Below are positions 1-64,000 of a stretch of DNA of 64,000 nt, piece by piece; the first letter of the stretch is position 1, and every line of letters begins with the position of its first letter. Source of the DNA: Lycorma delicatula (lineage: Eukaryota > Arthropoda > Insecta > Hemiptera > Fulgoridae); contig NC_134455.1 of assembly GCF_047948215.1 (NCBI RefSeq), positions 322,082,147 to 322,146,146 of the forward strand. The letters run 5' to 3'. A program made the translations under genes and the position numbers. The notes under the pieces are model-generated. The model saw nothing but the letters and a program-made list of their open reading frames with translations. It searched no databases and was not told the DNA's origin.

Positions 1-123
1 CGGACTTATTGTCGGTAGGGCGGGAGGCCCCCTTAGAGTTAAAGGACACTTCCCTGGGCTGAGCTTTACTTAATTGTATGTCCGGCCCAGGGGAGTAGGG
101 AAAAAAAGGTTCGCTGGGGCAAC
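1..123. other. GC-richer repeat remnant with a short hairpin
   Basis: Composition is clearly richer in G+C than the flanks. The strings CCCTGGGC (near 52) and GCCCAGGG (near 85) can pair as a stem. No open frame is recognised. The SINE at 124 is inserted at its right edge. Confidence 0.3.
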
Positions 124-428
124 CCACTGTGTTGAATGTCTAGTGGTGAATGCATCTTCCCAAATCAGCTGATTTGGAAGTCGAGAGTTCCAGTGTTCAA
201 GTTCTAGTAAAGGCAGTTACTTTTATACAGATTTGAATACTAGATTGGATAACAGTGTTCTTTGGTGGTTAGTTTTCAATTAACCACACATCTCAGGAAT
301 GGTCAAACTGAGACTGTAAAAGACTACACTTCATTTACACTCACATATATCATCCTCATTCATCCTCTGAAGTAATACCTGAACGGTAATTTCCAGAGGC
401 TAAACAGGAAAAAGAAAGAAAAGATTTA
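124..428 (+). repeat. SINE family 1, full-length copy
   Basis: tRNA-derived SINE. The head has an A-box-like GTCTAGTGGTGAATGC, an 18-bp perfect palindrome CCAAATCAGCTGATTTGG and a B-box-like GTTCAAGTTC. The body is shared with the five other copies here. The tail has CATCCTCTGAAGTAATACC, then GGCTAAACAGG and an A/G-rich (GAAA)n run. The 10-bp target duplication CTGGGGCAAC lies at 114-123 and 429-438. Confidence 0.9.
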
Positions 429-445
429 CTGGGGCAACTATACAT

Positions 446-2080
446 GCATGTGTATGTACGTATGTATGTATCTTAAAAACGACTAGCCGGAGGATGTTGA
501 AATTTAGCATTTAAGTCTGTTGTTACAACTAGTTGTGCACCTCCCCTTTTGACTGCACCAAAAGTATCCAAAAACCAAAACTTTTGATTTTGGACTTTTT
601 CTTAACTGCAGTAATAAGCTCTCATTGACAGCTTTTTAAAAATATATCATAAGTGGTACTATTTTCATCAGTTCCAGAGTTATAGTGAAATAAAATTTTA
701 ATTATGAAATATTTGGATCTTACAAGGGAAGGCACATCAGTTTGAATCAGACTTCATCTGCTTTTATTTTTTTTTAGCTTTTTTTTTATTTTATTTTTTT
801 TTACCTTTTTTTAATTTAAGTATATTGATTTATTAATAATTATTAACCCATGATTATAAAAAAGATTACAATAATTATTCAATAACAATAACAAAAAATA
901 TATATATATATATAAAAAAAATCAGAAGTTATTAGTGAAATAAAATATTTAAAAATGTGTAAGTAATTTAATAGGCATTATTAAATATGTATATATATAA
1001 TAGATTTGGTGAAACATCTGATTATTTAATATTAATTGAAAATTATAATTTAGAATAGTATTATTTTTGGATTTTCTAGTTTAATTTCTGTTTAATTTTA
1101 TTTAATTATTCTAAGTTTAATTTTATCTACATTAAAGTTAACTACAGAATGACTGAAAAATAGGCCTTCACAAGAACAACATATACCACTGAGGCATACA
1201 TGCCCAATTTTTAATAAATTGCAAAAAATTCTCATCTTTTAGTTCATTACTCCTCTGATATTGTCAGACAATATTCTCCCTAAGTCAGAGTTGATCATTG
1301 TTTCGTTTATTTGTTTATTGTTGCCAATCGTTTAATCGCTCTTTGGTTTGACATAATTCTTTTGACTTTAATTTGTATTCACTTCTAGTTTTCAAATTTT
1401 CTTTCACTTTATATTCATTATCCTCTCTTAATCTTTTTATTCTTTTTTTTTGGTCTTAACATTTTCTTCCTCTTTATATTTATCATCTTCTCTAATGTTT
1501 TTATTCTTTCCTTGGTTTTAACATTTTCTTCCTCTTCATATTCATCTTCTTGTTGTTTTTTTTTAGATATATTTCTTCACGTTATCTTTCTTTTTCCTGT
1601 ATTATTGTTTCTTTTTCATTTTTGATCATTCATCGAATAATCCAATAATAGAAACTGAATATTTTACACCGTAAGATTGAAATTAACATTTGTAACCAGT
1701 ATACAGGAGTTCACTAAATAAAATATTTAAATTATTATTAAATGTTATTTGTACAACACACCAGAAATCTAAAACTTTTGTTAATCAGCAATTCACAAAG
1801 ATACGAATAATACTGATCTAGTAATACGAGTAATTAAAGAACTTTTACTCTATCCTAATATTTCATGTAAGATTGCTGAATTAATAATTGTATAAATATT
1901 TGATGTTAATAAAAACTAATATTTTGGCAATTGTGTAACTATCCACTTTATTAAAGAATTGGAGGATCTTATTTCACTTTCAAATGTAATAAGTTTAAAT
2001 GAAGTGCAGCAAAAATTGTGTAAATGTAATTTAATAGGTGTACAAGGAAGTTATGTGAGGCAACATCAGATTTTCTCATT
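446..2080 (-). mobile_element. Helitron/Helentron-like element, long relic (left copy)
   Basis: Inverted copy of the sequence at the right edge (62.5-64.0 kb), with the same order of blocks. The outer block (480-730) is shared with 59.16-59.46 kb: GGATGTTGAAATTT, CTAGTTGTGCACCT, CTTAACTGCAGTAATAA, GTTCCAGAGTTATAG. Next come AT-rich filler, then on the minus strand a relic frame with a Cys-containing block (about 1150-1250) and a Lys/Arg/Glu-rich tandem segment (about 1370-1570). The inner end (2020-2080) is also in the 59.7-kb copy. The K/R/E repeats followed by a zinc-finger-like block resemble the N-terminus of Helitron Rep/helicase proteins (family knowledge). The class assignment is tentative. 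Confidence 0.5.
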
Positions 2081-2138
2081 TCTGGCTATAGAATCATCTC
2101 CTGAGAGATTGCTGGGGAATTTGGAATCACTCATACAT

Positions 2139-2139
2139 A

Positions 2140-2188
<49 letters not shown>

Positions 2189-2195
2189 TGTATAT
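2139..2195. repeat. (TA)n(TG)n microsatellite
   Basis: A TA run passes directly into a long TG run and then into TATG and TTA repeats. A short open frame across it is low-complexity (VCVCVCV) and is not a gene. Confidence 0.9.
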
Positions 2196-2252
2196 TTATT
2201 ATTATTATTATTTATATATTTTTCAACCCCCCCCCCCACTATACAAAAGTGA

Positions 2253-3478
2253 AAACAATACTATGACCCAAAAGACATTAATAATAAAATTAATATAATG
2301 GCAAACGGTTTTTGTTAGTAAGGTGTGGTTTGTTTATAAGGAAATAGTCTATTTACATAAAAAAAAAAAAAAACATTACAATAGAACCATGTAAATTTTA
2401 TTGATATATGGAAGCTGTCAGGTATGAAAGAACATTTCAAAACCAACTGAGATAGTAAACCTTTTTGAATTTATGGAAGATTTCACACAAACTGAAATAA
2501 AAAATTTGGGGAAATATCAAAACCATTTTTTTTAAAATTATTCAACAATTTTTGCAAAAAAACCCAGATTTAAACAAAATTAATGTTTTTCCATAAAGAA
2601 TACATGCAAAATATAAGGTTTGCTTTCATCGTGTTGGTTTTTTGTGATGTCACTTAAGTAATATGGCTTATCAATGGGCCATATAAATTATTGTTTATAT
2701 TACCTGCAATATGTATTGCAATTTACATAAAATGAAAAATTATATTTCAATTAAAACTAAATATTTATTTTGTATTCTTTAAAACCAAAGTTTTTTCACA
2801 ATATCTGTTTGTTAAACTACATCAGTCATTTATAGTCACATCAATTATGTGACATTTCTAACAGTTAATGATAAAATACGTAGAATTAACACATATAATA
2901 ATTTTAACTGGTACTCCATCTTTCAAAACTAGCAGCTGTCTTATGAAACTGACAAAAAATTATGTTAACAGTAGAATTTCTTTAACAAATAAAAGAACAA
3001 ATCTGGGGAAAAATAAACTAAATTTATTGTTAAAAAAAATCTTCAAAAGAATTTTATCTCACCTTGATAGTTTAATTGTTACTGTATACTCTGTTAAGAA
3101 ACAAGTAAAAAGAGGTCAGTACAACGACATGTATTACTGCTGGTCTAATGAACAGCTAGGATATGTAGGATGGAGACTGAGATTGTCCAAAGAACTTCAT
3201 GCAAAGGGAAAAGTTCTGCTACTTTTGTTAGCAGTCGGAAATGACGAACAAAAAATACCTTGAATTTCATAAACCTTGTTGCAGGGTAGCCACAGCTAAT
3301 TTTTAGGAACTAATTAAAATAGTTTATTATACAGACAACTAGAAGGGCATAATTGCTTGAGTTTAAATACATTTTTCTAGAAAAATTAAGATAACTTCTG
3401 TAGATAAATGTCCATTATTCTGATAAACAATATTTTACAAACATACATTTCAAGTACTGTGTAAAAAAATAGCATTAC
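2253..3478. other. AT-rich rootletin intron, no gene seen
   Basis: Lies downstream of the last rootletin donor in the window. A 131-codon plus-strand open frame at 2868-3263 has no recognisable domain and AT-driven composition; it was not accepted as a gene. No terminal repeats were seen. Confidence 0.5.
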
Positions 3479-3715
3479 CATTGCATTCATTTCAAGCCTG
3501 TTTTTATCTAGTGCATTTTTCTCAGCACGCACAGCGTCAAGTGACTTGGAAAGTAAATCTTTTTCCTGCATGAGCTGTGAGTTACTTGTACGACTAGAAT
3601 CTAACTGTTGAGTCAGTTCTGCAATACGATTCTCTAGTCCCTGTTGAACTTCTTCCCAGCCATCAATTTGTCTACGAGCAACACCAAGTTGTTCTTTATT
3701 TGCCTGAAGTTTTAC
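3479..3715 (-). CDS. CROCC/Root: Rootletin exon, coiled coil (last exon inside the window)
   Basis: 79 codons, phase 0 at both ends; acceptor TTTAG/GTAAAA, donor ATG/GTAATG. Encodes VKLQANKEQLGVARRQIDGW, then continuous heptads including ENRIAELTQQLDSSRTSN and KSLDAVRAEKNALDKNRLEM. No further exon is visible between 3478 and the left edge, so the gene continues outside the window. Confidence 0.9.
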
Positions 3716-6700
3716 CTAAAATCAAAAAATATAAAAAAACATTATACTATGATGTAAAAGCAATAAACACAACTGAACATTATAGAATTTATAAACACAT
3801 TATTTGAACAATGCTAAATGGGTTTTCTAACCACTAGAAACAAAAGTACCATTAAAGAAAGATCTGTAACAGCACTGATGATAGTACTAAACTATACTTC
3901 CCAAACTATCTGCTTAATTTACATTTCCACTTATTTAGAAAGTAAGACATTTTTAAATTTCATTTTAAATTTCATGTTAACACTGAAAGTGTTAAGTTAC
4001 TAATATCTTCAGTATAAAATTTTTGTTTCAAAGATTTATTAAATAAGGCTTATAAACCACGGCCTATAACCTTACTAGCCACATATTTTTTTATAATTTT
4101 TATAATACAGAGTGCCTCACAAAGAAACATGAAGAATTTAAGGACAAGTAAAAATACAATTTCCAAAGTACCTGTAATTTACACCAAGTAATTTTCTACA
4201 AGTTAAAATACAGAAAAAAATTTACAATAACATAGGTATAAATTTCATCTTGATTTCTACTCCAAGGGTAAAAAGAACCCATGCTGAAACTCTGGTAAAA
4301 ATAATTAAGAGTTTAAATTAGTACTGTTTTTAATAAAAGAAATTTGACTTTTATTAAAGACAAAACAGACCAAAACAAGGCAGAAAAATACTATATAATA
4401 ATTTTAGATCAAAACAAGAATCATTAAATTTGAAAAACATCTAGAAACAAAATCAATTATTAATAAAATTAAATAAGACAATTGTTTAATAGCATTATTT
4501 TAATTTTACTGTAATGTAAAAATATTAAGAAATAAAAATTCAAAAAATTGTCCAATTTTTTTATTAATAAGCAACAAAGATTCGTCATCCACCTCACTGA
4601 CACAAAACACAAATTTACCAATGCTGACAAAAACCTACCACAAAAACATTAAACCTTATCACACTCAAATAAAGAATACAGCTCAAAAATCAGTCAACAC
4701 AAAAAAAATGAGTTTGCACAGAAATCTAAAAAGTCTACAGCAATTACATAAAGAAACACAAATAAAACAAAATACACATATTATCAGACAATCTTCCTAT
4801 AAAAAATTCAAAAAGTTTGATAAACCTGAGTTTTACAAACTTGACTGTTCAGATTATATAAAGATCTACATAGGTCGGTTAAAAATGACATACTTTTATA
4901 TATTTACAATGATAAAAATAATATGTACAAGCAATTATTTGCTAAATCAACTTTCACAAACCAACTCATATAAACAAGCCAGATACCCAACATCAGCAAC
5001 ATGAAATCTTACAATGGATGCAATCCTGACACACTTGAGTAACTTAAGATGTTAAATACACGAAAATAGCATTCTTTGGAATAAGCATGTTGAGCAAACA
5101 TAATTTAGATCACATACTCCGTGTACATAAACTACAAAATTTAAAAAAAAATCAGAATTGAACACCAGCAACATGAATATGTTTAGTATGTTTGTATATT
5201 TGATGTATAATTAACATAAGTCAAGAGTTGCTTTCTCGGAGAGGAAGGATGTTTGCTATTCAGCCAGTGGCTGTAATGAGGAAATTGAAGCTTTCACTTG
5301 TAGAGCTGAATATCACATGCATTTCATTGGGCTTGTCATGCAAAACATTGTATTTGTCTTTGAAATGAAGTGAACTCACATTTGAAAGAAATTATTTAAC
5401 AGCACTCACAATGACATACAGTAAAACTTCCCAACATCAGACACAGCCTGGGAGCAACAATCTGTCCATCATTTAGAGGCGCCTGCTATTCAGAAAAATG
5501 TGAATAGTGTATTATGTTCAGTGTTCAGTTATTATAAAAAAAAAAATATATATATTTTGAATAGGACAACAGTATTAAGTATTTATTTCATGTAAATTAA
5601 AATTAAAAAAAGAATTAGTCACTGATTAAAACTTTGTAAAAATCAAGTTTTTTTATTGTTTTTCTGAAAATAAAACTCTATCCTCTATGTTAGTATTTGG
5701 ATAAAAAAATAATACTGTACTACTGCAATCAACCAACAAAATAAAAAAAAATAAATTACTGTACTATATTAAAATGAAATAAACACAATACAAGCTACAA
5801 AAATATTACTCAACGAAGTACAGTATACAAGAATATTCATCAAAACACATGTAATGTAAAAATCAAAATAAAAACCCAAATACAGATATGTACAATTTAT
5901 TTGTACAAAGATGGTTTAAAATAGCTGTGTATTTTAGTTTAAACTAGGTCCTGGTACATTTTTTTCAATAAGCGACTGCATTTCTGATATTCAAATAACG
6001 CCTTTTGGTAATCCTTTTTGTAAGAAATGTTACTGTAATTTTCTAACCTCTTCTGTTACTTCCTTACTTGTGATGGTAAAGCCGGGTTGGTTCATTGTTG
6101 TCAGAGTCATTGTTGTTCGTTTTGTAAGTAATCAAGTCTGAGGCAGCAACAAGATCATGGATGTCAGTCAATAAGTCTGTTAAGACTCAGAGTTATTTAA
6201 ATGATTTATACTCATAATTGTTCACTTTTTTGTTGCTCTGGTTTAAATGTTGGAACTTCAATTTTTATTTAATATAGGATTTTAATTTAAAGATCTTCGG
6301 CTTCAGTCGGATTCACTCGGCTCTTTACACTTCACTTGGTTCCTGACAATTCAGCAGCTTTTTACAACTCACTTGGCTCCTTTTAGATGCGCACTCGGCT
6401 CCTGACAAATCAGTAGCTCCACCAAGAGTATATAAGCAAGCTCTTCATTACATTAATGTCCAGTTCTACGCCAGTTCAGATTCAATTCATTTCCAGTTTT
6501 ACAGTTCTATAATTCAGTTCATTTCACTGCAGAAATGTTTACAATTACAATGAAACAGTTATAATTAATGCTATATTTCAATCATATTCAAACAATTAAT
6601 GTTATATATATAAATAATATTTCAATCACAATAAAATATTTATAATAACAAGAAATCAAGACTTAAATTATTAAAAGAATAACCGCCAACTTTCAACAAC

Positions 6701-9700
6701 ATCCTGTGTTGAGTGCGTTATCAATGTTTGGGTACTCTTTGAATTTTCCAAATTGTTCAATAAATTTACTCTCTTCCACAGAATTTTCATTCCCAATCTA
6801 AGATCAAAATTTAAAAATCATCCTTTCATTATGTCCCCAATCATCCAAGATTTTTTATTTGAATGCCATTAAATTTCTAATGAATTTATATTCACGCCAT
6901 TAAATCAACATGGCTTTGCAGTTTTGCCAATTATTACTGATTTTTCAAATTCACCTGACTTATTCACAGCCAACATAACAGTCAGTATTTCTTTTGATAT
7001 CTTCACCCTGTACATTTTTCCTTTTTTGAAATACATTGTTTAACTGGGCAAAGCACGGAAAAAAATACCAATCTCATCACAATTAAAAATATTTCTTTCA
7101 TTATAACACATAATTCATTTAAAACTTTTCCTTTCACTCAGTCACTAAATTCTCACCTACAGCACCAGCATTACCACAAACATTTTTATATGAAACATTA
7201 TGTTTAATTTGGAATTTATCTAACCAACCCCCTAATGTTTTAAACTCATTTTAACCAAGTTTTTTAGCAATTTCTAGAGCTCTCTCAAATACCAAAGTAC
7301 CAGAGACCGGAATGTTGTTAGCATGAGCCCTGCAAAACCACTCATAAATCAAATTGTCATTCACTAGGCCTGGCATTTTAGGAAATGCACATTTGCTTAA
7401 CTGATTGTCATTTTCAGTCGATGACTTTAGGATATCAAGTTTGCTTTTTAAGATGGAGGTTATCTGAGTTTTTCACACATCAAAGCATTTTGCCATATCA
7501 AGCATACTGAATTTTTCTTTTTTGTAGAAATTTATATCTGATACTTTTTCTTTTAATGTCAAACGATTTTGAGATATTTTGAACATAAATTTGAACATAC
7601 AGTAAACGTGTGTATTGAAAATGTGCTATAAGAAAAAATATAGTACTATACCATAACAAAAATATTACATGTGTTCAATGTACAGTATACACTTGTACAA
7701 CAACTGATGATGACTCATGCTAGATGATGAATTGATTGAAATCATAACATCAACTTCTAGGCAGGAAGTGATCCAATTCACAACAGAAAACAAATTAGTC
7801 ACACTAAATATAAAATAAAACACGGAAAATTACAATTTTTATTCCTACTGTTTGTTTTTCAGAACTGATTGTACAGTTTTTATAGGTAAATTTATTGTTC
7901 GTATCTGTTATTTAGAAAATCCATAACTGAGAAGTATTTTATCCATTAATACCACTATAAAACTGTCGGGGAATCTAGACATGTCCAGTATTGAGGAGTC
8001 CGTTTCTGGGAAGTGCTCGTTAAGGAAAGTTTTACTTTGTAAACGCTTAATATGGAGCAAAAGCTAGCTGAGACAATGTAAAAGTTTTTTACAATTTCCT
8101 GAAAGTTAAAATTAGAATCCAAGTAGATTGTTTACATAGATTACAAAATAACTGATAATGCTACTTTATAACTTTAATTTTGAAAAATACAGCCTGTTCA
8201 CAGCACCTAAAATGCTTAACTGAAACTTTATTATTTTCTCCAGGTCTATATTCAAATTCTAAATTATTAACAGCTACTACATATGATGTTACCCATTTTT
8301 TTTTTGATGTTGATAAAAAATTCACTTGGAATTTTATTTTGGGTAGGTATAGATATATAATAATACCTATACCTATGTGTAATTTAATTTATACATATTT
8401 ATTTTTTTAATAAATGCAATTTAATCAATTCTGGTAGCGGATAAATAAAAATTCATATTTTATTATAACTGGTTTGTTATGACAAATATAATCAAAATGA
8501 AAATGAAATAGTGATTATAGTAGGCTCTGTATTTTTACATGGTGTAGAGCAGTAATAACTTTATCTAAAATATATTTTATCACCTATCCATCATTTCTGT
8601 CTTTCATCATTATTAACACATAATTAAAACGCTTAACATAGGAAATTTTAATGAACATTTTGTCTTACATTCATAACCTCAACTGAATTCAATAATTAAA
8701 ATTATAATATAATTATTTGTGAAAAATAAAATGTATTATTTTGTTACACTAAAACTACAGTGGTACTGAGTATATAGAAGGTTCAAATAAGTCCACACCT
8801 AATGAATTAACAATATTATTAATTGATTAGTTGCTATGCACCTTTTTTTGGTTTAGCAGTATAGTTGATATTATTCTGCCTCCATTGTTTTGAGTTTTAC
8901 TTATTTAAATCCTAAGCAAATCTGCTGTAAACAGTCCAGATTTCCAAAAGCGTTCTAAAATAAGTGCTCCTATTTTAAACCATTCATGCATTGTAAACCA
9001 GATGTGATTATTAAAAAAATTATTTCCTCCATCCAGGAAGTTCTTAATCATTGCATACAGTATAAAGTATTTGTTTTGGAGCAGATTGTGGTGCTATATA
9101 GTTAGTATAGACTTTATTACCCCATCATTTGAAATGTGATGCTTTTTCATTAATTTTTGAAGAAACAATTAGAAAAATATAAAATAAATAAATATTTGAC
9201 AAAAGGTTAGGAGTTTTTCTCCTACATGTACTTAGTAAAAGTAAATTTATTTTAAGTGTATATATTTTTAATTTTTATTATATCCATTTTTTTCTCACTT
9301 ACTACCTAAATCATAATTAAAATTATCATAATTTCCTAGTTTTACTTTTATTAGCATATATGCCAGTAAATGTTAAATTTTGTACATTTTCTAATCAAAT
9401 TAATTTTTATAATAGTCATTTTGGTTCTAACAACTCATTACTTTATATTAAAATTAAATACTATTTTCAACATCAATGAGATTAATAAAATAATCAAAGT
9501 AAATCAATAACAATCACATACTGCTTATTGCGTTACAAAGCACATAAGGGTAAAGGAATTCATATGAACTTAACTTAATAAATCTCAATCCTAGTATATA
9601 TATTCTACAATTATTGCTATTAAACATTCTTTATCTCTGTTTTCTGAAACTGTTTTGAATGTACACACAGACTGGTGCAAGTGCACACACAAATAAATTT

Positions 9701-12700
9701 GCCATTGATACAACTATGAAAATATATATTTTTTTAAAAACATTTAGAAAATCTCTTTTTCAGTCTAGAAGGACTAGACAACTAAGGTTTTACCTGAAGT
9801 TCATGAATTTGAAGTTGGTATTTATGTAAAGATGCCTGAACTGCAGATATTGTGCTCTCAGCAAATGCTGGAGATGTTGGTGTTCGTAAAGAGCGTTTTG
9901 GTGATCTAAACAAACAAAGGTATCCTTAAACATAATTTACAAAAAAAATCACAAAAGTATGAAAAATAAATAAATTCCTGCCTTCAATTTATTCTTTGTC
10001 AATAATGAATCCTTCATCCTCTTCTCCCCGACAGTCTTATACTTTAAAACTTTGGGGATTGGCGTCCCCACAGCCCTAGCCTCTGCAGCTTCTCTTCCCA
10101 TTACACTCAGAGCTGTGGAACACTTTACACTATACACATACACTACACCAAGAATACTAATACTACATAAATTACAGCATATAACCTTACACAACTACAC
10201 TTCAACATCTTACATTACTTCTTTTTACACATATACTCTGTAGTGTTGCGACATCTTATGAAATGCAACCCAATGTGCAAACTATTGTGCCAATGGATGG
10301 ATAGCTCTAGCTCTCTTTTTGAGTCTCAAAAATGATAATGTCTAGGCACCTGGGCGAACCCAGTTATATTTAGCTCTACTTCCAGTATGCATGCACTCTG
10401 CTGGAGTAATCCCTTATGTCGCTGGTACTTGTGAGAACCATATCCCAATCTCTAATCCTTTGGCAGTTGTTGGTCCAGTTGAAAAACCAACAACTTCGGG
10501 AGTTTAAAAAGGCTTCAACCAACCTTGTCAGCCAAAGATATGACGAATGACGATGAAGGTAGAAATATAATAGAGAAAGGTAAAATATCTAATGTGTGTT
10601 TTCATGTAGTTAGATATAAAGAGGAACATTCTCAGGAACAATCTTCCTGAGAATGTACAAGACTACACTTCATTTACATTCATACATATCCTCATTCATC
10701 CTTTGAAGTAATACCTTACAGTGGTTCTGAAGGCTAAGCAGAAAAAGAAATAAAGAGGAAGGTTTGCTAAAGTTTCCCCATTTATAATAAATAAGTGCAT
10801 AGTGGCTCACCAAAATCCATCAAAAATGTTAGGAGTGGTGCCCTTCTAATTGAAGTAAATAAAGAGCAGAGTTAGAAGCTCCTAACTCTTCAGAAATATA
10901 GGAAAGGATGAAATGTTAATGGAGCCCCATAATTCACTGAATTCCAGCAAGGCAGTGATCTTCTGCTGTGACTTGGCTGATAGTGATTTATTAGAAATAT
11001 CTGAAGAGCTATCACTGCAGTCTGTTTCATCTATGCTGAGGATCATGAGAAAAGCAAATGGTGTTGATGTGCTATCATTTTCACTTATCTTAACCTTCTC
11101 GACTCCGCCTGAGCAAATAAGAATTGGCTACCTATCTGTCCATGTGCGATCGTATATACCAAACTCAAAATGCTGCTTTCAGTGTCAGGGTTTTGGTCAC
11201 AACAATCATAGTTGCACAGGAACAAGTCTGGGTACATTATGGCTGTATAGGGCATGATGGTAGGACATGCGCTGAAGTAGAAAACTGTATTAATTGTAAA
11301 GGAATACAGAAGTATTTTTTATGGCCACAAAAATTATTCAATGTAATGTTAGTAGTCTCCATTCTTGCTGTGAGGATATTGAAATCCTAATAAAGGAAGA
11401 AAATCCTCTAATACTGTGTCTGCAAGAGACTCACCTCTGCCCTCAGGATGATGTGTCCTTTTGCAGATACGCCTACAAAAGATGTGATTGTCAGATGCAT
11501 CCATTTGTGCTCACAGCAACTGCCAAATAACAGTGCACCACATCCTTATAGATTATATCTGTTATATGACATTGCATCACAAGTTTAAATCACAAGCTTG
11601 GGGAGAAGCAGCAACCATGTCTTATCCTATTTCTAGATCAACTTTTCAGTTTGTGATAATATTAATATAATCTATGTATATATTTATGGATTTTCAGTAA
11701 AATAAACACTCCTCTATTATCTATAAGAGATAAAATGAAAGAAGTTTTATTATAATTTGTGGTAAAATGTTTTATGTAAAATGCATTTGAATTACATTAA
11801 ATAATCCCGAAATATATTGTTGTCCTGTCTAAATTGTATTATAGTGTAGTGTATTTATTTTATGAAGTATTTTGTATTGATTTAAACCAGACTTAAAGAA
11901 TCTTCATATGACCTGTCATGTCCATAGTGGAAAAATAGAATTCTTCTTTTTCTACTCACTCATCACAAATGAGATGTCTAAGAAAGACAATTACCTAAAA
12001 TGATGTCAAGATATTCTGTTTTATACCTTCTTTCTTTTTCTGTTTAGCCTCCAGAACCACCATAAGTATTACTTCACAGAATGAATGAGGATGATATGTA
12101 TGAATGTAAATGAAGCGTAGTCTTGTACAGTCTCAGGTTGACCATTCCTGAGATGTGTGGTTAACTGAAACCCAACCAACAAAGAACACTTGTATCCTCG
12201 ATCTAGTATTCAAATGTTTTATACCTTGGAGGTACAGCTGGTGTCTGGCTGAGATGAACATGAGGTGAAGGTTGAGCAGAATCAGTATCACGATTCTCAG
12301 CATCCTGTAATACTGCATGAGCAATATCTCTTAAAGCACCTTGGAGCAATTCAACTTCCTCCTGAAGATGATTTATCTGCAAAACTCCAGATTCTGCTTG
12401 GTTACAGCGTTCTTCCTAAATAAAAAGTTATATATTTAAAATTCTGAACAAAACAATTAAAAATAATAGCACTTCAGTAACTGAAGACATCAATTCAGTA
12501 AACAAAAACAATAGCCTTCAGCAACTTGAATAAAAATTAAAAAACCTTCTGTAACAAGAGATGAAAAAGAGAAGAGAACCACTGCTTGGAAACATGAATG
12601 ATGGTCTTAAGTAGTTAATGTAATAAATATTAGTAATGATACTATAGTACATTTACAGTGTTTCACTTCACTAAATATTAATTGTCAATGATTTTTAATT

Positions 12701-15700
12701 GAATTTTATTTATTCATGAGTAAGCAAAATATATAAAAAGTAAGGGAATCTATGCAAACAATTCTTCTATTTCTGAATTTTAAACTTTTTTCATACCTAT
12801 TATTTATTCAATAATCTTTTACTTTTTATTTCAACAAATTAATTATACCTTTTTCTAATTACTTAATTTTCATATCTATTTCTAAAAATATTCTTTCAAT
12901 TTACACAATAAATGTTTATTTTTATTTGAATTATACTACTTTAATTTAGTTAAAGAGCAGTGGGATAATATAAAGAGTCTGAAGATTAGCACAGCATTTA
13001 AAGTGCGGATGATTTTTTTCTGTTGGGTTGGCAATGCTTTCTGAAACACATGCTGTAGTAATCACATTCCATCAGTAGTGAGTTAGTCATGACAGTGAAA
13101 TACATGATGAAGAAGTACATAAGTATTGTGAAAACATATTACACATACAGAGTGTTGTACTGAAACTGTCAATAGCGTATGTTATCACAAGATGATAGCA
13201 ACATTTTAATGATCACAACTGGAAGCATTTTTATGGCCACATGGACTTTGGCTTGGATTTTGATGAGATGTCTTCAGCAGGGTGGCGACAAGTGTCATGC
13301 GACACAAAACCACTGAGTTGTTACAGCAGAAATTTCATGAATGGCTGATTTTACGCAACAGTGATCACAATTGGCCACCAAGGTCATGCAATCTTACATT
13401 GTCGGAATTTTACCTCTGGGGATTTGTAAAGTTCAAGGTTTTCAACAAATGCATTATGGAACTTAATGAAGAAATCAGACATGTTATCGCACCAATTGAT
13501 CCACAAGTCTGTGAAAATGTGATTGAAAATGTAATTCTGTTAAATATTGCATTGGTGTCATATGAGATGTGGAGGACATTTGCTAGATATTATTTACCAT
13601 ATTTACTTGGGAGTGTTTACCCTTTCAAAATATGTCAAAACTTTGCCAATTCATGCGTAAATAGTTTGTAAATTTAAATCCTGTGTTATGTTTGAGATAC
13701 CCTATACTTCAATAAGTCAATCAAATATCCATTTCTTTCTAAAAATTTTCTTCTGCATTTGTTCTACAAATCTAAAGGGCAATCTCATTCTTGCTGGATT
13801 GTACATTATGAAACAATACATATTTCAGATATTTTGTTCAGCGTCTTATTAAAATATTAATGGCTGAAATGCACTACTAGTGTTTATACAGCAGACTGAA
13901 ATAAATCAATCCTGCAAGTTATTATAATATTAATTTTTATCATTTCTAAAGATTAATCTTTACTAACTAAAAAAATATACGAATACACAAATAAAAAATA
14001 TACAAATATACGAGACCAGGTTATGTAGATCCTTCATCAGCTGCTGAATTTTGTCTTCTTTCTGTCTTACTTGTGCAACAACTGTGTCATGTTCTGCACG
14101 TAAGTTAGTCAACTGTGATTTTAATTCTACATTTTCCTGAACAGTCTGAGACTTTTGCAGTTGTGCTTCCTGAAATATAAAACAACTCCACTTTATTTTA
14201 TACCTTAACACACCAAAGTTAACTTAAGTTTAAACTGTAATAAAAGTTTGCTGAAAATATGTAAACTATTGTTTCATATAAAAACAAACTTATCATATCA
14301 CAATATACTTATTATTCCATTTTAAGAAGTAACAATAGAAGTAATGTAGAACAAAAATATCGTAACAGTAGCTTTTATTATTATTATTATTATTCTTGAA
14401 TAAAAATAATAATAAATCAATTCAAAGCAAATAGAAAATTGATTATTTTTTTAACTAAGGGAGAGGGTTTCTGAAAGATTACAGAGAAATTAAATATATT
14501 TAAAAAACCCTACACACACATACACATACACAAGAGGCCCATGTTCAAACTCATTCAAACATTTGAATTATATAAATATACAATAAAAACAACAAAATAC
14601 TCTTGCCACAACAAAACAACAAAAACCACTGGGACTCATATTCTAGCATTCATAAGAAACCTTACATTACCTCATAAATTATGGGCTAACAAACAGCTCT
14701 CAGAGGTACATAGAAGAGTTGGTTAAAGGGAGGGATCTCAAAAAGAGGTTTAATTCTCATACTGCCTACCAAACAATACAATTTTGTGTAATTTACTTTA
14801 TTTTTTATGACAATTTCTAAAACTTTGTATATGTAATCAATAAGTAAAACCTATATCAGAATGTTCCGATCATTGTTCGCATATAAATCACATGCAAATT
14901 TACTTAAACATATTAAATTACCCCAGAGTAGGCAGATATTGCAGCTCTAGTCTGGATACCAGAACAAGCACTAGTCATATCACGAGCTGCTGCAGATATT
15001 TCTCCCTGCATTTTGTTAAGGTCTCTCTGTGTTGCTGACTGCATTTCACAAAACATTCGCTTAACTGCTACAACATCTCTCCATAAATTTAAAAGACGAT
15101 TATGTTCAGTTGTATAATATTCATTGAAATACTAGAACAAAAAATAAAAAGATTACTTACTGTACATTTACTACTTTTTCCTTCTTATTAGATTATTAAG
15201 TTATTTTATTCATAAAAATTTCAAAATATTATATTAATTTCAGTCATAATAGTTATGTGACAAAGAAATTCACCATACTGTGTACATTATATATCACAGC
15301 TTATTATTATTATTATTTTTAATATTAATTATTCATCATATAAGTTTGAAGCTTATTTGTGAGAGTGTGAGATGGAAAATTATTAGCATAATAAGTATGA
15401 AAAGCCTACAATAATAAAATAATAATAATAGTACAAAAACAATAATAATAATAATCTTATTAACAAACCTGTTCCTCTTCCTTCCACTCCTCTTCTTTGC
15501 ACAGCATTTCCTCTCTCATTTGTTCCCAGTCATTAGTGAGCTTCTGCAGATCATTAGTGAGTGCTTCATTGGTTTGATGGGATTCCTCCAGTTGTTCTCT
15601 GAGTGCTGAATTCACTTGCATAACTTTTTCACACCTAAAGAATAGTGAAACCATACTTCTTATAAATAGCGCAACTAATGCACTTACTATACTTCTATCT

Positions 15701-18700
15701 TATTAATACACCTGAATCTCATGGAGGGAAGTAAGTGAAAGTGCATAAATCAGATTATTGAAACAGTAGTCAATAAGGATAAGATTCAAAGGTATTCCTT
15801 TGTCCATGATATAGTGAAATTCTTACTACTAACAACTTTCTTAGCAAACACACTTTCGTAATGGAAAGTTTTATCCTGTAAAATTATGTTGGTTTATTTG
15901 AGTCAATTATGTCCTGATTTTTATTTTTAGTATTAATTATGTTTTATTTCCTCTTATTACTGAACATTTTTGATAAAGATAGCCACCAATAAATCTCATT
16001 ATTCTAAATATAACATTTTTTAGTAATGAATACTTATTAGAGAGAGAGAGAGTAATAGCTTTCTAGAAAGCACATCGCTCATCATGATATATCATTATTA
16101 TTATTTACTTTATTTCTGATTACATATTTCATAGTTTACAATAATAATAGTTACATAAAACTAATATGAAAACCATCAATAGTTAATTATATAACTATTA
16201 ATAGAAAAATAACAAATTTTCTTACAATTAATAAATGCTATTATACTGAGCAAATGTAACACTCTTTTATGCATGTATTTTAATTCTGATGCCACAAACA
16301 TAAACATGAACAAATGAAGTTCAAAAGAACTACTTTTCAGTTAAAAAGCAAAAAATAAAAAATTGTGATAACTTAATATTCTCAAAGTTATTATGCACGT
16401 ATTGTTTAAAACCATAACTTAATAACAAAAATCAATTTTTTCCATTGATCATAATATAAAATTTTATATCATAGTCATATGTAATGTTCTAGTGCTGATT
16501 ATAATATAAATCACGTAAACTGAACAAATAGTAATTATTACAGTTATAATTCGTGTGACTGTTTGCTACATACAAAAAAAAACATTGTATTTTTAATTAC
16601 AGTTTCTTCCTCTCTCTCACTTATTCCTCCTTGTCATTTCTTTACAGTATTACTATTAAGTATTATATTAGACTGATAAGTTCAGCCACATCACAGGATT
16701 AATTTTTACATTTTCATTTCTATAATGTACTTTTTATCATTTTAAATGCTTATTCTAAATCCAATTTTAAGAAATTGCACTGATTAATTAACAGTACTAT
16801 GCAGCAATAGTTTTTGTCTTTTTAGTTCATCATATTGAATATTTTTATGTATAATACACATATTTTTTCAGTTTATAATTCATTAAAGCCACTATATCAA
16901 GTCATTATATTTTTAACAATCTATTAAAAACATAAGCAAAGGACAATTCTTACCAAAATAAAATTATATTTCTAAGCTGGCTGCTGACAAAATTTTATAT
17001 TTGGCTAATGGCAGCAGCCAAACAAAAATTTATGAATTGCAACAGACTACTCTATCCAAAATAAAAGAAAAATTTGAATGTTATTAAAAGCATAATCAAA
17101 TAACTAACATTTGAACTAAGTTTAAAATGTTAATTATGAAAATGTTTAACCTGCACTAGTGTCAGGTTTAAACAAACTACATCTCAAAATTCTATAATTT
17201 CAGGATTACTGCTGATAGAAAAGACCCTCACTAACTGGATATAAAATTTGTACATCTGAACTGATTAAAAAGATTTTAAAAAATGAATAAGATTCAAAAA
17301 ATGATATATTACTAAACAACATCTATTTTTTTTTAATACTTTTATAAAATATTTATTTATCATGACTTGGGTATTTATTAAATCTGGATAACCACTTTAT
17401 TCACACAAAAAATCAAACCTATTTATCAGACCTATTAATTAAATGGGCATTTCTTGTAAATGCAAGAGAAAAAATGAAGAATAGTGTTTTCAGTGTGATA
17501 GATCTTTTTTTCATTCAGATTGGGAGTTGCTTTATAAAAGGAAAATTTTGGGATTTTTGTAGTATTCCCTATATGAAAATGTATAGATTTATATATAGAT
17601 GTCTCACAAGGAAATGGAAAAACTTTAAGAATACATTCTGCTGGTGAAAATAATGAGAAAAGTTCATTTAAACATAGGTCTGGAAATGCTTTGTTTTCGA
17701 GTTATGCCTATCGAAGGATTTCACCTGGATTTCAGCTCTTCTAATAAAAAGAAGCCCTACTATAATTTTTGGGACCCAGATATTTTTGAGAGTAAAGTTG
17801 GTGGTCTCTTATGTAAATTGAGCTGGAAAATAGGATAAAACAGATTCTACAACTGCAACTCCAGTAGTTTTTAAGATATCCAACCAACATAAAACACAAA
17901 ATTCAAAATCAAAAAAACGTTTTTTTTTTAGGTTTGTAGTACATAATAGCTTTGTTAAATAACTAATAAATGTGGACAATTTAGTAACAAAACATGTAGA
18001 GAATTTAATTCTGAGAAAATTAATGTAACTATACCCAATGAAAAGTAAATAAAAGCTTTTTAAAAATTGGTTTTTTATTGAATAAAAACAGACAGTAAGT
18101 TGACTGAAAATCATATTATTGTTTCTGTTCCTAATAAAAGCTATTCTTAATATAGCAAAACAAAAAAAAAAAAAATGTATGAAATTATTAATTGTAACAG
18201 AATAACAAACCTCAGTTACAGTAACTGTTCAAAATTCCCTCCTTCACCATGTACACAGCAATCTGCCTGAGGTAAAATATTTCCGATGGTTTTCTGTATT
18301 ATCTCGGGATCGTCTCACACAAATTCATTAGCATTTCATATTGAATTTATATTGAAATCTTTCACTAGCCATAAATAAAAAACAAAGCGTTTCCAGACCT
18401 AATGAACTTTTTTCATTATTTTCACCTGTAGAAAATGTCCTGAAAGTTTCTCAGTTTCTTCATAGGACACTCTATAAGCAATTCTATCTTCAAAATTTAT
18501 AATCTTTTTACAAATTATTTACTATTACTTATTACCAAAATGAATTATAATTACTAAATGTTTTATGATAAAACTTTTACTAAAATTTTTCATTCACTTA
18601 TTACTGTTTTACCAATAAAGAAATAATATGAAAGAGAGAAAATTCTATCGACCTTCTTCGTTCATCTTCAAGTCTTTGAAGTGCTGTTTCTAAATCCTGA

Positions 18701-21681
18701 ATTCGTTCCTCACGAAGCTCTCGTAAATGTTGCTGTGCAGCATCTAAAGCAGAGCTAGGTGCACGTGTTGGAGCTGGTGCACTTTCTGCAACTGGCAGAC
18801 CTCCTGTCTCCTCCACTTGTCCCTCCAGCTCACTGCAACGTTGCTTATATTGCAATACCTTATAAAAAAAAGCAAAAAAAAAAAAAAAAACATTTTTCCT
18901 AGAAGCTTTTTTTGATAGAGATTATTACAGATACTTAAATTAATTAACTGTTTGTTTTTTAGAGGAAAAAATTGTGTTGCATCAAAGGGATCTGATGGAG
19001 TTTCACACATAGGCCAAAAAATATGAAGAAGTTAAAGTTTAATTTATATTTAAAGTTAAGCTAATAAATGCTTTTATTTGAGGTAAAATTTTAGCAATAA
19101 AATGAATAAACAAAAAATTTAATTTTTCATACCAACTAATTACTAATGTTAATCTTCACTTCTGATTACAAAACATTCATCTAAGAGACTATTCATAGTA
19201 CCTCCTCCAAATATTATGCCACTTACCACCCTGTCAGAAAAAACAATTTAACAAGTTTCACTCTACCTTCCTGCATTCAGTGTGAGTTACAACAGCTATT
19301 TTTACCTTTCTTCCTTAATTTTATGTTTGAAATGATTAAACACAAAGGCTTGCTGCTAGGTTTGCTTCTCTTGTGTGAGATACATTTTTATAATTAACTG
19401 AGTTAGTAATTACTCTATAACATTATTTTCTTAAATAATTATTGCTTTCACTTAATCTGCATGGCTTTCTATTTTTGTATGCCCCAGATTCATTTACATT
19501 TGATCAATTTGTTTTATCTAATTTTTTTTCTATCATCCTTGTTTAGTGTTCTAGAAAAAGGATGAAAATATAAAGATATTGTGCTTAAAATTACTTTTTT
19601 AAAAGAGAAGATAACAAATGTTTGATAAGGAATCTCTAAGTTAGGCTAGACAAATGGTGAAAGAATGGTTCTTCTATTTTAACAATGTGCAAAAAGAAAA
19701 GAATTATTCACAGTACAACAGTATAACCCAGAAAAAATTAAACAGTGAAATGTGTGACAATTTGTAAATACGCTATAATAACGTCTACTTCAGGAGAGAG
19801 AGGAACCAGTTTTTGACCAACCTGATCATTCTAGTATTTGATATTCTTATAAAATTGATGGTGCGCAATCACAACAAAAAAGGAGGCAACATAAGAATTG
19901 ACAATATTAAAAAAATTATAAAAAATCAATAAAGAAATGAGAATGACCTGTTTTCCTATAAACGCAACACAATTTTAATACTATCTGCAGGTATGAAGGA
20001 AAATCCTCCCACCATAAAAAAAAATGTTTGAATCAATTATCAACAAAACTTTAAGGTTGCCATGAGTTGTGAAAATTTGAGTGTATGTTATGCACAATCA
20101 TCCACTACTAATATTCTTGGTTAATTAAAATAATTAAGAAAATCCTCATTTATTGAATGGACTTCTGCAAATATTCCACCAGGCATACAAAGGCATAATA
20201 TTTGCACATTATTGAAGTCATAGCATGATTATGCATTAAATAGATTCAGAAGATTAGAAATCCTACAATTCATAAAAATTTGCTATAAATCTTAAGTTAC
20301 ATAATGAAGTTACATAATGATGGAAGAATGGTTTTTCTTATTCTACACATAGTAGTTAAGCAACGTAAGCAATAGGAAAGAGTTAATTGCAATACAAGCA
20401 TTGGCATGCTGCTGTGTGCCACAAAATGAATTGAATGATGAAAATAATGAAAGAATAATGTAACATCTGGAACCACTTTTATTCAATTTCTTAGATGAAA
20501 AACCAAAAGGAAGCACAAAATTTACTCCTCTATTTGTACTCCAAGAATTTTAGTATGGTTTAGTTTCACAGAGGGAACCAAAAGCAGACCTAAATATTTC
20601 ACAAGCCCAGTGGCGGATTTCTAAATAGGCTAGGTAGGCTATAGCCAACAGTGGCAAATTTTCAAAGGCAGTAATGGGTTGCATGACGGCAGCTCGGTGG
20701 CAGAGTGTGGCGGCAGTGCTGGCCAGTCGTTCAGCCTGCAGGGGACACATTTGTAAATCCACCTCTACGCAAGCCTAAACTCGCAAACGAACCATTTTCT
20801 GACCTATGCTTATATAATTTTTTTTATTATTTTTGGCTATAGAATCATCTCCCAAGAGACTGCCATGCAATTTGGAATCACTTTGTATAAACAACTGTAT
20901 GTACACATATATATTTTATGCAGTAAATTTTATAAGTGAACCCCTATGAGTTAAACGAGTTAACACTGGAGCAGTAATAACAATGACTGATCCATAATAT
21001 GGTTTAATTCAGTGAAAATAAATCCCTTAACAGATTGACAAAAGACAATAAAGATTGTATGAAATTTTGGAAACTAACCCACAAACCCAATAATAAATCA
21101 ACAAAATGAAACCAAAAAAAAGGGAAACATTACTTTAATATGACACTTAGAGAAAGGAATTATTAATGCCTTATTAAGTATGTATTATGATCAACTGTTT
21201 GTGTATATTCATTGTTGATTAATGGAATTCTTTTATGGGTTCATCCACTGACAATCAGATAGTATTTGAATAAAAAAAAAATGTTCATGTCATTAATCAT
21301 GTTCATCCACGATATTCATGTAAGCTCAGTTTTAGACATTTAAACACACTTGCATAATAATAACATTTTTTTCTTGTTAAACCTCTGGGACCCCCATTAG
21401 GTAGGAATTGCTTCAAAGGATGAGATGAATGATTTGTAGCGTGTATGAAAAATGCCATGCCTGACCAGGATTCAAACCGGGGACCTCTGGATGAAAGGCA
21501 GAGATGCTACCACTCATGCCACTGCTGCTTTTGAAAAACTCCCTTGTTATGGTGTTATAAAGTATTATAATAAACTTCCTCTAAGTTCAGAAAAATTGAT
21601 TCCATCAATAATTAATAACATTCTATACATATAGAATGTTAAGAATATATAGAATATAAGAATGTCTCTATCTCTATCACA

Positions 21682-21739
<58 letters not shown>

Positions 21740-24700
21740 CTGTGACATGTTTCCTACTGTCCTTTTGGATGTTATACAATAGATTAGAAGTAAATAAATA
21801 GGGTTTCCTGTTTATTAAGCAATAAAATATTGTACTATTGCGGTTCAGATAATGAGAACCTATAATAAGATTTAAGAAAAATTTATAAAGGATTTAAATA
21901 AAACAAACTTTCAAAATATATTACAAAATAGTAACATAATCTTAATAATATAACAGATGCAGGTTATAAGTATATATAAGGATTTCAATTATAGGTTTTT
22001 TAATATGTAGTCTATAACCAATAATGAAGGAGATACATTCATTCAAATATCTTCATATAGTGTATGAATGGAGTACATTGTGTGTAGTCCATTCATAATT
22101 GAAACAACTAATTTACTTCTGGTAAACTAACAGAACAAACTACTGTATTCGAAACATGCTAAAAGAGATAATAAACAGAAATGAACAATTACTTTTTATT
22201 GAAAAAATTAATTTTCACTATTCACTAATATTCTATTCGTAAAGATAACCAGAAAATAACCATGACTGTGTTAAAAAAAAACAAACAGTTTATTATTTAT
22301 TTAAATAAAAATGAAAAGATTTAAGTAACAGTTGATGACAAGCTAGCACAGTCTTTACCTGTTCCAAGACAAACGATTACATTATTTTTATCATTAAATA
22401 GAAATTCAAAAAAGTTGTCGGTTCAATAAATTTAATAATATCTCTATTGTTACCATTATAATCTGCTGCTGATACCTTTGCCTGGAGCCGGCTGACTAGA
22501 GCGGCTTGGTGTTGTTGTGCTTGTCTATATGTGTCAAGTCGTCTACGATAATTAGCAGTTTCTTCTTCCAAACGACGACGGAGTTCTTGGTTTTGTCGCA
22601 CCAGCTCTGAGCTGTCCTCTGCTTTGTCCCTCTCCATCATTCTGCTGGGCTTTACTGACTATATAATCCCACATGAAAAATAATGTCTTAAATTGTATAA
22701 TTCTCTATTTTTAGGTAAAAATAACAATATATAAATAAATACAATAATATATTTATTAAGTTACATATATATTATAGTAATTATATAGTTATATATTTAG
22801 TTATATCTAATATATAATAATAAATCTTTATATAAATAATATTCCATAAGTTAAATCCAGAATCTTACCCCATAAGCCTGTAACTCACATTGGTTAAGTA
22901 TGATATTGGATTTAATAGTCTTTTAGATTATTCATTATTTTTCATTTTAATGTGCGATTTTCTAAAACAATAATATTTCAATAAATATTGAAAACTAATT
23001 ATCCAGGATTATGTTTAAATTATATATGATATATAAATGAAAAATCTTTGAGAAATCTAAAATTAAACATTTTGAAAGAAACTAATTACAAAATAAGAGG
23101 CACTCACACTATCTGTGAGAAGTTTTACTACTACTGTTACACGCCAGCACCATCTAAATTGCAGTAACAAGAGTTTTCTACAATAGTTTCATCATTCTCG
23201 TCTCAATTCACAACACGAAGGGAATATTCCAGAAGCTATTTAGCAATTATATAAGAGCGCACGCATTTTTGGTCAGAGTTGGCACAGTTGTTACTTTCAC
23301 ATAAGTGTGTACATAGAGTGTATACAATTTTTTACGACAGTAAAGTTTTTTTGTGCCGACCACCTGCCATCCACTTTATAATATTATGGATAGTAGAACA
23401 TATTTTGGTAAGTATTCTACTGTAACGTTTATTATATGTTTTCATTTAACTTGGAAAGTATATACCATAAATTCACATAACCACGGCTTTTGCTTTAAAA
23501 GCATGTAACTTAAAATTTACTTCATTGAGTATACTGGTAGCACTGGGACAGTCATGACTGTTTTTAATTTTTTTAATTTTAACTATGATTTTAAAACTTT
23601 TGACTTTAAAAGTATTAATTTTAACTCCTGATGATGGCTTCCAAATAAACCAAAAGATCTAGAGTACATATCAACGTGCTGATAAGGTAGATTGTATTAA
23701 TCGTTAATTTATTAACTTACAATTTTTTGTTCATTTTTTAGTTATCTTTCTAGCTTTGTAAGTGCTATGCCACTAGGGATTCTTTTGGATCTTTCAATAT
23801 AAAATAGAGTTTCACATTTAAGTTTATAATTTTTTAGAATTTTAAAAATCGGGTCGTTTCTAGTTTATCTTGAATTCATCACTAAAGAAAGGAAATCATT
23901 TAACTACCTTGTGGCAGATTTATGATTATGATATGGATATATGGAAATATCCATATTGGGATCCTGAGTTCAAAAAGTGTTTTTTTTTTAAATGTCTGAT
24001 AAACTTTCTATTGATGATTCTTCCATAAATTTTTAATGTTGTAATGATAAGTCATATTTTTGAATTAAGCTCAACTAATACAGTCATATATCATATAAAA
24101 CTCTATTTTGACAAAAATATCAGTTAGAATCTTCCTTGTCAAAACAATTCAGCGACATCCTCACCCACATCAACATTTGATAAAATTTAATTAGATTTTT
24201 TTTGCAGTGAATTTCAAATGAAGAAATACCAGTGCAGCATTGAGGATTAGGGCAAGGAAGTACAACCACCCTCTGATTTAATCACTGCGACTGCGGGGCC
24301 TTTTTCTATGGTTCAAACCAATGTGAAACACAATGTAAGTGAAACTGAAGACAACGGTTGTCATGAAGATGACATTGTAAAATTCGTCGGCCTGGCGAGC
24401 AGTATGCCGGTTGATAAGAAAAAACGCCTCTGGGAAAATGTCTGGATACCTTCCAAGAACTATGATTTTGTGACAGATGCCAAGATGATTTTGTGATTTC
24501 CTCAAGAGGAAATTCAGTCACCAATGGTTGGGCACATATTCATCATGGCTAACTTATTCAAGGTGACTCAAAGCAGCTTTCTGTAAATATTGTGTTGTTT
24601 CCGCCGTCAGCCAGAACGATTAAGAGTCTTTTTCCATCACACCTTTCATCAAGGACATGTACAATCATTGCAAAGCACATGAATAATCCCAGAGACATCA

Positions 24701-27700
24701 AACTGCAATTTAATCTGCAAAATCGTTCATGGAGAGCGTCCTAGTGGACATCCAACTTCACCAGTCTTCACGAAACTAATAGAATAAAACGAAAAAGTAC
24801 TATCTTCAATTGTTTCCTGCATCATTTTTCCAGCACACTGATTCATCTCTCAAAGGCAGAAATCTGCATGAAGGCGTTCTTATCGATTTATGCAATTTTC
24901 GCATCGAAGCAGGTGATTCACAACTAAAAGACAATTTTGAGCATGACTGAAAAACGCGTCATACCGATCACTTACATTCAAAATAGAATAACTGATCTAC
25001 GTGGCGAAACAACCATGAAACACATCGGCACAAGAAATAAAAAAATCTTGCGTTTACAGCATTTTGGCTGACGAAACCGCGGCGGATATTTCTGGCAAAA
25101 AACAGCTGTCTACTGAATTACGTTTCTTCGATGAAAAGATCAACGAAATCGAAGAATTTTTAGGCTTTATAGAGCTTAAAGGACTTAATGCCTTGAGTAC
25201 AAAGCCACTGAAGATTTTGTGACAAACTTAAACCTAGACCCTGATAAGTGTGTGGGGTTAGGCTTCGACAGATGTTACACCAGAACCTACTGGGTTGGTC
25301 TAGTGGTTAACGCGTTTTTCCAAATCAGCTGATTTGGAAGTCGAGAGTTACAGCGTTCAAGTCCTAGTAAAGCCAGTTATTTTTACATGGATTTGAATAA
25401 TAGATCGTGGATACCGGTGTTCTTTGGTGGTTGGGTTTCAATTAACTACACATCTCAGGAATGCTCGAACTGAGAATGTACAAGACTGCACTTCATTTAC
25501 ACTCATACATATCATCCTCATTCATCCTCTGAAGAATTATCTAAACGGTAGTTACCGGAGGCTAAACAGGAAAGAAAGAAGTTGTTCCACCAGGTCTGGG
25601 AAAGAAGATGTGCAGGCGATCTTAAGACAAAAGTACAATAAAGCATTCTACTTTCATTGCTCTTCTCAAAACTTAATCTTATCGTGAACGACTTAAACGT
25701 TATCCCAGAAATTCGAACTGCATTGGAACTATCAAGAAGACAATTACATTTTTTTCGAGTCCGATTTACGTCGCAAGCTTATTGCTAGCATTCTTGAATT
25801 GTGTGGGAATAGGTGGTCAGATAAATACAAGAGCATCCGTGATTTTAAGGATCACTTCATTGATATTGTTAACACTTTAACAGTTTTTAGAGCTTAGCTG
25901 AAGAGGGAAATGCAGCAACAAGAAAAAATGGTTATCAAACGGATGAAGCAGCGTGCAGATCTTCATTTATTGCTTTGGTTATATTAACTATTAAGTATTT
26001 CGCTATACTGGAACCCGTAGCCAATGCACTTCAGTGGAAGACACTTGACATAGTCAAAGCCAACCAGTACAAACTATACTTGACATGCTACACGTTTATC
26101 GGGAAGATGCGGAGAACCTCACGACTGCGGTTTCAAAAGAAGCAGGCGACATTACATTGCATTTGAATATTGATATAACCGCCACTAGCACTACTATCTG
26201 ACAGAAGCACAGAATCAACCATCCAGTCAAAAATCCATCCGAATTTTGGAGAAGATTTCCTTATTGGAGAGAATTCCTTATTGGACAGTAGTTTAAATTT
26301 CTTACTTGGATTTCATCATATCATCTTTAGAAATCAGATTTTCTGCAGACAAAACGCCTACATTTTCACTGGTAAATTTCCATCTTAGTTTCATGAGAGG
26401 TGTTTCACTAGATGAATGGAATAGAAGTACTTCTTCATATCGTGCAACTTTCAACAATTCAATTCAGAAGGTATTAACGGAGAAAGGGAATTTGTTTTTG
26501 TTGTTTTATTAAAAATGTAGAATGATAGAATGAGTTACAAGAAGCGCCAATACCTCATAAGTACCTGCATTATGTAAAGAATGGGCTCGAAGAACTTGAC
26601 GCCATCCTGCGTACTTTACAATTAGGCCTGCATTCGGCCTCCTTTGATGAGAGATCGCTAGAACGGAGTGAGAATCTAGGATCTGACACTCCACAGATGC
26701 AAATGGGCGGAGGAGGGTCAAAAAGAGCCGAGTCTTTATTGATACACAAATGGACAAAAACACGTAAACAATTGAACTTAGTGTATAAGTCACTACAGGA
26801 ACAGTCACCGTTGATACACCAGAGAGCTCTCACGCCTGGGTAGAGGTCATTAAAAAAGAAAATAAAAGTAAGGGAGAAAAGCAGGCGAAAACTGACCTGA
26901 AGTCTACGGCGATAAAGAATGAGGAATGGCACGCCCCTAGCGCTCATCAAATTAAACACAAACATGGAATTACGAAACCTACATCTGTTCTTGAGGCTCT
27001 GCTAATTAAGACTTCTAAAGAGAGAACTTCGATTCTGGGTCAAATCCGGAGAGAAGTTAAATCGGGGGACGCAAAGGCGAAGATTAAGGTTTCCGGAAGA
27101 CAAGAGCCGGCACGTCCTGATTGAGCTTGGAAAGGGCACAGAGAATAAAAATATCTTTAATGAGCCGCTAAAGAATACTTTGGGTGAGAATACGTAATCT
27201 AGAACCTAAGGAAACTGTTGACATCAGGGATCTAGACTGCGTTACTAGTAAAACGGACATAGAGAAGTCCCCCCAAGAAAGATTGGTGACATTGGGAAAG
27301 TCAACATTTTTCTGACTGGTACCAATATTAGGGAACGAGGGCAGCTATCATAGAGATGAAAGAAAGAGAGGAGTTGCTGCTACGAGAAAGATGCTCACCC
27401 AATTCAAAATTAGGATTTGCAGAATCTATTGTAGAATGAGACACAGATCGGTAGTTTCACGCTGCTGTAGATGCCATGGGTTGTCCCAGGGATTTAAGGG
27501 CCCGGGTAGAAGCAAACTATTTTAAACGTAGTGCTGCTGAACATACGGTGAAAGAATGTACTAATCAGCCACGCTGCATGCTTTGCGCAGATAAGGATTT
27601 CGAAGCCAACAAACTGAACATATCCCAGAGACCAAGGAATATGAAAACGTAGAGGAAGGCCCTGCAGAAGGAGAAAAAGGCACTCGCTAGGATAGTCGAT

Positions 27701-29396
27701 TAGATCAACCCTAAGAGTCGACTTAGTAACTCTTGCCCCAGATAGCAAGAGAAACAGAAGCTGACTTGGTCGTGATCAGCGAGTAGTACCAGTATCAAGA
27801 GAGTCCCCATTTGTTCCCGAATTCGCTGGGCACTGCTGCGATTTGGGTCCCAAATTACAGCAAGCTACAGATCAAGAGACACGGATCCGGTAACTATTCT
27901 GTGAGGGTACACTGTAGAAGGGTGACTTTCTTTCTTTTTCCTGTTTAGCCTCCGGTAATTACCTTTCACATAATACTTCACAGGATGATTGAGGATGATA
28001 TGTGTGAGTGTAAATGAAGTGTAGTCTTGTACAGTCTCAGTTCGACCATTCCTTACATGTGTGATTAATTGAAACCCAACCACCAAAGAACACCGCTATC
28101 CACGATCTAGTATTCAAATCCGTGTAAAAATAACTGACTTTTCTAGGACTTAACGCTGGAACTCTTACTTCCAAATCAGCTGATTTGAGAAGACGCGTTC
28201 ACCACTAGACCAACCCGGTGGGTTGTAGAAGGGTAGGCTTTTATTAGTTTATCTCACTCGCAATGACACCCTGGAGACTGGTATATTGTATTTATATGTA
28301 TAATTTATTAAACAGGTTTTTCATAATAACTTTTTAATATATTAGCTAGTATGTTTTGAACCCTGATAACTTGCGCCGTCTGATGAAATATAGTCGAAAC
28401 GTACGCATGTTTGTTATCGAAGAAGAATAAAATTGTGGTTTCATTTTGTGTGAGGAGAAAAGAGTAAAAACACGTGAACGTGTCTATTAATGTATATTTA
28501 ATAGTGATAATAGCTTTCATGTAAAGAAAAGTGCATAACAAAGCGGTGTTACCGGTTATCATCATGATAGTATATGTTTTTTCAGTGAACAACACTTAGC
28601 GACCTTTAATAAGAAGCTTAACCAACTCTGTAAATACTACCCGTTTGTCGTTTTCTTCTTTTTTTTGTATCTTGTGTTTGAATTTGCGGCGAGGATTCAC
28701 CTGATTCTCAAACGGAAAATCTTGATAAATATTAAAAAATATCAACTATGTATGTTTTTGAAGTTATTTATTATATAACTATTTATTATAGTTAGTATTT
28801 ATTATTAATTTATTAAAAACTGAAAGAAATGTTAAGGAATTCAATTTTATTTTTAGATTGTTTTCTTTTACAGAGAATATTTCAAAATATTTATTTATTT
28901 AATTGCATTAATTTTTTGTTTAATTTTATTGATTTGTTCTTGTTTTACTGATCTGCTCACCCATAAAACACTCTTAATCGTATCCATGATGTTTTATATA
29001 AATATTATTGTACCGTGTTTTCTGTTTCTGATTATTTTTCGTAAAAAAAGTTAATCCAAAAACATCTATCAATCTATAGATTGTGAAAAAATTAGTCACC
29101 ATTCTGTTGAAGTTTATGGTCTAAATTTAACCCCGACAAATTCTTTGTAAGCTTTTTCAGTACGTGCAGAGATGTCTCTTTAAGGAGAGTTAATATATAG
29201 TCAACAAGTGAACTAGCCGTAAAATCTACCGTAGGAAAGACGGCAGTTTCAACTGAATGTCTATAACCGTATAACAACAAATGTATTTATTTACATACTG
29301 AAATTTCAAAATTCTTACCTCCCTCGCCCTAGAGGAAGCCGTCGGCCGGCTAAAGGATCGCCTCACTAGACCATCTGAACCCTCCTTTCGCGGCAC
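3479..29396 (-). CDS. CROCC/Root: Rootletin (ciliary rootlet coiled-coil protein), N-terminal part, nine exons
   Basis: Structural coiled-coil protein that polymerises into the ciliary rootlet and links basal bodies and centrioles. Nine minus-strand exons join with GT-AG introns and consistent phases: 29396-29319, 22658-22476, 18858-18653, 15634-15469, 15131-14922, 14169-14017, 12415-12225, 9905-9794 and 3715-3479. They total 1536 nt, or 512 codons without a stop. Diagnostic stretches match vertebrate rootletin in order: ELRRRLEEETANYRRRLDTY, LQYKQRCSELE, VNSALREQLEE with KLTNDWEQ, FNEYYTTEHNRLLNLWRDVV, LQGALRDIAHAVLQDAEN, and SPKRSLRTPTSP with SLHKYQLQIHELQ. The product is rich in E, Q, L and K heptads, broken by a Pro/Ser/Thr-rich linker. 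Rootletin is about 2000 residues long, so most of the rod is beyond the left edge. The start codon was not located; an exon upstream of 29396 is required because that exon begins at a splice acceptor. In an insect this gene is expected in ciliated sensory neurons and the male germ line (family knowledge). Certain of the family; exon ends are read by eye. Confidence 0.93.
3716..4560. other. AT-rich intron sequence, nothing recognised
   Basis: Start of the 6-kb rootletin intron. Only short A/T runs and spurious small open frames. Confidence 0.6.
4561..5150 (+). pseudogene. Penelope-like retroelement fragment (GIY-YIG region), probable
   Basis: The 127-codon open frame at 4621-5004 contains FYKLDCSDYIKIYIG, which resembles the GIY-YIG endonuclease start of Penelope-like elements (typically G.YKL.C..C.K.YIGQTGR). 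The sequence before it is Asn/Lys-rich, as in the RT-to-endonuclease linker. After YIG the frame degenerates; no RT core is present. Seen: the YKLxC...YIG spacing. Inferred: the family. An AT-rich chance match is not excluded. Confidence 0.4.
5225..5400. repeat. Interspersed repeat fragment related to 38.78 kb
   Basis: GCTGAATATCAC followed by an ATTTCA word and a GGGCTTG/GGGTTGG word occurs here (near 5305-5335) and again near 38790-38820 in the same orientation. The family is not identified. Confidence 0.4.
6178..6698 (+). mobile_element. LTR-like insertion with internal promoter, inside the Tigger element
   Basis: Interrupts the transposase relic. It starts TGTTAAG and ends TTCAACA (tentative ends). 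It carries TATATAAG at 6428-6435 with CCAGTTC about 30 bp downstream, and AATAAA-type signals near 6630. The unit CTCGGCTCCTGACAA..TCAG occurs twice upstream of the TATA box. This layout (U3 with TATA, R, U5) suits a solo LTR. No clear target-site duplication was found, so the borders are uncertain. Confidence 0.4.
6790..7590 (-). pseudogene. Tigger/pogo transposase (CENP-B HTH plus DDE), inactive
   Basis: Reading the minus strand with frameshifts: an N-terminal helix-turn-helix region (RLTLKEKVSDI..FYKKEKFSML), a CENP-B-type segment (IPVSGTLVFERALEIAKKLG), then the start of the DDE domain with NCDEIGIFFRALPS, which contains the first catalytic Asp. Stops occur in several places (for example after KKLG), and the frame is cut by the insertion at its 3' side. 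Known family role: cut-and-paste transposition at TA. This copy cannot encode an active enzyme. Confidence 0.85.
8042..9793. other. AT-rich intron sequence, nothing recognised
   Basis: No conserved frame, terminal repeats or SINE words were seen. Confidence 0.6.
9794..9905 (-). CDS. CROCC/Root: Rootletin exon, linker to second coiled coil
   Basis: 112 nt; the first base completes Arg AGA with the previous exon. Encodes SPKRSLRTPTSPAFAESTIS and then VQASLHKYQLQIHELQ. Matches the vertebrate SP-rich linker followed by ..HSALHKRQLQVQDM. Acceptor TTGTTTAG, donor CAG/GTAAAA, ends phase 0. The SPKR and TPTSP motifs are candidate proline-directed kinase sites (inference). Confidence 0.92.
9990..10560 (+). 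repeat. GC-richer repeat, possible 5' region of the Jockey-type relic
   Basis: A sharp composition change from the flanks (CCCCGACAG, GGGGATTGGCGTCCCCAC). No conserved frame. It lies just upstream of the Jockey gag relic in the same orientation, so a LINE 5' UTR is plausible but unproven. Confidence 0.35.
10627..10749 (+). repeat. SINE family 1, 5'-truncated copy
   Basis: Contains only the 3' half: TGTACAAGACTACACTTC, then the CATCCT.TGAAGTAATACC tail, GGCTAAGCAG and an A-rich end. The perfect 11-bp target duplication ATAAAGAGGAA lies at 10616-10626 and 10750-10760, showing an independent 5'-truncated insertion. Confidence 0.88.
10800..11560 (+). pseudogene. Jockey-clade LINE relic: gag zinc knuckles fused to endonuclease start
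   Basis: ORF1 (about 10913-11330, one frameshift) has the Jockey gag pattern: the segment IRIGYLSVHVRSYIPN, then knuckle CFQCQGFGHNNHSC (C-X2-C-X4-H-X4-C), a second knuckle ending GHDGRTC with its first Cys missing, and a third CINCKG. At 11321 ORF2 begins MATKIIQCNVSSLHS and reaches LILCLQETHL, the APE-endonuclease glutamate motif, then breaks near 11530. The rest of ORF2, including the reverse transcriptase, is absent, so this is a deleted copy. Confidence 0.85.
12030..12214 (-). repeat. SINE family 1, 5'-truncated, abutting a rootletin splice donor
   Basis: Reverse complement of the SINE body and tail; it lacks the tRNA-like head and starts at the ..TTGAATACTAGAT.. word. The perfect 13-bp target duplication TGTTTTATACCTT lies at 12017-12029 and 12215-12227. 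The right copy contains the rootletin donor (exon ends 12225), so the insertion event duplicated the exon-intron border. It has the same orientation as the gene. Confidence 0.93.
12225..12415 (-). CDS. CROCC/Root: Rootletin exon with the LQ..LRDIA.AVL block; SINE at its donor
   Basis: 191 nt, starts phase 0 (acceptor TTATTTAG), ends phase 2 at donor CCAAG/GTATAA. Encodes EERCNQAESG, then LQGALRDIAHAVLQDAENRD, then a Ser/Pro-rich linker (SAQPSPHVHLSQTPAVPPR). The donor lies inside the target-site duplication of a SINE that sits directly downstream in the intron, so an identical donor string is also present at the far side of the SINE. Use of that distal donor would read a TAG a few codons into the SINE. 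Confidence 0.92.
12416..13180. other. AT-rich intron sequence, nothing recognised
   Basis: No conserved frame or repeat ends seen. Confidence 0.6.
13210..13600 (+). pseudogene. Tc1/mariner-superfamily transposase fragment
   Basis: Reads CLQQGG near 13268, corresponding to the family's WFQQDGATCH around the second catalytic Asp (here changed to Gly). A frameshift follows, then an open frame with HNWPPRSCNLTLSEFYLWGF, corresponding to NWPPRSCDLTPLDFFLWGY. The third catalytic Asp is Asn here. The C-terminal part (ENVIENV..) follows. The N-terminal half and clear terminal repeats were not found. Two catalytic residues are lost, so it is dead. Confidence 0.85.
13680..13962. other. Intron remainder without recognisable content
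   Basis: AT-rich sequence between the transposase relic and the next rootletin exon; no signal seen. Confidence 0.5.
14017..14169 (-). CDS. CROCC/Root: Rootletin exon, coiled coil
   Basis: 51 codons, phase 0 at both ends. Encodes EAQLQKSQTVQENVELKSQL and then an E/Q/K-rich heptad stretch ending LMKDLHNL. Acceptor ATTTCAG; the donor CTG/GTCTCG is a poor match to consensus. It was chosen because it alone keeps phase 0 with the next exon. Low sequence identity to vertebrates is normal here. Confidence 0.82.
14170..14921. other. Short rootletin intron, AT-rich with small ATT repeats
   Basis: Contains a short TTA/ATT run near 14377-14394. No gene. Confidence 0.6.
14922..15131 (-). CDS. CROCC/Root: Rootletin exon carrying the NEY..EHNRLL..WR block
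   Basis: 70 codons, phase 0 at both ends, acceptor GTTCTAG, donor GGG/GTAATT. Encodes YFNEYYTTEHNRLLNLWRDV, then VKRMFCEMQSATQRDL. This is the conserved segment equivalent to the vertebrate N.YFS.EHSRLL.LWR block and is one of the best diagnostic stretches of the family. Confidence 0.93.
15469..15634 (-). CDS. CROCC/Root: Rootletin exon, coiled coil
   Basis: 166 nt with one leading base that completes a split Arg codon. Encodes CEKVMQVNSALREQLEESH and then LTNDLQKLTNDWEQMREEM, ending in a Glu/Lys-rich heptad run. Acceptor TTCTTTAG, donor CAG/GTTTGT, ends phase 0. The motif LTNDW is characteristic of rootletin. Confidence 0.92.
15635..17590. other. AT-rich intron sequence, nothing recognised
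   Basis: Only AT-driven low complexity and a short GA run near 16040. Confidence 0.6.
17600..18475. mobile_element. Inverted-repeat (MITE- or foldback-like) element
   Basis: The left arm (about 17605-17740) contains GGTGAAAATAATGAGAAAAG, then GTTCATT and AGGTCTGGAAATGCTTTG. The reverse complement of 18340-18475 contains GGTGAAAATAATGAAAAAAG, then GTTCATT and AGGTCTGGAAACGCTTTG. Arms are about 120-140 bp with indels, separated by about 600 bp without an open frame. Class unknown; no target duplication was identified. Confidence 0.7.
18653..18858 (-). CDS. CROCC/Root: Rootletin exon with Pro/Ala linker
   Basis: The acceptor follows a long T tract (TTTTTTTTATAAG). The exon opens VLQYKQRCSELE, continues directly from the previous exon as in vertebrate rootletin, then has a linker PVAESAPAPTRAP and resumes coiled coil with LETALQRLEDERRR. 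It ends in phase 2; the donor AAG/GTCGAT is a weak match to consensus. Joining to the next exon gives the codon AGG. Confidence 0.9.
18859..20570. other. AT-rich intron sequence, nothing recognised
   Basis: A minus-strand open frame over 18744-19010 overlaps the rootletin exon in another frame and is a shadow. No other signal. Confidence 0.55.
20571..20900. repeat. GC-richer unclassified repeat fragment
   Basis: A composition island with GGCTAGGTAGGCTATAGCC and GGCGGCAGTG words in otherwise AT-rich intron. No recognisable protein in any frame. Confidence 0.35.
21372..21536 (-). repeat. SINE family 2, tRNA head with the family 1 type tail
   Basis: On the minus strand the head reads GAGTGGTAGCATCTCTGCC (A box) and CGGTTTGAATCCTGG (B box, close to GGTTCGANTCC), followed by GGCATGGCATTTTTCATACA. 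The 3' part, CATCCTTTGAAGCAATTCC, then GAGGTTTAACAAGAAAAAAA, corresponds to the tail of SINE family 1. Not a functional tRNA: it lacks a proper acceptor stem and is joined to a SINE tail. Confidence 0.8.
21677..21738. repeat. (TC)n(TA)n microsatellite
   Basis: A CT run followed directly by a long TA run, then AGCTGTGACATG. Confidence 0.95.
21740..22475. other. AT-rich intron sequence, nothing recognised
   Basis: No conserved frame or repeat borders. Confidence 0.6.
22476..22658 (-). CDS. CROCC/Root: Rootletin exon, start of the coiled coil
   Basis: 61 codons, phase 0 at both ends, donor AAG/GTATCAG. It encodes the most recognisable rootletin block: LVRQNQELRRRLEEE, then NYRRRLDTYRQAQQHQAALV. 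Two in-frame Met codons lie at 22638-22640 and 22635-22637, but the open frame continues upstream to an acceptor TATATAG. The next downstream AG (CAG/TA) would break the phase with the 29.3-kb exon, so 22658 is preferred. Confidence 0.9.
22659..23160. other. AT-rich intron sequence, nothing recognised
   Basis: Upstream part of the 6.6-kb rootletin intron; no signal. Confidence 0.6.
23216..23285 (+). promoter_or_regulatory. Heat-shock-type core promoter: HSE, TATA box and initiator
   Basis: Three contiguous alternating heat-shock-factor pentamers, GGAAT-ATTCC-AGAAG, lie at 23221-23235 (nGAAn nTTCn nGAAn). They are followed 12 bp later by TATATAAG at 23248-23255 and by an initiator-like TCAGAGT whose A (23275) is 27 bp from the TATA start. 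This is the spacing of an arthropod RNA polymerase II promoter. It is antisense to rootletin and points at the short exon at 23386. Function is inferred from motif order only. Confidence 0.5.
23386..23407 (+). CDS. Candidate short first coding exon below the heat-shock-type promoter
   Basis: ATG at 23386 opens MDSRTYF, and a consensus donor G/GTAAGT follows at 23408. The distance from the predicted start site is about 110 nt. A matching acceptor with a strong pyrimidine tract (TTTTTTTTGCAG) lies at 24196-24207, directly before the hAT transposase relic. The joined frame reads V N F K and then a stop, so the gene is dead as sequenced or the join is different. Could be the 5' exon of the hAT element's transposase gene. 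Confidence 0.35.
24208..26510 (+). pseudogene. hAT-type transposase relic (TTF zinc finger plus DUF4371), split by a SINE
   Basis: Readable only with many frameshifts. There is a TTF-type finger region with YSKVTQ-like and FCKYCVVFP words (about 24540-24610). Next, a DUF4371-like core: adjacent frames near 25060-25260 read ADETAADISGKKQLSTELRF (frame joins inferred), then FFDEKINEIEEFLGFIELK and DPDKCVGLGFD. After the SINE it resumes with KYNKAFYFHCSSQNL and DLNVIPEIRTALE, then LIASILELCGNRWSDKYKSI. The C-terminal part includes ISSLEIRFSADKTPTFSLV (to about 26390). This order matches the 52-kDa-repressor/ZMYM1-like hAT transposases. Multiple stops; inactive. Terminal repeats were not found. 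Confidence 0.8.
25284..25582 (+). repeat. SINE family 1, full-length, inside the hAT relic
   Basis: The head carries TGGTCTAGTGGTTAACGCG (A box), the CCAAATCAGCTGATTTGG palindrome and GCGTTCAAGTCC (B box); the tail ends GGCTAAACAGGAAAGAAAG. The 11-bp target duplication TGTTACACCAG / TGTTCCACCAG (one mismatch) lies at 25273-25283 and 25583-25593. Its sequence shows it entered after the hAT element was in place. Confidence 0.92.
26515..27780 (+). pseudogene. R1-clade LINE gag (ORF1) relic
   Basis: Composition shifts to higher G+C. Patchwork frames give PTSVLEALLIKTSKERTSIL, then ETVDIRDLDCVTSKTDIE (the conserved gag segment before the zinc knuckles), then RICRIYCRMRHRSVVSRC with CCRCHGLSQGFKGPGRSK, and finally AEHTVKECTNQPRCMLCADK, i.e. 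degraded CCHC knuckles. Numerous stops and shifts. ORF2 does not follow. Open frames on the minus strand here are shadows. Confidence 0.75.
27924..28222 (-). repeat. SINE family 1, full-length copy
   Basis: Complete head, body and tail in reverse orientation, including the palindrome (interrupted by an insertion/deletion) and TCTAGTGGT. The perfect 11-bp target duplication TGTAGAAGGGT lies at 27913-27923 and 28223-28233. Confidence 0.95.
28234..29318. other. Intron sequence, nothing firmly recognised
   Basis: AT-rich. Contains CTGATGA (28380-28386) followed by CGAAACGTACG, a hammerhead-like core that does not fold (see rejected list). Confidence 0.5.
29319..29396 (-). CDS. CROCC/Root: Rootletin, most 5' exon recognised (26 codons)
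   Basis: Acceptor TTTTGCAG precedes 29396 and donor GTAAGA follows 29319. Only one of the three frames is open; it reads VPRKEGSDGLVRRSF and then a Ser/Arg-rich stretch ending RARE. It ends in phase 0 and joins the next exon in frame. This part of rootletin is poorly conserved, so assignment rests on the splice sites, the single open frame and phase agreement. The exon cannot be the first one, because it begins at an acceptor and has no ATG. Confidence 0.65.
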
Positions 29397-31700
29397 CTGC
29401 AAAATAAAAACAGGAAATTAATTATTAAAATCATCAATTAGAATAAATCATAAAATTATTGTTTCATTTGAACTGAACTTACGTTATAATTACATAATTT
29501 TCTAAAACAGTTTTGACGTTCATTAAAAAAATTGTAACCCGTCGCATTAATTGTTTAGTTTACGGACACTACGAACATATTTGAATTACATACGACAGAA
29601 AACGTCAAGACAATCAGCAATAATTAATTTTAATTGAATTTTAATTTCTGTATTACAGTGTTCATCGGTCACTTGGTGGCCGTCAGAAGAGTGAGACGAA
29701 GAGTATATATCTGAATAAGAGATTTACATATTATATACATATATACATATTATAAAAGATATATATCATATTTACATCACAGCACCGTTAGAATATTTAC
29801 AAAATTAGAATCTGGTAAAATTCATTATCCGGTTTCGTTTGCTCTTGTAGTAAGTTTACGTTCGCCCTTAGTTTCGAGGCTTCGTTATTATTTTTCTTTT
29901 TACAAATATTAATTATCTGAAGGTGCAAATAATACATAAATAAATGACTCATCTTCCTATTTAGCTTTACATTTTTAATTGTATACGATATTTTTTGTTA
30001 TTATTTGTAATTATCATAAACTTATACCGACATATTTTTTCGTTTAATAATTTAACTATATTTTTCTAAGCACATTACGTGGTATGTGCTCTGAGAAAAT
30101 TTAAATCTTCTGAAGTTTTCGTAAGATTATTTTCAAATGAGAATTAAACACTATTCATCTTTTTCATATTCTTTTCAAATAAATACCTCCAAATAATAGG
30201 TTAAAAATAACAGATACTATCTTAAAAATAATGTGCAGAATATTTAAAAAATAATATATCTGAATAAATAATCTCACTCCTACTACAATTGTTTCACGAT
30301 AACACTAATCATTTCGGTATTCTGTTAAATATATCTAAATCAATTACTCCTCAAGTTTTTAAATACAATACAAACGTTGAGTGTTTTAATATTTCAGGAA
30401 GTTTTCCTGGTTTTTTTTTATATTTTTAATTTCTTTTGCAAAAACATAAAATCAAAATTACACAATGAAATTAAACTGTTATAAACGGAAATATAAATCG
30501 TATAGATACAAAGTGTAACGGATCATTTTGTAAGCTAAATCTTTATACGCTATTTTTACTGGTTCTCTAAGTAAATAATTCTAATTTTTTAAAGCGTTTG
30601 TAAGAAACTAACCGATCGGGACAGAGGTTCTGTTTATTAAAAATACAAGCAACGAAAATGTTTTACCGATTGTGGACAATTGTAGTAATGGGAAGGAGAC
30701 AAAGGTTTTTTGTTGACTTACTTAGGTTAGTTAGTAGGCAAGTGCACATTTTGAGAAAAAAAGCATATACGCAATAATAACTTCGTAAAACTCATTGAAT
30801 GTGCGCTATTGTAGATTGTTAAGACATCCTCATGCTTTTCCTCCGACAGTGTCGTGCAAAAAACCTATATCCTTTGACACCGGGTTAAGAGCGTGCAGCA
30901 ATGAATATTTTTCTATTAACAGTCCCAAGTTTCTGGGTTACACAAGTGTTGCTGAAGAGAAAAAATTAAATCTGTTTTAAATTACATATTTTTGTGTTTG
31001 TGTTCCAGTATGTGTTTACTATGGGTTTTATATTTTAATATTCAATATGGATGCTATTTTAAATTTTATTAATATCTACGATTTTATTTTATTTATATCT
31101 TTATTAATTTAATATATTGTAATTTTCCACTACTCAGGAACTTATTATTTTATTAAACATTTTACTTGGATGTAAAGATTTATTAATTCCCATAGAAATA
31201 CACAGCGTAGTACGGAAAGGAATATTTTAGCTTAAAACATCGGCATAAATAGAATGCTTGTTTCTACACGGTTTTTTTTCTAAACTGTACTCATGGAAGG
31301 TACAACCAAGTCATTTAGAACGACTAGTTCCTACGAACACACATTAAGGACTATACGCATGAGTTTTATTTTAATCGTTTAAACAAAGAGTTTGACACAC
31401 TTGCTCGGTTTCGGGGCGTAAGTGCATTGTACGCTCTCCGCGTCTCTTATTTCCTTTTGACGAGCGGATTAGAAGAAAATTCTTGACGTTGTTACTCTGT
31501 TTAGATCAGGATAGAACTAAGAATAAATAAGGTAAAACCGCTTCGAATGTCCTTAACGCAGTTGACGCTGGTATTGCATGGTTATTATTACTATTATTAT
31601 TGGTGTTGTTGAAGTTTTAAAGACAAGAAATACAAAACAAATCTGATATATTAATATTTCGTATAGTAATTTTTTTTGAGATGACGGGCATCGACTACTT
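29397..31700. other. AT-rich, upstream of the most 5' rootletin exon found; no gene seen
   Basis: Either first-intron or flanking sequence. No start codon exon with a donor in phase 0 for 29396 was identified here. Confidence 0.5.
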
Positions 31701-31727
31701 TGGTCATTTTGCCCTATGAAAATAGAA

Positions 31728-31800
31728 ATTTGTAGCGTATGAAAAATGCCATGCCTGACCGACATTTGAACCCGAGACCACATGAAAGGGTGAGACTACC
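31728..31800 (-). repeat. SINE family 2, partial copy
   Basis: Shares TTTGTAGCGT.TGAAAAATG followed by CCATGCCTGACC with the copy at 21.43 kb. Has the B-box region (TTTGAACCCGAGACC on the plus strand) but a truncated head, and a different 3' flank. Confidence 0.7.
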
Positions 31801-32467
31801 CCTTTTTGCATTATTAGTAGTAATAATGATAATTTATAATCGATCGTTAATTAACTTAGAAAATTTTTAATAAATAATGTAATAATTGTACGTATCAATG
31901 CATTCATTATTAAAATCGTTGCTTCCGTTAATTTAATATATTTTGACAATTTGGAGAAATCATTAAAAACAAATCAAGATATCTTTCATTAAATATTTTA
32001 GTTTTTAAATTAAAATTTTATTAAAACAAACTTCTGGTTATTATTTCAGAACTTTTTTATCAGTAAAGGTGTCTATAAAACTGTATCTGTACATCTTTAC
32101 TGATGTATGTCTACTTTAACAAAGTTTTACTTACAGATAAAATAATAATGAACCAATAAAAATAATAAAGTACTGAAATATTACTCGATAGAATAAAATT
32201 AATAAGATCCAGAACATAGTATTGGCAGAGTTAACATTCTTAAATAATTTCGATTTCGAAATATGTGCTCGTAATTATAAGTTTAAGAAAATAAATAGAA
32301 AAAATGTAATAAAAAATTTTATTTTCATCTCCTCTTTACTGTAAAAAATATGAAAAAACTTCCGCTCTATTACTATATCTGCAACGGTAGTTGCAGGTAT
32401 AGTAATTTCATAATAGTCTACTTTCTAATTTCACTACTTTACACTATAGTCTACTATCATAAGTAGA
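31801..32467. other. AT-rich sequence, nothing recognised
   Basis: No frame or repeat border seen. Confidence 0.6.
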
Positions 32468-33062
32468 TTAAAAAACAAGATAATAAATTGAACTAAAAAA
32501 AAAAGAAAAGAAAGCAATATATGGAAATAAAGAACTAAATGTCGTTGTGCAGTATTTAATTAAATTAAATAACGGGTGACCAATCATCTTTCAGACAGTT
32601 TTAATTTTTTTAAATATATTTTTCATGTTGTAGAAATAGCAAGCATTTAAGTTAGTCTAATGATTAAATTCTCGCCATGTCTTATTACAACGATAAGAAA
32701 ATATTGTCCTTCAACGGAAATATTTAAATGCAGTCGAGGGGGCTCTTTAATATAGAATAATTACTATTCAGAACTCTTTAATAAAGGACAATTACTACTA
32801 AGAGTCTCCCGACTGCATTTAAACATTTCGTTGAAGGATAAAAATTTTTTTTATCGATGTAAGACCTGGTGAGAATTTAATCATTGGGCAACCATAAATG
32901 CCTGCTATTTCTACAACATGAAAATTATATCTAAACAATATAAGCTGTCTGAAAGTTGATTGGTAACCCATTATTTTGTTTAATTAAATACTGCACAACG
33001 ATGTTTAGTCCTTCCATATCTTGTTTTGTTTTCTTTTAGTTCGACTTATTGTCATTTTTTTA
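32468..33062. repeat. Long foldback (inverted repeat) sequence, arms of about 280 bp
   Basis: The left arm contains CGTTGTGCAGTATTTAATTA, TTTCAGACAG, TTTTCATGTTGTAGAAATAG, GATTAAATTCTC and AAATGCAGTCG in order. The reverse complement of the right arm has the same words in the same order. The centre lies near 32770 with a short spacer containing AGAACTCTTTAATAAAG. Arms are imperfect but collinear over nearly the whole length; no open frame. Class (foldback transposon, MITE or palindromic duplication) is undecided. Confidence 0.85.
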
Positions 33063-33259
33063 GCTAAATTTTTTTTGGCAGTCCTGTTTTTTAATTTTAT
33101 AATTGATTTTATTATTTAATACTTTTTTTCTCGATGAAAAAATTCACGATTTGAAAACGCGAAGAAAAATTCACGATTCGAAAACTTATGGATATAACGT
33201 ATTTAATTAACGTACTGAGCGAAATGAGGAAACTGTAAACAATTCAATTTATTTATTTA

Positions 33260-33560
33260 ATTGGCGTATACTTACAGATTTCTCAGGCGATTGAGTTCCT
33301 CGAGAGACTTTTTATCGTGCGAATCATACAGCAATTTTCTGGGATCCAAATAACTAACGACTAAACTCTCCAGTTGTTTCACGCGACTCAGTGCTACGTA
33401 GGCCTGGCTCTTGGCAAAGATGTAAGTGCTTAGCTCTACGACAGCTCTATCTAGGGTAGTCCTTTGTAGTTTATGATCGTCACAGCCCAGCACAATATTA
33501 GTGGCAGCATACGCAGTTCCACTTCGCCCTGTCGCCTCTAAAGCATCAAATTCAACAACA
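33260..33560 (-). pseudogene. PIF1-like helicase C-terminal fragment (Helitron-type), copy 1
   Basis: Minus-strand frame: HKLQRTTLDRAVVEL, then IFAKSQAYVALSRVKQLESL and LDPRKLLYD, ending at a stop after NRLRNL. These are helicase motif V/VI regions: the family has HK.QG.TLDRAVV.LG and GQ.YVALSRV. The expected HKxQG glycine is Arg here. Only the last about 75 residues are present, with degraded sequence upstream. Confidence 0.8.
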
Positions 33561-33644
33561 GTGGGTCCTCAATCAATGATAAATAAAAAAGTGAATTTTT
33601 TCTATTATTACGACAGTTATTTCGTAATTAATTCGACAGTTAAT

Positions 33645-33785
33645 TCGTACACCTTTTTAACCGACTTCAAAACAGAAGGAAGTTATCAATGCGACTGTTT
33701 TTTTTTTTATGTATGTATGGTATGCAATATCTCCGACGTTATTAAGTCGATTTTGATCATTTTTTTTTAATGAAAAGAGTATACT
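33645..33785 (-). repeat. LINE 3'-end-like fragment
   Basis: On the minus strand, a segment with AAAATCGACTTAATAACG, a poly(A)-like stretch and TTGAAGTCGGTTAAAAAGG. The GAAGTCGGTT ending resembles the 3' ends of RTE-type LINEs in insects (family knowledge, not checked). Confidence 0.35.
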
Positions 33786-34803
33786 TTTGTAATGGTCCCA
33801 CCATTTTGTTTGCTTGGCATTTCTTCCGCCACCACCCCATTCGTTCACCCTAAAGCATAAGACCGAATGTCTGTGCCACAAACGGCAACTGAGCCTCGAA
33901 CAGTTTAGCGACCAGTATCCTAACATAGCTCCTAGAGCTTACCTAACAGCGTGAGCGGACTAAGCGCGGTGTCATATACTTACGTGTCCCAACCGCTCAC
34001 TTGTCATATATTTGCCAAAATGGATAGTTAACTACTAAAAATATATATGACATCCATAATAAAATGTATTTCGTCTAGGCAGCAATTCGCTGCCACGCCT
34101 AGGTCGCTGAATGCCAGCAAGTACCTGTCCACCATATTAAAGCGCCTTAATTGGCTGATGGTCAGCCATATATATCTCTAGGTTAGCTTCATACAGCAGT
34201 GCGTTAGGAGTCTTTTCCCTTAGGTAAACTACTGATGTCGGTTGAACAAAGCAACCGCATCAAGGAACTCCTACACGGTCCGGCAATGCGGCTCTCGCCA
34301 CGCTGACTTACCGCTTGTGAGTGACCAATTTTCCCCTTGACCTCTAAGTTCCAGGGTGGCCCGGTCTCTCCCCCCCCCCTCCAAGAGCAGGGCAGTCAAA
34401 TATCAGGTATTCATTTTACTGGACCACCCCGCAGATGCACGGCTCATCAGCTGCCAGGTGGAACCGAAACAGATATTGGTTCAAGTTAGCGTAGTTGGTG
34501 AGCACCTGGGCACCCGTTGCCCTTAAAAATGAGCTCGAGATATATCATCCCCCCAGATCCCGTACAAACTTAAACAAGGATGTTGCCTTAGTCGTGGTGT
34601 CCCATTCCAGCTGCCATGCTTCCATCGCGAGGCTCTGGAGTCTCTTCCGCAGGCGGGAGATGGGAAACTGAATGAAATTTAGATCCGGTGCATTGTGAAC
34701 ACCGTTCCGCTCGGTTAATGGTCCGGCTCGAAACCGCATCCCAAATACCTCGGCCTCCCTGCCCCTTCGCAATCTCTACATGGCTGCCCGAACTTTCACT
34801 ACT

Positions 34804-35075
34804 TTGTTTACTGGTCTTTCTTTTTTCTGTCTAGCCTCCAGTAATTACCGTTCAGATAATACTTCAGATGACGAATGAGGATGATATGTATGAGTGAAAA
34901 TGAAGTGTAGAATTGTATAGTCTCAGTTCGGCCATTCCTGAGATGTGCAGTTAATTGAAACCCAACTACCAAAGAACACCGGTATCCACGATCTAGTATT
35001 CAAACCCGTGTAAAAATAACTAGCTTTACTAGAACTTAAACGCTGGAACTCTCGACTTCCAAATCATGAACTCTC
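34804..35075 (-). repeat. SINE family 1, nearly full-length, inside the R1-clade element
   Basis: Reverse orientation; body and tail complete, head shortened around TTCCAAATCATGA. The perfect 13-bp target duplication AACTTTCACTACT lies at 34791-34803 and 35076-35088. It splits the RT thumb from the C-terminal domain. Confidence 0.93.
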
Positions 35076-35769
35076 AACTTTCACTACTAAATCGACTGGG
35101 AGACCCTTTTGCAATACGGTGGTTGCCTTATAGGAGATTGTTTTAAAAACACCAATGCATACAATTAAGGTTCTGCCCTGGGAACTACTTAAATTTTGAA
35201 GAAGTGTTCTATTCATATACAATCTATACACCCAAACGAGTCCCGCGAAAGAGGTCATGCTTTTGAAGACAACTCGGTACATGATGTACATTTGACGGCC
35301 CGACAACCCATAGTCTTTCCGAGCAATCCTCCTAAGTTTGTGCATCACTGAGACGGCATCCAGCGTTACTTGCCTAATGTGGTTGCCAAACAGCAACTTT
35401 TCATCAAACAAAACACCTAGATACTTATGAACTCTAACTCGGATGATTACACAGCCTTTATATTTAATGTGAGTGTTATGACTGTACGATAATTTGTCTG
35501 CACCCTGGAGAAGCATAAACTTCGTCTTGGTCACAGAAATCTTTAAATTTTGAATGTCCATCCAGCCCTCTGCGGTTGACAAGGGCGCCTGTGCTCAATC
35601 TTCTAGCTGTGGTCGTGAATTACCACAAACTAAAAGGAGACAGTCATCGGCGAAAGCCTGGGACGTGACCCCTTCTGGAAATGTCAATCCCAGAAATCCG
35701 TCGAATACCAGATTCCATGAGCAGGTTCCATGGATGAGCAGGACATCGAGAGCGGAACCCTGCGGGCTT

Positions 35770-35791
35770 CCCCTTCCCCTTCCCCTTCCCC
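35770..35791 (-). repeat. G-quadruplex-type repeat within the RT relic
   Basis: Four CCCC tracts separated by TT on the plus strand, i.e. four GGGG tracts with 2-nt loops on the minus (coding) strand. Encodes the extra Arg-Gly repeats in front of SPQGS. Confidence 0.9.
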
Positions 35792-35817
35792 TAGTTGTGG
35801 AGTTTTCCACAACTAGG
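35790..35817. repeat. 12-bp perfect hairpin next to the G-tract repeat
   Basis: CCTAGTTGTGGA (35790-35801) and TCCACAACTAGG (35806-35817), separated by 4 nt, form a perfect stem adjoining the GGGG repeat. Confidence 0.9.
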
Positions 35818-35904
35818 TGCGCATCCTTAAACAGAGCCGTAGGGTAAGACAAATAGTCACGTACCACGGCCTGCAGGGCTACGAAAACATTGCGAAGTTC
35901 CAAC

Positions 35905-36621
35905 TCATAGAGGACAAAACTCAAACACAAGGAAGGAAATGCTGCCTCTATGTCTATGAAAATTGCCAAAAAGATTTTTACAGTCGGCGCTTTTCACCTC
36001 GGCAAGAGCATTTAAGATGCAATCCTTGGTACCAACTCCTTTTGTGAAGCCATACTGGCCTCGATTTAGAAAGCAGTTCACCTCAATGCATTCCCAGAAC
36101 TGTTCCACAACCAGCCTTTCAAGCAACTTGCCGATTACCGGCAAGAGGCTGATGGGCCGATAACTGCCTACCTCACTCTGATCCTTACCTGGTTTTAAGA
36201 GCACCTTTACTAAAACCACTTTCCAACAAGTCTGGAAGCAGACCCAGCTTAGGCAACCCGAGAACAGCCTGCCAAGCTGCTCCTTTACGACAGGCAGTAG
36301 ATGGTAAAATATATCCGGATCAAGTTGGTCAATCCCCGGTGCTTTTTTCAGTGCCAGTTGAGAAACCACTCGGTCTATATCTACGGGATCCACAGCCCGC
36401 ACGTCAGGGAATGGTGTCTCACCCGTCCTGACGCCGACTTCTGCTTCACCCTCCAGAGCACCTGGAAACAGAATATCCAGGAACGCCTGGTAAGTCACCA
36501 CAGATGTTAAAGTGTGGTCACGACCACCAAACCCGCATCGAACTCTGGTCAGCACGTACAGTGGCTTTGGCTGGTAACATAATTTTGCGAGCTGCCAGGG
36601 GTTGCGCTGCAACTCATGCAT
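35905..36621 (-). pseudogene. Reverse transcriptase, fingers to palm (R1-clade)
   Basis: 238-codon open frame with YRPISLLPVIGKLLERL and QYGFTKGVGTKDCI, conserved RT blocks 2 and 2a. The frame shifts near 35950; the palm continues in the overlapping frame 35969-35595 with IDIEAAF, SPQGS and the catalytic FADD box. A run encoding RGRGRGRG is inserted just before SPQGS. Intact Asp residues are visible, but the frame is broken. Confidence 0.85.
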
Positions 36622-36640
36622 GGAGTCTTGTCATAATGGC

Positions 36641-37090
36641 CCCATATAAATTTTAACCAAATCCGATGATAATCTTAGAATAAATATCAAAAAACCGAAC
36701 GGCTCGACACCCTTAGCCGTTGACCGCTCACACCACTGCCGTGTTTCTCTGCTCCCTGTATGACTAAGATATTAATAACAGTATATATTATTGTTGCTTA
36801 TTCTCCGTGGAAATATTCATGGCATTTCTTTTTTTATTTTTCTTCTTTAAACAATCTTTCCTTGGTTACTTTCCTCTAAACTGCATATAAATGTTAAACC
36901 TACATTTAATATTTATACAAAATAGTGAAAAAGTTATTAACCCTAATTGAAAAATTAATAAATTCTAATTTTGCAGTATCAAATAATTAGTCATATAACA
37001 ACCTCCCAATCACCGTGCATGAAGCGAGTTAAATATTATAATATTGCAATAAATAATATTAAATAATATTCTATAGTTATTTAAACACTT
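36641..37090. other. Mixed repeat remnant, nothing firmly recognised
   Basis: AT-rich with a small GC-richer patch (GAACGGCTCGACACCC, GTTGACCGCTC). No frame. Confidence 0.4.
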
Positions 37091-37091
37091 T

Positions 37092-37663
37092 TTAAACCGG
37101 GAACTTACAAACTTTGACCAAGCGTCTAACCACAGTAATAAAACCTATAAATTGGGAGATACACAACCTCATCATTTTTATCACAGGTTTTTCATCATAT
37201 GGTCTATTTAATAACTTATTTGGGTCCAAATCAGACAAGGCTATGCCCTCTAAAGTTTTAACTCGACTAAGAGCGACATAAATCTGCCCCTTGGCAAAAT
37301 GTTTCTTGCCGAGTTTTATTACTTCCCTGTCAAGAGCTGTACCCTGCAGTTTGTGAACAGTTAAAATATTAAAGGTAGCATTCTGCGCTCGACATCTCCG
37401 TATTCCTTTGTATCTTGGAATGTTGTACAAACTGATGAAATGGCTAAGCAACCATCATCATCTTTCATTCTAAGACCAATTGTCACCTCATCAAATTTTA
37501 TGAGTACAGCTTCCGATAACTCTCCTTCCTTACATATCAAGTCGAGGCGGTGAGAACGTTGCTCTTGTGTTTCATTTGACAAACGTTTGTGTATTAAACT
37601 GACACGAAGAGCATGACTCTCTAGACATTCATTCCGTAAAAATCGGCTGTTGTACGTTCTCAT
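37092..37663 (-). pseudogene. PIF1-like helicase C-terminal fragment (Helitron-type), copy 2
   Basis: Two overlapping minus-strand frames. The upstream one (37663-37361) gives CKEGELSEAVLIKFDEVTIG, the segment before the last helicase motifs. After a frameshift the other gives VHKLQGTALDREVIKLGKKH and then FAKGQIYVALSRVKTLEGIA, LSDLDPNKLL. The HKLQG motif is intact here, unlike copy 1. The Rep/HUH part is absent. Same strand and domain as the fragment at 33.3 kb, but only partly similar, so an independent insertion is likely. Confidence 0.85.
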
Positions 37664-37680
37664 TTGCAGAGAACGGTTAG

Positions 37681-39694
37681 GTTAGGTTTACATTCTCGTT
37701 GTTGAGAAGCCTCTGCAGAAATATTCATGGCATTTCTTTCTCTATTTTTCCTTAAACTATCATTCCTTTCTTGGCAACTATATATATATATATTAACTAA
37801 AGTAAAAGTATTTTCAACAAAACTATTTTAGAAATCGGTGCCAGCCAACACAAATTAAACATCAACCGACCGCTGAGCGGCTAAACGGGATTTCCACATG
37901 TAAAATGGAATCTCAAGAGCATATAAGACAGAATGTCTCACGATCATACCTCATTTTGAATTCGTTAAGGCGTATATACTGGGTAATTATATATAACTAA
38001 TCATCTATAAAATATTCTTATATTATACTTTTGTAGATCTCATTTTATTGTAGTGAAACTTCTACTTCCAATTTTGCATGTTTTGAAGTAGGATTTGTAT
38101 TATATAGATCATAGGTTTTTTTGGCTGGCATCGACTTCAAAAATAGTTATTTGTTGTAAATACTTTCACTTTAGTTAATAAGTAAAAATCTAATTATTTT
38201 TAACATTTTAGGACTATTATTTGTTGAAGTCAGTTTTTTATTTTTATCTTTGATAAATTATTTTATTTAAGATGCATTCATTTTTAATGTCTAGAGAATT
38301 TTAATTACAGTGGAAAAGAACATTACTGAAATTACATTAATTTTTTTTTAAATCGTAATAAAATTGAAGTCCGGTCTCTTGGTATTTGTATCTCTTAAAA
38401 TTCCCATTTAGGTAAAAAAATTGCAAATGTATTTCTATTACTTTGCTAAATCTATTCTAAATTATTTCACATCACATACTGTACTCGCAATTTTTCATAT
38501 GTGGTAAAAAACTTTACAACATTTTTAAGCTAAATTTTTTTTATTAAATTAATCTGTATATCATTTATAAGTTAGACTAAGTAACAGTTAATAAATTTCG
38601 TTATGATGCTTAAGTTAGACTTAGACAGATAATATATCCGTCTTAGTCTTCATACGAGTCTGACTCGCATACTGTAAAGCATCTGAGTTTTAAGTGTCAC
38701 CGATCAGAGTCGCCTTCTCTTAGAGTATAATAGAGTATAATCTTCATTATACAGCCGGTACAGAATAAAGTTTTCACCTTTTAGGGCTGAATATCACCTG
38801 AATTTCAGCGGGTTGGCCTGCTGATACTCAACTCTTAAAAGATTACAATTTATATAATACAGCAGATAGAAATAAAAATAATCGACTAATTCGAACTTTT
38901 ATGTTTTAATAAAAACATAAAAGTTGAGAGAAAGATAAATATAGATTATATAGAACAACTTTAGTACAAATGTAATTTACGGAATTTTAACTGTAAAGTT
39001 TCATATCCCCGCATTTTAGCTTCATAGTTGAAATAGTTTACAGTCAAACTTTATACGATTGATCCATGCATGCCGGCAGGGCGGTTCAACGATCTACTGT
39101 TAACTATTAACAGGGGCAAGAGAAAGGGAACAACTGTTCCCCTAATGCACACCACATGCTACCTAGCTTTTCATACCCACGGTTTTCCTGTTACTCACAT
39201 ACGAACTTGCACGTCCACTTAAGCATGTATGAGCTTAAAAAATCACGTGAGTTTCGTTTAAGTAATTACTTATCATTAAAAATAGATCAACTGGAAAAGT
39301 ATTTGAAGATAAATTGCTAATAACAGTTGAAGGCGTAGTTTTAAAGTCTTACAAATCTTTTTCAAACATCGTTTAAAAATTCCTTAATAATGCAATTTAC
39401 TGTCCTAGAATTTAAGCAGATAATAAAATCAAGAATCCATATCGAATGCTTGTAGCATTATTAAAAAAAGAAGCGTACGCAAATGAATCTCATTTTAGCA
39501 ATTTTATAGCGCAGTTACTGAATATAGAAATATTTTAATAAAGGACACTGCAGTACTTAAAAATAATAATAATTATTATTATTTAAAAAATAGATCTCAC
39601 GTAGCTGATGCACGTTTATTCTTTCCGATAGGAGCCAAAACAATAACATATTCATTTTGGCACGCTCTGTCGTGCTTTGAAGATTTTAGCAATA
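37681..39694. other. AT-rich sequence with one repeat word; no gene seen
   Basis: Contains the second occurrence of the 5.3-kb repeat (GGGCTGAATATCACCTG near 38785). A GC-richer patch lies at 39065-39230 without a recognisable frame. Confidence 0.45.
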
Positions 39695-39839
39695 CGAAGC
39701 TCGGCTGATAAATTTTTCACATATATGCGTAACATGGAAATGAAAAGAGATATTGGAATGAAATAATAAATGAATAAAAATACAATACCTTAGCTACAAA
39801 GAGCAGTATTTAGTTTTCAATATAATCCCCGTTTACACT

Positions 39840-41115
39840 GATATACTTTTCCCAACGTGTGACAAATTTTTGCATTCCGTCACTGAAAAATGCTGGTGGT
39901 CTTTCTCGGATCCAAGTGGCAGGCCACAGCTTCCTTGACCTCACCGTCGGTGGTGTAATGATTACCTTTGAGATTCCTCTTGAAATGAGGGTAGAAGTGG
40001 CACACCTTCTACGGATAGAGGTAGTTCAGTTCCTTTGTTTCGTTAAGTCCTTTCAGTCTTACTTAAGACTCGATAAGATGTGTTTTGTTTTTAGTTCATT
40101 AAATAGTAGTATACCGATAGGAATATCACTCGTGGCATTCGCATCGGTGGTATCCTGGCCGAGGCGGACTGGAATATGCCAAAAGCCGAGGTTTCAAAGG
40201 TGACCTTCGGTAAAGCCCATAAGGGCTAGGAACGGAGGGAGTGGCGGAGGGTATCTTCCCCCTACGGGGGTCAGGAGCCAAATCCGGCGAGTACGGCGGA
40301 TGCGGAATAGGGTCAAACGTCAGCTTGCGGAGAGCCTCTGTAGTGGCTTACGGTGTGTGAGGCCAAGATTATGGGCATGGTAGTTTTTCGAACGCGACAT
40401 ACTCGTCGTCTGAGGTGTCTTAACATCTGAATGTACCGTTAGGAGTTCACAGTCGTTCCATTTTTCAGATACTCAGTCACATAAACGTGTTTGGCATCCC
40501 AAAACACCGTCAAAAGAAGTTTCTTCGCTGAGGTTTGCGTTTTGAATTTGTTGAGTTTTGGCAATTCGTAATGTCTCTTCCCATGTCAATTCCATGCTTT
40601 GCCTTTTTTCTTCCGGGTCGTAATGATGTACCCAAGTCTCATCCCCGGTCATAATATTGAAAAGGAAGTCGTTTCCTTCCGCACGATAGCTCTGTTAAAG
40701 TTCTTCGTAACATTAGACACGACGCTGCCTGTGTACGTCCGTCAGTTTGCACGGTATCCATCGTACACAGATTTTACGGCAGTCCAATTGCTCGATAATA
40801 TGGGGCCTACTCGTTCTTTAGATATGCCTAACCGAATAGCGATGCGTTGCTGGGTGATTCGCCGGTCACTTTGCAGCAAATTGTCCACCTCCTTCTGATG
40901 CTTCTCGTCAGTCACAGAAAGTGGCGTCCGCTGCGAGATGCATCCTCAATTGCCGCTTTACCAGCTTCACAGTCGCTAAATTTCAACGTCCAACTATTCA
41001 CAATACTCTTGTCAACAGTTTCACTACTGTAAACCGCTTTTAAACGATGAAAAATATTCGTAGGATTCACATTTTCTGTAGTTAAAATTCGATCACTGCG
41101 CACTGTTTTAACCAC
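39840..41115 (-). pseudogene. mariner transposase, inactive
   Basis: N-terminal HTH with HRLKAVYSSETVDKSIV and WTLKFSDCEAGKAAIED. A frameshift at about 40915 follows, then RITQQRIAIRLGISKERVG and VRWIPCKLTD. The first catalytic region is FLFNIMTGDETWVHHYDPEE. The second region, HDNARPH in the family, is degraded and its Asp is lost. The third is HPPYSPDLAP near 40280. The reading then enters the insertion and resumes with HFKRNLKGNHYTTDGEVKEA and WEKYISVNGDYIE. Several stops. Confidence 0.9.
40000..40260. mobile_element. Unidentified insertion inside the mariner transposase
   Basis: Lies between the codons for SPDLAP and those for FKRNLKG, which are adjacent within the family. GC-richer. It has TCCTGACCCCCGTAGGG on the minus strand, similar to TCCTGACTCCCGTAGGGG at about 45776 on the plus strand, with further related words (CCTCCGTTCCTAG / CCTTAGGTTCCTAG). 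Probably one repeat family, class unknown. Confidence 0.55.
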
Positions 41116-41303
41116 GTTGACTTATTAACCGTACTCGATTCCACTTTAACTGTTACTGAAAACAAACTGGTGAACGGATTTCAACGCATTATTGCAGGTT
41201 TGTAGAGGGAGATTTTAGCTATCATGTGCTGCCACGCCCAACTCGATAGTACCTTTTGTCTCTGTATACACTAGTGTGCAAAATTTATCAGCCAAGCCTT
41301 GTA

Positions 41304-43600
41304 CCTTGAGGCTGAAGTTCGTTATAAGATTACATTATAAGCAAAATATTCATTACATTAACACGAACAAATATAAAACAAACACGCATTAATCGCGTGT
41401 CTGTTGCAATTTGATTACTCTATTATGAATGCAATAAATACATCCTGAATTTCAAATACATTATTAAGATTATTTGTACTAGTTAAAAAATAACTGTTCT
41501 GGATTTTTATTTTTATTATTACTAGCCGGTATTCTTATATATTCATTAATGTTAAGTCTTATCGAATAATGCCAATATGTGTATAAACATTTTTAAACAT
41601 GTGTATAAACATTTTTTCAGTTTATACTGCAGTCAGCTCTAAGGTTAACCTGAATAGAAAATATTCTCCCACAACTAATCTAGTTCAAAAGGTACATATC
41701 AATAGCACGTGTGATCTTTCGGTCACATACGGTACCGGACGATTATAAAATGTGCAAAATGTTCTCGTACATGATTTACAGACAAACAAACTACGACGGC
41801 AATAATTACGGCCGATAAGTAATGACGACAGTACACAAGAACATTAGATTAAACTTATTCGTTGTATCAAAGATGATCAACAAATCCAGCAAAGTCTCAT
41901 TAAAAAAACAGCACGACGGATACGCATTAAACTTATGAAATTTTCGATTAGCCGCTGTGATGCAAAATTACTATTTTGTAAAGAATAGAAGAATTGATTT
42001 ATGAAAGATTTAAGGCCGGACGACCTTCCTGACATCGACCTACAAGAGGATGCCATCAACGCGTTATTTAAATAAACGACCATCCGACCATTTACTCCGA
42101 TCGGTTTATATACCGCGGCGGACGTCGTTTAACTTTAGTGTTCATACGACAATCTACGTATTTATAATATGACTGATATAACCTTTTTTTCTTGCATGTT
42201 AAAACCCTTTGTAGCAGATTATAATTTAACCGGTTCAATTATATGTTGACAATCAGTCGATGCTAATTCTTTCTTTTGTGCTTGTAAAAAAAAAATCTGA
42301 TTAGCAGCCCGTGAAAACCCGTCTCATTTATTAATTTAAAGTGTCATTTATAATAAATAATAACACGATGAAACCATAAACAGACAAATACGAACATAAA
42401 AATTACACGAAAAGTATTTGAGAAAAGTGTAAAGCCGGAAAATTTTTTTAAACCGGTTCGGGGATAATTTTGAAAAAAAAGATTTATTTTGGTATTCAAT
42501 TGAAAGCGTTTAGAATAAAATTTTCGTTTTTACTTTAACATTCAAAATAAAAAAGCAGATTAAAGGAATTAAGATTCTTTTTAAATTCTGAAGAATATTG
42601 AAAAACAAATCTTTATAAAGTAAATATGGTAAATGAGTATTTTAGTACCGTATATAAATAAAAAAAGTCTAAATCATGAACTTAGATTCAATGATTATAA
42701 AAATAAAAATTTATAATCCGTATTTATTGACAAAATAACACATTTTACGTATATTTTTTTGACAGTTGCGTGCATTTTATGTGAAACAGTTATGAAATCG
42801 CAGCTTAGAGAATCGTCAGCTGTATTCTCTGTAGTTGACTTCCCGGACAGTCTATGTAACGCAGCCGTGTTTTAGAGGGTAAGAGGGGAAAGCAATTACA
42901 CAGCAGGTGCTACAGTATCGACAACCACACGATTTTTCCCTTCCTACCACAATTTTGACGTTTCTCAGACGTGGACTCTCCCAAGGTACAAAATTCAACA
43001 GAAATTGATTTTTCTTGACTATACGTACAAACAAATATTCATAAAATTACAAATACATAAAATAGCATTTTCTCTTTTTCTCTCTCTCTCTCTAACACGT
43101 ACGTGTGCGCATAAATACTATGCACCTACGCGCGCACGTTTTACAAATGCATTTGTATCATTCATGTTAAGTAAGTGAGTTACTTTTTTATTATTTTTTT
43201 TTAAATTCAGTTAAATTTTATTAGTTTTTCTTTGCGTAAATTTATTATATTTTATTGCGTTACGCTACGTATATAAATCATTAAAAGTCGATATATGTTA
43301 CATAAGTTATAAAAAATAATCCAGAACTGCTTTAAACATAGCGTGCAGAATGTTATTTTGTAATGTTATGCGTCTATTCACATCATAAATTTACGTCCAC
43401 ACAAATTGACTGTTACATTAAGCACATAGTGTCGGTATCAAAAGATATTTTAGCCAAAAATTTCGAAGAGAATTTTCTTCTGGATTTTAATATGAATGAG
43501 GTATAACCGATGTGGAAGAGTAATGTTTCTCTTGACTTTCAAGCGGTTTGTCTACGATCCCCTCTGTAGCTGTTTTTTTTAGTAAAACTAAGATGGCCTT
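41304..43600. other. AT-rich sequence, no gene seen
   Basis: Includes a (TC)n stretch near 43076-43093 and small GC-richer patches near 42050-42130 and 42880-42990. The minus-strand open frames there have no recognisable domain. Confidence 0.5.
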
Positions 43601-43610
43601 TAACTATAAA

Positions 43611-43845
43611 AATAATCTAAGAATATGCTCTGAGGTGATAACTATGTAATGAAAAAAGCGTATCAAAATCGGCCCAACCGTTTTAGAGAAACACATTTAC
43701 TGCAGCGTCCCCTGGTGACGTAAAACATGTCTAAAAACTTGCTCTGAAGTAATACCTATGTAATTCAAAAAACGGCATCGAAATCGGTCCTGTAGTTTTT
43801 GAGGAAAATGGTAATAGACACACACACACACACAAAAAAAAACTT
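43611..43845 (+). repeat. Two tandem about 117-bp units ending in (CA)n, LINE 3'-end-like
   Basis: Unit 1: GCTCTGAGGTGATAACTATG, then TAATG, then AAAATCGGCCCAACCGTTTT. Unit 2: GCTCTGAAGTAATACCTATG, then TAATTC, then GAAATCGGTCCTGTAGTTTT. Followed by a CA run. Phrases of this kind occur at 3' ends of insect LINEs (family knowledge). No coding part. Confidence 0.6.
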
Positions 43846-45760
43846 TTTACCCCAGATGTTTATATTGTCTCCGTTTCGACGTGGGTAAAAATATGCTATT
43901 TTTAGCTACTTTTTTTATGGGTAAAAATATAAAGAAAAACTGAAGATACATTTTTAATTTATACCGTTAAATTTGAGTTTTAAGTTACATTATCTTATTT
44001 ATTAATAATTTTTGCATAATAGTCGGCTCCAATTTCGGATTACTGTTTCAAGAACTGGTTACTTTATGTCGTATTTAATTTAATATAATTAATAATTAGC
44101 AAACACTGCGCGACTGAAATTCTGTCAGAGACACATTTTGTTTAAGTGAATATGATTATACATTTGTATACATAAAAATAATTAGTATTTTACAATTAAG
44201 AAATATTAGATTAAATTTGAAAAAGATCGTGTTTGCATAAAAATACTAACAACTCAATAGGCGGATATCAGAGAATTATGTATGATTTCAAAACGTAACC
44301 GAATTAAAAAAGGACCATGTTCATTACTTTTCTTTACGTTCAAAAAGTAACTAAATATAGTTGTTACAAACGGATCATAAAATTACCGAACTCTAAATGA
44401 TTTTAAATCAACCGATAAAATAAATAAACCCTATTTTTTACATAATATGTCAACTTATATTAAGAGGATTGATTATCTACCTTTATTATACTGCCATAAC
44501 GATCATTTTACTTAATCTGTCTATTAAAATCTGTCGCTGTAATGGCCACAGAAAGATAGAATTTCTTTCTATATTTTACTTAGTAACGTAAAATGAAATA
44601 AGTAGCGTATTTTGAGAAGCTAAAGAAATGCAGAAAATGCTTTTAAGTATTGTAGCTCACGGGCTAAGGTTTAAGAGCGAGGGGTGGTACCAGGCGCGGA
44701 TCTGCGTGCTCGAAGCACGGTTTGTTTTTTTACGAGCACCGTCGTAAAAACAAAACAAGAAGAAACAAGTCGAGTTAAGATGTTCCCTCCATTACGACAG
44801 TGATTGATTTCTCGCGTGTATGTTACACGCACCGACTACCGGCGACTAATAGTAGATCAATTTGTACCTCGGCCTAATGCGTCAGTAACGATTATTAAAT
44901 GAATACATAAAAATTATCGACGATAACGGTAATAATGGTATCATAAAATCAAGAAAGCCTGTCGAGAAAATAGTTCTTTTTTTCAATCCCACTCGTACAA
45001 ATCGAAAATTACCTGGTACGAATAGAGACAGATTAATCCATATGTTTCTAAACTACTTTAAATTGTTAGTACAATTATTATTACTATATTAGGACTTAAT
45101 CGTTGATCTGATTTAATAACTACATAATTCTTTGTGCGTTCACTATATAAAATAGATCTATACATTTTTTTTTTGTGTAAAGTCATAAGATAAACGGCGA
45201 AAGGATCGGTATAAGGCTTCAATGACTGAACTGTAAAAGTCGGTTCACATAAGAGCAACAGGACTGTACTGAACAGATATTCATTTAATATCATTATCAA
45301 AACGGCTACAAGACTATCTCGGTTCGTGTTATCCTTCTAGTACGGACTGGCTAATATTTTTTTTAATTAAGCTAGTTATGTACTCGTAATTTTTTCTATG
45401 TATCAACTACACCTCAATGATTAGTTTGTTTAAATTAATGCAATTAATTCATTTAAATACACAATATTACTTTTTAAACCTAAAACTCAATAAATAAAAT
45501 AATATCGTCTCATAACATGAATATAACTGTATAATTAAAATTAGGATATAATACACCACTGAATACAATAATAAATTCAGAATTCAATAAAAACTTCAAT
45601 AAAGTACAATTTTTAAACATACAAACTTACATATCCCAACTAAATAAAATAATTAATAAAAAATAAAATAACCCGACTACTAATTGTTTATATCTACCTA
45701 GAATAATTATGAAAAACGAACAAAAAAATCGTTAAGTTTTTCTTTCTTTTCATACAGGCG
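43846..45760. other. AT-rich with a small GC-rich island; no gene seen
   Basis: The island at 44650-44730 (GGGGTGGTACCAGGCGCGG) is followed by a near-palindrome around TTTACGAGCACCGTCGTAAA. No accepted frame. Confidence 0.45.
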
Positions 45761-46500
45761 TTTTTTCAGGAAACATCCTGACTCCCGTAGGGGAAGACAT
45801 CCGCCTCTTGACGATCCCGGTCGCCGCACCACTCCTTAGGTTCCTAGTCCTGATGAGATTTACTGGTCGTCTTTTAGACCCTCTAAACCTGATAACACAT
45901 CACAGTCATCAGTTTGGCCTCTGTCAGGATGGAAATGCTTTGGCAGACATTTCAATCAGTGTATTTATACAACTTAATGTCACCTTCATAAGGCCTCTTC
46001 CGACCACGACCACCTATCACAACTTACAACCCTCAACTATCAAATTAACCGATTTGCAGAGGCGCTATCCCGCGCCTTCCACTAACACCGAAGATTTCAC
46101 ACAAGAACTCTTCCCATATCTGACTTCAGTTAGACTCTGCAGTCAGATTACTTGATTGAGTCTGTAAACACCAAAAATGCTATCCTTATACCAATAAAAT
46201 AAGTTTGGTCGCAACGACAATTTTGTCCTACGATTCAATTTACTCGAAGTTCTCTTGATTTATTAAAAAATCAAGAAACAGATTCAGAAATTTAACAAGT
46301 CTAATAGAAACATACCCTATCTCTCTCTGCTCTGGTCCGCTTTCGAGAGCGAGATCAATGCCTACACCCTCCCGCATCACAACTCCATCACAAAGTTCTT
46401 CACACATCCATTCTCATCCTAACAGCGAATATCTCAGCTAACTAGAGCTGGATGCCAAACGGATATTGGCAAAGCAAACACCCAAGTGGGCCCCTTAGCC
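45760..46500. repeat. GC-richer repeat block, unclassified
   Basis: Begins near AACATCCTGACTCCCGTAGG, shared with the insertion in the mariner at 40.26 kb. A 115-codon plus-strand open frame (45808-46155) has no recognisable domain and is probably not a gene. Possibly a LINE UTR. Confidence 0.45.
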
Positions 46501-46504
46501 ACCC

Positions 46505-46698
46505 GGAGTAAGTTAGTCTGCGATGTGAGATTTAATATTATTTCTACATTTTATGTTGTAGTGCCTGTTGGGTGCCTGTTAATTCTTAATAAAGTGGAGT
46601 CCATTAAAGTCACAATCTCATATAGCTTACAAAGGCACCGACTACAACATAAAATGTAGAAGTAATATTAATTTCACATCGTTTACTAACGTACTCTA
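46505..46698. mobile_element. Small MITE-like inverted-repeat element, about 195 bp
   Basis: The left arm has GGAGTAAGTTAGT, CGATGTGAGA and CTACATTTTATGTTGTAGTG. The reverse complement of the right arm has AGAGTACGTTAGT, CGATGTGAAA and CTACATTTTATGTTGTAGTC. Arms are about 60 bp with a centre of about 65 bp. No coding capacity; flanking duplication not defined. Confidence 0.8.
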
Positions 46699-46769
46699 TC
46701 CTGAAAAAATGCCTGTAAGAAAAGAAAGAAAAACTTGTTTAATTAATTATTATTAACACAATTATTATA

Positions 46770-46850
46770 GGTACATGGCATGGTATTTTCACACGCTAAA
46801 ATTTCCATTTTATCTCATCTTCTGAAGCAATACATAAAGGTAGTCTCTTT
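46770..46850 (+). repeat. SINE family 2, degenerate 3' part
   Basis: ACATGGCATGGTATTTTCAC, then ACGCTA, TTATCTCATCTTCTGAAGCA and ATAC match the family 2 body and tail in order, with several substitutions. The head is missing. Confidence 0.6.
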
Positions 46851-47522
46851 TTATTTATATTTTATTTCAGTCCCTTTTTTAATTTTTTTAACGTAAAAAA
46901 AATGTGAGGCTAAAAAATGTGTACAATTAGTAGTCACATTAGTAGTTCGCATAGGTTCTAACTTGTATAATGATAAAAGGTAAAGATATCGAGCACAGGT
47001 TCTGAACTTATCATATTCCCATCATTAACTACGTTGCGATGCCGACATACCGGCACCACACAGCGCTCAGGCGGGCGCTAGTCGAGATGTATTCCTGCTT
47101 CCTTTTGCTGACAGAATAGTTGCTTATATCTCGGGAATGATGAATTTTCGAAAAAATTACATGAGGCAAAAAGTGTTTCTTTTTTTATCGTTTTATTAAA
47201 TACAATCATTAAAATTTGAAAAACAGCGTAATTTTTAAAATTTGTCCCCCAGTATAGCGCCCCCCCCCCCTTTAGATAAGACAATTTAAGATAGCCTATA
47301 TTACTTTCAGACCGAAGACCTGTTACTACCCAAACGTTGGTCATAATTGGTTGGATCAGTGAAGTTACAGAAGGGAACAAACAAACCGGTTAACGGACCC
47401 GAGTAACGGATTCCTTCCAATTAAGACGAAAGTAGTAGAAAATATAATAACGGGAGAATCCAGAAAGGGACTAACAGAAACCCTTTCAGTAAAGCTAACA
47501 GGTCTGTTTAACAATCGTCCTT
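46851..47522. other. No gene; poly(C) tract in AT-rich sequence
   Basis: GC-richer patch at 47038-47085 and a run of ten C at about 47260-47272. Nothing else recognised. Confidence 0.5.
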
Positions 47523-48187
47523 TGTAATATTGCCCGCTAGGACACCTACAGATGTTGTTCCGCGAGAAGAGTTACCGTACCAAGTTTTGGAATTTCATGA
47601 GAATATGTGAGGACGGACGATCATTCTCACGGTTCAAGTTGGGTCCGATCCTGCAGGTGAAGAAGATAAGAGTATAAATACTACGGGAAAGTCTGCGAAA
47701 AGTTCTGCGAGAGAGTTCTAAGCGAGGAGTTATTGTGCGAGTTTGAAGCAAGAGTATTATGCGAGGAAGTCAGTGAAGGAGTGAATTTCTAGTTCATACA
47801 AGTTCGATTAAGGTGGTAAGGCTATTAAGGTGACGTCAAGTATTTCCAGTAAATAAAATAGTGAAAGAGAGATAATGTACTAAATTTCATTTATAAGTTG
47901 TCATATAATTTTATTTGTGAACAGCAAAGGTATTTGCAGTTAAAGAACTTTATAGTTGTCTTATCTATTGTACTATTGTTGTTAATGCAAGACTAGTGGT
48001 TAAAAGCGTTAAGACTAGCGGTCATGCTAAAGTCTTTCGTCAATGGAACTGAATTCTAGTTTTCAATATTTAAATACCTGTAAATAAATCCCGACAATAA
48101 CTTTAAATTTTGTTTTGTATGCAATAACTGCTTTGTGTTATTGTTATTATCCCACTCTCTCACAGCTTTTACTTTTGCCGGTGACAT
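47523..48187 (+). mobile_element. Probable solo LTR of an LTR retrotransposon
   Basis: Starts TGTAATATTGCCCG and ends CCGGTGACAT. Flanked by TCCTT on both sides (47518-47522 and 48188-48192), a 5-bp target duplication. Contains TATAAATA at 47673-47680 and AATAAA words near 47855 and 48083. Downstream of the TATA box a TGCGA(R)-rich segment recurs several times. No gag, pol or second LTR in the window. The right border could shift by a base. Confidence 0.55.
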
Positions 48188-48230
48188 TCCTTAAACTAGG
48201 AGTAATTTATACCAACGAGATAAGGCTTTC

Positions 48231-49006
48231 TATTGTTGACTAAGTGCCTTCCGGGCAACATGGCAGGTGTCAATTATCACACTTCTTTGCATTAGCGCGT
48301 GGATCATCCACTGGATCTTCAGTTTTTCAAGACTGTTGTACGAAGTAGATGGTATTATTCCCTCCGCAGATATAATTATCGGGATTATATAAAATTCTTT
48401 TTGATTCCACGTTTCTTTAATTTCAAAAGCAAGATCTGTATATTTCTGCTGCTTCTCATTGTGTTTAGTGTTGATGTTTTTACTTGATGGGATGGCTACG
48501 TTTATTAGGTAAGTTACTTTTTCCATTTTATCAACTACTACTAGATCTGACTTATTACAGTTGATGGGTTTTGCTGTTACAATTCCCTGGTTCCAGAAAA
48601 TTTTTGCGTTGTTCTTCTCCAAAAAGGAGGCTGGCTCATAAGTATAGTAGGACCCTTTTTGAAACTCTAACTTGTATCTATCGCAGAGTTCTATGGGTAC
48701 AATTTTTGCCACGTTGTTTTGCCTCCTTTTGTGTACTCCGTCGGAGCTAGAATCGGACAACCAGTGATTATATGGTCTATTGTTTCATTGTGTTGCATAC
48801 ATAGCCTATATTTGTTGTTGATATTTTCTTTAAGAATAAATCTCTTAAAATTTTTCGTTGCTACCACTTGATCCTGTATGCTACATATAAACCGCTCCGT
48901 CTCAGAATGTAACTTTCCCTGCAAAAGGCAATTATTTGAAGCTGCTTTATAGACTCCTTCCTGCTCTAGACGGTGCCTATATCTCCCATGCAGCTCTTTT
49001 CTTCCC
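48231..49006 (-). pseudogene. Non-LTR retrotransposon ORF2 C-terminal fragment
   Basis: Minus strand. Begins KELHGRYRHRLEQEGVY, continues ICSIQDQVVATKNFKRFILK and then the Cys/His motif CMQHNETIDHIITGC. After one frameshift (near 48730) follow VVVDKMEKVTYLINVAIPSS, YTDLAFEIKETWNQKEFYII and ILISAEGIIP-like words, ending at a stop after HVARKALSQQ. This is the domain after the RT in a LINE group common in insects (LHGR..; C..C..H..C; D.AIP; P...G.IP). RT core and endonuclease are absent: 5'-truncated. Confidence 0.8.
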
Positions 49007-49175
49007 GTTATTATTATTATTGTGGTTGTGATTACTATGATTATTATTTGTTTATTATTTTCATTTATTATTATTGTCTGCTATTATCATTCTGATTATT
49101 ATTGTGAGTTGTTTATTATTATCGTTTATTATTCTTATTGTCATTGTTATTATTGATTCGTCTTATTTTATTGAT
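49007..49175. repeat. Degenerate TTA/ATT microsatellite
   Basis: Irregular TTATTATTAT repeats with G and C interruptions, directly adjoining the truncated 5' end of the LINE fragment. Confidence 0.8.
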
Positions 49176-49179
49176 ACAA

Positions 49180-50497
49180 ACTTTTTCAATTGTCAATCTC
49201 GCAATATCCTAAAGAGCCGTGAACACGCGACAATACATAACAGTTAAATACATTACTACTCCTCCTATGGACGGGAGTAGGGTAAAAATATCTAATGAAG
49301 GTATATATAAATTAAATATATTCGTAGTATAAAAGCTATGAAAATCACCAAACCGGCTGATAAACTTTAATTTATTTGTCTATTGTATTCAATAGAAGTT
49401 TTATGAAGATGAGTGATGATAAACTTATGGATCAACTGGTGAAAAGTCAGCCGGATTTGCTTAGTTTACCCTATTAACTACCCGGTCCGTAATAATAATT
49501 TAATGTTTTTGATCGACTTTTCACAGATGACTTTTTTGAGTTATCAAGCAAAGTCAATAGTATTCCTTCAGAAATGTTAAGAGAGTCGTTTAGGAAGTTA
49601 TAAACCGGTTTTAATAGGTAAAACAATCCTTCTGTAGTCGTTATAAACATCGTAAATTTTAGATAAACTTGAAAGAAAGTGTGAAAAACGAATAGAGTAA
49701 TGAACAAATAAAATTAAAATTTTAATTCTGTACTTTTTGTTTGGAATAAGTAAAACTAAATAAAATAAATATTTCATTCTGATCAGTATATAATAATACA
49801 TACATATAGCTTGGACAGAATTCCCATGACTGATAACGCACTTCTGCTGCCCCTCGATCGAAATTTCAGGGTGTTTATAATTAGATGAGTAATTCTCTTC
49901 GGATATACCGATTGATTTCTTTTTTAGCAAAATCTAATCGTACTTTTATGTTTTGAGGCTATTTAATAATACTCTAAGCTTGTCACCATATTAAATGTTT
50001 ATTACGCTTACCTATGTACCGTCTCTTAGAGTTCCCTCGGAAAGAGTTCTCAAGACACAAAAATGAGTCGACAAATCATTGCCTGGCGCCCATGAGTATG
50101 AATCATGTAGACTGATATTTGAGAATTAAAAATTTTAACCGATCTATATGTTTATATTTTGCGAATGTGAAATCTTGCTAAAAGGAACGGTAACTTACTC
50201 TTAAAACAAATAATTATATTTGTTTTATCAGAATGAAATATTTATTTTATTTAGTTTTACTAATTCCATTTACTTTGTTACCTTACCAGATGATACAACT
50301 GTATCTATATCTGAAGATAATTATGTAAAAAATTAAAAATTGTACTTAAGCCGTTTAAAGAATTATTCGCTGGATGGATTGTAACCGTTTAAATTTAGAT
50401 ATGGATAAACTGTTGCATTATACTTGTAGAAGTATCATTCCGATAGGAATTTTACGTTGTTTTCGAAATTCGAAAGAGTTCAAACTTAAGCGCCATC
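49180..50497. other. AT-rich sequence, nothing recognised
   Basis: Small open frames on the minus strand have no domain signal. Confidence 0.55.
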
Positions 50498-50501
50498 TTA
50501 A

Positions 50502-51176
50502 GGCGGGTCCACACTATGACGAACAATGTTAGTAGGATTTTTTTGAGCGAACATTTCTACTAATAGAATTCTACTAGCATTTAGCATAATAATAAAAACA
50601 TTTCGCTAACAATTGTTCAGTGTTTGAATTCAGAGTTGTATTGAGTGTGCAAGGTATTTGTGTGTTATTTTCATCAATTAGACCTTAATAGAGGTCAGGA
50701 AAAAATTAATAGAGCTATATTAAACTTTAAAACGAATCTCTTATGGCCAGAAATCGTAGACCAGCAGTTTTTCTCTTATTGAAATACTTTTTCTAGAAGT
50801 GCTGTCTGATGAGCGACGAGCGACTTCGGGCCAATGAAATTCACCAAATACCAAAAATCTGATCTCGATAACGTAAACTTTTGGAACAACTTCCGATTGT
50901 AAGTCAGTCAAAAGAGAAATTTCGGTACGTTTTCTTAGAAAAGTTTTAACCACAATTTTAAGTTTTCTTCCTTTTTTCTTCAATCTTAAGCACATCATTT
51001 CTAACCTAAACATAATTACTTCGTTCTCAATGCATAGCATTTTATTTTTGTAGCGAACGTTATTATTATAGTGTGGACGTTACATGTCGGCTAACATTGA
51101 TAGTGGAAACTTGTAGCGAATCTTATCAACTAGAAAAAATTGATAATTAAAATATTCGTCGTAATGTGTACCCTCT
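50502..51176. mobile_element. MITE-like element with TTAA flanks (piggyBac- or PIF/Harbinger-type)
   Basis: Left end GGCGGGTCCACACTATGACG; right end (reverse complement) AGAGGGTACACATTACGACG. Both are preceded by TTAA (50498-50501 and 51177-51180). A second inverted copy of the TAGTGTGGAC word lies inside at about 51070. A 99-codon minus-strand frame has no clear transposase domain. TTAA suggests piggyBac; a TWA duplication (PIF/Harbinger) is also compatible. Confidence 0.65.
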
Positions 51177-51180
51177 TTAA

Positions 51181-54170
51181 GTAGTTCGGGAAGATACTTA
51201 GTACCGATCTACTTCACAGTTGTTTTAAGAATTAGTAGTGAATTTAGATAATACTTTCACTGCATTTACAGACAGTAAAGTTCATTCATTTATAGTACGT
51301 AAGATTTTGCAAAAAAAAAATTAGCATCGAGTGCTGAAGCTAAAACACCTCCCTTTCCAAATGAAAATGTCAGGAGATCGTGGCTTGAATGTCTTAAGAC
51401 CCGAGTAAAGTTTACGGACTAGTTAAATGTTTATGCTGCACAGTAGTAGAAAATGTATGTGCTCATATACGTTTGAGTGTTTAAAAAATGTAGATCTTCA
51501 TTCCTCCTTTTATGCGGATGAACCCTAAATATTATAAGAGTGAACCCTTTTAGAGGAAAAATACACACTTTTATAATCGACGAAGGTATATTAAACAACA
51601 AAATGAAAAGTTAGGTTTTGTTTTCGCCCACTATTTGTCGTGAAAACAAAATCTAATTGGTGAAAATATATTGAGTTCTAATTGACAATACATTATGCCT
51701 CTGTGAATCTACGACGTAAAAAAGATAAATCAACATAAAATGATACATTTACTCAGGTACGTCACCGACCCGATTTATGAAAAAGGAAAAATTATACATA
51801 TATATCATCTGTATAAAGCTGTATAAGATATCTTGGAAACTTTAGAATTATCAATTACACTCGTTTTAAAAAAAGGAAGAACAACATTAAAGAATGTAAA
51901 ATAAAAAGAAAAAAATTCGTAGATTAAACGCTCCTTTGATGTACAAGATTCAATTATGTGGGTGAATATTATGAAGCGTCGAGCAAATCAAAAGAGGAAA
52001 GGGCAAGTCATCATACCGCACGTCAGCAGAACATGAAATTACGAAGTCGCTGAATGAAAACTTTCTCTGCTGTAATAACAGTAAGAGTAATGATAATAAT
52101 TGTTAAAAAAACCTTTAATTATGTAAAATATTTCCTGTTTATATGCAGCAAGTTATAGAGTGTATTCATATTTAATAAACGAAGGGGTCTACTCCATTCA
52201 TTAATTTACAACAGTTCCTGCATCAAAAATCATGAGTCATTTATATTTTACTGCACCCGTACAACAACACACGCACGCAGTAGATTTTATCAATAAACTG
52301 TGAATAAGTAACTAACTGCTAATATTGAAATATATTTATGAGATTAATTAATTAAATTTGCTGAAAACTTTGATTTAGTCGAAATGATTAACGTGTAGTT
52401 AGTTAACCTAACTGTAGGAGTACTAAAATATTTTTGAAACACAAGAGTGCTTAGATCTTGCCCATAGAAAAAAAACATAGGTCTCGTGAATTTACAGATT
52501 TCACTGTTTCCTAAAAAAAGAAAAAAAAAGAAGAGGTAAGAAGAAGGTAGAAAGAAGAGTTTAAGAGAAAAACGTTTTAGACTATAGGAATCCATCTACA
52601 AAAAGCGGTAAGGAACAAACTCTGAATATTTGTAAGGGAAATTGTCATAAATGAAATAGTTTGGCTCTATCTCAGCCAAATTAATTCCAGTAATGGGTAA
52701 CGCTAAATGCACGGTTAATGGAAAGAAGGCTGTCAACGCTTTTACATTATCTATTACCGTACAGGAAAGAAGTCTAGTCGATCTAAGACATAAAACAATA
52801 ATAACCAACAAACATTTACGAACTGTAAGAGAAGGAAAACACAATCTAGAAGAATTATAAAAAACTTAAAAAATTTAATCGAAATATTGCCATGTATTTA
52901 TATTTGTAAACTTGTATGTATTTATTCTTTCCTTTTTTTAAGAAAAGATCTAAATTATCTAAAACAACACGTAACTGCACAATCTTAAACTAATTCTGCC
53001 TCACTGGTATAGATGCGGTATCTGTAGAAACAAATAAAATAAAACTAAAAAAATACCAAATCCAGTGAAACAAAAAAATTGTTTGGACCTAAACAGATCA
53101 AAGAAGCTAAGTTATGGAGCGGAATAAGAGCTAATAAAAAAAAATTCAAAGAATTATTATCTTACCGTATGAAGAATCAGGTTTCTTAACCGATATATGT
53201 TAGGTAACAGCAGAGGAAAAGTATAATCTTATAAATAGTAATATCATAGTTAAACATTCGTACAATTAATTAATGAAACTTAATTTATTTTAGAAAGATT
53301 TCTCAAAGTTTTAAAGAAGTTACCTGTGTTTTCTACTTTAAACCACAAATGAGCTGAAAGGAAATAAAAGTAAAAATTTAAGTTTATATCAACAATGAGT
53401 AATTTTTTAAGGAAATATTTTTTGTATTTCTTGTTAAAAATAAATCGATCCACATAATTTTAATTTTGAGATAAATCTAATAAATATTTATTTATTTACT
53501 TAGAAATTATAAATTAAAACTTAGGGTCCCCTATTTAAATAAGGGTGAAAAATATAAAGAAGGCAAAATTACTATAAGAGAAATAATTCCAAACAAATAA
53601 GAAATAAGATTGGAAGTAGGGAAAACTATTTGTAAAAAAATATAAAACGACACTAGAAGCGCAATTAACATCGAATCTCGCATACGATACAAAGAGTTAA
53701 CCCATACGAAAAGCGAAATTTAGAGTTGACATCTCAGTTTAACGTAGTTGTTATGAAAAACTAGACGCTGGGAAAAAATCCCTTGTTAGCTAGAATAAGT
53801 AAATTAAAGAATCTGCTTTCAATTTTATTAATTTACATCTAAACTATTATCTCATTATTCTCAGTCAAAATATATGTGAAAATATATCTTAACGACTGAA
53901 CGTACAAAGAGATCGATATTTCTGATAGAATGTCAGTTATTTCCTACAGAAAACCAGATATTTTAAACATATATTATTCCCAATGTACAAAAAGGAAAAA
54001 AAGTTATCTGACCGTAAAATATGCACATTTACGTCCGACGTAAATGTGCATAACATAAATCGACACGTTTTAACACGATAAATTTATAAAATAACACAAT
54101 AATCAACTTACGAGCGATGACGACTAAAATTTAATATAATTATGGCGGATAAAAACATAGGATGATTTAC
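51181..54170. other. AT-rich sequence, no gene seen
   Basis: Several minus-strand open frames of 80 codons or less, without domain signals. A short stem (GCACATTTACG / CGTAAATGTGC) lies near 54021-54050. Confidence 0.5.
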
Positions 54171-54204
54171 CTGAAGTAAAGTTACTTCCGGTGTTCAGCG
54201 ACAT
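54171..54204 (-). CDS. Candidate first coding exon of a minus-strand gene
   Basis: ATG at 54204 in a good start context (GCAGCACCATGT) reads MSLNTGSNFTS, followed by the consensus donor TTCAG/GTAAAT. It lies in a GC-richer patch (54180-54330) in AT-rich surroundings, as insect promoters and first exons often do. The exon ends in phase 1, whereas the 29396 rootletin exon needs phase 0, so it is not joined directly to that exon. An intermediate exon or another gene is required. Confidence 0.3.
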
Positions 54205-54329
54205 GGTGCTGCGAAGGGTTTACGAAAGACGGTTATCATGTTTACCGGCAGCCCCACTGCCTTGCTACTAAGCGGGTTCGTGGTGATAGGGGTGCCGATC
54301 AGTATTATACCCCTTACTCCTCACCCTGT

Positions 54330-56770
54330 TTCAAACTAGAATTTCCGTGATCGATACTATTTAAAGTCTACCCTATCGAAAAACTTTTATATAGTTACCG
54401 GTTCAAAGGTTCTATTATATTATTGTTTACACTAAGGTAATTACTGTAAATAAATGACAGAACGTACAAATAAATTTAAAACCAAACAACGAACGAAGAC
54501 GGTAGAAAATTAATCCCATTTATTTAATTTTAAATTACGTGCAAGATTATCATTTTCATGATCTGACCCTAAATTAAGATGAAAAAATAATTTGAAAAAC
54601 CAAAGGCGGTTCGTGTCAAGCAGTTTACATTAAAATAATTTCAGCATATACGTACGAGTTAAGAAAGAAGTCGAGTAATTAATCACCTTTTACACCCGAT
54701 AAGAATAAAATAACAAATAAGTATACTGAGAAATGAGTTTAAATATTTTTGTCGTCAATATTTATTCGATAAATTATACAAAAAGTTCTTCAAAAGATAC
54801 GTTGGAAAAAATTTGAAACGTACTCAAGCTGCGTATAGTACGACAGATATATAAAATGAGGACACGATTTGCAGTGTTAACAGTTGTCACGAAATTGAAC
54901 TAGGCTTTACAATGAATACGGAAAGATAAGTTTTTCTTTATAGTGAAAAATTTAAAGATAAACTGTATAGACGCACGCAATTGGAGAGGAAAACGTCGTT
55001 GTCCTCTTTCCACGATGTAAATAAAGTACAAACAAAACTATCTTATTGGCTGCTGTCATTCCAAGTAAAATGAACATCGGTTACTACAAAACAAGGAATA
55101 TAAACGCGTTTTCACGAAGGCCTGTTTGCATCAACATGAAATATCAAAACGTAAGACTAAAAATATAAATTATTTGTTTAATGTAGAGCACCGATATTTA
55201 TTCTTCCACTATGCTTTATGCAAACTGCTGACCGAATACTAAACAGATCCGAACTTCCGTTGTAACAAACACTGTAATGTTTTTAATACAAAAATAAAAT
55301 ATCTCTAATAAAAACGAAAAATTAATCAGGAGAAATATTTTTTCACATATAAATGTAGAAAAATAAAGCGAATGAACTCTATGCTACATTTTATTTTTAT
55401 AATTCTAAACTTAATAATTTATTTTCTGTAAGACAATACCAACCAAAAACAAAATACAATAAAAGCAATATTTAAAAATACCCTTTATTTCTCGACAGCA
55501 TGACTTAATTTATTTCTTACATTTCTTTCAGCGTGTGGAGGAAAAGAAATATAAGAAATAAGGGAATTAGGTGATCGGTTCGGTGGAGATCAATGACCGA
55601 ATGGACGTTACTGTGACTGAAACCAGTTTGGTGTCAAAAAAATTGAAGTTAGTTATCAGAAACCATTAAATATATCGCTGCTGTTATTTTTTCAGGGTCA
55701 CTGATGACTAGTATTAATTTTTGTTTCCTAGTCTATCTGGAATTATCCCAATATTCGATACAGGTAACTAATATATGGGAATAAAAAGATTTTTTTTCAA
55801 TATTTTTCTTTACCAGTAAGAAAATAATACATACGCTTGAGCGTAAAAATATTATGGACCCGTTATGAATATAAATTTGATAATACTACTTTCTTGATTT
55901 CCTGAAAACGAAAAATGGAAGGTATAGTAACCGGTTTTTAATCATATTTAAAATATATATTCTTTACATATTAAATAAAAATTTGCTTCAGTTTCGTTGG
56001 TTAGTCGCGCTAGTATTGCTTTACAGATATTCACACTAAAACACAAATAAAATTCGTATGAATTAACATACTACACCTTGTATGCTGATTACACGTAACA
56101 CGAATAATACCTTTTTTATTATTACATTTTAACCTCAACGTAGACATATTAACATTGTCAAACCGTGGAAACTTTTTAACTGGAAAAAAGTCAATTTTAG
56201 TCATTATTATGCGATGTATTCCATAATACTTCGAGATTTTTTAGTTATGAGTTTTACGGGTGGTAAAACTCATTACATGACAACTCCTTACATGATCGAA
56301 AGTTTTCAGTCGATATTGTTAATATGACGTTGAATCAATTCTTAATGTATCTGAAATGGAATACCGTATTTCCTACCCTAGACAAATAAGTATTATACGA
56401 GTATATACGTTCAAAATATTTTCTTACTATAAAACAATAATCGTATGTTTCGAAACCTGCTGTTATATATTATTCGATCTGGAAAACCTATATGACTGTA
56501 TGTATGAAATAATCTGAGATGGAAGCTATATATTATACAATTATCAAGAAAAATAATTAAATAGAAATAAATCAAGTTTTACAAACCAGATTTAATATTT
56601 CTTAAATTACAAAAAGATTGTTCTTTAAGTTACTGTAAATTTAAGCGAAAAGAAATACAGAAGAAATTAGCTGTGACAATTATCCATTAATTAATTAAAA
56701 AATTATAAGATAATATAATTTTTTTAGAGTTTAATAAATCAATTATTTAAAATTCCTTTTCCATTAAAAA
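54330..56770. other. AT-rich sequence, nothing recognised
   Basis: No conserved frame, repeat border or known SINE. Confidence 0.55.
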
Positions 56771-56772
56771 GG

Positions 56773-56960
56773 ATGGTGCGTGGGTTTGTTTGTTTGTTGG
56801 ATGTATGTGCTCACATTTTTATTTTACATGCTATTGGTGCAGAGCGGACCACGTGGTGCGCCGGCTGCTGCGCACAGCGCACGAACGATTCATACTTCTC
56901 GAACGATTCATTCGTTCGAACAATTTATATTCCTTTATACGAACAATTTAACTAAAATTA
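56773..56960. repeat. GC-richer island with CACGTG palindrome and CGAACGATTCAT repeats
   Basis: Contains ACCACGTGGT, then GCGCCGGCTGCTGCGCAC, then two CGAACGATTCAT units followed by TCGTTCGAACAATTT and ACGAACAATTTA. Short open frames across it are unlikely to be coding. Identity unknown. Confidence 0.5.
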
Positions 56961-57790
56961 TATTTGTGTTTTGGGGGTAAAATAGGAAAACATTGGGGTT
57001 AGAGCTGTGTTAATAAATCACAATTCAAGAAAAGGTTAAAAATGTTCAGAATTGAATTTACACGTTGTAAAAGTTTTTGTTTTTGTTGGTACGCTAAATT
57101 TATGAACGTTATTTAGTTACAGTTGGCAAAAACATTTAACAAAATAATGTGTAATGAAACATAAAAGTCGTAACATTTTCACGTCGGGCCGTACGCCCGC
57201 CTTTTTTCTAGTTAGTAGAATAAATTATGTGATATATTCATTTAATTTAATAGAAATTAATATTATGTGAATATAATATACTACATAAACTATGAATATA
57301 TCACATTAGAAATATTCAGGCTCATGTGTTCAAGTCATTTTCATTTGTTGGAAGAAGAGTGCATTACCTTTTAATAATGGTGAGTCAGCTGAAAATCAAA
57401 GTAAATAATACTTAGTCCATATTATTAATATATAATATCTAAAATGTGTCTTGATGCGTCCTTTTTTTAACAGAGGAATATTATTTTTCACAGTACCAAT
57501 ACAATGAAACAACTCGTAACAATTTTCATTGTAGTTACAACAGCTGATAAACAAGAATACCTACAAACCGTAGTGCACCGACTTGCAGCAATTAACCTTT
57601 ACGCACTTACGAGCATATGGTGCCAACGAATGCATATTTAAACAGTTAATTTGTTTATCGATAAGGATTAAGAAATCTTTAACCTAGATCTATTCACCAG
57701 GTAAAAAACTTACCTCTTCATACGAAAATTGATTTTTTTCAGACACTTTCATTATTAACAACCTTGTTTTCAGAGTTATTTAAAATCTTG
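56961..57790. other. AT-rich sequence, nothing recognised
   Basis: No signal. Confidence 0.55.
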
Positions 57791-57829
57791 AAAAAAATAT
57801 GAACTGAAAAGGTAAAAATAAAAAAATTA

Positions 57830-58200
57830 TAATGAAAGGAAGAAGAAAGCCTTTTTTTCTTTCGATTTGACGGGATTTGAAGACCGGAATTTGCTAACCA
57901 AGTTTGAATTTACATGTAATATTACTATGTAACATCGTTTTATCCATCGTTTTATTATGATAATAATCTTAGTAAATTCTTCTTAGCTGCTTACTATAGT
58001 TGAAATTTAATTTTCTTTTCTATAAATAAAAACTTTAAGTAGATAATTATTTACTGCAGGTTTTCGGGCAAATTTTACTTAAAAAATTGAAAACTGAATT
58101 AAAAAGGTTGAGTAAAATTTACGATCAGAATTTAATATTATAATCTCATAAGCGCCTTAAGTTTAAATCAGATACTCAATAGGATATGAAAAAATGATCT
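57830..58200. repeat. Interspersed repeat related to 58.53 and 59.79 kb
   Basis: GGAAGAAGAAAG followed by TTTGACGGGATT occurs at about 57839-57880 and again at about 58540-58575. The segment ATTTACTGCAGGTTTTCGGG at about 58048 matches ATTTACTGCAGGATTTCGGG at about 59830. All are in the same orientation. Family unknown. Confidence 0.55.
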
Positions 58201-58989
58201 TATTGATCATCCATTTACTAATCATTATCAAAATTGATGAGAATTAAAAATAAAATAAATTATAAAATAAAAATGTTTTAAAAATAGACTCTATTAATAG
58301 TAAATGCAATATTCAAATGAAAACGAATACAAAACTAAATAAAAAAATGTTAAAACAAATATTTTTTATTTTATATAAAATAATAGGATGATAAAAAAAA
58401 CAAACCGTAAAAAATAGAATTTGTAAAATTTAAAAACCTTTAAGTGCGCGGGATATATCCGTATAACTCACACTAAGTCGGTATTAAGTTGTTTTCATAT
58501 TTATTTAATGATTTTGAGATAAAAAATTAAATTAAAGAAAAGGAAGAAGAAAGACATTTTTCTTTTAATTTGACGGGATTACTAGATTGAAAATTGCTAC
58601 ACAAGCTTCTAAATTCTAGATAGTATCATTAAATAGAATTAGTAAACGTAAAACTGTGCTCAAGAACAGTTCACAAAAATAAAATACTGAAGGCTCATTT
58701 CAATCTTTTTTTAATGGATTCACGACAGTATTATAACGGAATCAGTATGTGTACATATATATACACACACATAAATAATAATAAAATTTAAGAAAAGAAT
58801 TTTTTAAGAAAAGAAAAATCTACCACTAGTGTTTAGATATATTGCTGAACTAATGTACTGTATTCACATTCTGTGTTGAATTTATCTGTAACATTGTCAC
58901 ATCGTTACATGTAACATTAATGTAATATTATTACATCGTCGTACATTATTGTACATTTGTCTTATCCTTTGGAGATTTTTGTAATTTCT

Positions 58990-59700
58990 CTTCCTTGTAC
59001 GAATTAAAGGAAGTATTGTGATCGCGAAAATTTCGGTTTCCAGGTTTCATCATAAATATCCATTTTGACCATCCCTGAATTCATTTTTACTAGTTTCAGC
59101 GTGACGTCTGTACTTACGTATGTATCTCGCGTAACTCAATCGCGTATCTCGCGTAAACAATTAATCGTAGGATGTTGAAATTTGTATTTAGGATTGTTGT
59201 AACACCTAGTTGTGCACCTTCCCTTTTGATTGCAATCGACTAAACCAAAAGTGTTCAAAGAAGCCCAAAATTCAAACAAATTTGGATTTTGGACTTTTTC
59301 TTAACTGCAGTAATAAAGCTCTCATTGAAATTTTTTCAACGATGTATCATAAGTGATACTTATTTTCATCGGTTCCAGAGTTATAGCCAAATAAAATTTT
59401 AATTAATGAAATATTTGGATCTTACAAGAGAAGGCACATTGTTTCGAATCAGACTTAATCTCCTTTTTTATGTATTTTTTTTTTTTTTTAATTTAAATAT
59501 ATTGGTTTATTAATAATTATTAACCTCTCATTGTAAAAAAAGTTTTACGATGAATAATAATTCAATAACAAAAAAAAAATTGAAAAAATATCAGAAATTT
59601 TTAACGAATTAAAATTTTATGTAATTATCATTTTAAAAAATGTAATTTAATAGGCGTGAAAGGAAGTCACGTATTGCCCACGTCAGATTTTTTAAATAAT
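58990..59700 (+). mobile_element. Helitron/Helentron-like element, short internally deleted copy
   Basis: Shares the outer block with the left copy (GGATGTTGAAATTT, CTAGTTGTGCACCT, GTTCCAGAGTTATAG, ATGAAATATTTGGATCTTAC). It then jumps directly to the inner terminal block (TGTAATTTAATAGGCGT, GAAAGGAAGTCACG), omitting the coding part. The two termini share the word CTTCCTT(G/T)(T/C)ACG in inverted orientation. A non-autonomous derivative. Confidence 0.6.
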
Positions 59701-59785
59701 ATAAAACCATAAAATTGTTCACGACCGCTACGGATTACGATAGAGCTCTACAAGGGTAGGAGAAATATTTTTAATCTTAGCGAAT

Positions 59786-59970
59786 CTAATTTTTCTTTTC
59801 TTTATGGAAAAATTGCCAATAGATAAATAAATAATTTACTGCAGGATTTCGGGGAAATTCTCTTAAAAACTGAAGAAACCTTATTAAAGAATTTTTGTCG
59901 AGAAAAAATTACTATCTCTTAAAACCTTTATGTTTAAAAGGATATCAGATAGAAAAAATTATGGATTAAG
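59786..59970. repeat. Second copy of the 58.0-kb interspersed repeat
   Basis: ATTTACTGCAGGATTTCGGG and downstream AGGATATCAGATAGAAAAA-like words correspond to 58.05-58.19 kb. Confidence 0.5.
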
Positions 59971-61341
59971 TTTATGGAGACATTTACATCAGGAATTATT
60001 CTTCAGTTTTTAACCTATGACTTAAAGTTTTTGTGTTGCCGAATACAACAAATTCGTCGATTCATACAAATTACAATTCTTATTACGCCACTTTTCCTCG
60101 GTTAAAAATAAGTCAATCGGTTCTTTCTTTTTGCTTTAATGCCGTATATATTTATTTCTCAGAAATATTGAACAAATTCCTGAAGAACAGAAACGAACAT
60201 ACGACCCACAAACTTGGCATCCGACCGACGTAGTCGGTTAAAGTTATAAAACTATCAATAGTACATTTCTTTAGGAAAATGAAATTAAGAAAGGTCAATC
60301 TTCTTAAAAATCAAAACAAACGCAAATCCAACTTTATACTGTGCTTATTCGTACTACCACGACCACCGATTTAATGTCACGCTGTGACATTATGTTTATT
60401 TACTAATGTGTATTGCAAACGAATTTTAAACAGCCTAAATTACACGGTAAATGATTCTCAAATTAAGCCGATATTAATCAATTATTTGTTATTATTAATT
60501 ATTACACAGCGCAATGGTTTTATCTTAAGAGTCTTTCCGTTAAAGGAAACAATATAAGGAAATTAACTTCGCGTAACCTACGATAATAACGTTTACAAAG
60601 TAAAGTTGTAAGACACCCTTCCGACTTCGTTACGTTTGTTTGTTCTTTTGAAATTCTTCATACCTTGTTCTTATTTTGAAAAAGTCACATTATATGAATA
60701 ATACAACCGTCAGGCAACTACACCAGTATATTTAGAAAAATGAAAGATTATAACCAAAGATCTCTTAACACAATTCCAAGTAAAAATAAATTTTTATTTT
60801 TATTTCCTAAGATTATTAAAAGGAAACTACAGATTTAAATTGAATTTTACTCAAAATATCTTATATAAATTAAGATCTAGAGAACTCATTCAGATTCTGC
60901 AAAACAAAAATAAAGTTAATATAATTTAATAGTCGACTCCAAAATTGGAAATAAAAAAATTTACTGATATGTATAATATATGTAGGGAAATAATTAAAAA
61001 AATATTTAAAAAAAGAAACAAACAAACCATTTTTAAGAAAATATCCAATACCGGGACTTGGCTGTGATTTTGTTTTTTGAAATATTCTAAGTTAGTAGTA
61101 TATAGATTTGAACATTGACACGAATAGCTGCATTCCCCTCCTTCAATTTACACGCAATCTGTTGTGATTTCAGGCAAAAAGTAAACAAATAATAAAACAA
61201 AACGTAGTATTGTTGAATCGTAAACAGGTGAAGATATCGCAAATTGTAATTTAAATCAAAACGTAAAAATATCCATTTTTTACTAATGATTATCCATTTT
61301 TTAGAATGATTTATGTACGAAATATTATTAGGTATTTTCAG
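59971..61341. other. AT-rich sequence upstream of the 61.3-kb exon; no gene seen
   Basis: A LINE 3'-end-like phrase (GACGTAGTCGGTTAAAG) at about 60227. A short inverted repeat (TGTCACGCTGTGACA) at about 60376. No promoter could be assigned to the downstream exon. Confidence 0.5.
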
Positions 61342-61473
61342 ATGGCTCAAAGAAATTATTCACTGCGTCCGATTGATTTTGAATATACTAAGGCAAGATT
61401 AGATTACGATCCGTTTTACCAGTATACAATTTTTGGAGACACTCCCAGGTCAAAGGCAGGCGGAAAATATTTC
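61342..61473 (+). CDS. Coding exon of an unidentified host gene (44 codons)
   Basis: Clean acceptor TATTTTCAG directly before ATG and consensus donor TTC/GTGAGT after it. Length 132 nt, phase 0. Reads MAQRNYSLRPIDFEYTKARL and then DYDPFYQYTIFGDTPRSKAG, GKYF. Balanced amino-acid use, with many Tyr, Asp, Pro and Arg, is unlike the AT-driven spurious frames nearby. The ATG may be the start codon, with a 5' UTR exon upstream, or an internal Met. I do not recognise the protein. The gene continues off the right edge. Confidence 0.6.
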
Positions 61474-62450
61474 GTGAGTAGACGTTTTTTAATTAGGTAT
61501 AAATTACAAGCTTTTTTCCAGTAATTCATAAAATATTTTAATTAAAATATTTAAATAATATTTAAGACTACGTGATCTAAGTAAATCTTTTACGATGCTG
61601 GTGTTTGTTTACACTCACTCTTTTGATAAATTCATATCCCTGTAACTGGTCGGTTTTTCAGATCCAACAATTATCGAAATATCTAGACAAGAGTTGACTG
61701 AAAAAACAGATAAAAAAAGCTGATGCAGTCAACAATTACTGAATTTCACATGTTTTCAGAAACAGATTTTGTGCATGCTATCGAGCTCAACACTATCAGA
61801 CTCATATAATTTATGATCAGTCATTAATACCATAAGTATTATTCCGAAGTTACAAGTTTAAATAAGTAAAAAATAATGAAAGAAAGAACAATTTGCAATA
61901 GATATTTTTAATAAAACAGCTTCTTACTTAACATTGTAAATTATTTCTTATCGATAATTTTTTACTCCCCTACTGATTGGAAGCAGTGTGTGTAATGTTT
62001 TTTTACAATAGGAAGACGTATATTAAACTTTAACTAATCGGTTCCAGTCTTCATGACAGTAACCGTTTTAAAACACCTAAGGTAAAATAGAAACATGTAA
62101 CTGTTTACTATAACCAGCTGTTTTTTTTACTGTTGAAATATGTTGTTTTTACTAGTTGATTGTAAACACAAAACGGGCAATAAAAATTGTCGGGAAACAT
62201 AAGCATTTTATTAACAATAAAATTCGAATGATATGAATTAATATAAATAAGCAGTTAGTAGATGACAGGAAAGCGAGTGATCGTATTAAATCACCCTTTT
62301 TATTTGGGAGTAATGATGTTCATTAACAGAGCTGCGTCACGGCGAAGTGCAATGCCATTGTTTTGAGTGATTGCCAAAATTGAATAACTTTTCAAATATC
62401 GAATTTAAATTTTTATTTTTCGATTTAACGGAGAGCCAGTTTTACTAGAG
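61474..62450. other. Intron of the unidentified gene; nothing recognised
   Basis: AT-rich, no frame or repeat border before the Helitron-like element. Confidence 0.5.
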
Positions 62451-62479
62451 GTGGGGGTTTCAGTTGTTTTTTGCCAAAC

Positions 62480-64000
62480 GAAAACGAACTATTTGTTGAA
62501 AAAATCTGATGTAGACACCATATCACTTTCTTGTACGCCTATTAAGTTACTCATACATATTTTTTGTTGCGCTTCATTTAAACTTATTTTATTTGAAAGT
62601 GAGATACGATCCTCCAATTCTTTAATAAAGCGGACAGTTTCTGAAATATTAGTTTTTATTAACATCAATTATTTATACACTTATTAATTCAACAATCTTA
62701 CATGAAATATTAGGATAGAGTAAAAGTCCCTTTTTACTCATATTACTAGATTCGTATATTCGTGAGTTGCTGATTAACAAAAGTTTCAGATTTCTGGTGT
62801 GTCGTATAAATAAAAGTTAATAATAATTAAACTATTCCGATTAGTGAACTCTTGTGTACTGGTGACAAATGTTAATTTCGATCTTACGGTATTAAATATT
62901 CAGTATTTATTATTGGATTATTTGGTGAATAATCAAAAATGAAATAGAAAAAAATCATACAGAAAAAAGAAAGATAATATAAAGAAATATATCTAAAAAA
63001 AACAAGAATGTGAGTATGAAGCGGAAGAAAATGATAAAAACAAAGAAAGAATAAAAAGATTAAGAGAAGATGATAAATATAAAGAGGAAGGGAATGTTAG
63101 AACCAAAGAAACAATAAAAAGACCAAGAGAAGATATAAATATAAAGAGGAAGAAAACGTTAAGATCAAGGAAAGAATAAAATGATTATGAGAGGATGATA
63201 AATATAAAGAGAGAAAATTTGAAAACTAGAGAACCAGTACACAAATTAAGATCAGAAGAATTATATCACACCAAAGAGCGATTAAATGATTAAATGATAT
63301 CACAGGAGTAATTAATGAACTAAAAGATAAGAATTTTTTGCAATTTTTTAAAGAACGGGCATGTATGCCTCATTGTATATGTTGTTCTTATGAGGGTCTT
63401 TTTTCAGTTACTTTGTTAGATATAGTCACTATCAGTCACTCTTTAATGAAGATAAAGATAACAGAAATTTCAGAATAATTAAATAAAATTAAACAGAAAT
63501 TAAACTAGAAAATCCAAAAATAATACGGTTCTAAATTATAATATTAAATAATCAGATGTTTCACCAAATCTATTACATACACACATATATGTAATAAAGC
63601 CTATCAGATTACATATACACATTTTTAAAAGTACATAAAATTTTATTTCACTAATAACGTATGATTTTTCTTTTTTTATTATTATTGAATAATTATTTAT
63701 TGTAAAACCTTTTACAAACACGGGTTAATAATTATTAATAAATCAATATATTTAATTAAAAAATAATAATTTAAAAAAAAGATGCAGTTTGATTCGAACC
63801 GATGTAACTTCCGTGTAATATCCAAATATTTCACTAATTAACATTTTATTTGGCTATAACTCTGGGACCAATAAGTACCAATATTCATAAGTACCACTTA
63901 TGAAGATCATTGAAAAGCTTTCAATGAGGGCTTATTAGTGCAGTTAAGAAAAAGTCCAGAATCTAACTTTTTGGGGATTTTGGGCGTTTTTCTACACTTT
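62480..64000 (+). mobile_element. Helitron/Helentron-like element, long relic (right copy, cut by the window edge)
   Basis: Inverted relative to the left copy and collinear with it. The inner terminal block (CTGATGTAGACACC, TTGTACGCCTATTAAGTTAC) is followed by the stretch near 62800 (AGATTTCTGGTGTGTCGTA). Next is a Lys/Glu/Arg-rich tandem frame (about 62995-63200) with RIKRLREDDKYKEE-type units, then a Cys-containing block (GCATGTATGCCTCATTGTAT region, about 63360-63410). Last is the outer block in reverse complement (63780-64000). Broken by stops and frameshifts; no RC or helicase core is left. Confidence 0.5.
62990..63200 (+). repeat. Tandem approximately 60-bp units encoding K/R/E-rich sequence
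   Basis: About three units built on AAAGAAAGAATAAAAAGATT, then AAGAGAAGATGATAAATATA and AAGAGGAAG, translating to KERIKRLREDDKYKEE. The reverse complement of 1380-1560 has the same units. The period is close to but not exactly constant, and frameshifts between units break the frame. Confidence 0.7.

Follow-up and report, generated by a model that had tools for sequence, protein, structure and literature searches.

A sense-oriented SINE between two identical 5' splice sites at an exon-intron border of a rootletin gene

A SINE that lands on an exon-intron border raises the question of how the exon keeps a usable 5' splice site (donor), and which site is used if the insertion has copied it. The question arises at a rootletin locus in the stretch of DNA analysed here, which is 64 kb long and is called the window. 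In the first-pass annotation, a SINE at this locus was proposed to have duplicated 13 bp of its target, including the donor of a rootletin exon, so that the exon retained its donor and a second one came to lie beyond the SINE, with an in-frame stop codon between the two.

The identity of the gene was determined from peptides joined from the minus-strand exons of the window. These matched positions 1-187 of the 188-position PF15035 profile (E=3.5e-71), with a score of 239.5 bits against a curated cut-off of 36. With a joined query of 1176 residues, 154 proteins were found at E<=1e-10 among 7985 scored candidates, and the best 120 of the 154 homologues were headed by insect rootletins of about 60% identity, the top one showing 61% over 99% of the query. 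The annotation of the gene as rootletin was thus confirmed by both the domain and the homologues. The exons were intact on both sides of the SINE-bearing exon, and coiled-coil exons could be followed on the minus strand as far as about 57 kb below the window start. The parts of the gene used in this work are as follows (a slash marks an exon end).

18653-18858, minus strand: rootletin N-terminal exon (PF15035 at E=1.8e-14 alone), outside the segment copied to two further loci, C2 and C3
15469-15634, minus strand: rootletin exon, part of PF15035
14922-15131, minus strand: rootletin exon, part of PF15035
14017-14169, minus strand: preceding rootletin exon
12225-12415, minus strand: rootletin coding exon of 191 nt with an open frame, an AG acceptor and a phase 2 end, AAG/GT
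9906-12224, minus strand: intron of 2319 nt with the exon-side donor, or of 2121 nt (9906-12026) with the far donor, both lengths by subtraction
9794-9905, minus strand: next rootletin exon, A TCA CCA AAA CGC ... CAG/GT

The SINE-bearing exon ends with CCT CCA AG/GTATAA in phase 2, and the following exon starts with A TCA CCA after tttgtttgtttag, which gives the joined peptide PPR-SPKRS. R or K was found directly before SP[K/R]R in 14/14 aligned insect rootletins, hand-picked for spread from the 120 listed homologues. With a strict regular expression, the junction was recognised in 9/120 of the listed homologues, since other insects vary beside the junction. The exon end at 12225, as first annotated, can be regarded as sound because of the codon phase to the next exon and the junction conserved in all 14 aligned proteins. 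The donor CAG/GTATAA is used at another exon of the same rootletin gene; therefore the donor of the SINE-bearing exon is an ordinary one for this gene.

The features at the border itself, in the order of the gene strand, are the following.

12215-12227, minus strand: exon-side copy of the duplication, AAGGTATAAAACA, holding the donor GT at 12224-12223
12203-12205, minus strand: in-frame TAG in the SINE, met if the exon-side donor is skipped
12030-12214, minus strand: SINE in the same orientation as the gene, with a body truncated at the 5' end and a tail rich in GA, placed by genome matches and by alignment with longer copies
12017-12029, minus strand: far copy of the duplication, AAGGTATAAAACA, with the second donor GT (12026-12025) and an AAG that may belong to the SINE tail

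The insert between the two copies of the 13-mer is 185 bp long (12030-12214), and on the gene strand it lies in sense orientation, head first, and ends in AAACAGAAAAAGAAAG. It represents the commonest kind of dispersed repeat seen in this analysis of its own genome, where at least 41 matches were obtained (40 of 3829 first-look candidates were scored). An exact 19-base core of the SINE had 24,230 genome matches (12,144 forward and 12,086 reverse), and its reversed control had 0 on either strand. In 304 kb, 23 SINE pieces of at least 100 bp were counted, which extrapolates to about 166,000 in 2.2 Gb from a non-random sample of DNA that includes all three copies of the rootletin SINE locus. These dispersed copies, together with the flanking duplications of variable sequence described below, identify the insert as a SINE, as had been proposed. 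When it was aligned with copies from the window and from beyond it, most of the others proved to be about 100 bp longer at the 5' end, and the window copy is without this head. The window SINE differs at 9/185 positions from the majority sequence of 25 relatives, which were taken from the 37 other full rows among the genome matches listed.

A-box-like and then B-box-like strings were found in 9/29 SINE copies, a set that does not include the partial SINE at 10630-10750. ARAGORN reported 0 genes on the majority head, and Rfam matched no tRNA at E<=1 in any of 18 loci, so that neither confirmed a tRNA. The family resembles the insect tRNA-type SINEs HaSE1 and HaSE2 (PMC3272025) and Talua in being short and dispersed and in making target duplications, a likeness by description only. 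MicroRNA and snoRNA names assigned by Rfam to SINE sequences scored below the gathering scores and were disregarded. At one copy (L048:341-405), two SINE heads apparently stand head to head and form a perfect-looking hairpin, and the Rfam microRNA call there was below the gathering score.

The flanking repeat was then located on the forward strand, where the 13-mer is TGTTTTATACCTT. A scan of the 64-kb window found it exactly at 12017-12029 and 12215-12227 only; the six other matches each had one or two mismatches. Its gene-strand form is AAGGTATAAAACA, and its length is at most 13 bp, as the adjacent base differs on either side of both copies. When one fixed rule was applied to all of the 29 other SINE copies, 15/29 proved to be flanked by an exact repeat of 9-15 bp, with a median of 11, compared with 27/812 controls in which flanks were mispaired between copies. 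Flanking duplications are thus normal for this SINE family and do not represent a chance match.

The exact length of the duplication depends on where the SINE tail ends. In the far copy of the 13-mer, the AAG comes right after the GAAAG of the insert. AAG stands directly after the aligned body in 9/29 other SINE copies and is missing there in 20/29, and GAAAGAAG is present in the tail of 4/29. Since AAG can likewise close other copies of the SINE, these three bases of the far copy may belong to the tail, which would put the target duplication anywhere from 10 bp (GTATAAAACA) to 13 bp (AAGGTATAAAACA). Of the annotated duplication of 13 bp that flanks the SINE exactly, the exact 13-mers abutting both ends of the insert stand, and the true length may be 10 bp. 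The donor string is identical with either length, as AAG/GTATAAAACA is found on both sides of the SINE. The repeat reads as the last three exon bases plus the donor on the gene strand, in agreement with the original description.

The exon-side donor and the identical string reported beyond the SINE share the same sequence from -3 to +10 and lie 198 nt apart, and models using only those bases therefore cannot separate them. With the far donor, the exon would end at 12027, so that 198 nt would be added and the exon would measure 389 nt instead of 191. Translation past the exon end runs R Y K T F E Y and then stops at the TAG (12205-12203), seven codons on from the split Arg codon, consistent with the stop noted a few codons behind the exon end. 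The 24 nt upstream contain 21/24 purines for the far donor (AGGCTAAACAGAAAAAGAAAGAAG) and 11/24 for the exon-side donor. Papers on splicing would call the far donor intron-proximal. A donor in that position is described as promoted by SRSF1 or by enhancers that lie between two donors, and hnRNP A1 as favouring the other, non-intron-proximal donor (PMC5585400). The far donor is thus not obviously the weaker competitor, since its position is the one that SRSF1 and enhancers favour.

The region on the exon side of the insert (12228-12700) had three matches in its own genome, from three candidates: C1 in the window, C2 and C3. The SINE and both donors were present at 3/3 loci, and a SINE-free (empty) site was not found among these three exon-side matches. 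Over 491 bp, C2 showed one difference from C1 and C3 showed two (0-2/491 among the loci), and the 191-nt exon was identical at all three. The identity of the three loci was 99.2% over 2.1-2.5 kb, and that of the larger blocks between them was 96.9-98.9%, with only pieces of >96% identity and >150 bp counted. Of eight exons tested in 80 kb around each locus, five were missing at C2 and four at C3, and two N-terminal rootletin exons were absent from both. The N-terminal part of PF15035 was found at C1 only, among the three loci. On account of these missing parts, C1 is read as the full rootletin gene, and C2 and C3 as partial copies. The copied part of rootletin extends from about -14360 to 18176 in window positions and lies on two other chromosomes, at C2 (L009-L011) and C3 (L022-L024). 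Both copies stop at an A-rich point (window 18176) and continue with a common sequence that is absent from the window.

These comparisons also bear on the age of the insertion. As the SINE is 9/185 off the family majority and the loci are 0-2/491 apart, the insertion is older than the duplication of the locus, and the gene at C1 stayed open after it. By our own arithmetic, about one in four pairs of 13-base duplicates that change by about 5% per copy would still match without any selection, and therefore the identity of the two 13-mers is no sign of selection.

We consider the following account, read from sequence, to be the probable one. A copy of a very abundant SINE, without its 5' head and in sense orientation, inserted within the first bases of the rootletin intron, presumably by LINE-type target-primed reverse transcription, a mode suggested by the duplication, the A-rich tail and the truncation. 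The insertion duplicated 10-13 bp and left one AAG/GTATAAAACA on each side, so that the exon keeps its own donor with a second, identical one 198 nt downstream. The exon-side donor would still make productive mRNA, because the frame of the gene is open elsewhere and the conserved PPR-SPKR arises from no other junction, and the far donor would give at most a minor isoform that ends at the TAG. Later, the site was copied together with the SINE and part of the gene to two other chromosomes. The donor may thus be said to have been 'saved' by target duplication, as first suggested, and 'poisoned' transcripts could arise from the far donor. The purine-rich stretch and the intron-proximal position of the far donor count against this account and could favour a rival reading, that of a poison donor.

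In that reading, the far donor would be often used, the GA-rich SINE tail would act as an exonic enhancer and many transcripts would stop at the TAG, so that rootletin output would be lowered or the protein truncated. The identity of both donors over -3 to +10, the 21/24 purines before the far one (AGGCTAAACAGAAAAAGAAAGAAG), its closer position to the acceptor and the described promotion of an intron-proximal donor by SRSF1 or an enhancer between the donors (PMC5585400) are all compatible with it. We nevertheless regard it as unlikely, since frequent use of the far donor would harm a conserved gene with otherwise intact exons, the insertion is old enough to be about 5% off its family, the exon would be 389 nt instead of 191, and the enhancer role of the GA-rich sequence is presumed here.

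A broader and quite improbable reading is that the SINE tail mimics an exon end (MAG/GT) and that the family could land on sense-strand donors above chance, adding poison donors to genes. If the target were nicked at an exon end so that the strand finished in CTT, it would pair with the tail GAAAGAAG; landing would then leave a donor on either side again and supply the far one with a purine-rich enhancer. The exact 26-base SINE tail followed directly by GTRAGT had 0 forward and 0 reverse matches genome-wide, which speaks mildly against frequent landing on strong consensus donors, in a pattern that demands one exact tail when 20/29 copies are without AAG directly after the body.

Zero-length recursive splicing, in which the far AAG/GT would first act as an acceptor and the SINE would be removed as a mini-intron, would rebuild AAG/GTATAAAACA exactly on joining the exon-side donor to the far AG/GT. 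It is very unlikely, as only 2/20 pyrimidines precede the far AG compared with 12/20 before the real acceptor at 9906, which makes it a very poor acceptor. A chance repeat of two 13-mers unrelated to the SINE insertion fits the eight window matches at up to two mismatches, against a shuffle average of 7.1, and was rejected as very unlikely in view of the exact copies at the two ends of the insert only, as at 15/29 other copies against 27/812 controls.

The preferred account, with a productive exon-side donor and a second donor made by the SINE, combines on the donor side elements that are known from other systems. In canine merle, a SINE is described at the border of PMEL intron 10 and exon 11 with a 15-bp target-site duplication beside the original acceptor, and splicing shifts when the SINE tail is long (PMC7349775). 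Both cases share a SINE on a splice site, a target-site duplication and a choice of site that decides between normal and aberrant protein. In merle, however, the acceptor side is struck, the SINE is reversed and the competitor is a cryptic acceptor within the SINE, chosen according to tail length (PMC7349775), whereas in rootletin the donor side is struck, the SINE is in sense orientation and the donor competes with its own duplicate. Introners likewise can draw splice sites from target-site duplication; they make new introns, and many of their families are described with DNA-transposon signatures and short duplications (PMC9860276). Unlike these, the rootletin SINE enlarged an existing intron and no intron was gained. 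An introner identity was rejected, as the conserved exon junction marks an existing intron enlarged in its 5' part and the AG at the far GT has 2/20 pyrimidines in front of it. In DOK7 intron 4, two competing donors on one exon also decide between full-length and truncated protein; they lie 11 nt apart and are of unequal strength (PMC5585400), whereas the rootletin donors do not differ, stand 198 nt apart and owe their pairing to a retrotransposon. Among the papers listed by searches on duplicated identical or retroelement-duplicated donors, no SINE-duplicated donor was found, which is no proof of absence.

The event is tidy but expected rather than improbable, since tens of such events would occur by chance: about 15-57 random SINE insertions per genome should have a 13-bp duplication that wholly holds a donor, given 80,000-166,000 SINE copies and an assumed 80,000-150,000 donors. 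It offers a clean picture of how a retroelement can strike a splice site without killing the gene, because target duplication returns the donor of the exon. It also provides a natural test of donor choice, in which the same 13 bases stand 198 nt apart on one exon and only position and surroundings decide. Alone, it amounts to a single event in a genome rich in repeats and adds nothing to what is known of rootletin.

Other elements were observed in and near the window. Two reverse-transcriptase fragments (RVT_1) lie at 35595-36630 on the minus strand (E=3.7e-6 and 1.3e-4, below the curated cut-off). An open stretch at 40476-40694, also on the minus strand, contains MTGDETWVHHYDPEEKRQSMEL and resembles a mariner-type transposase. 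Two short and very charged open stretches of about 46 and 52 residues at 1318-1576 (minus strand) resemble one at about -44.1 kb and are probably a repeat.
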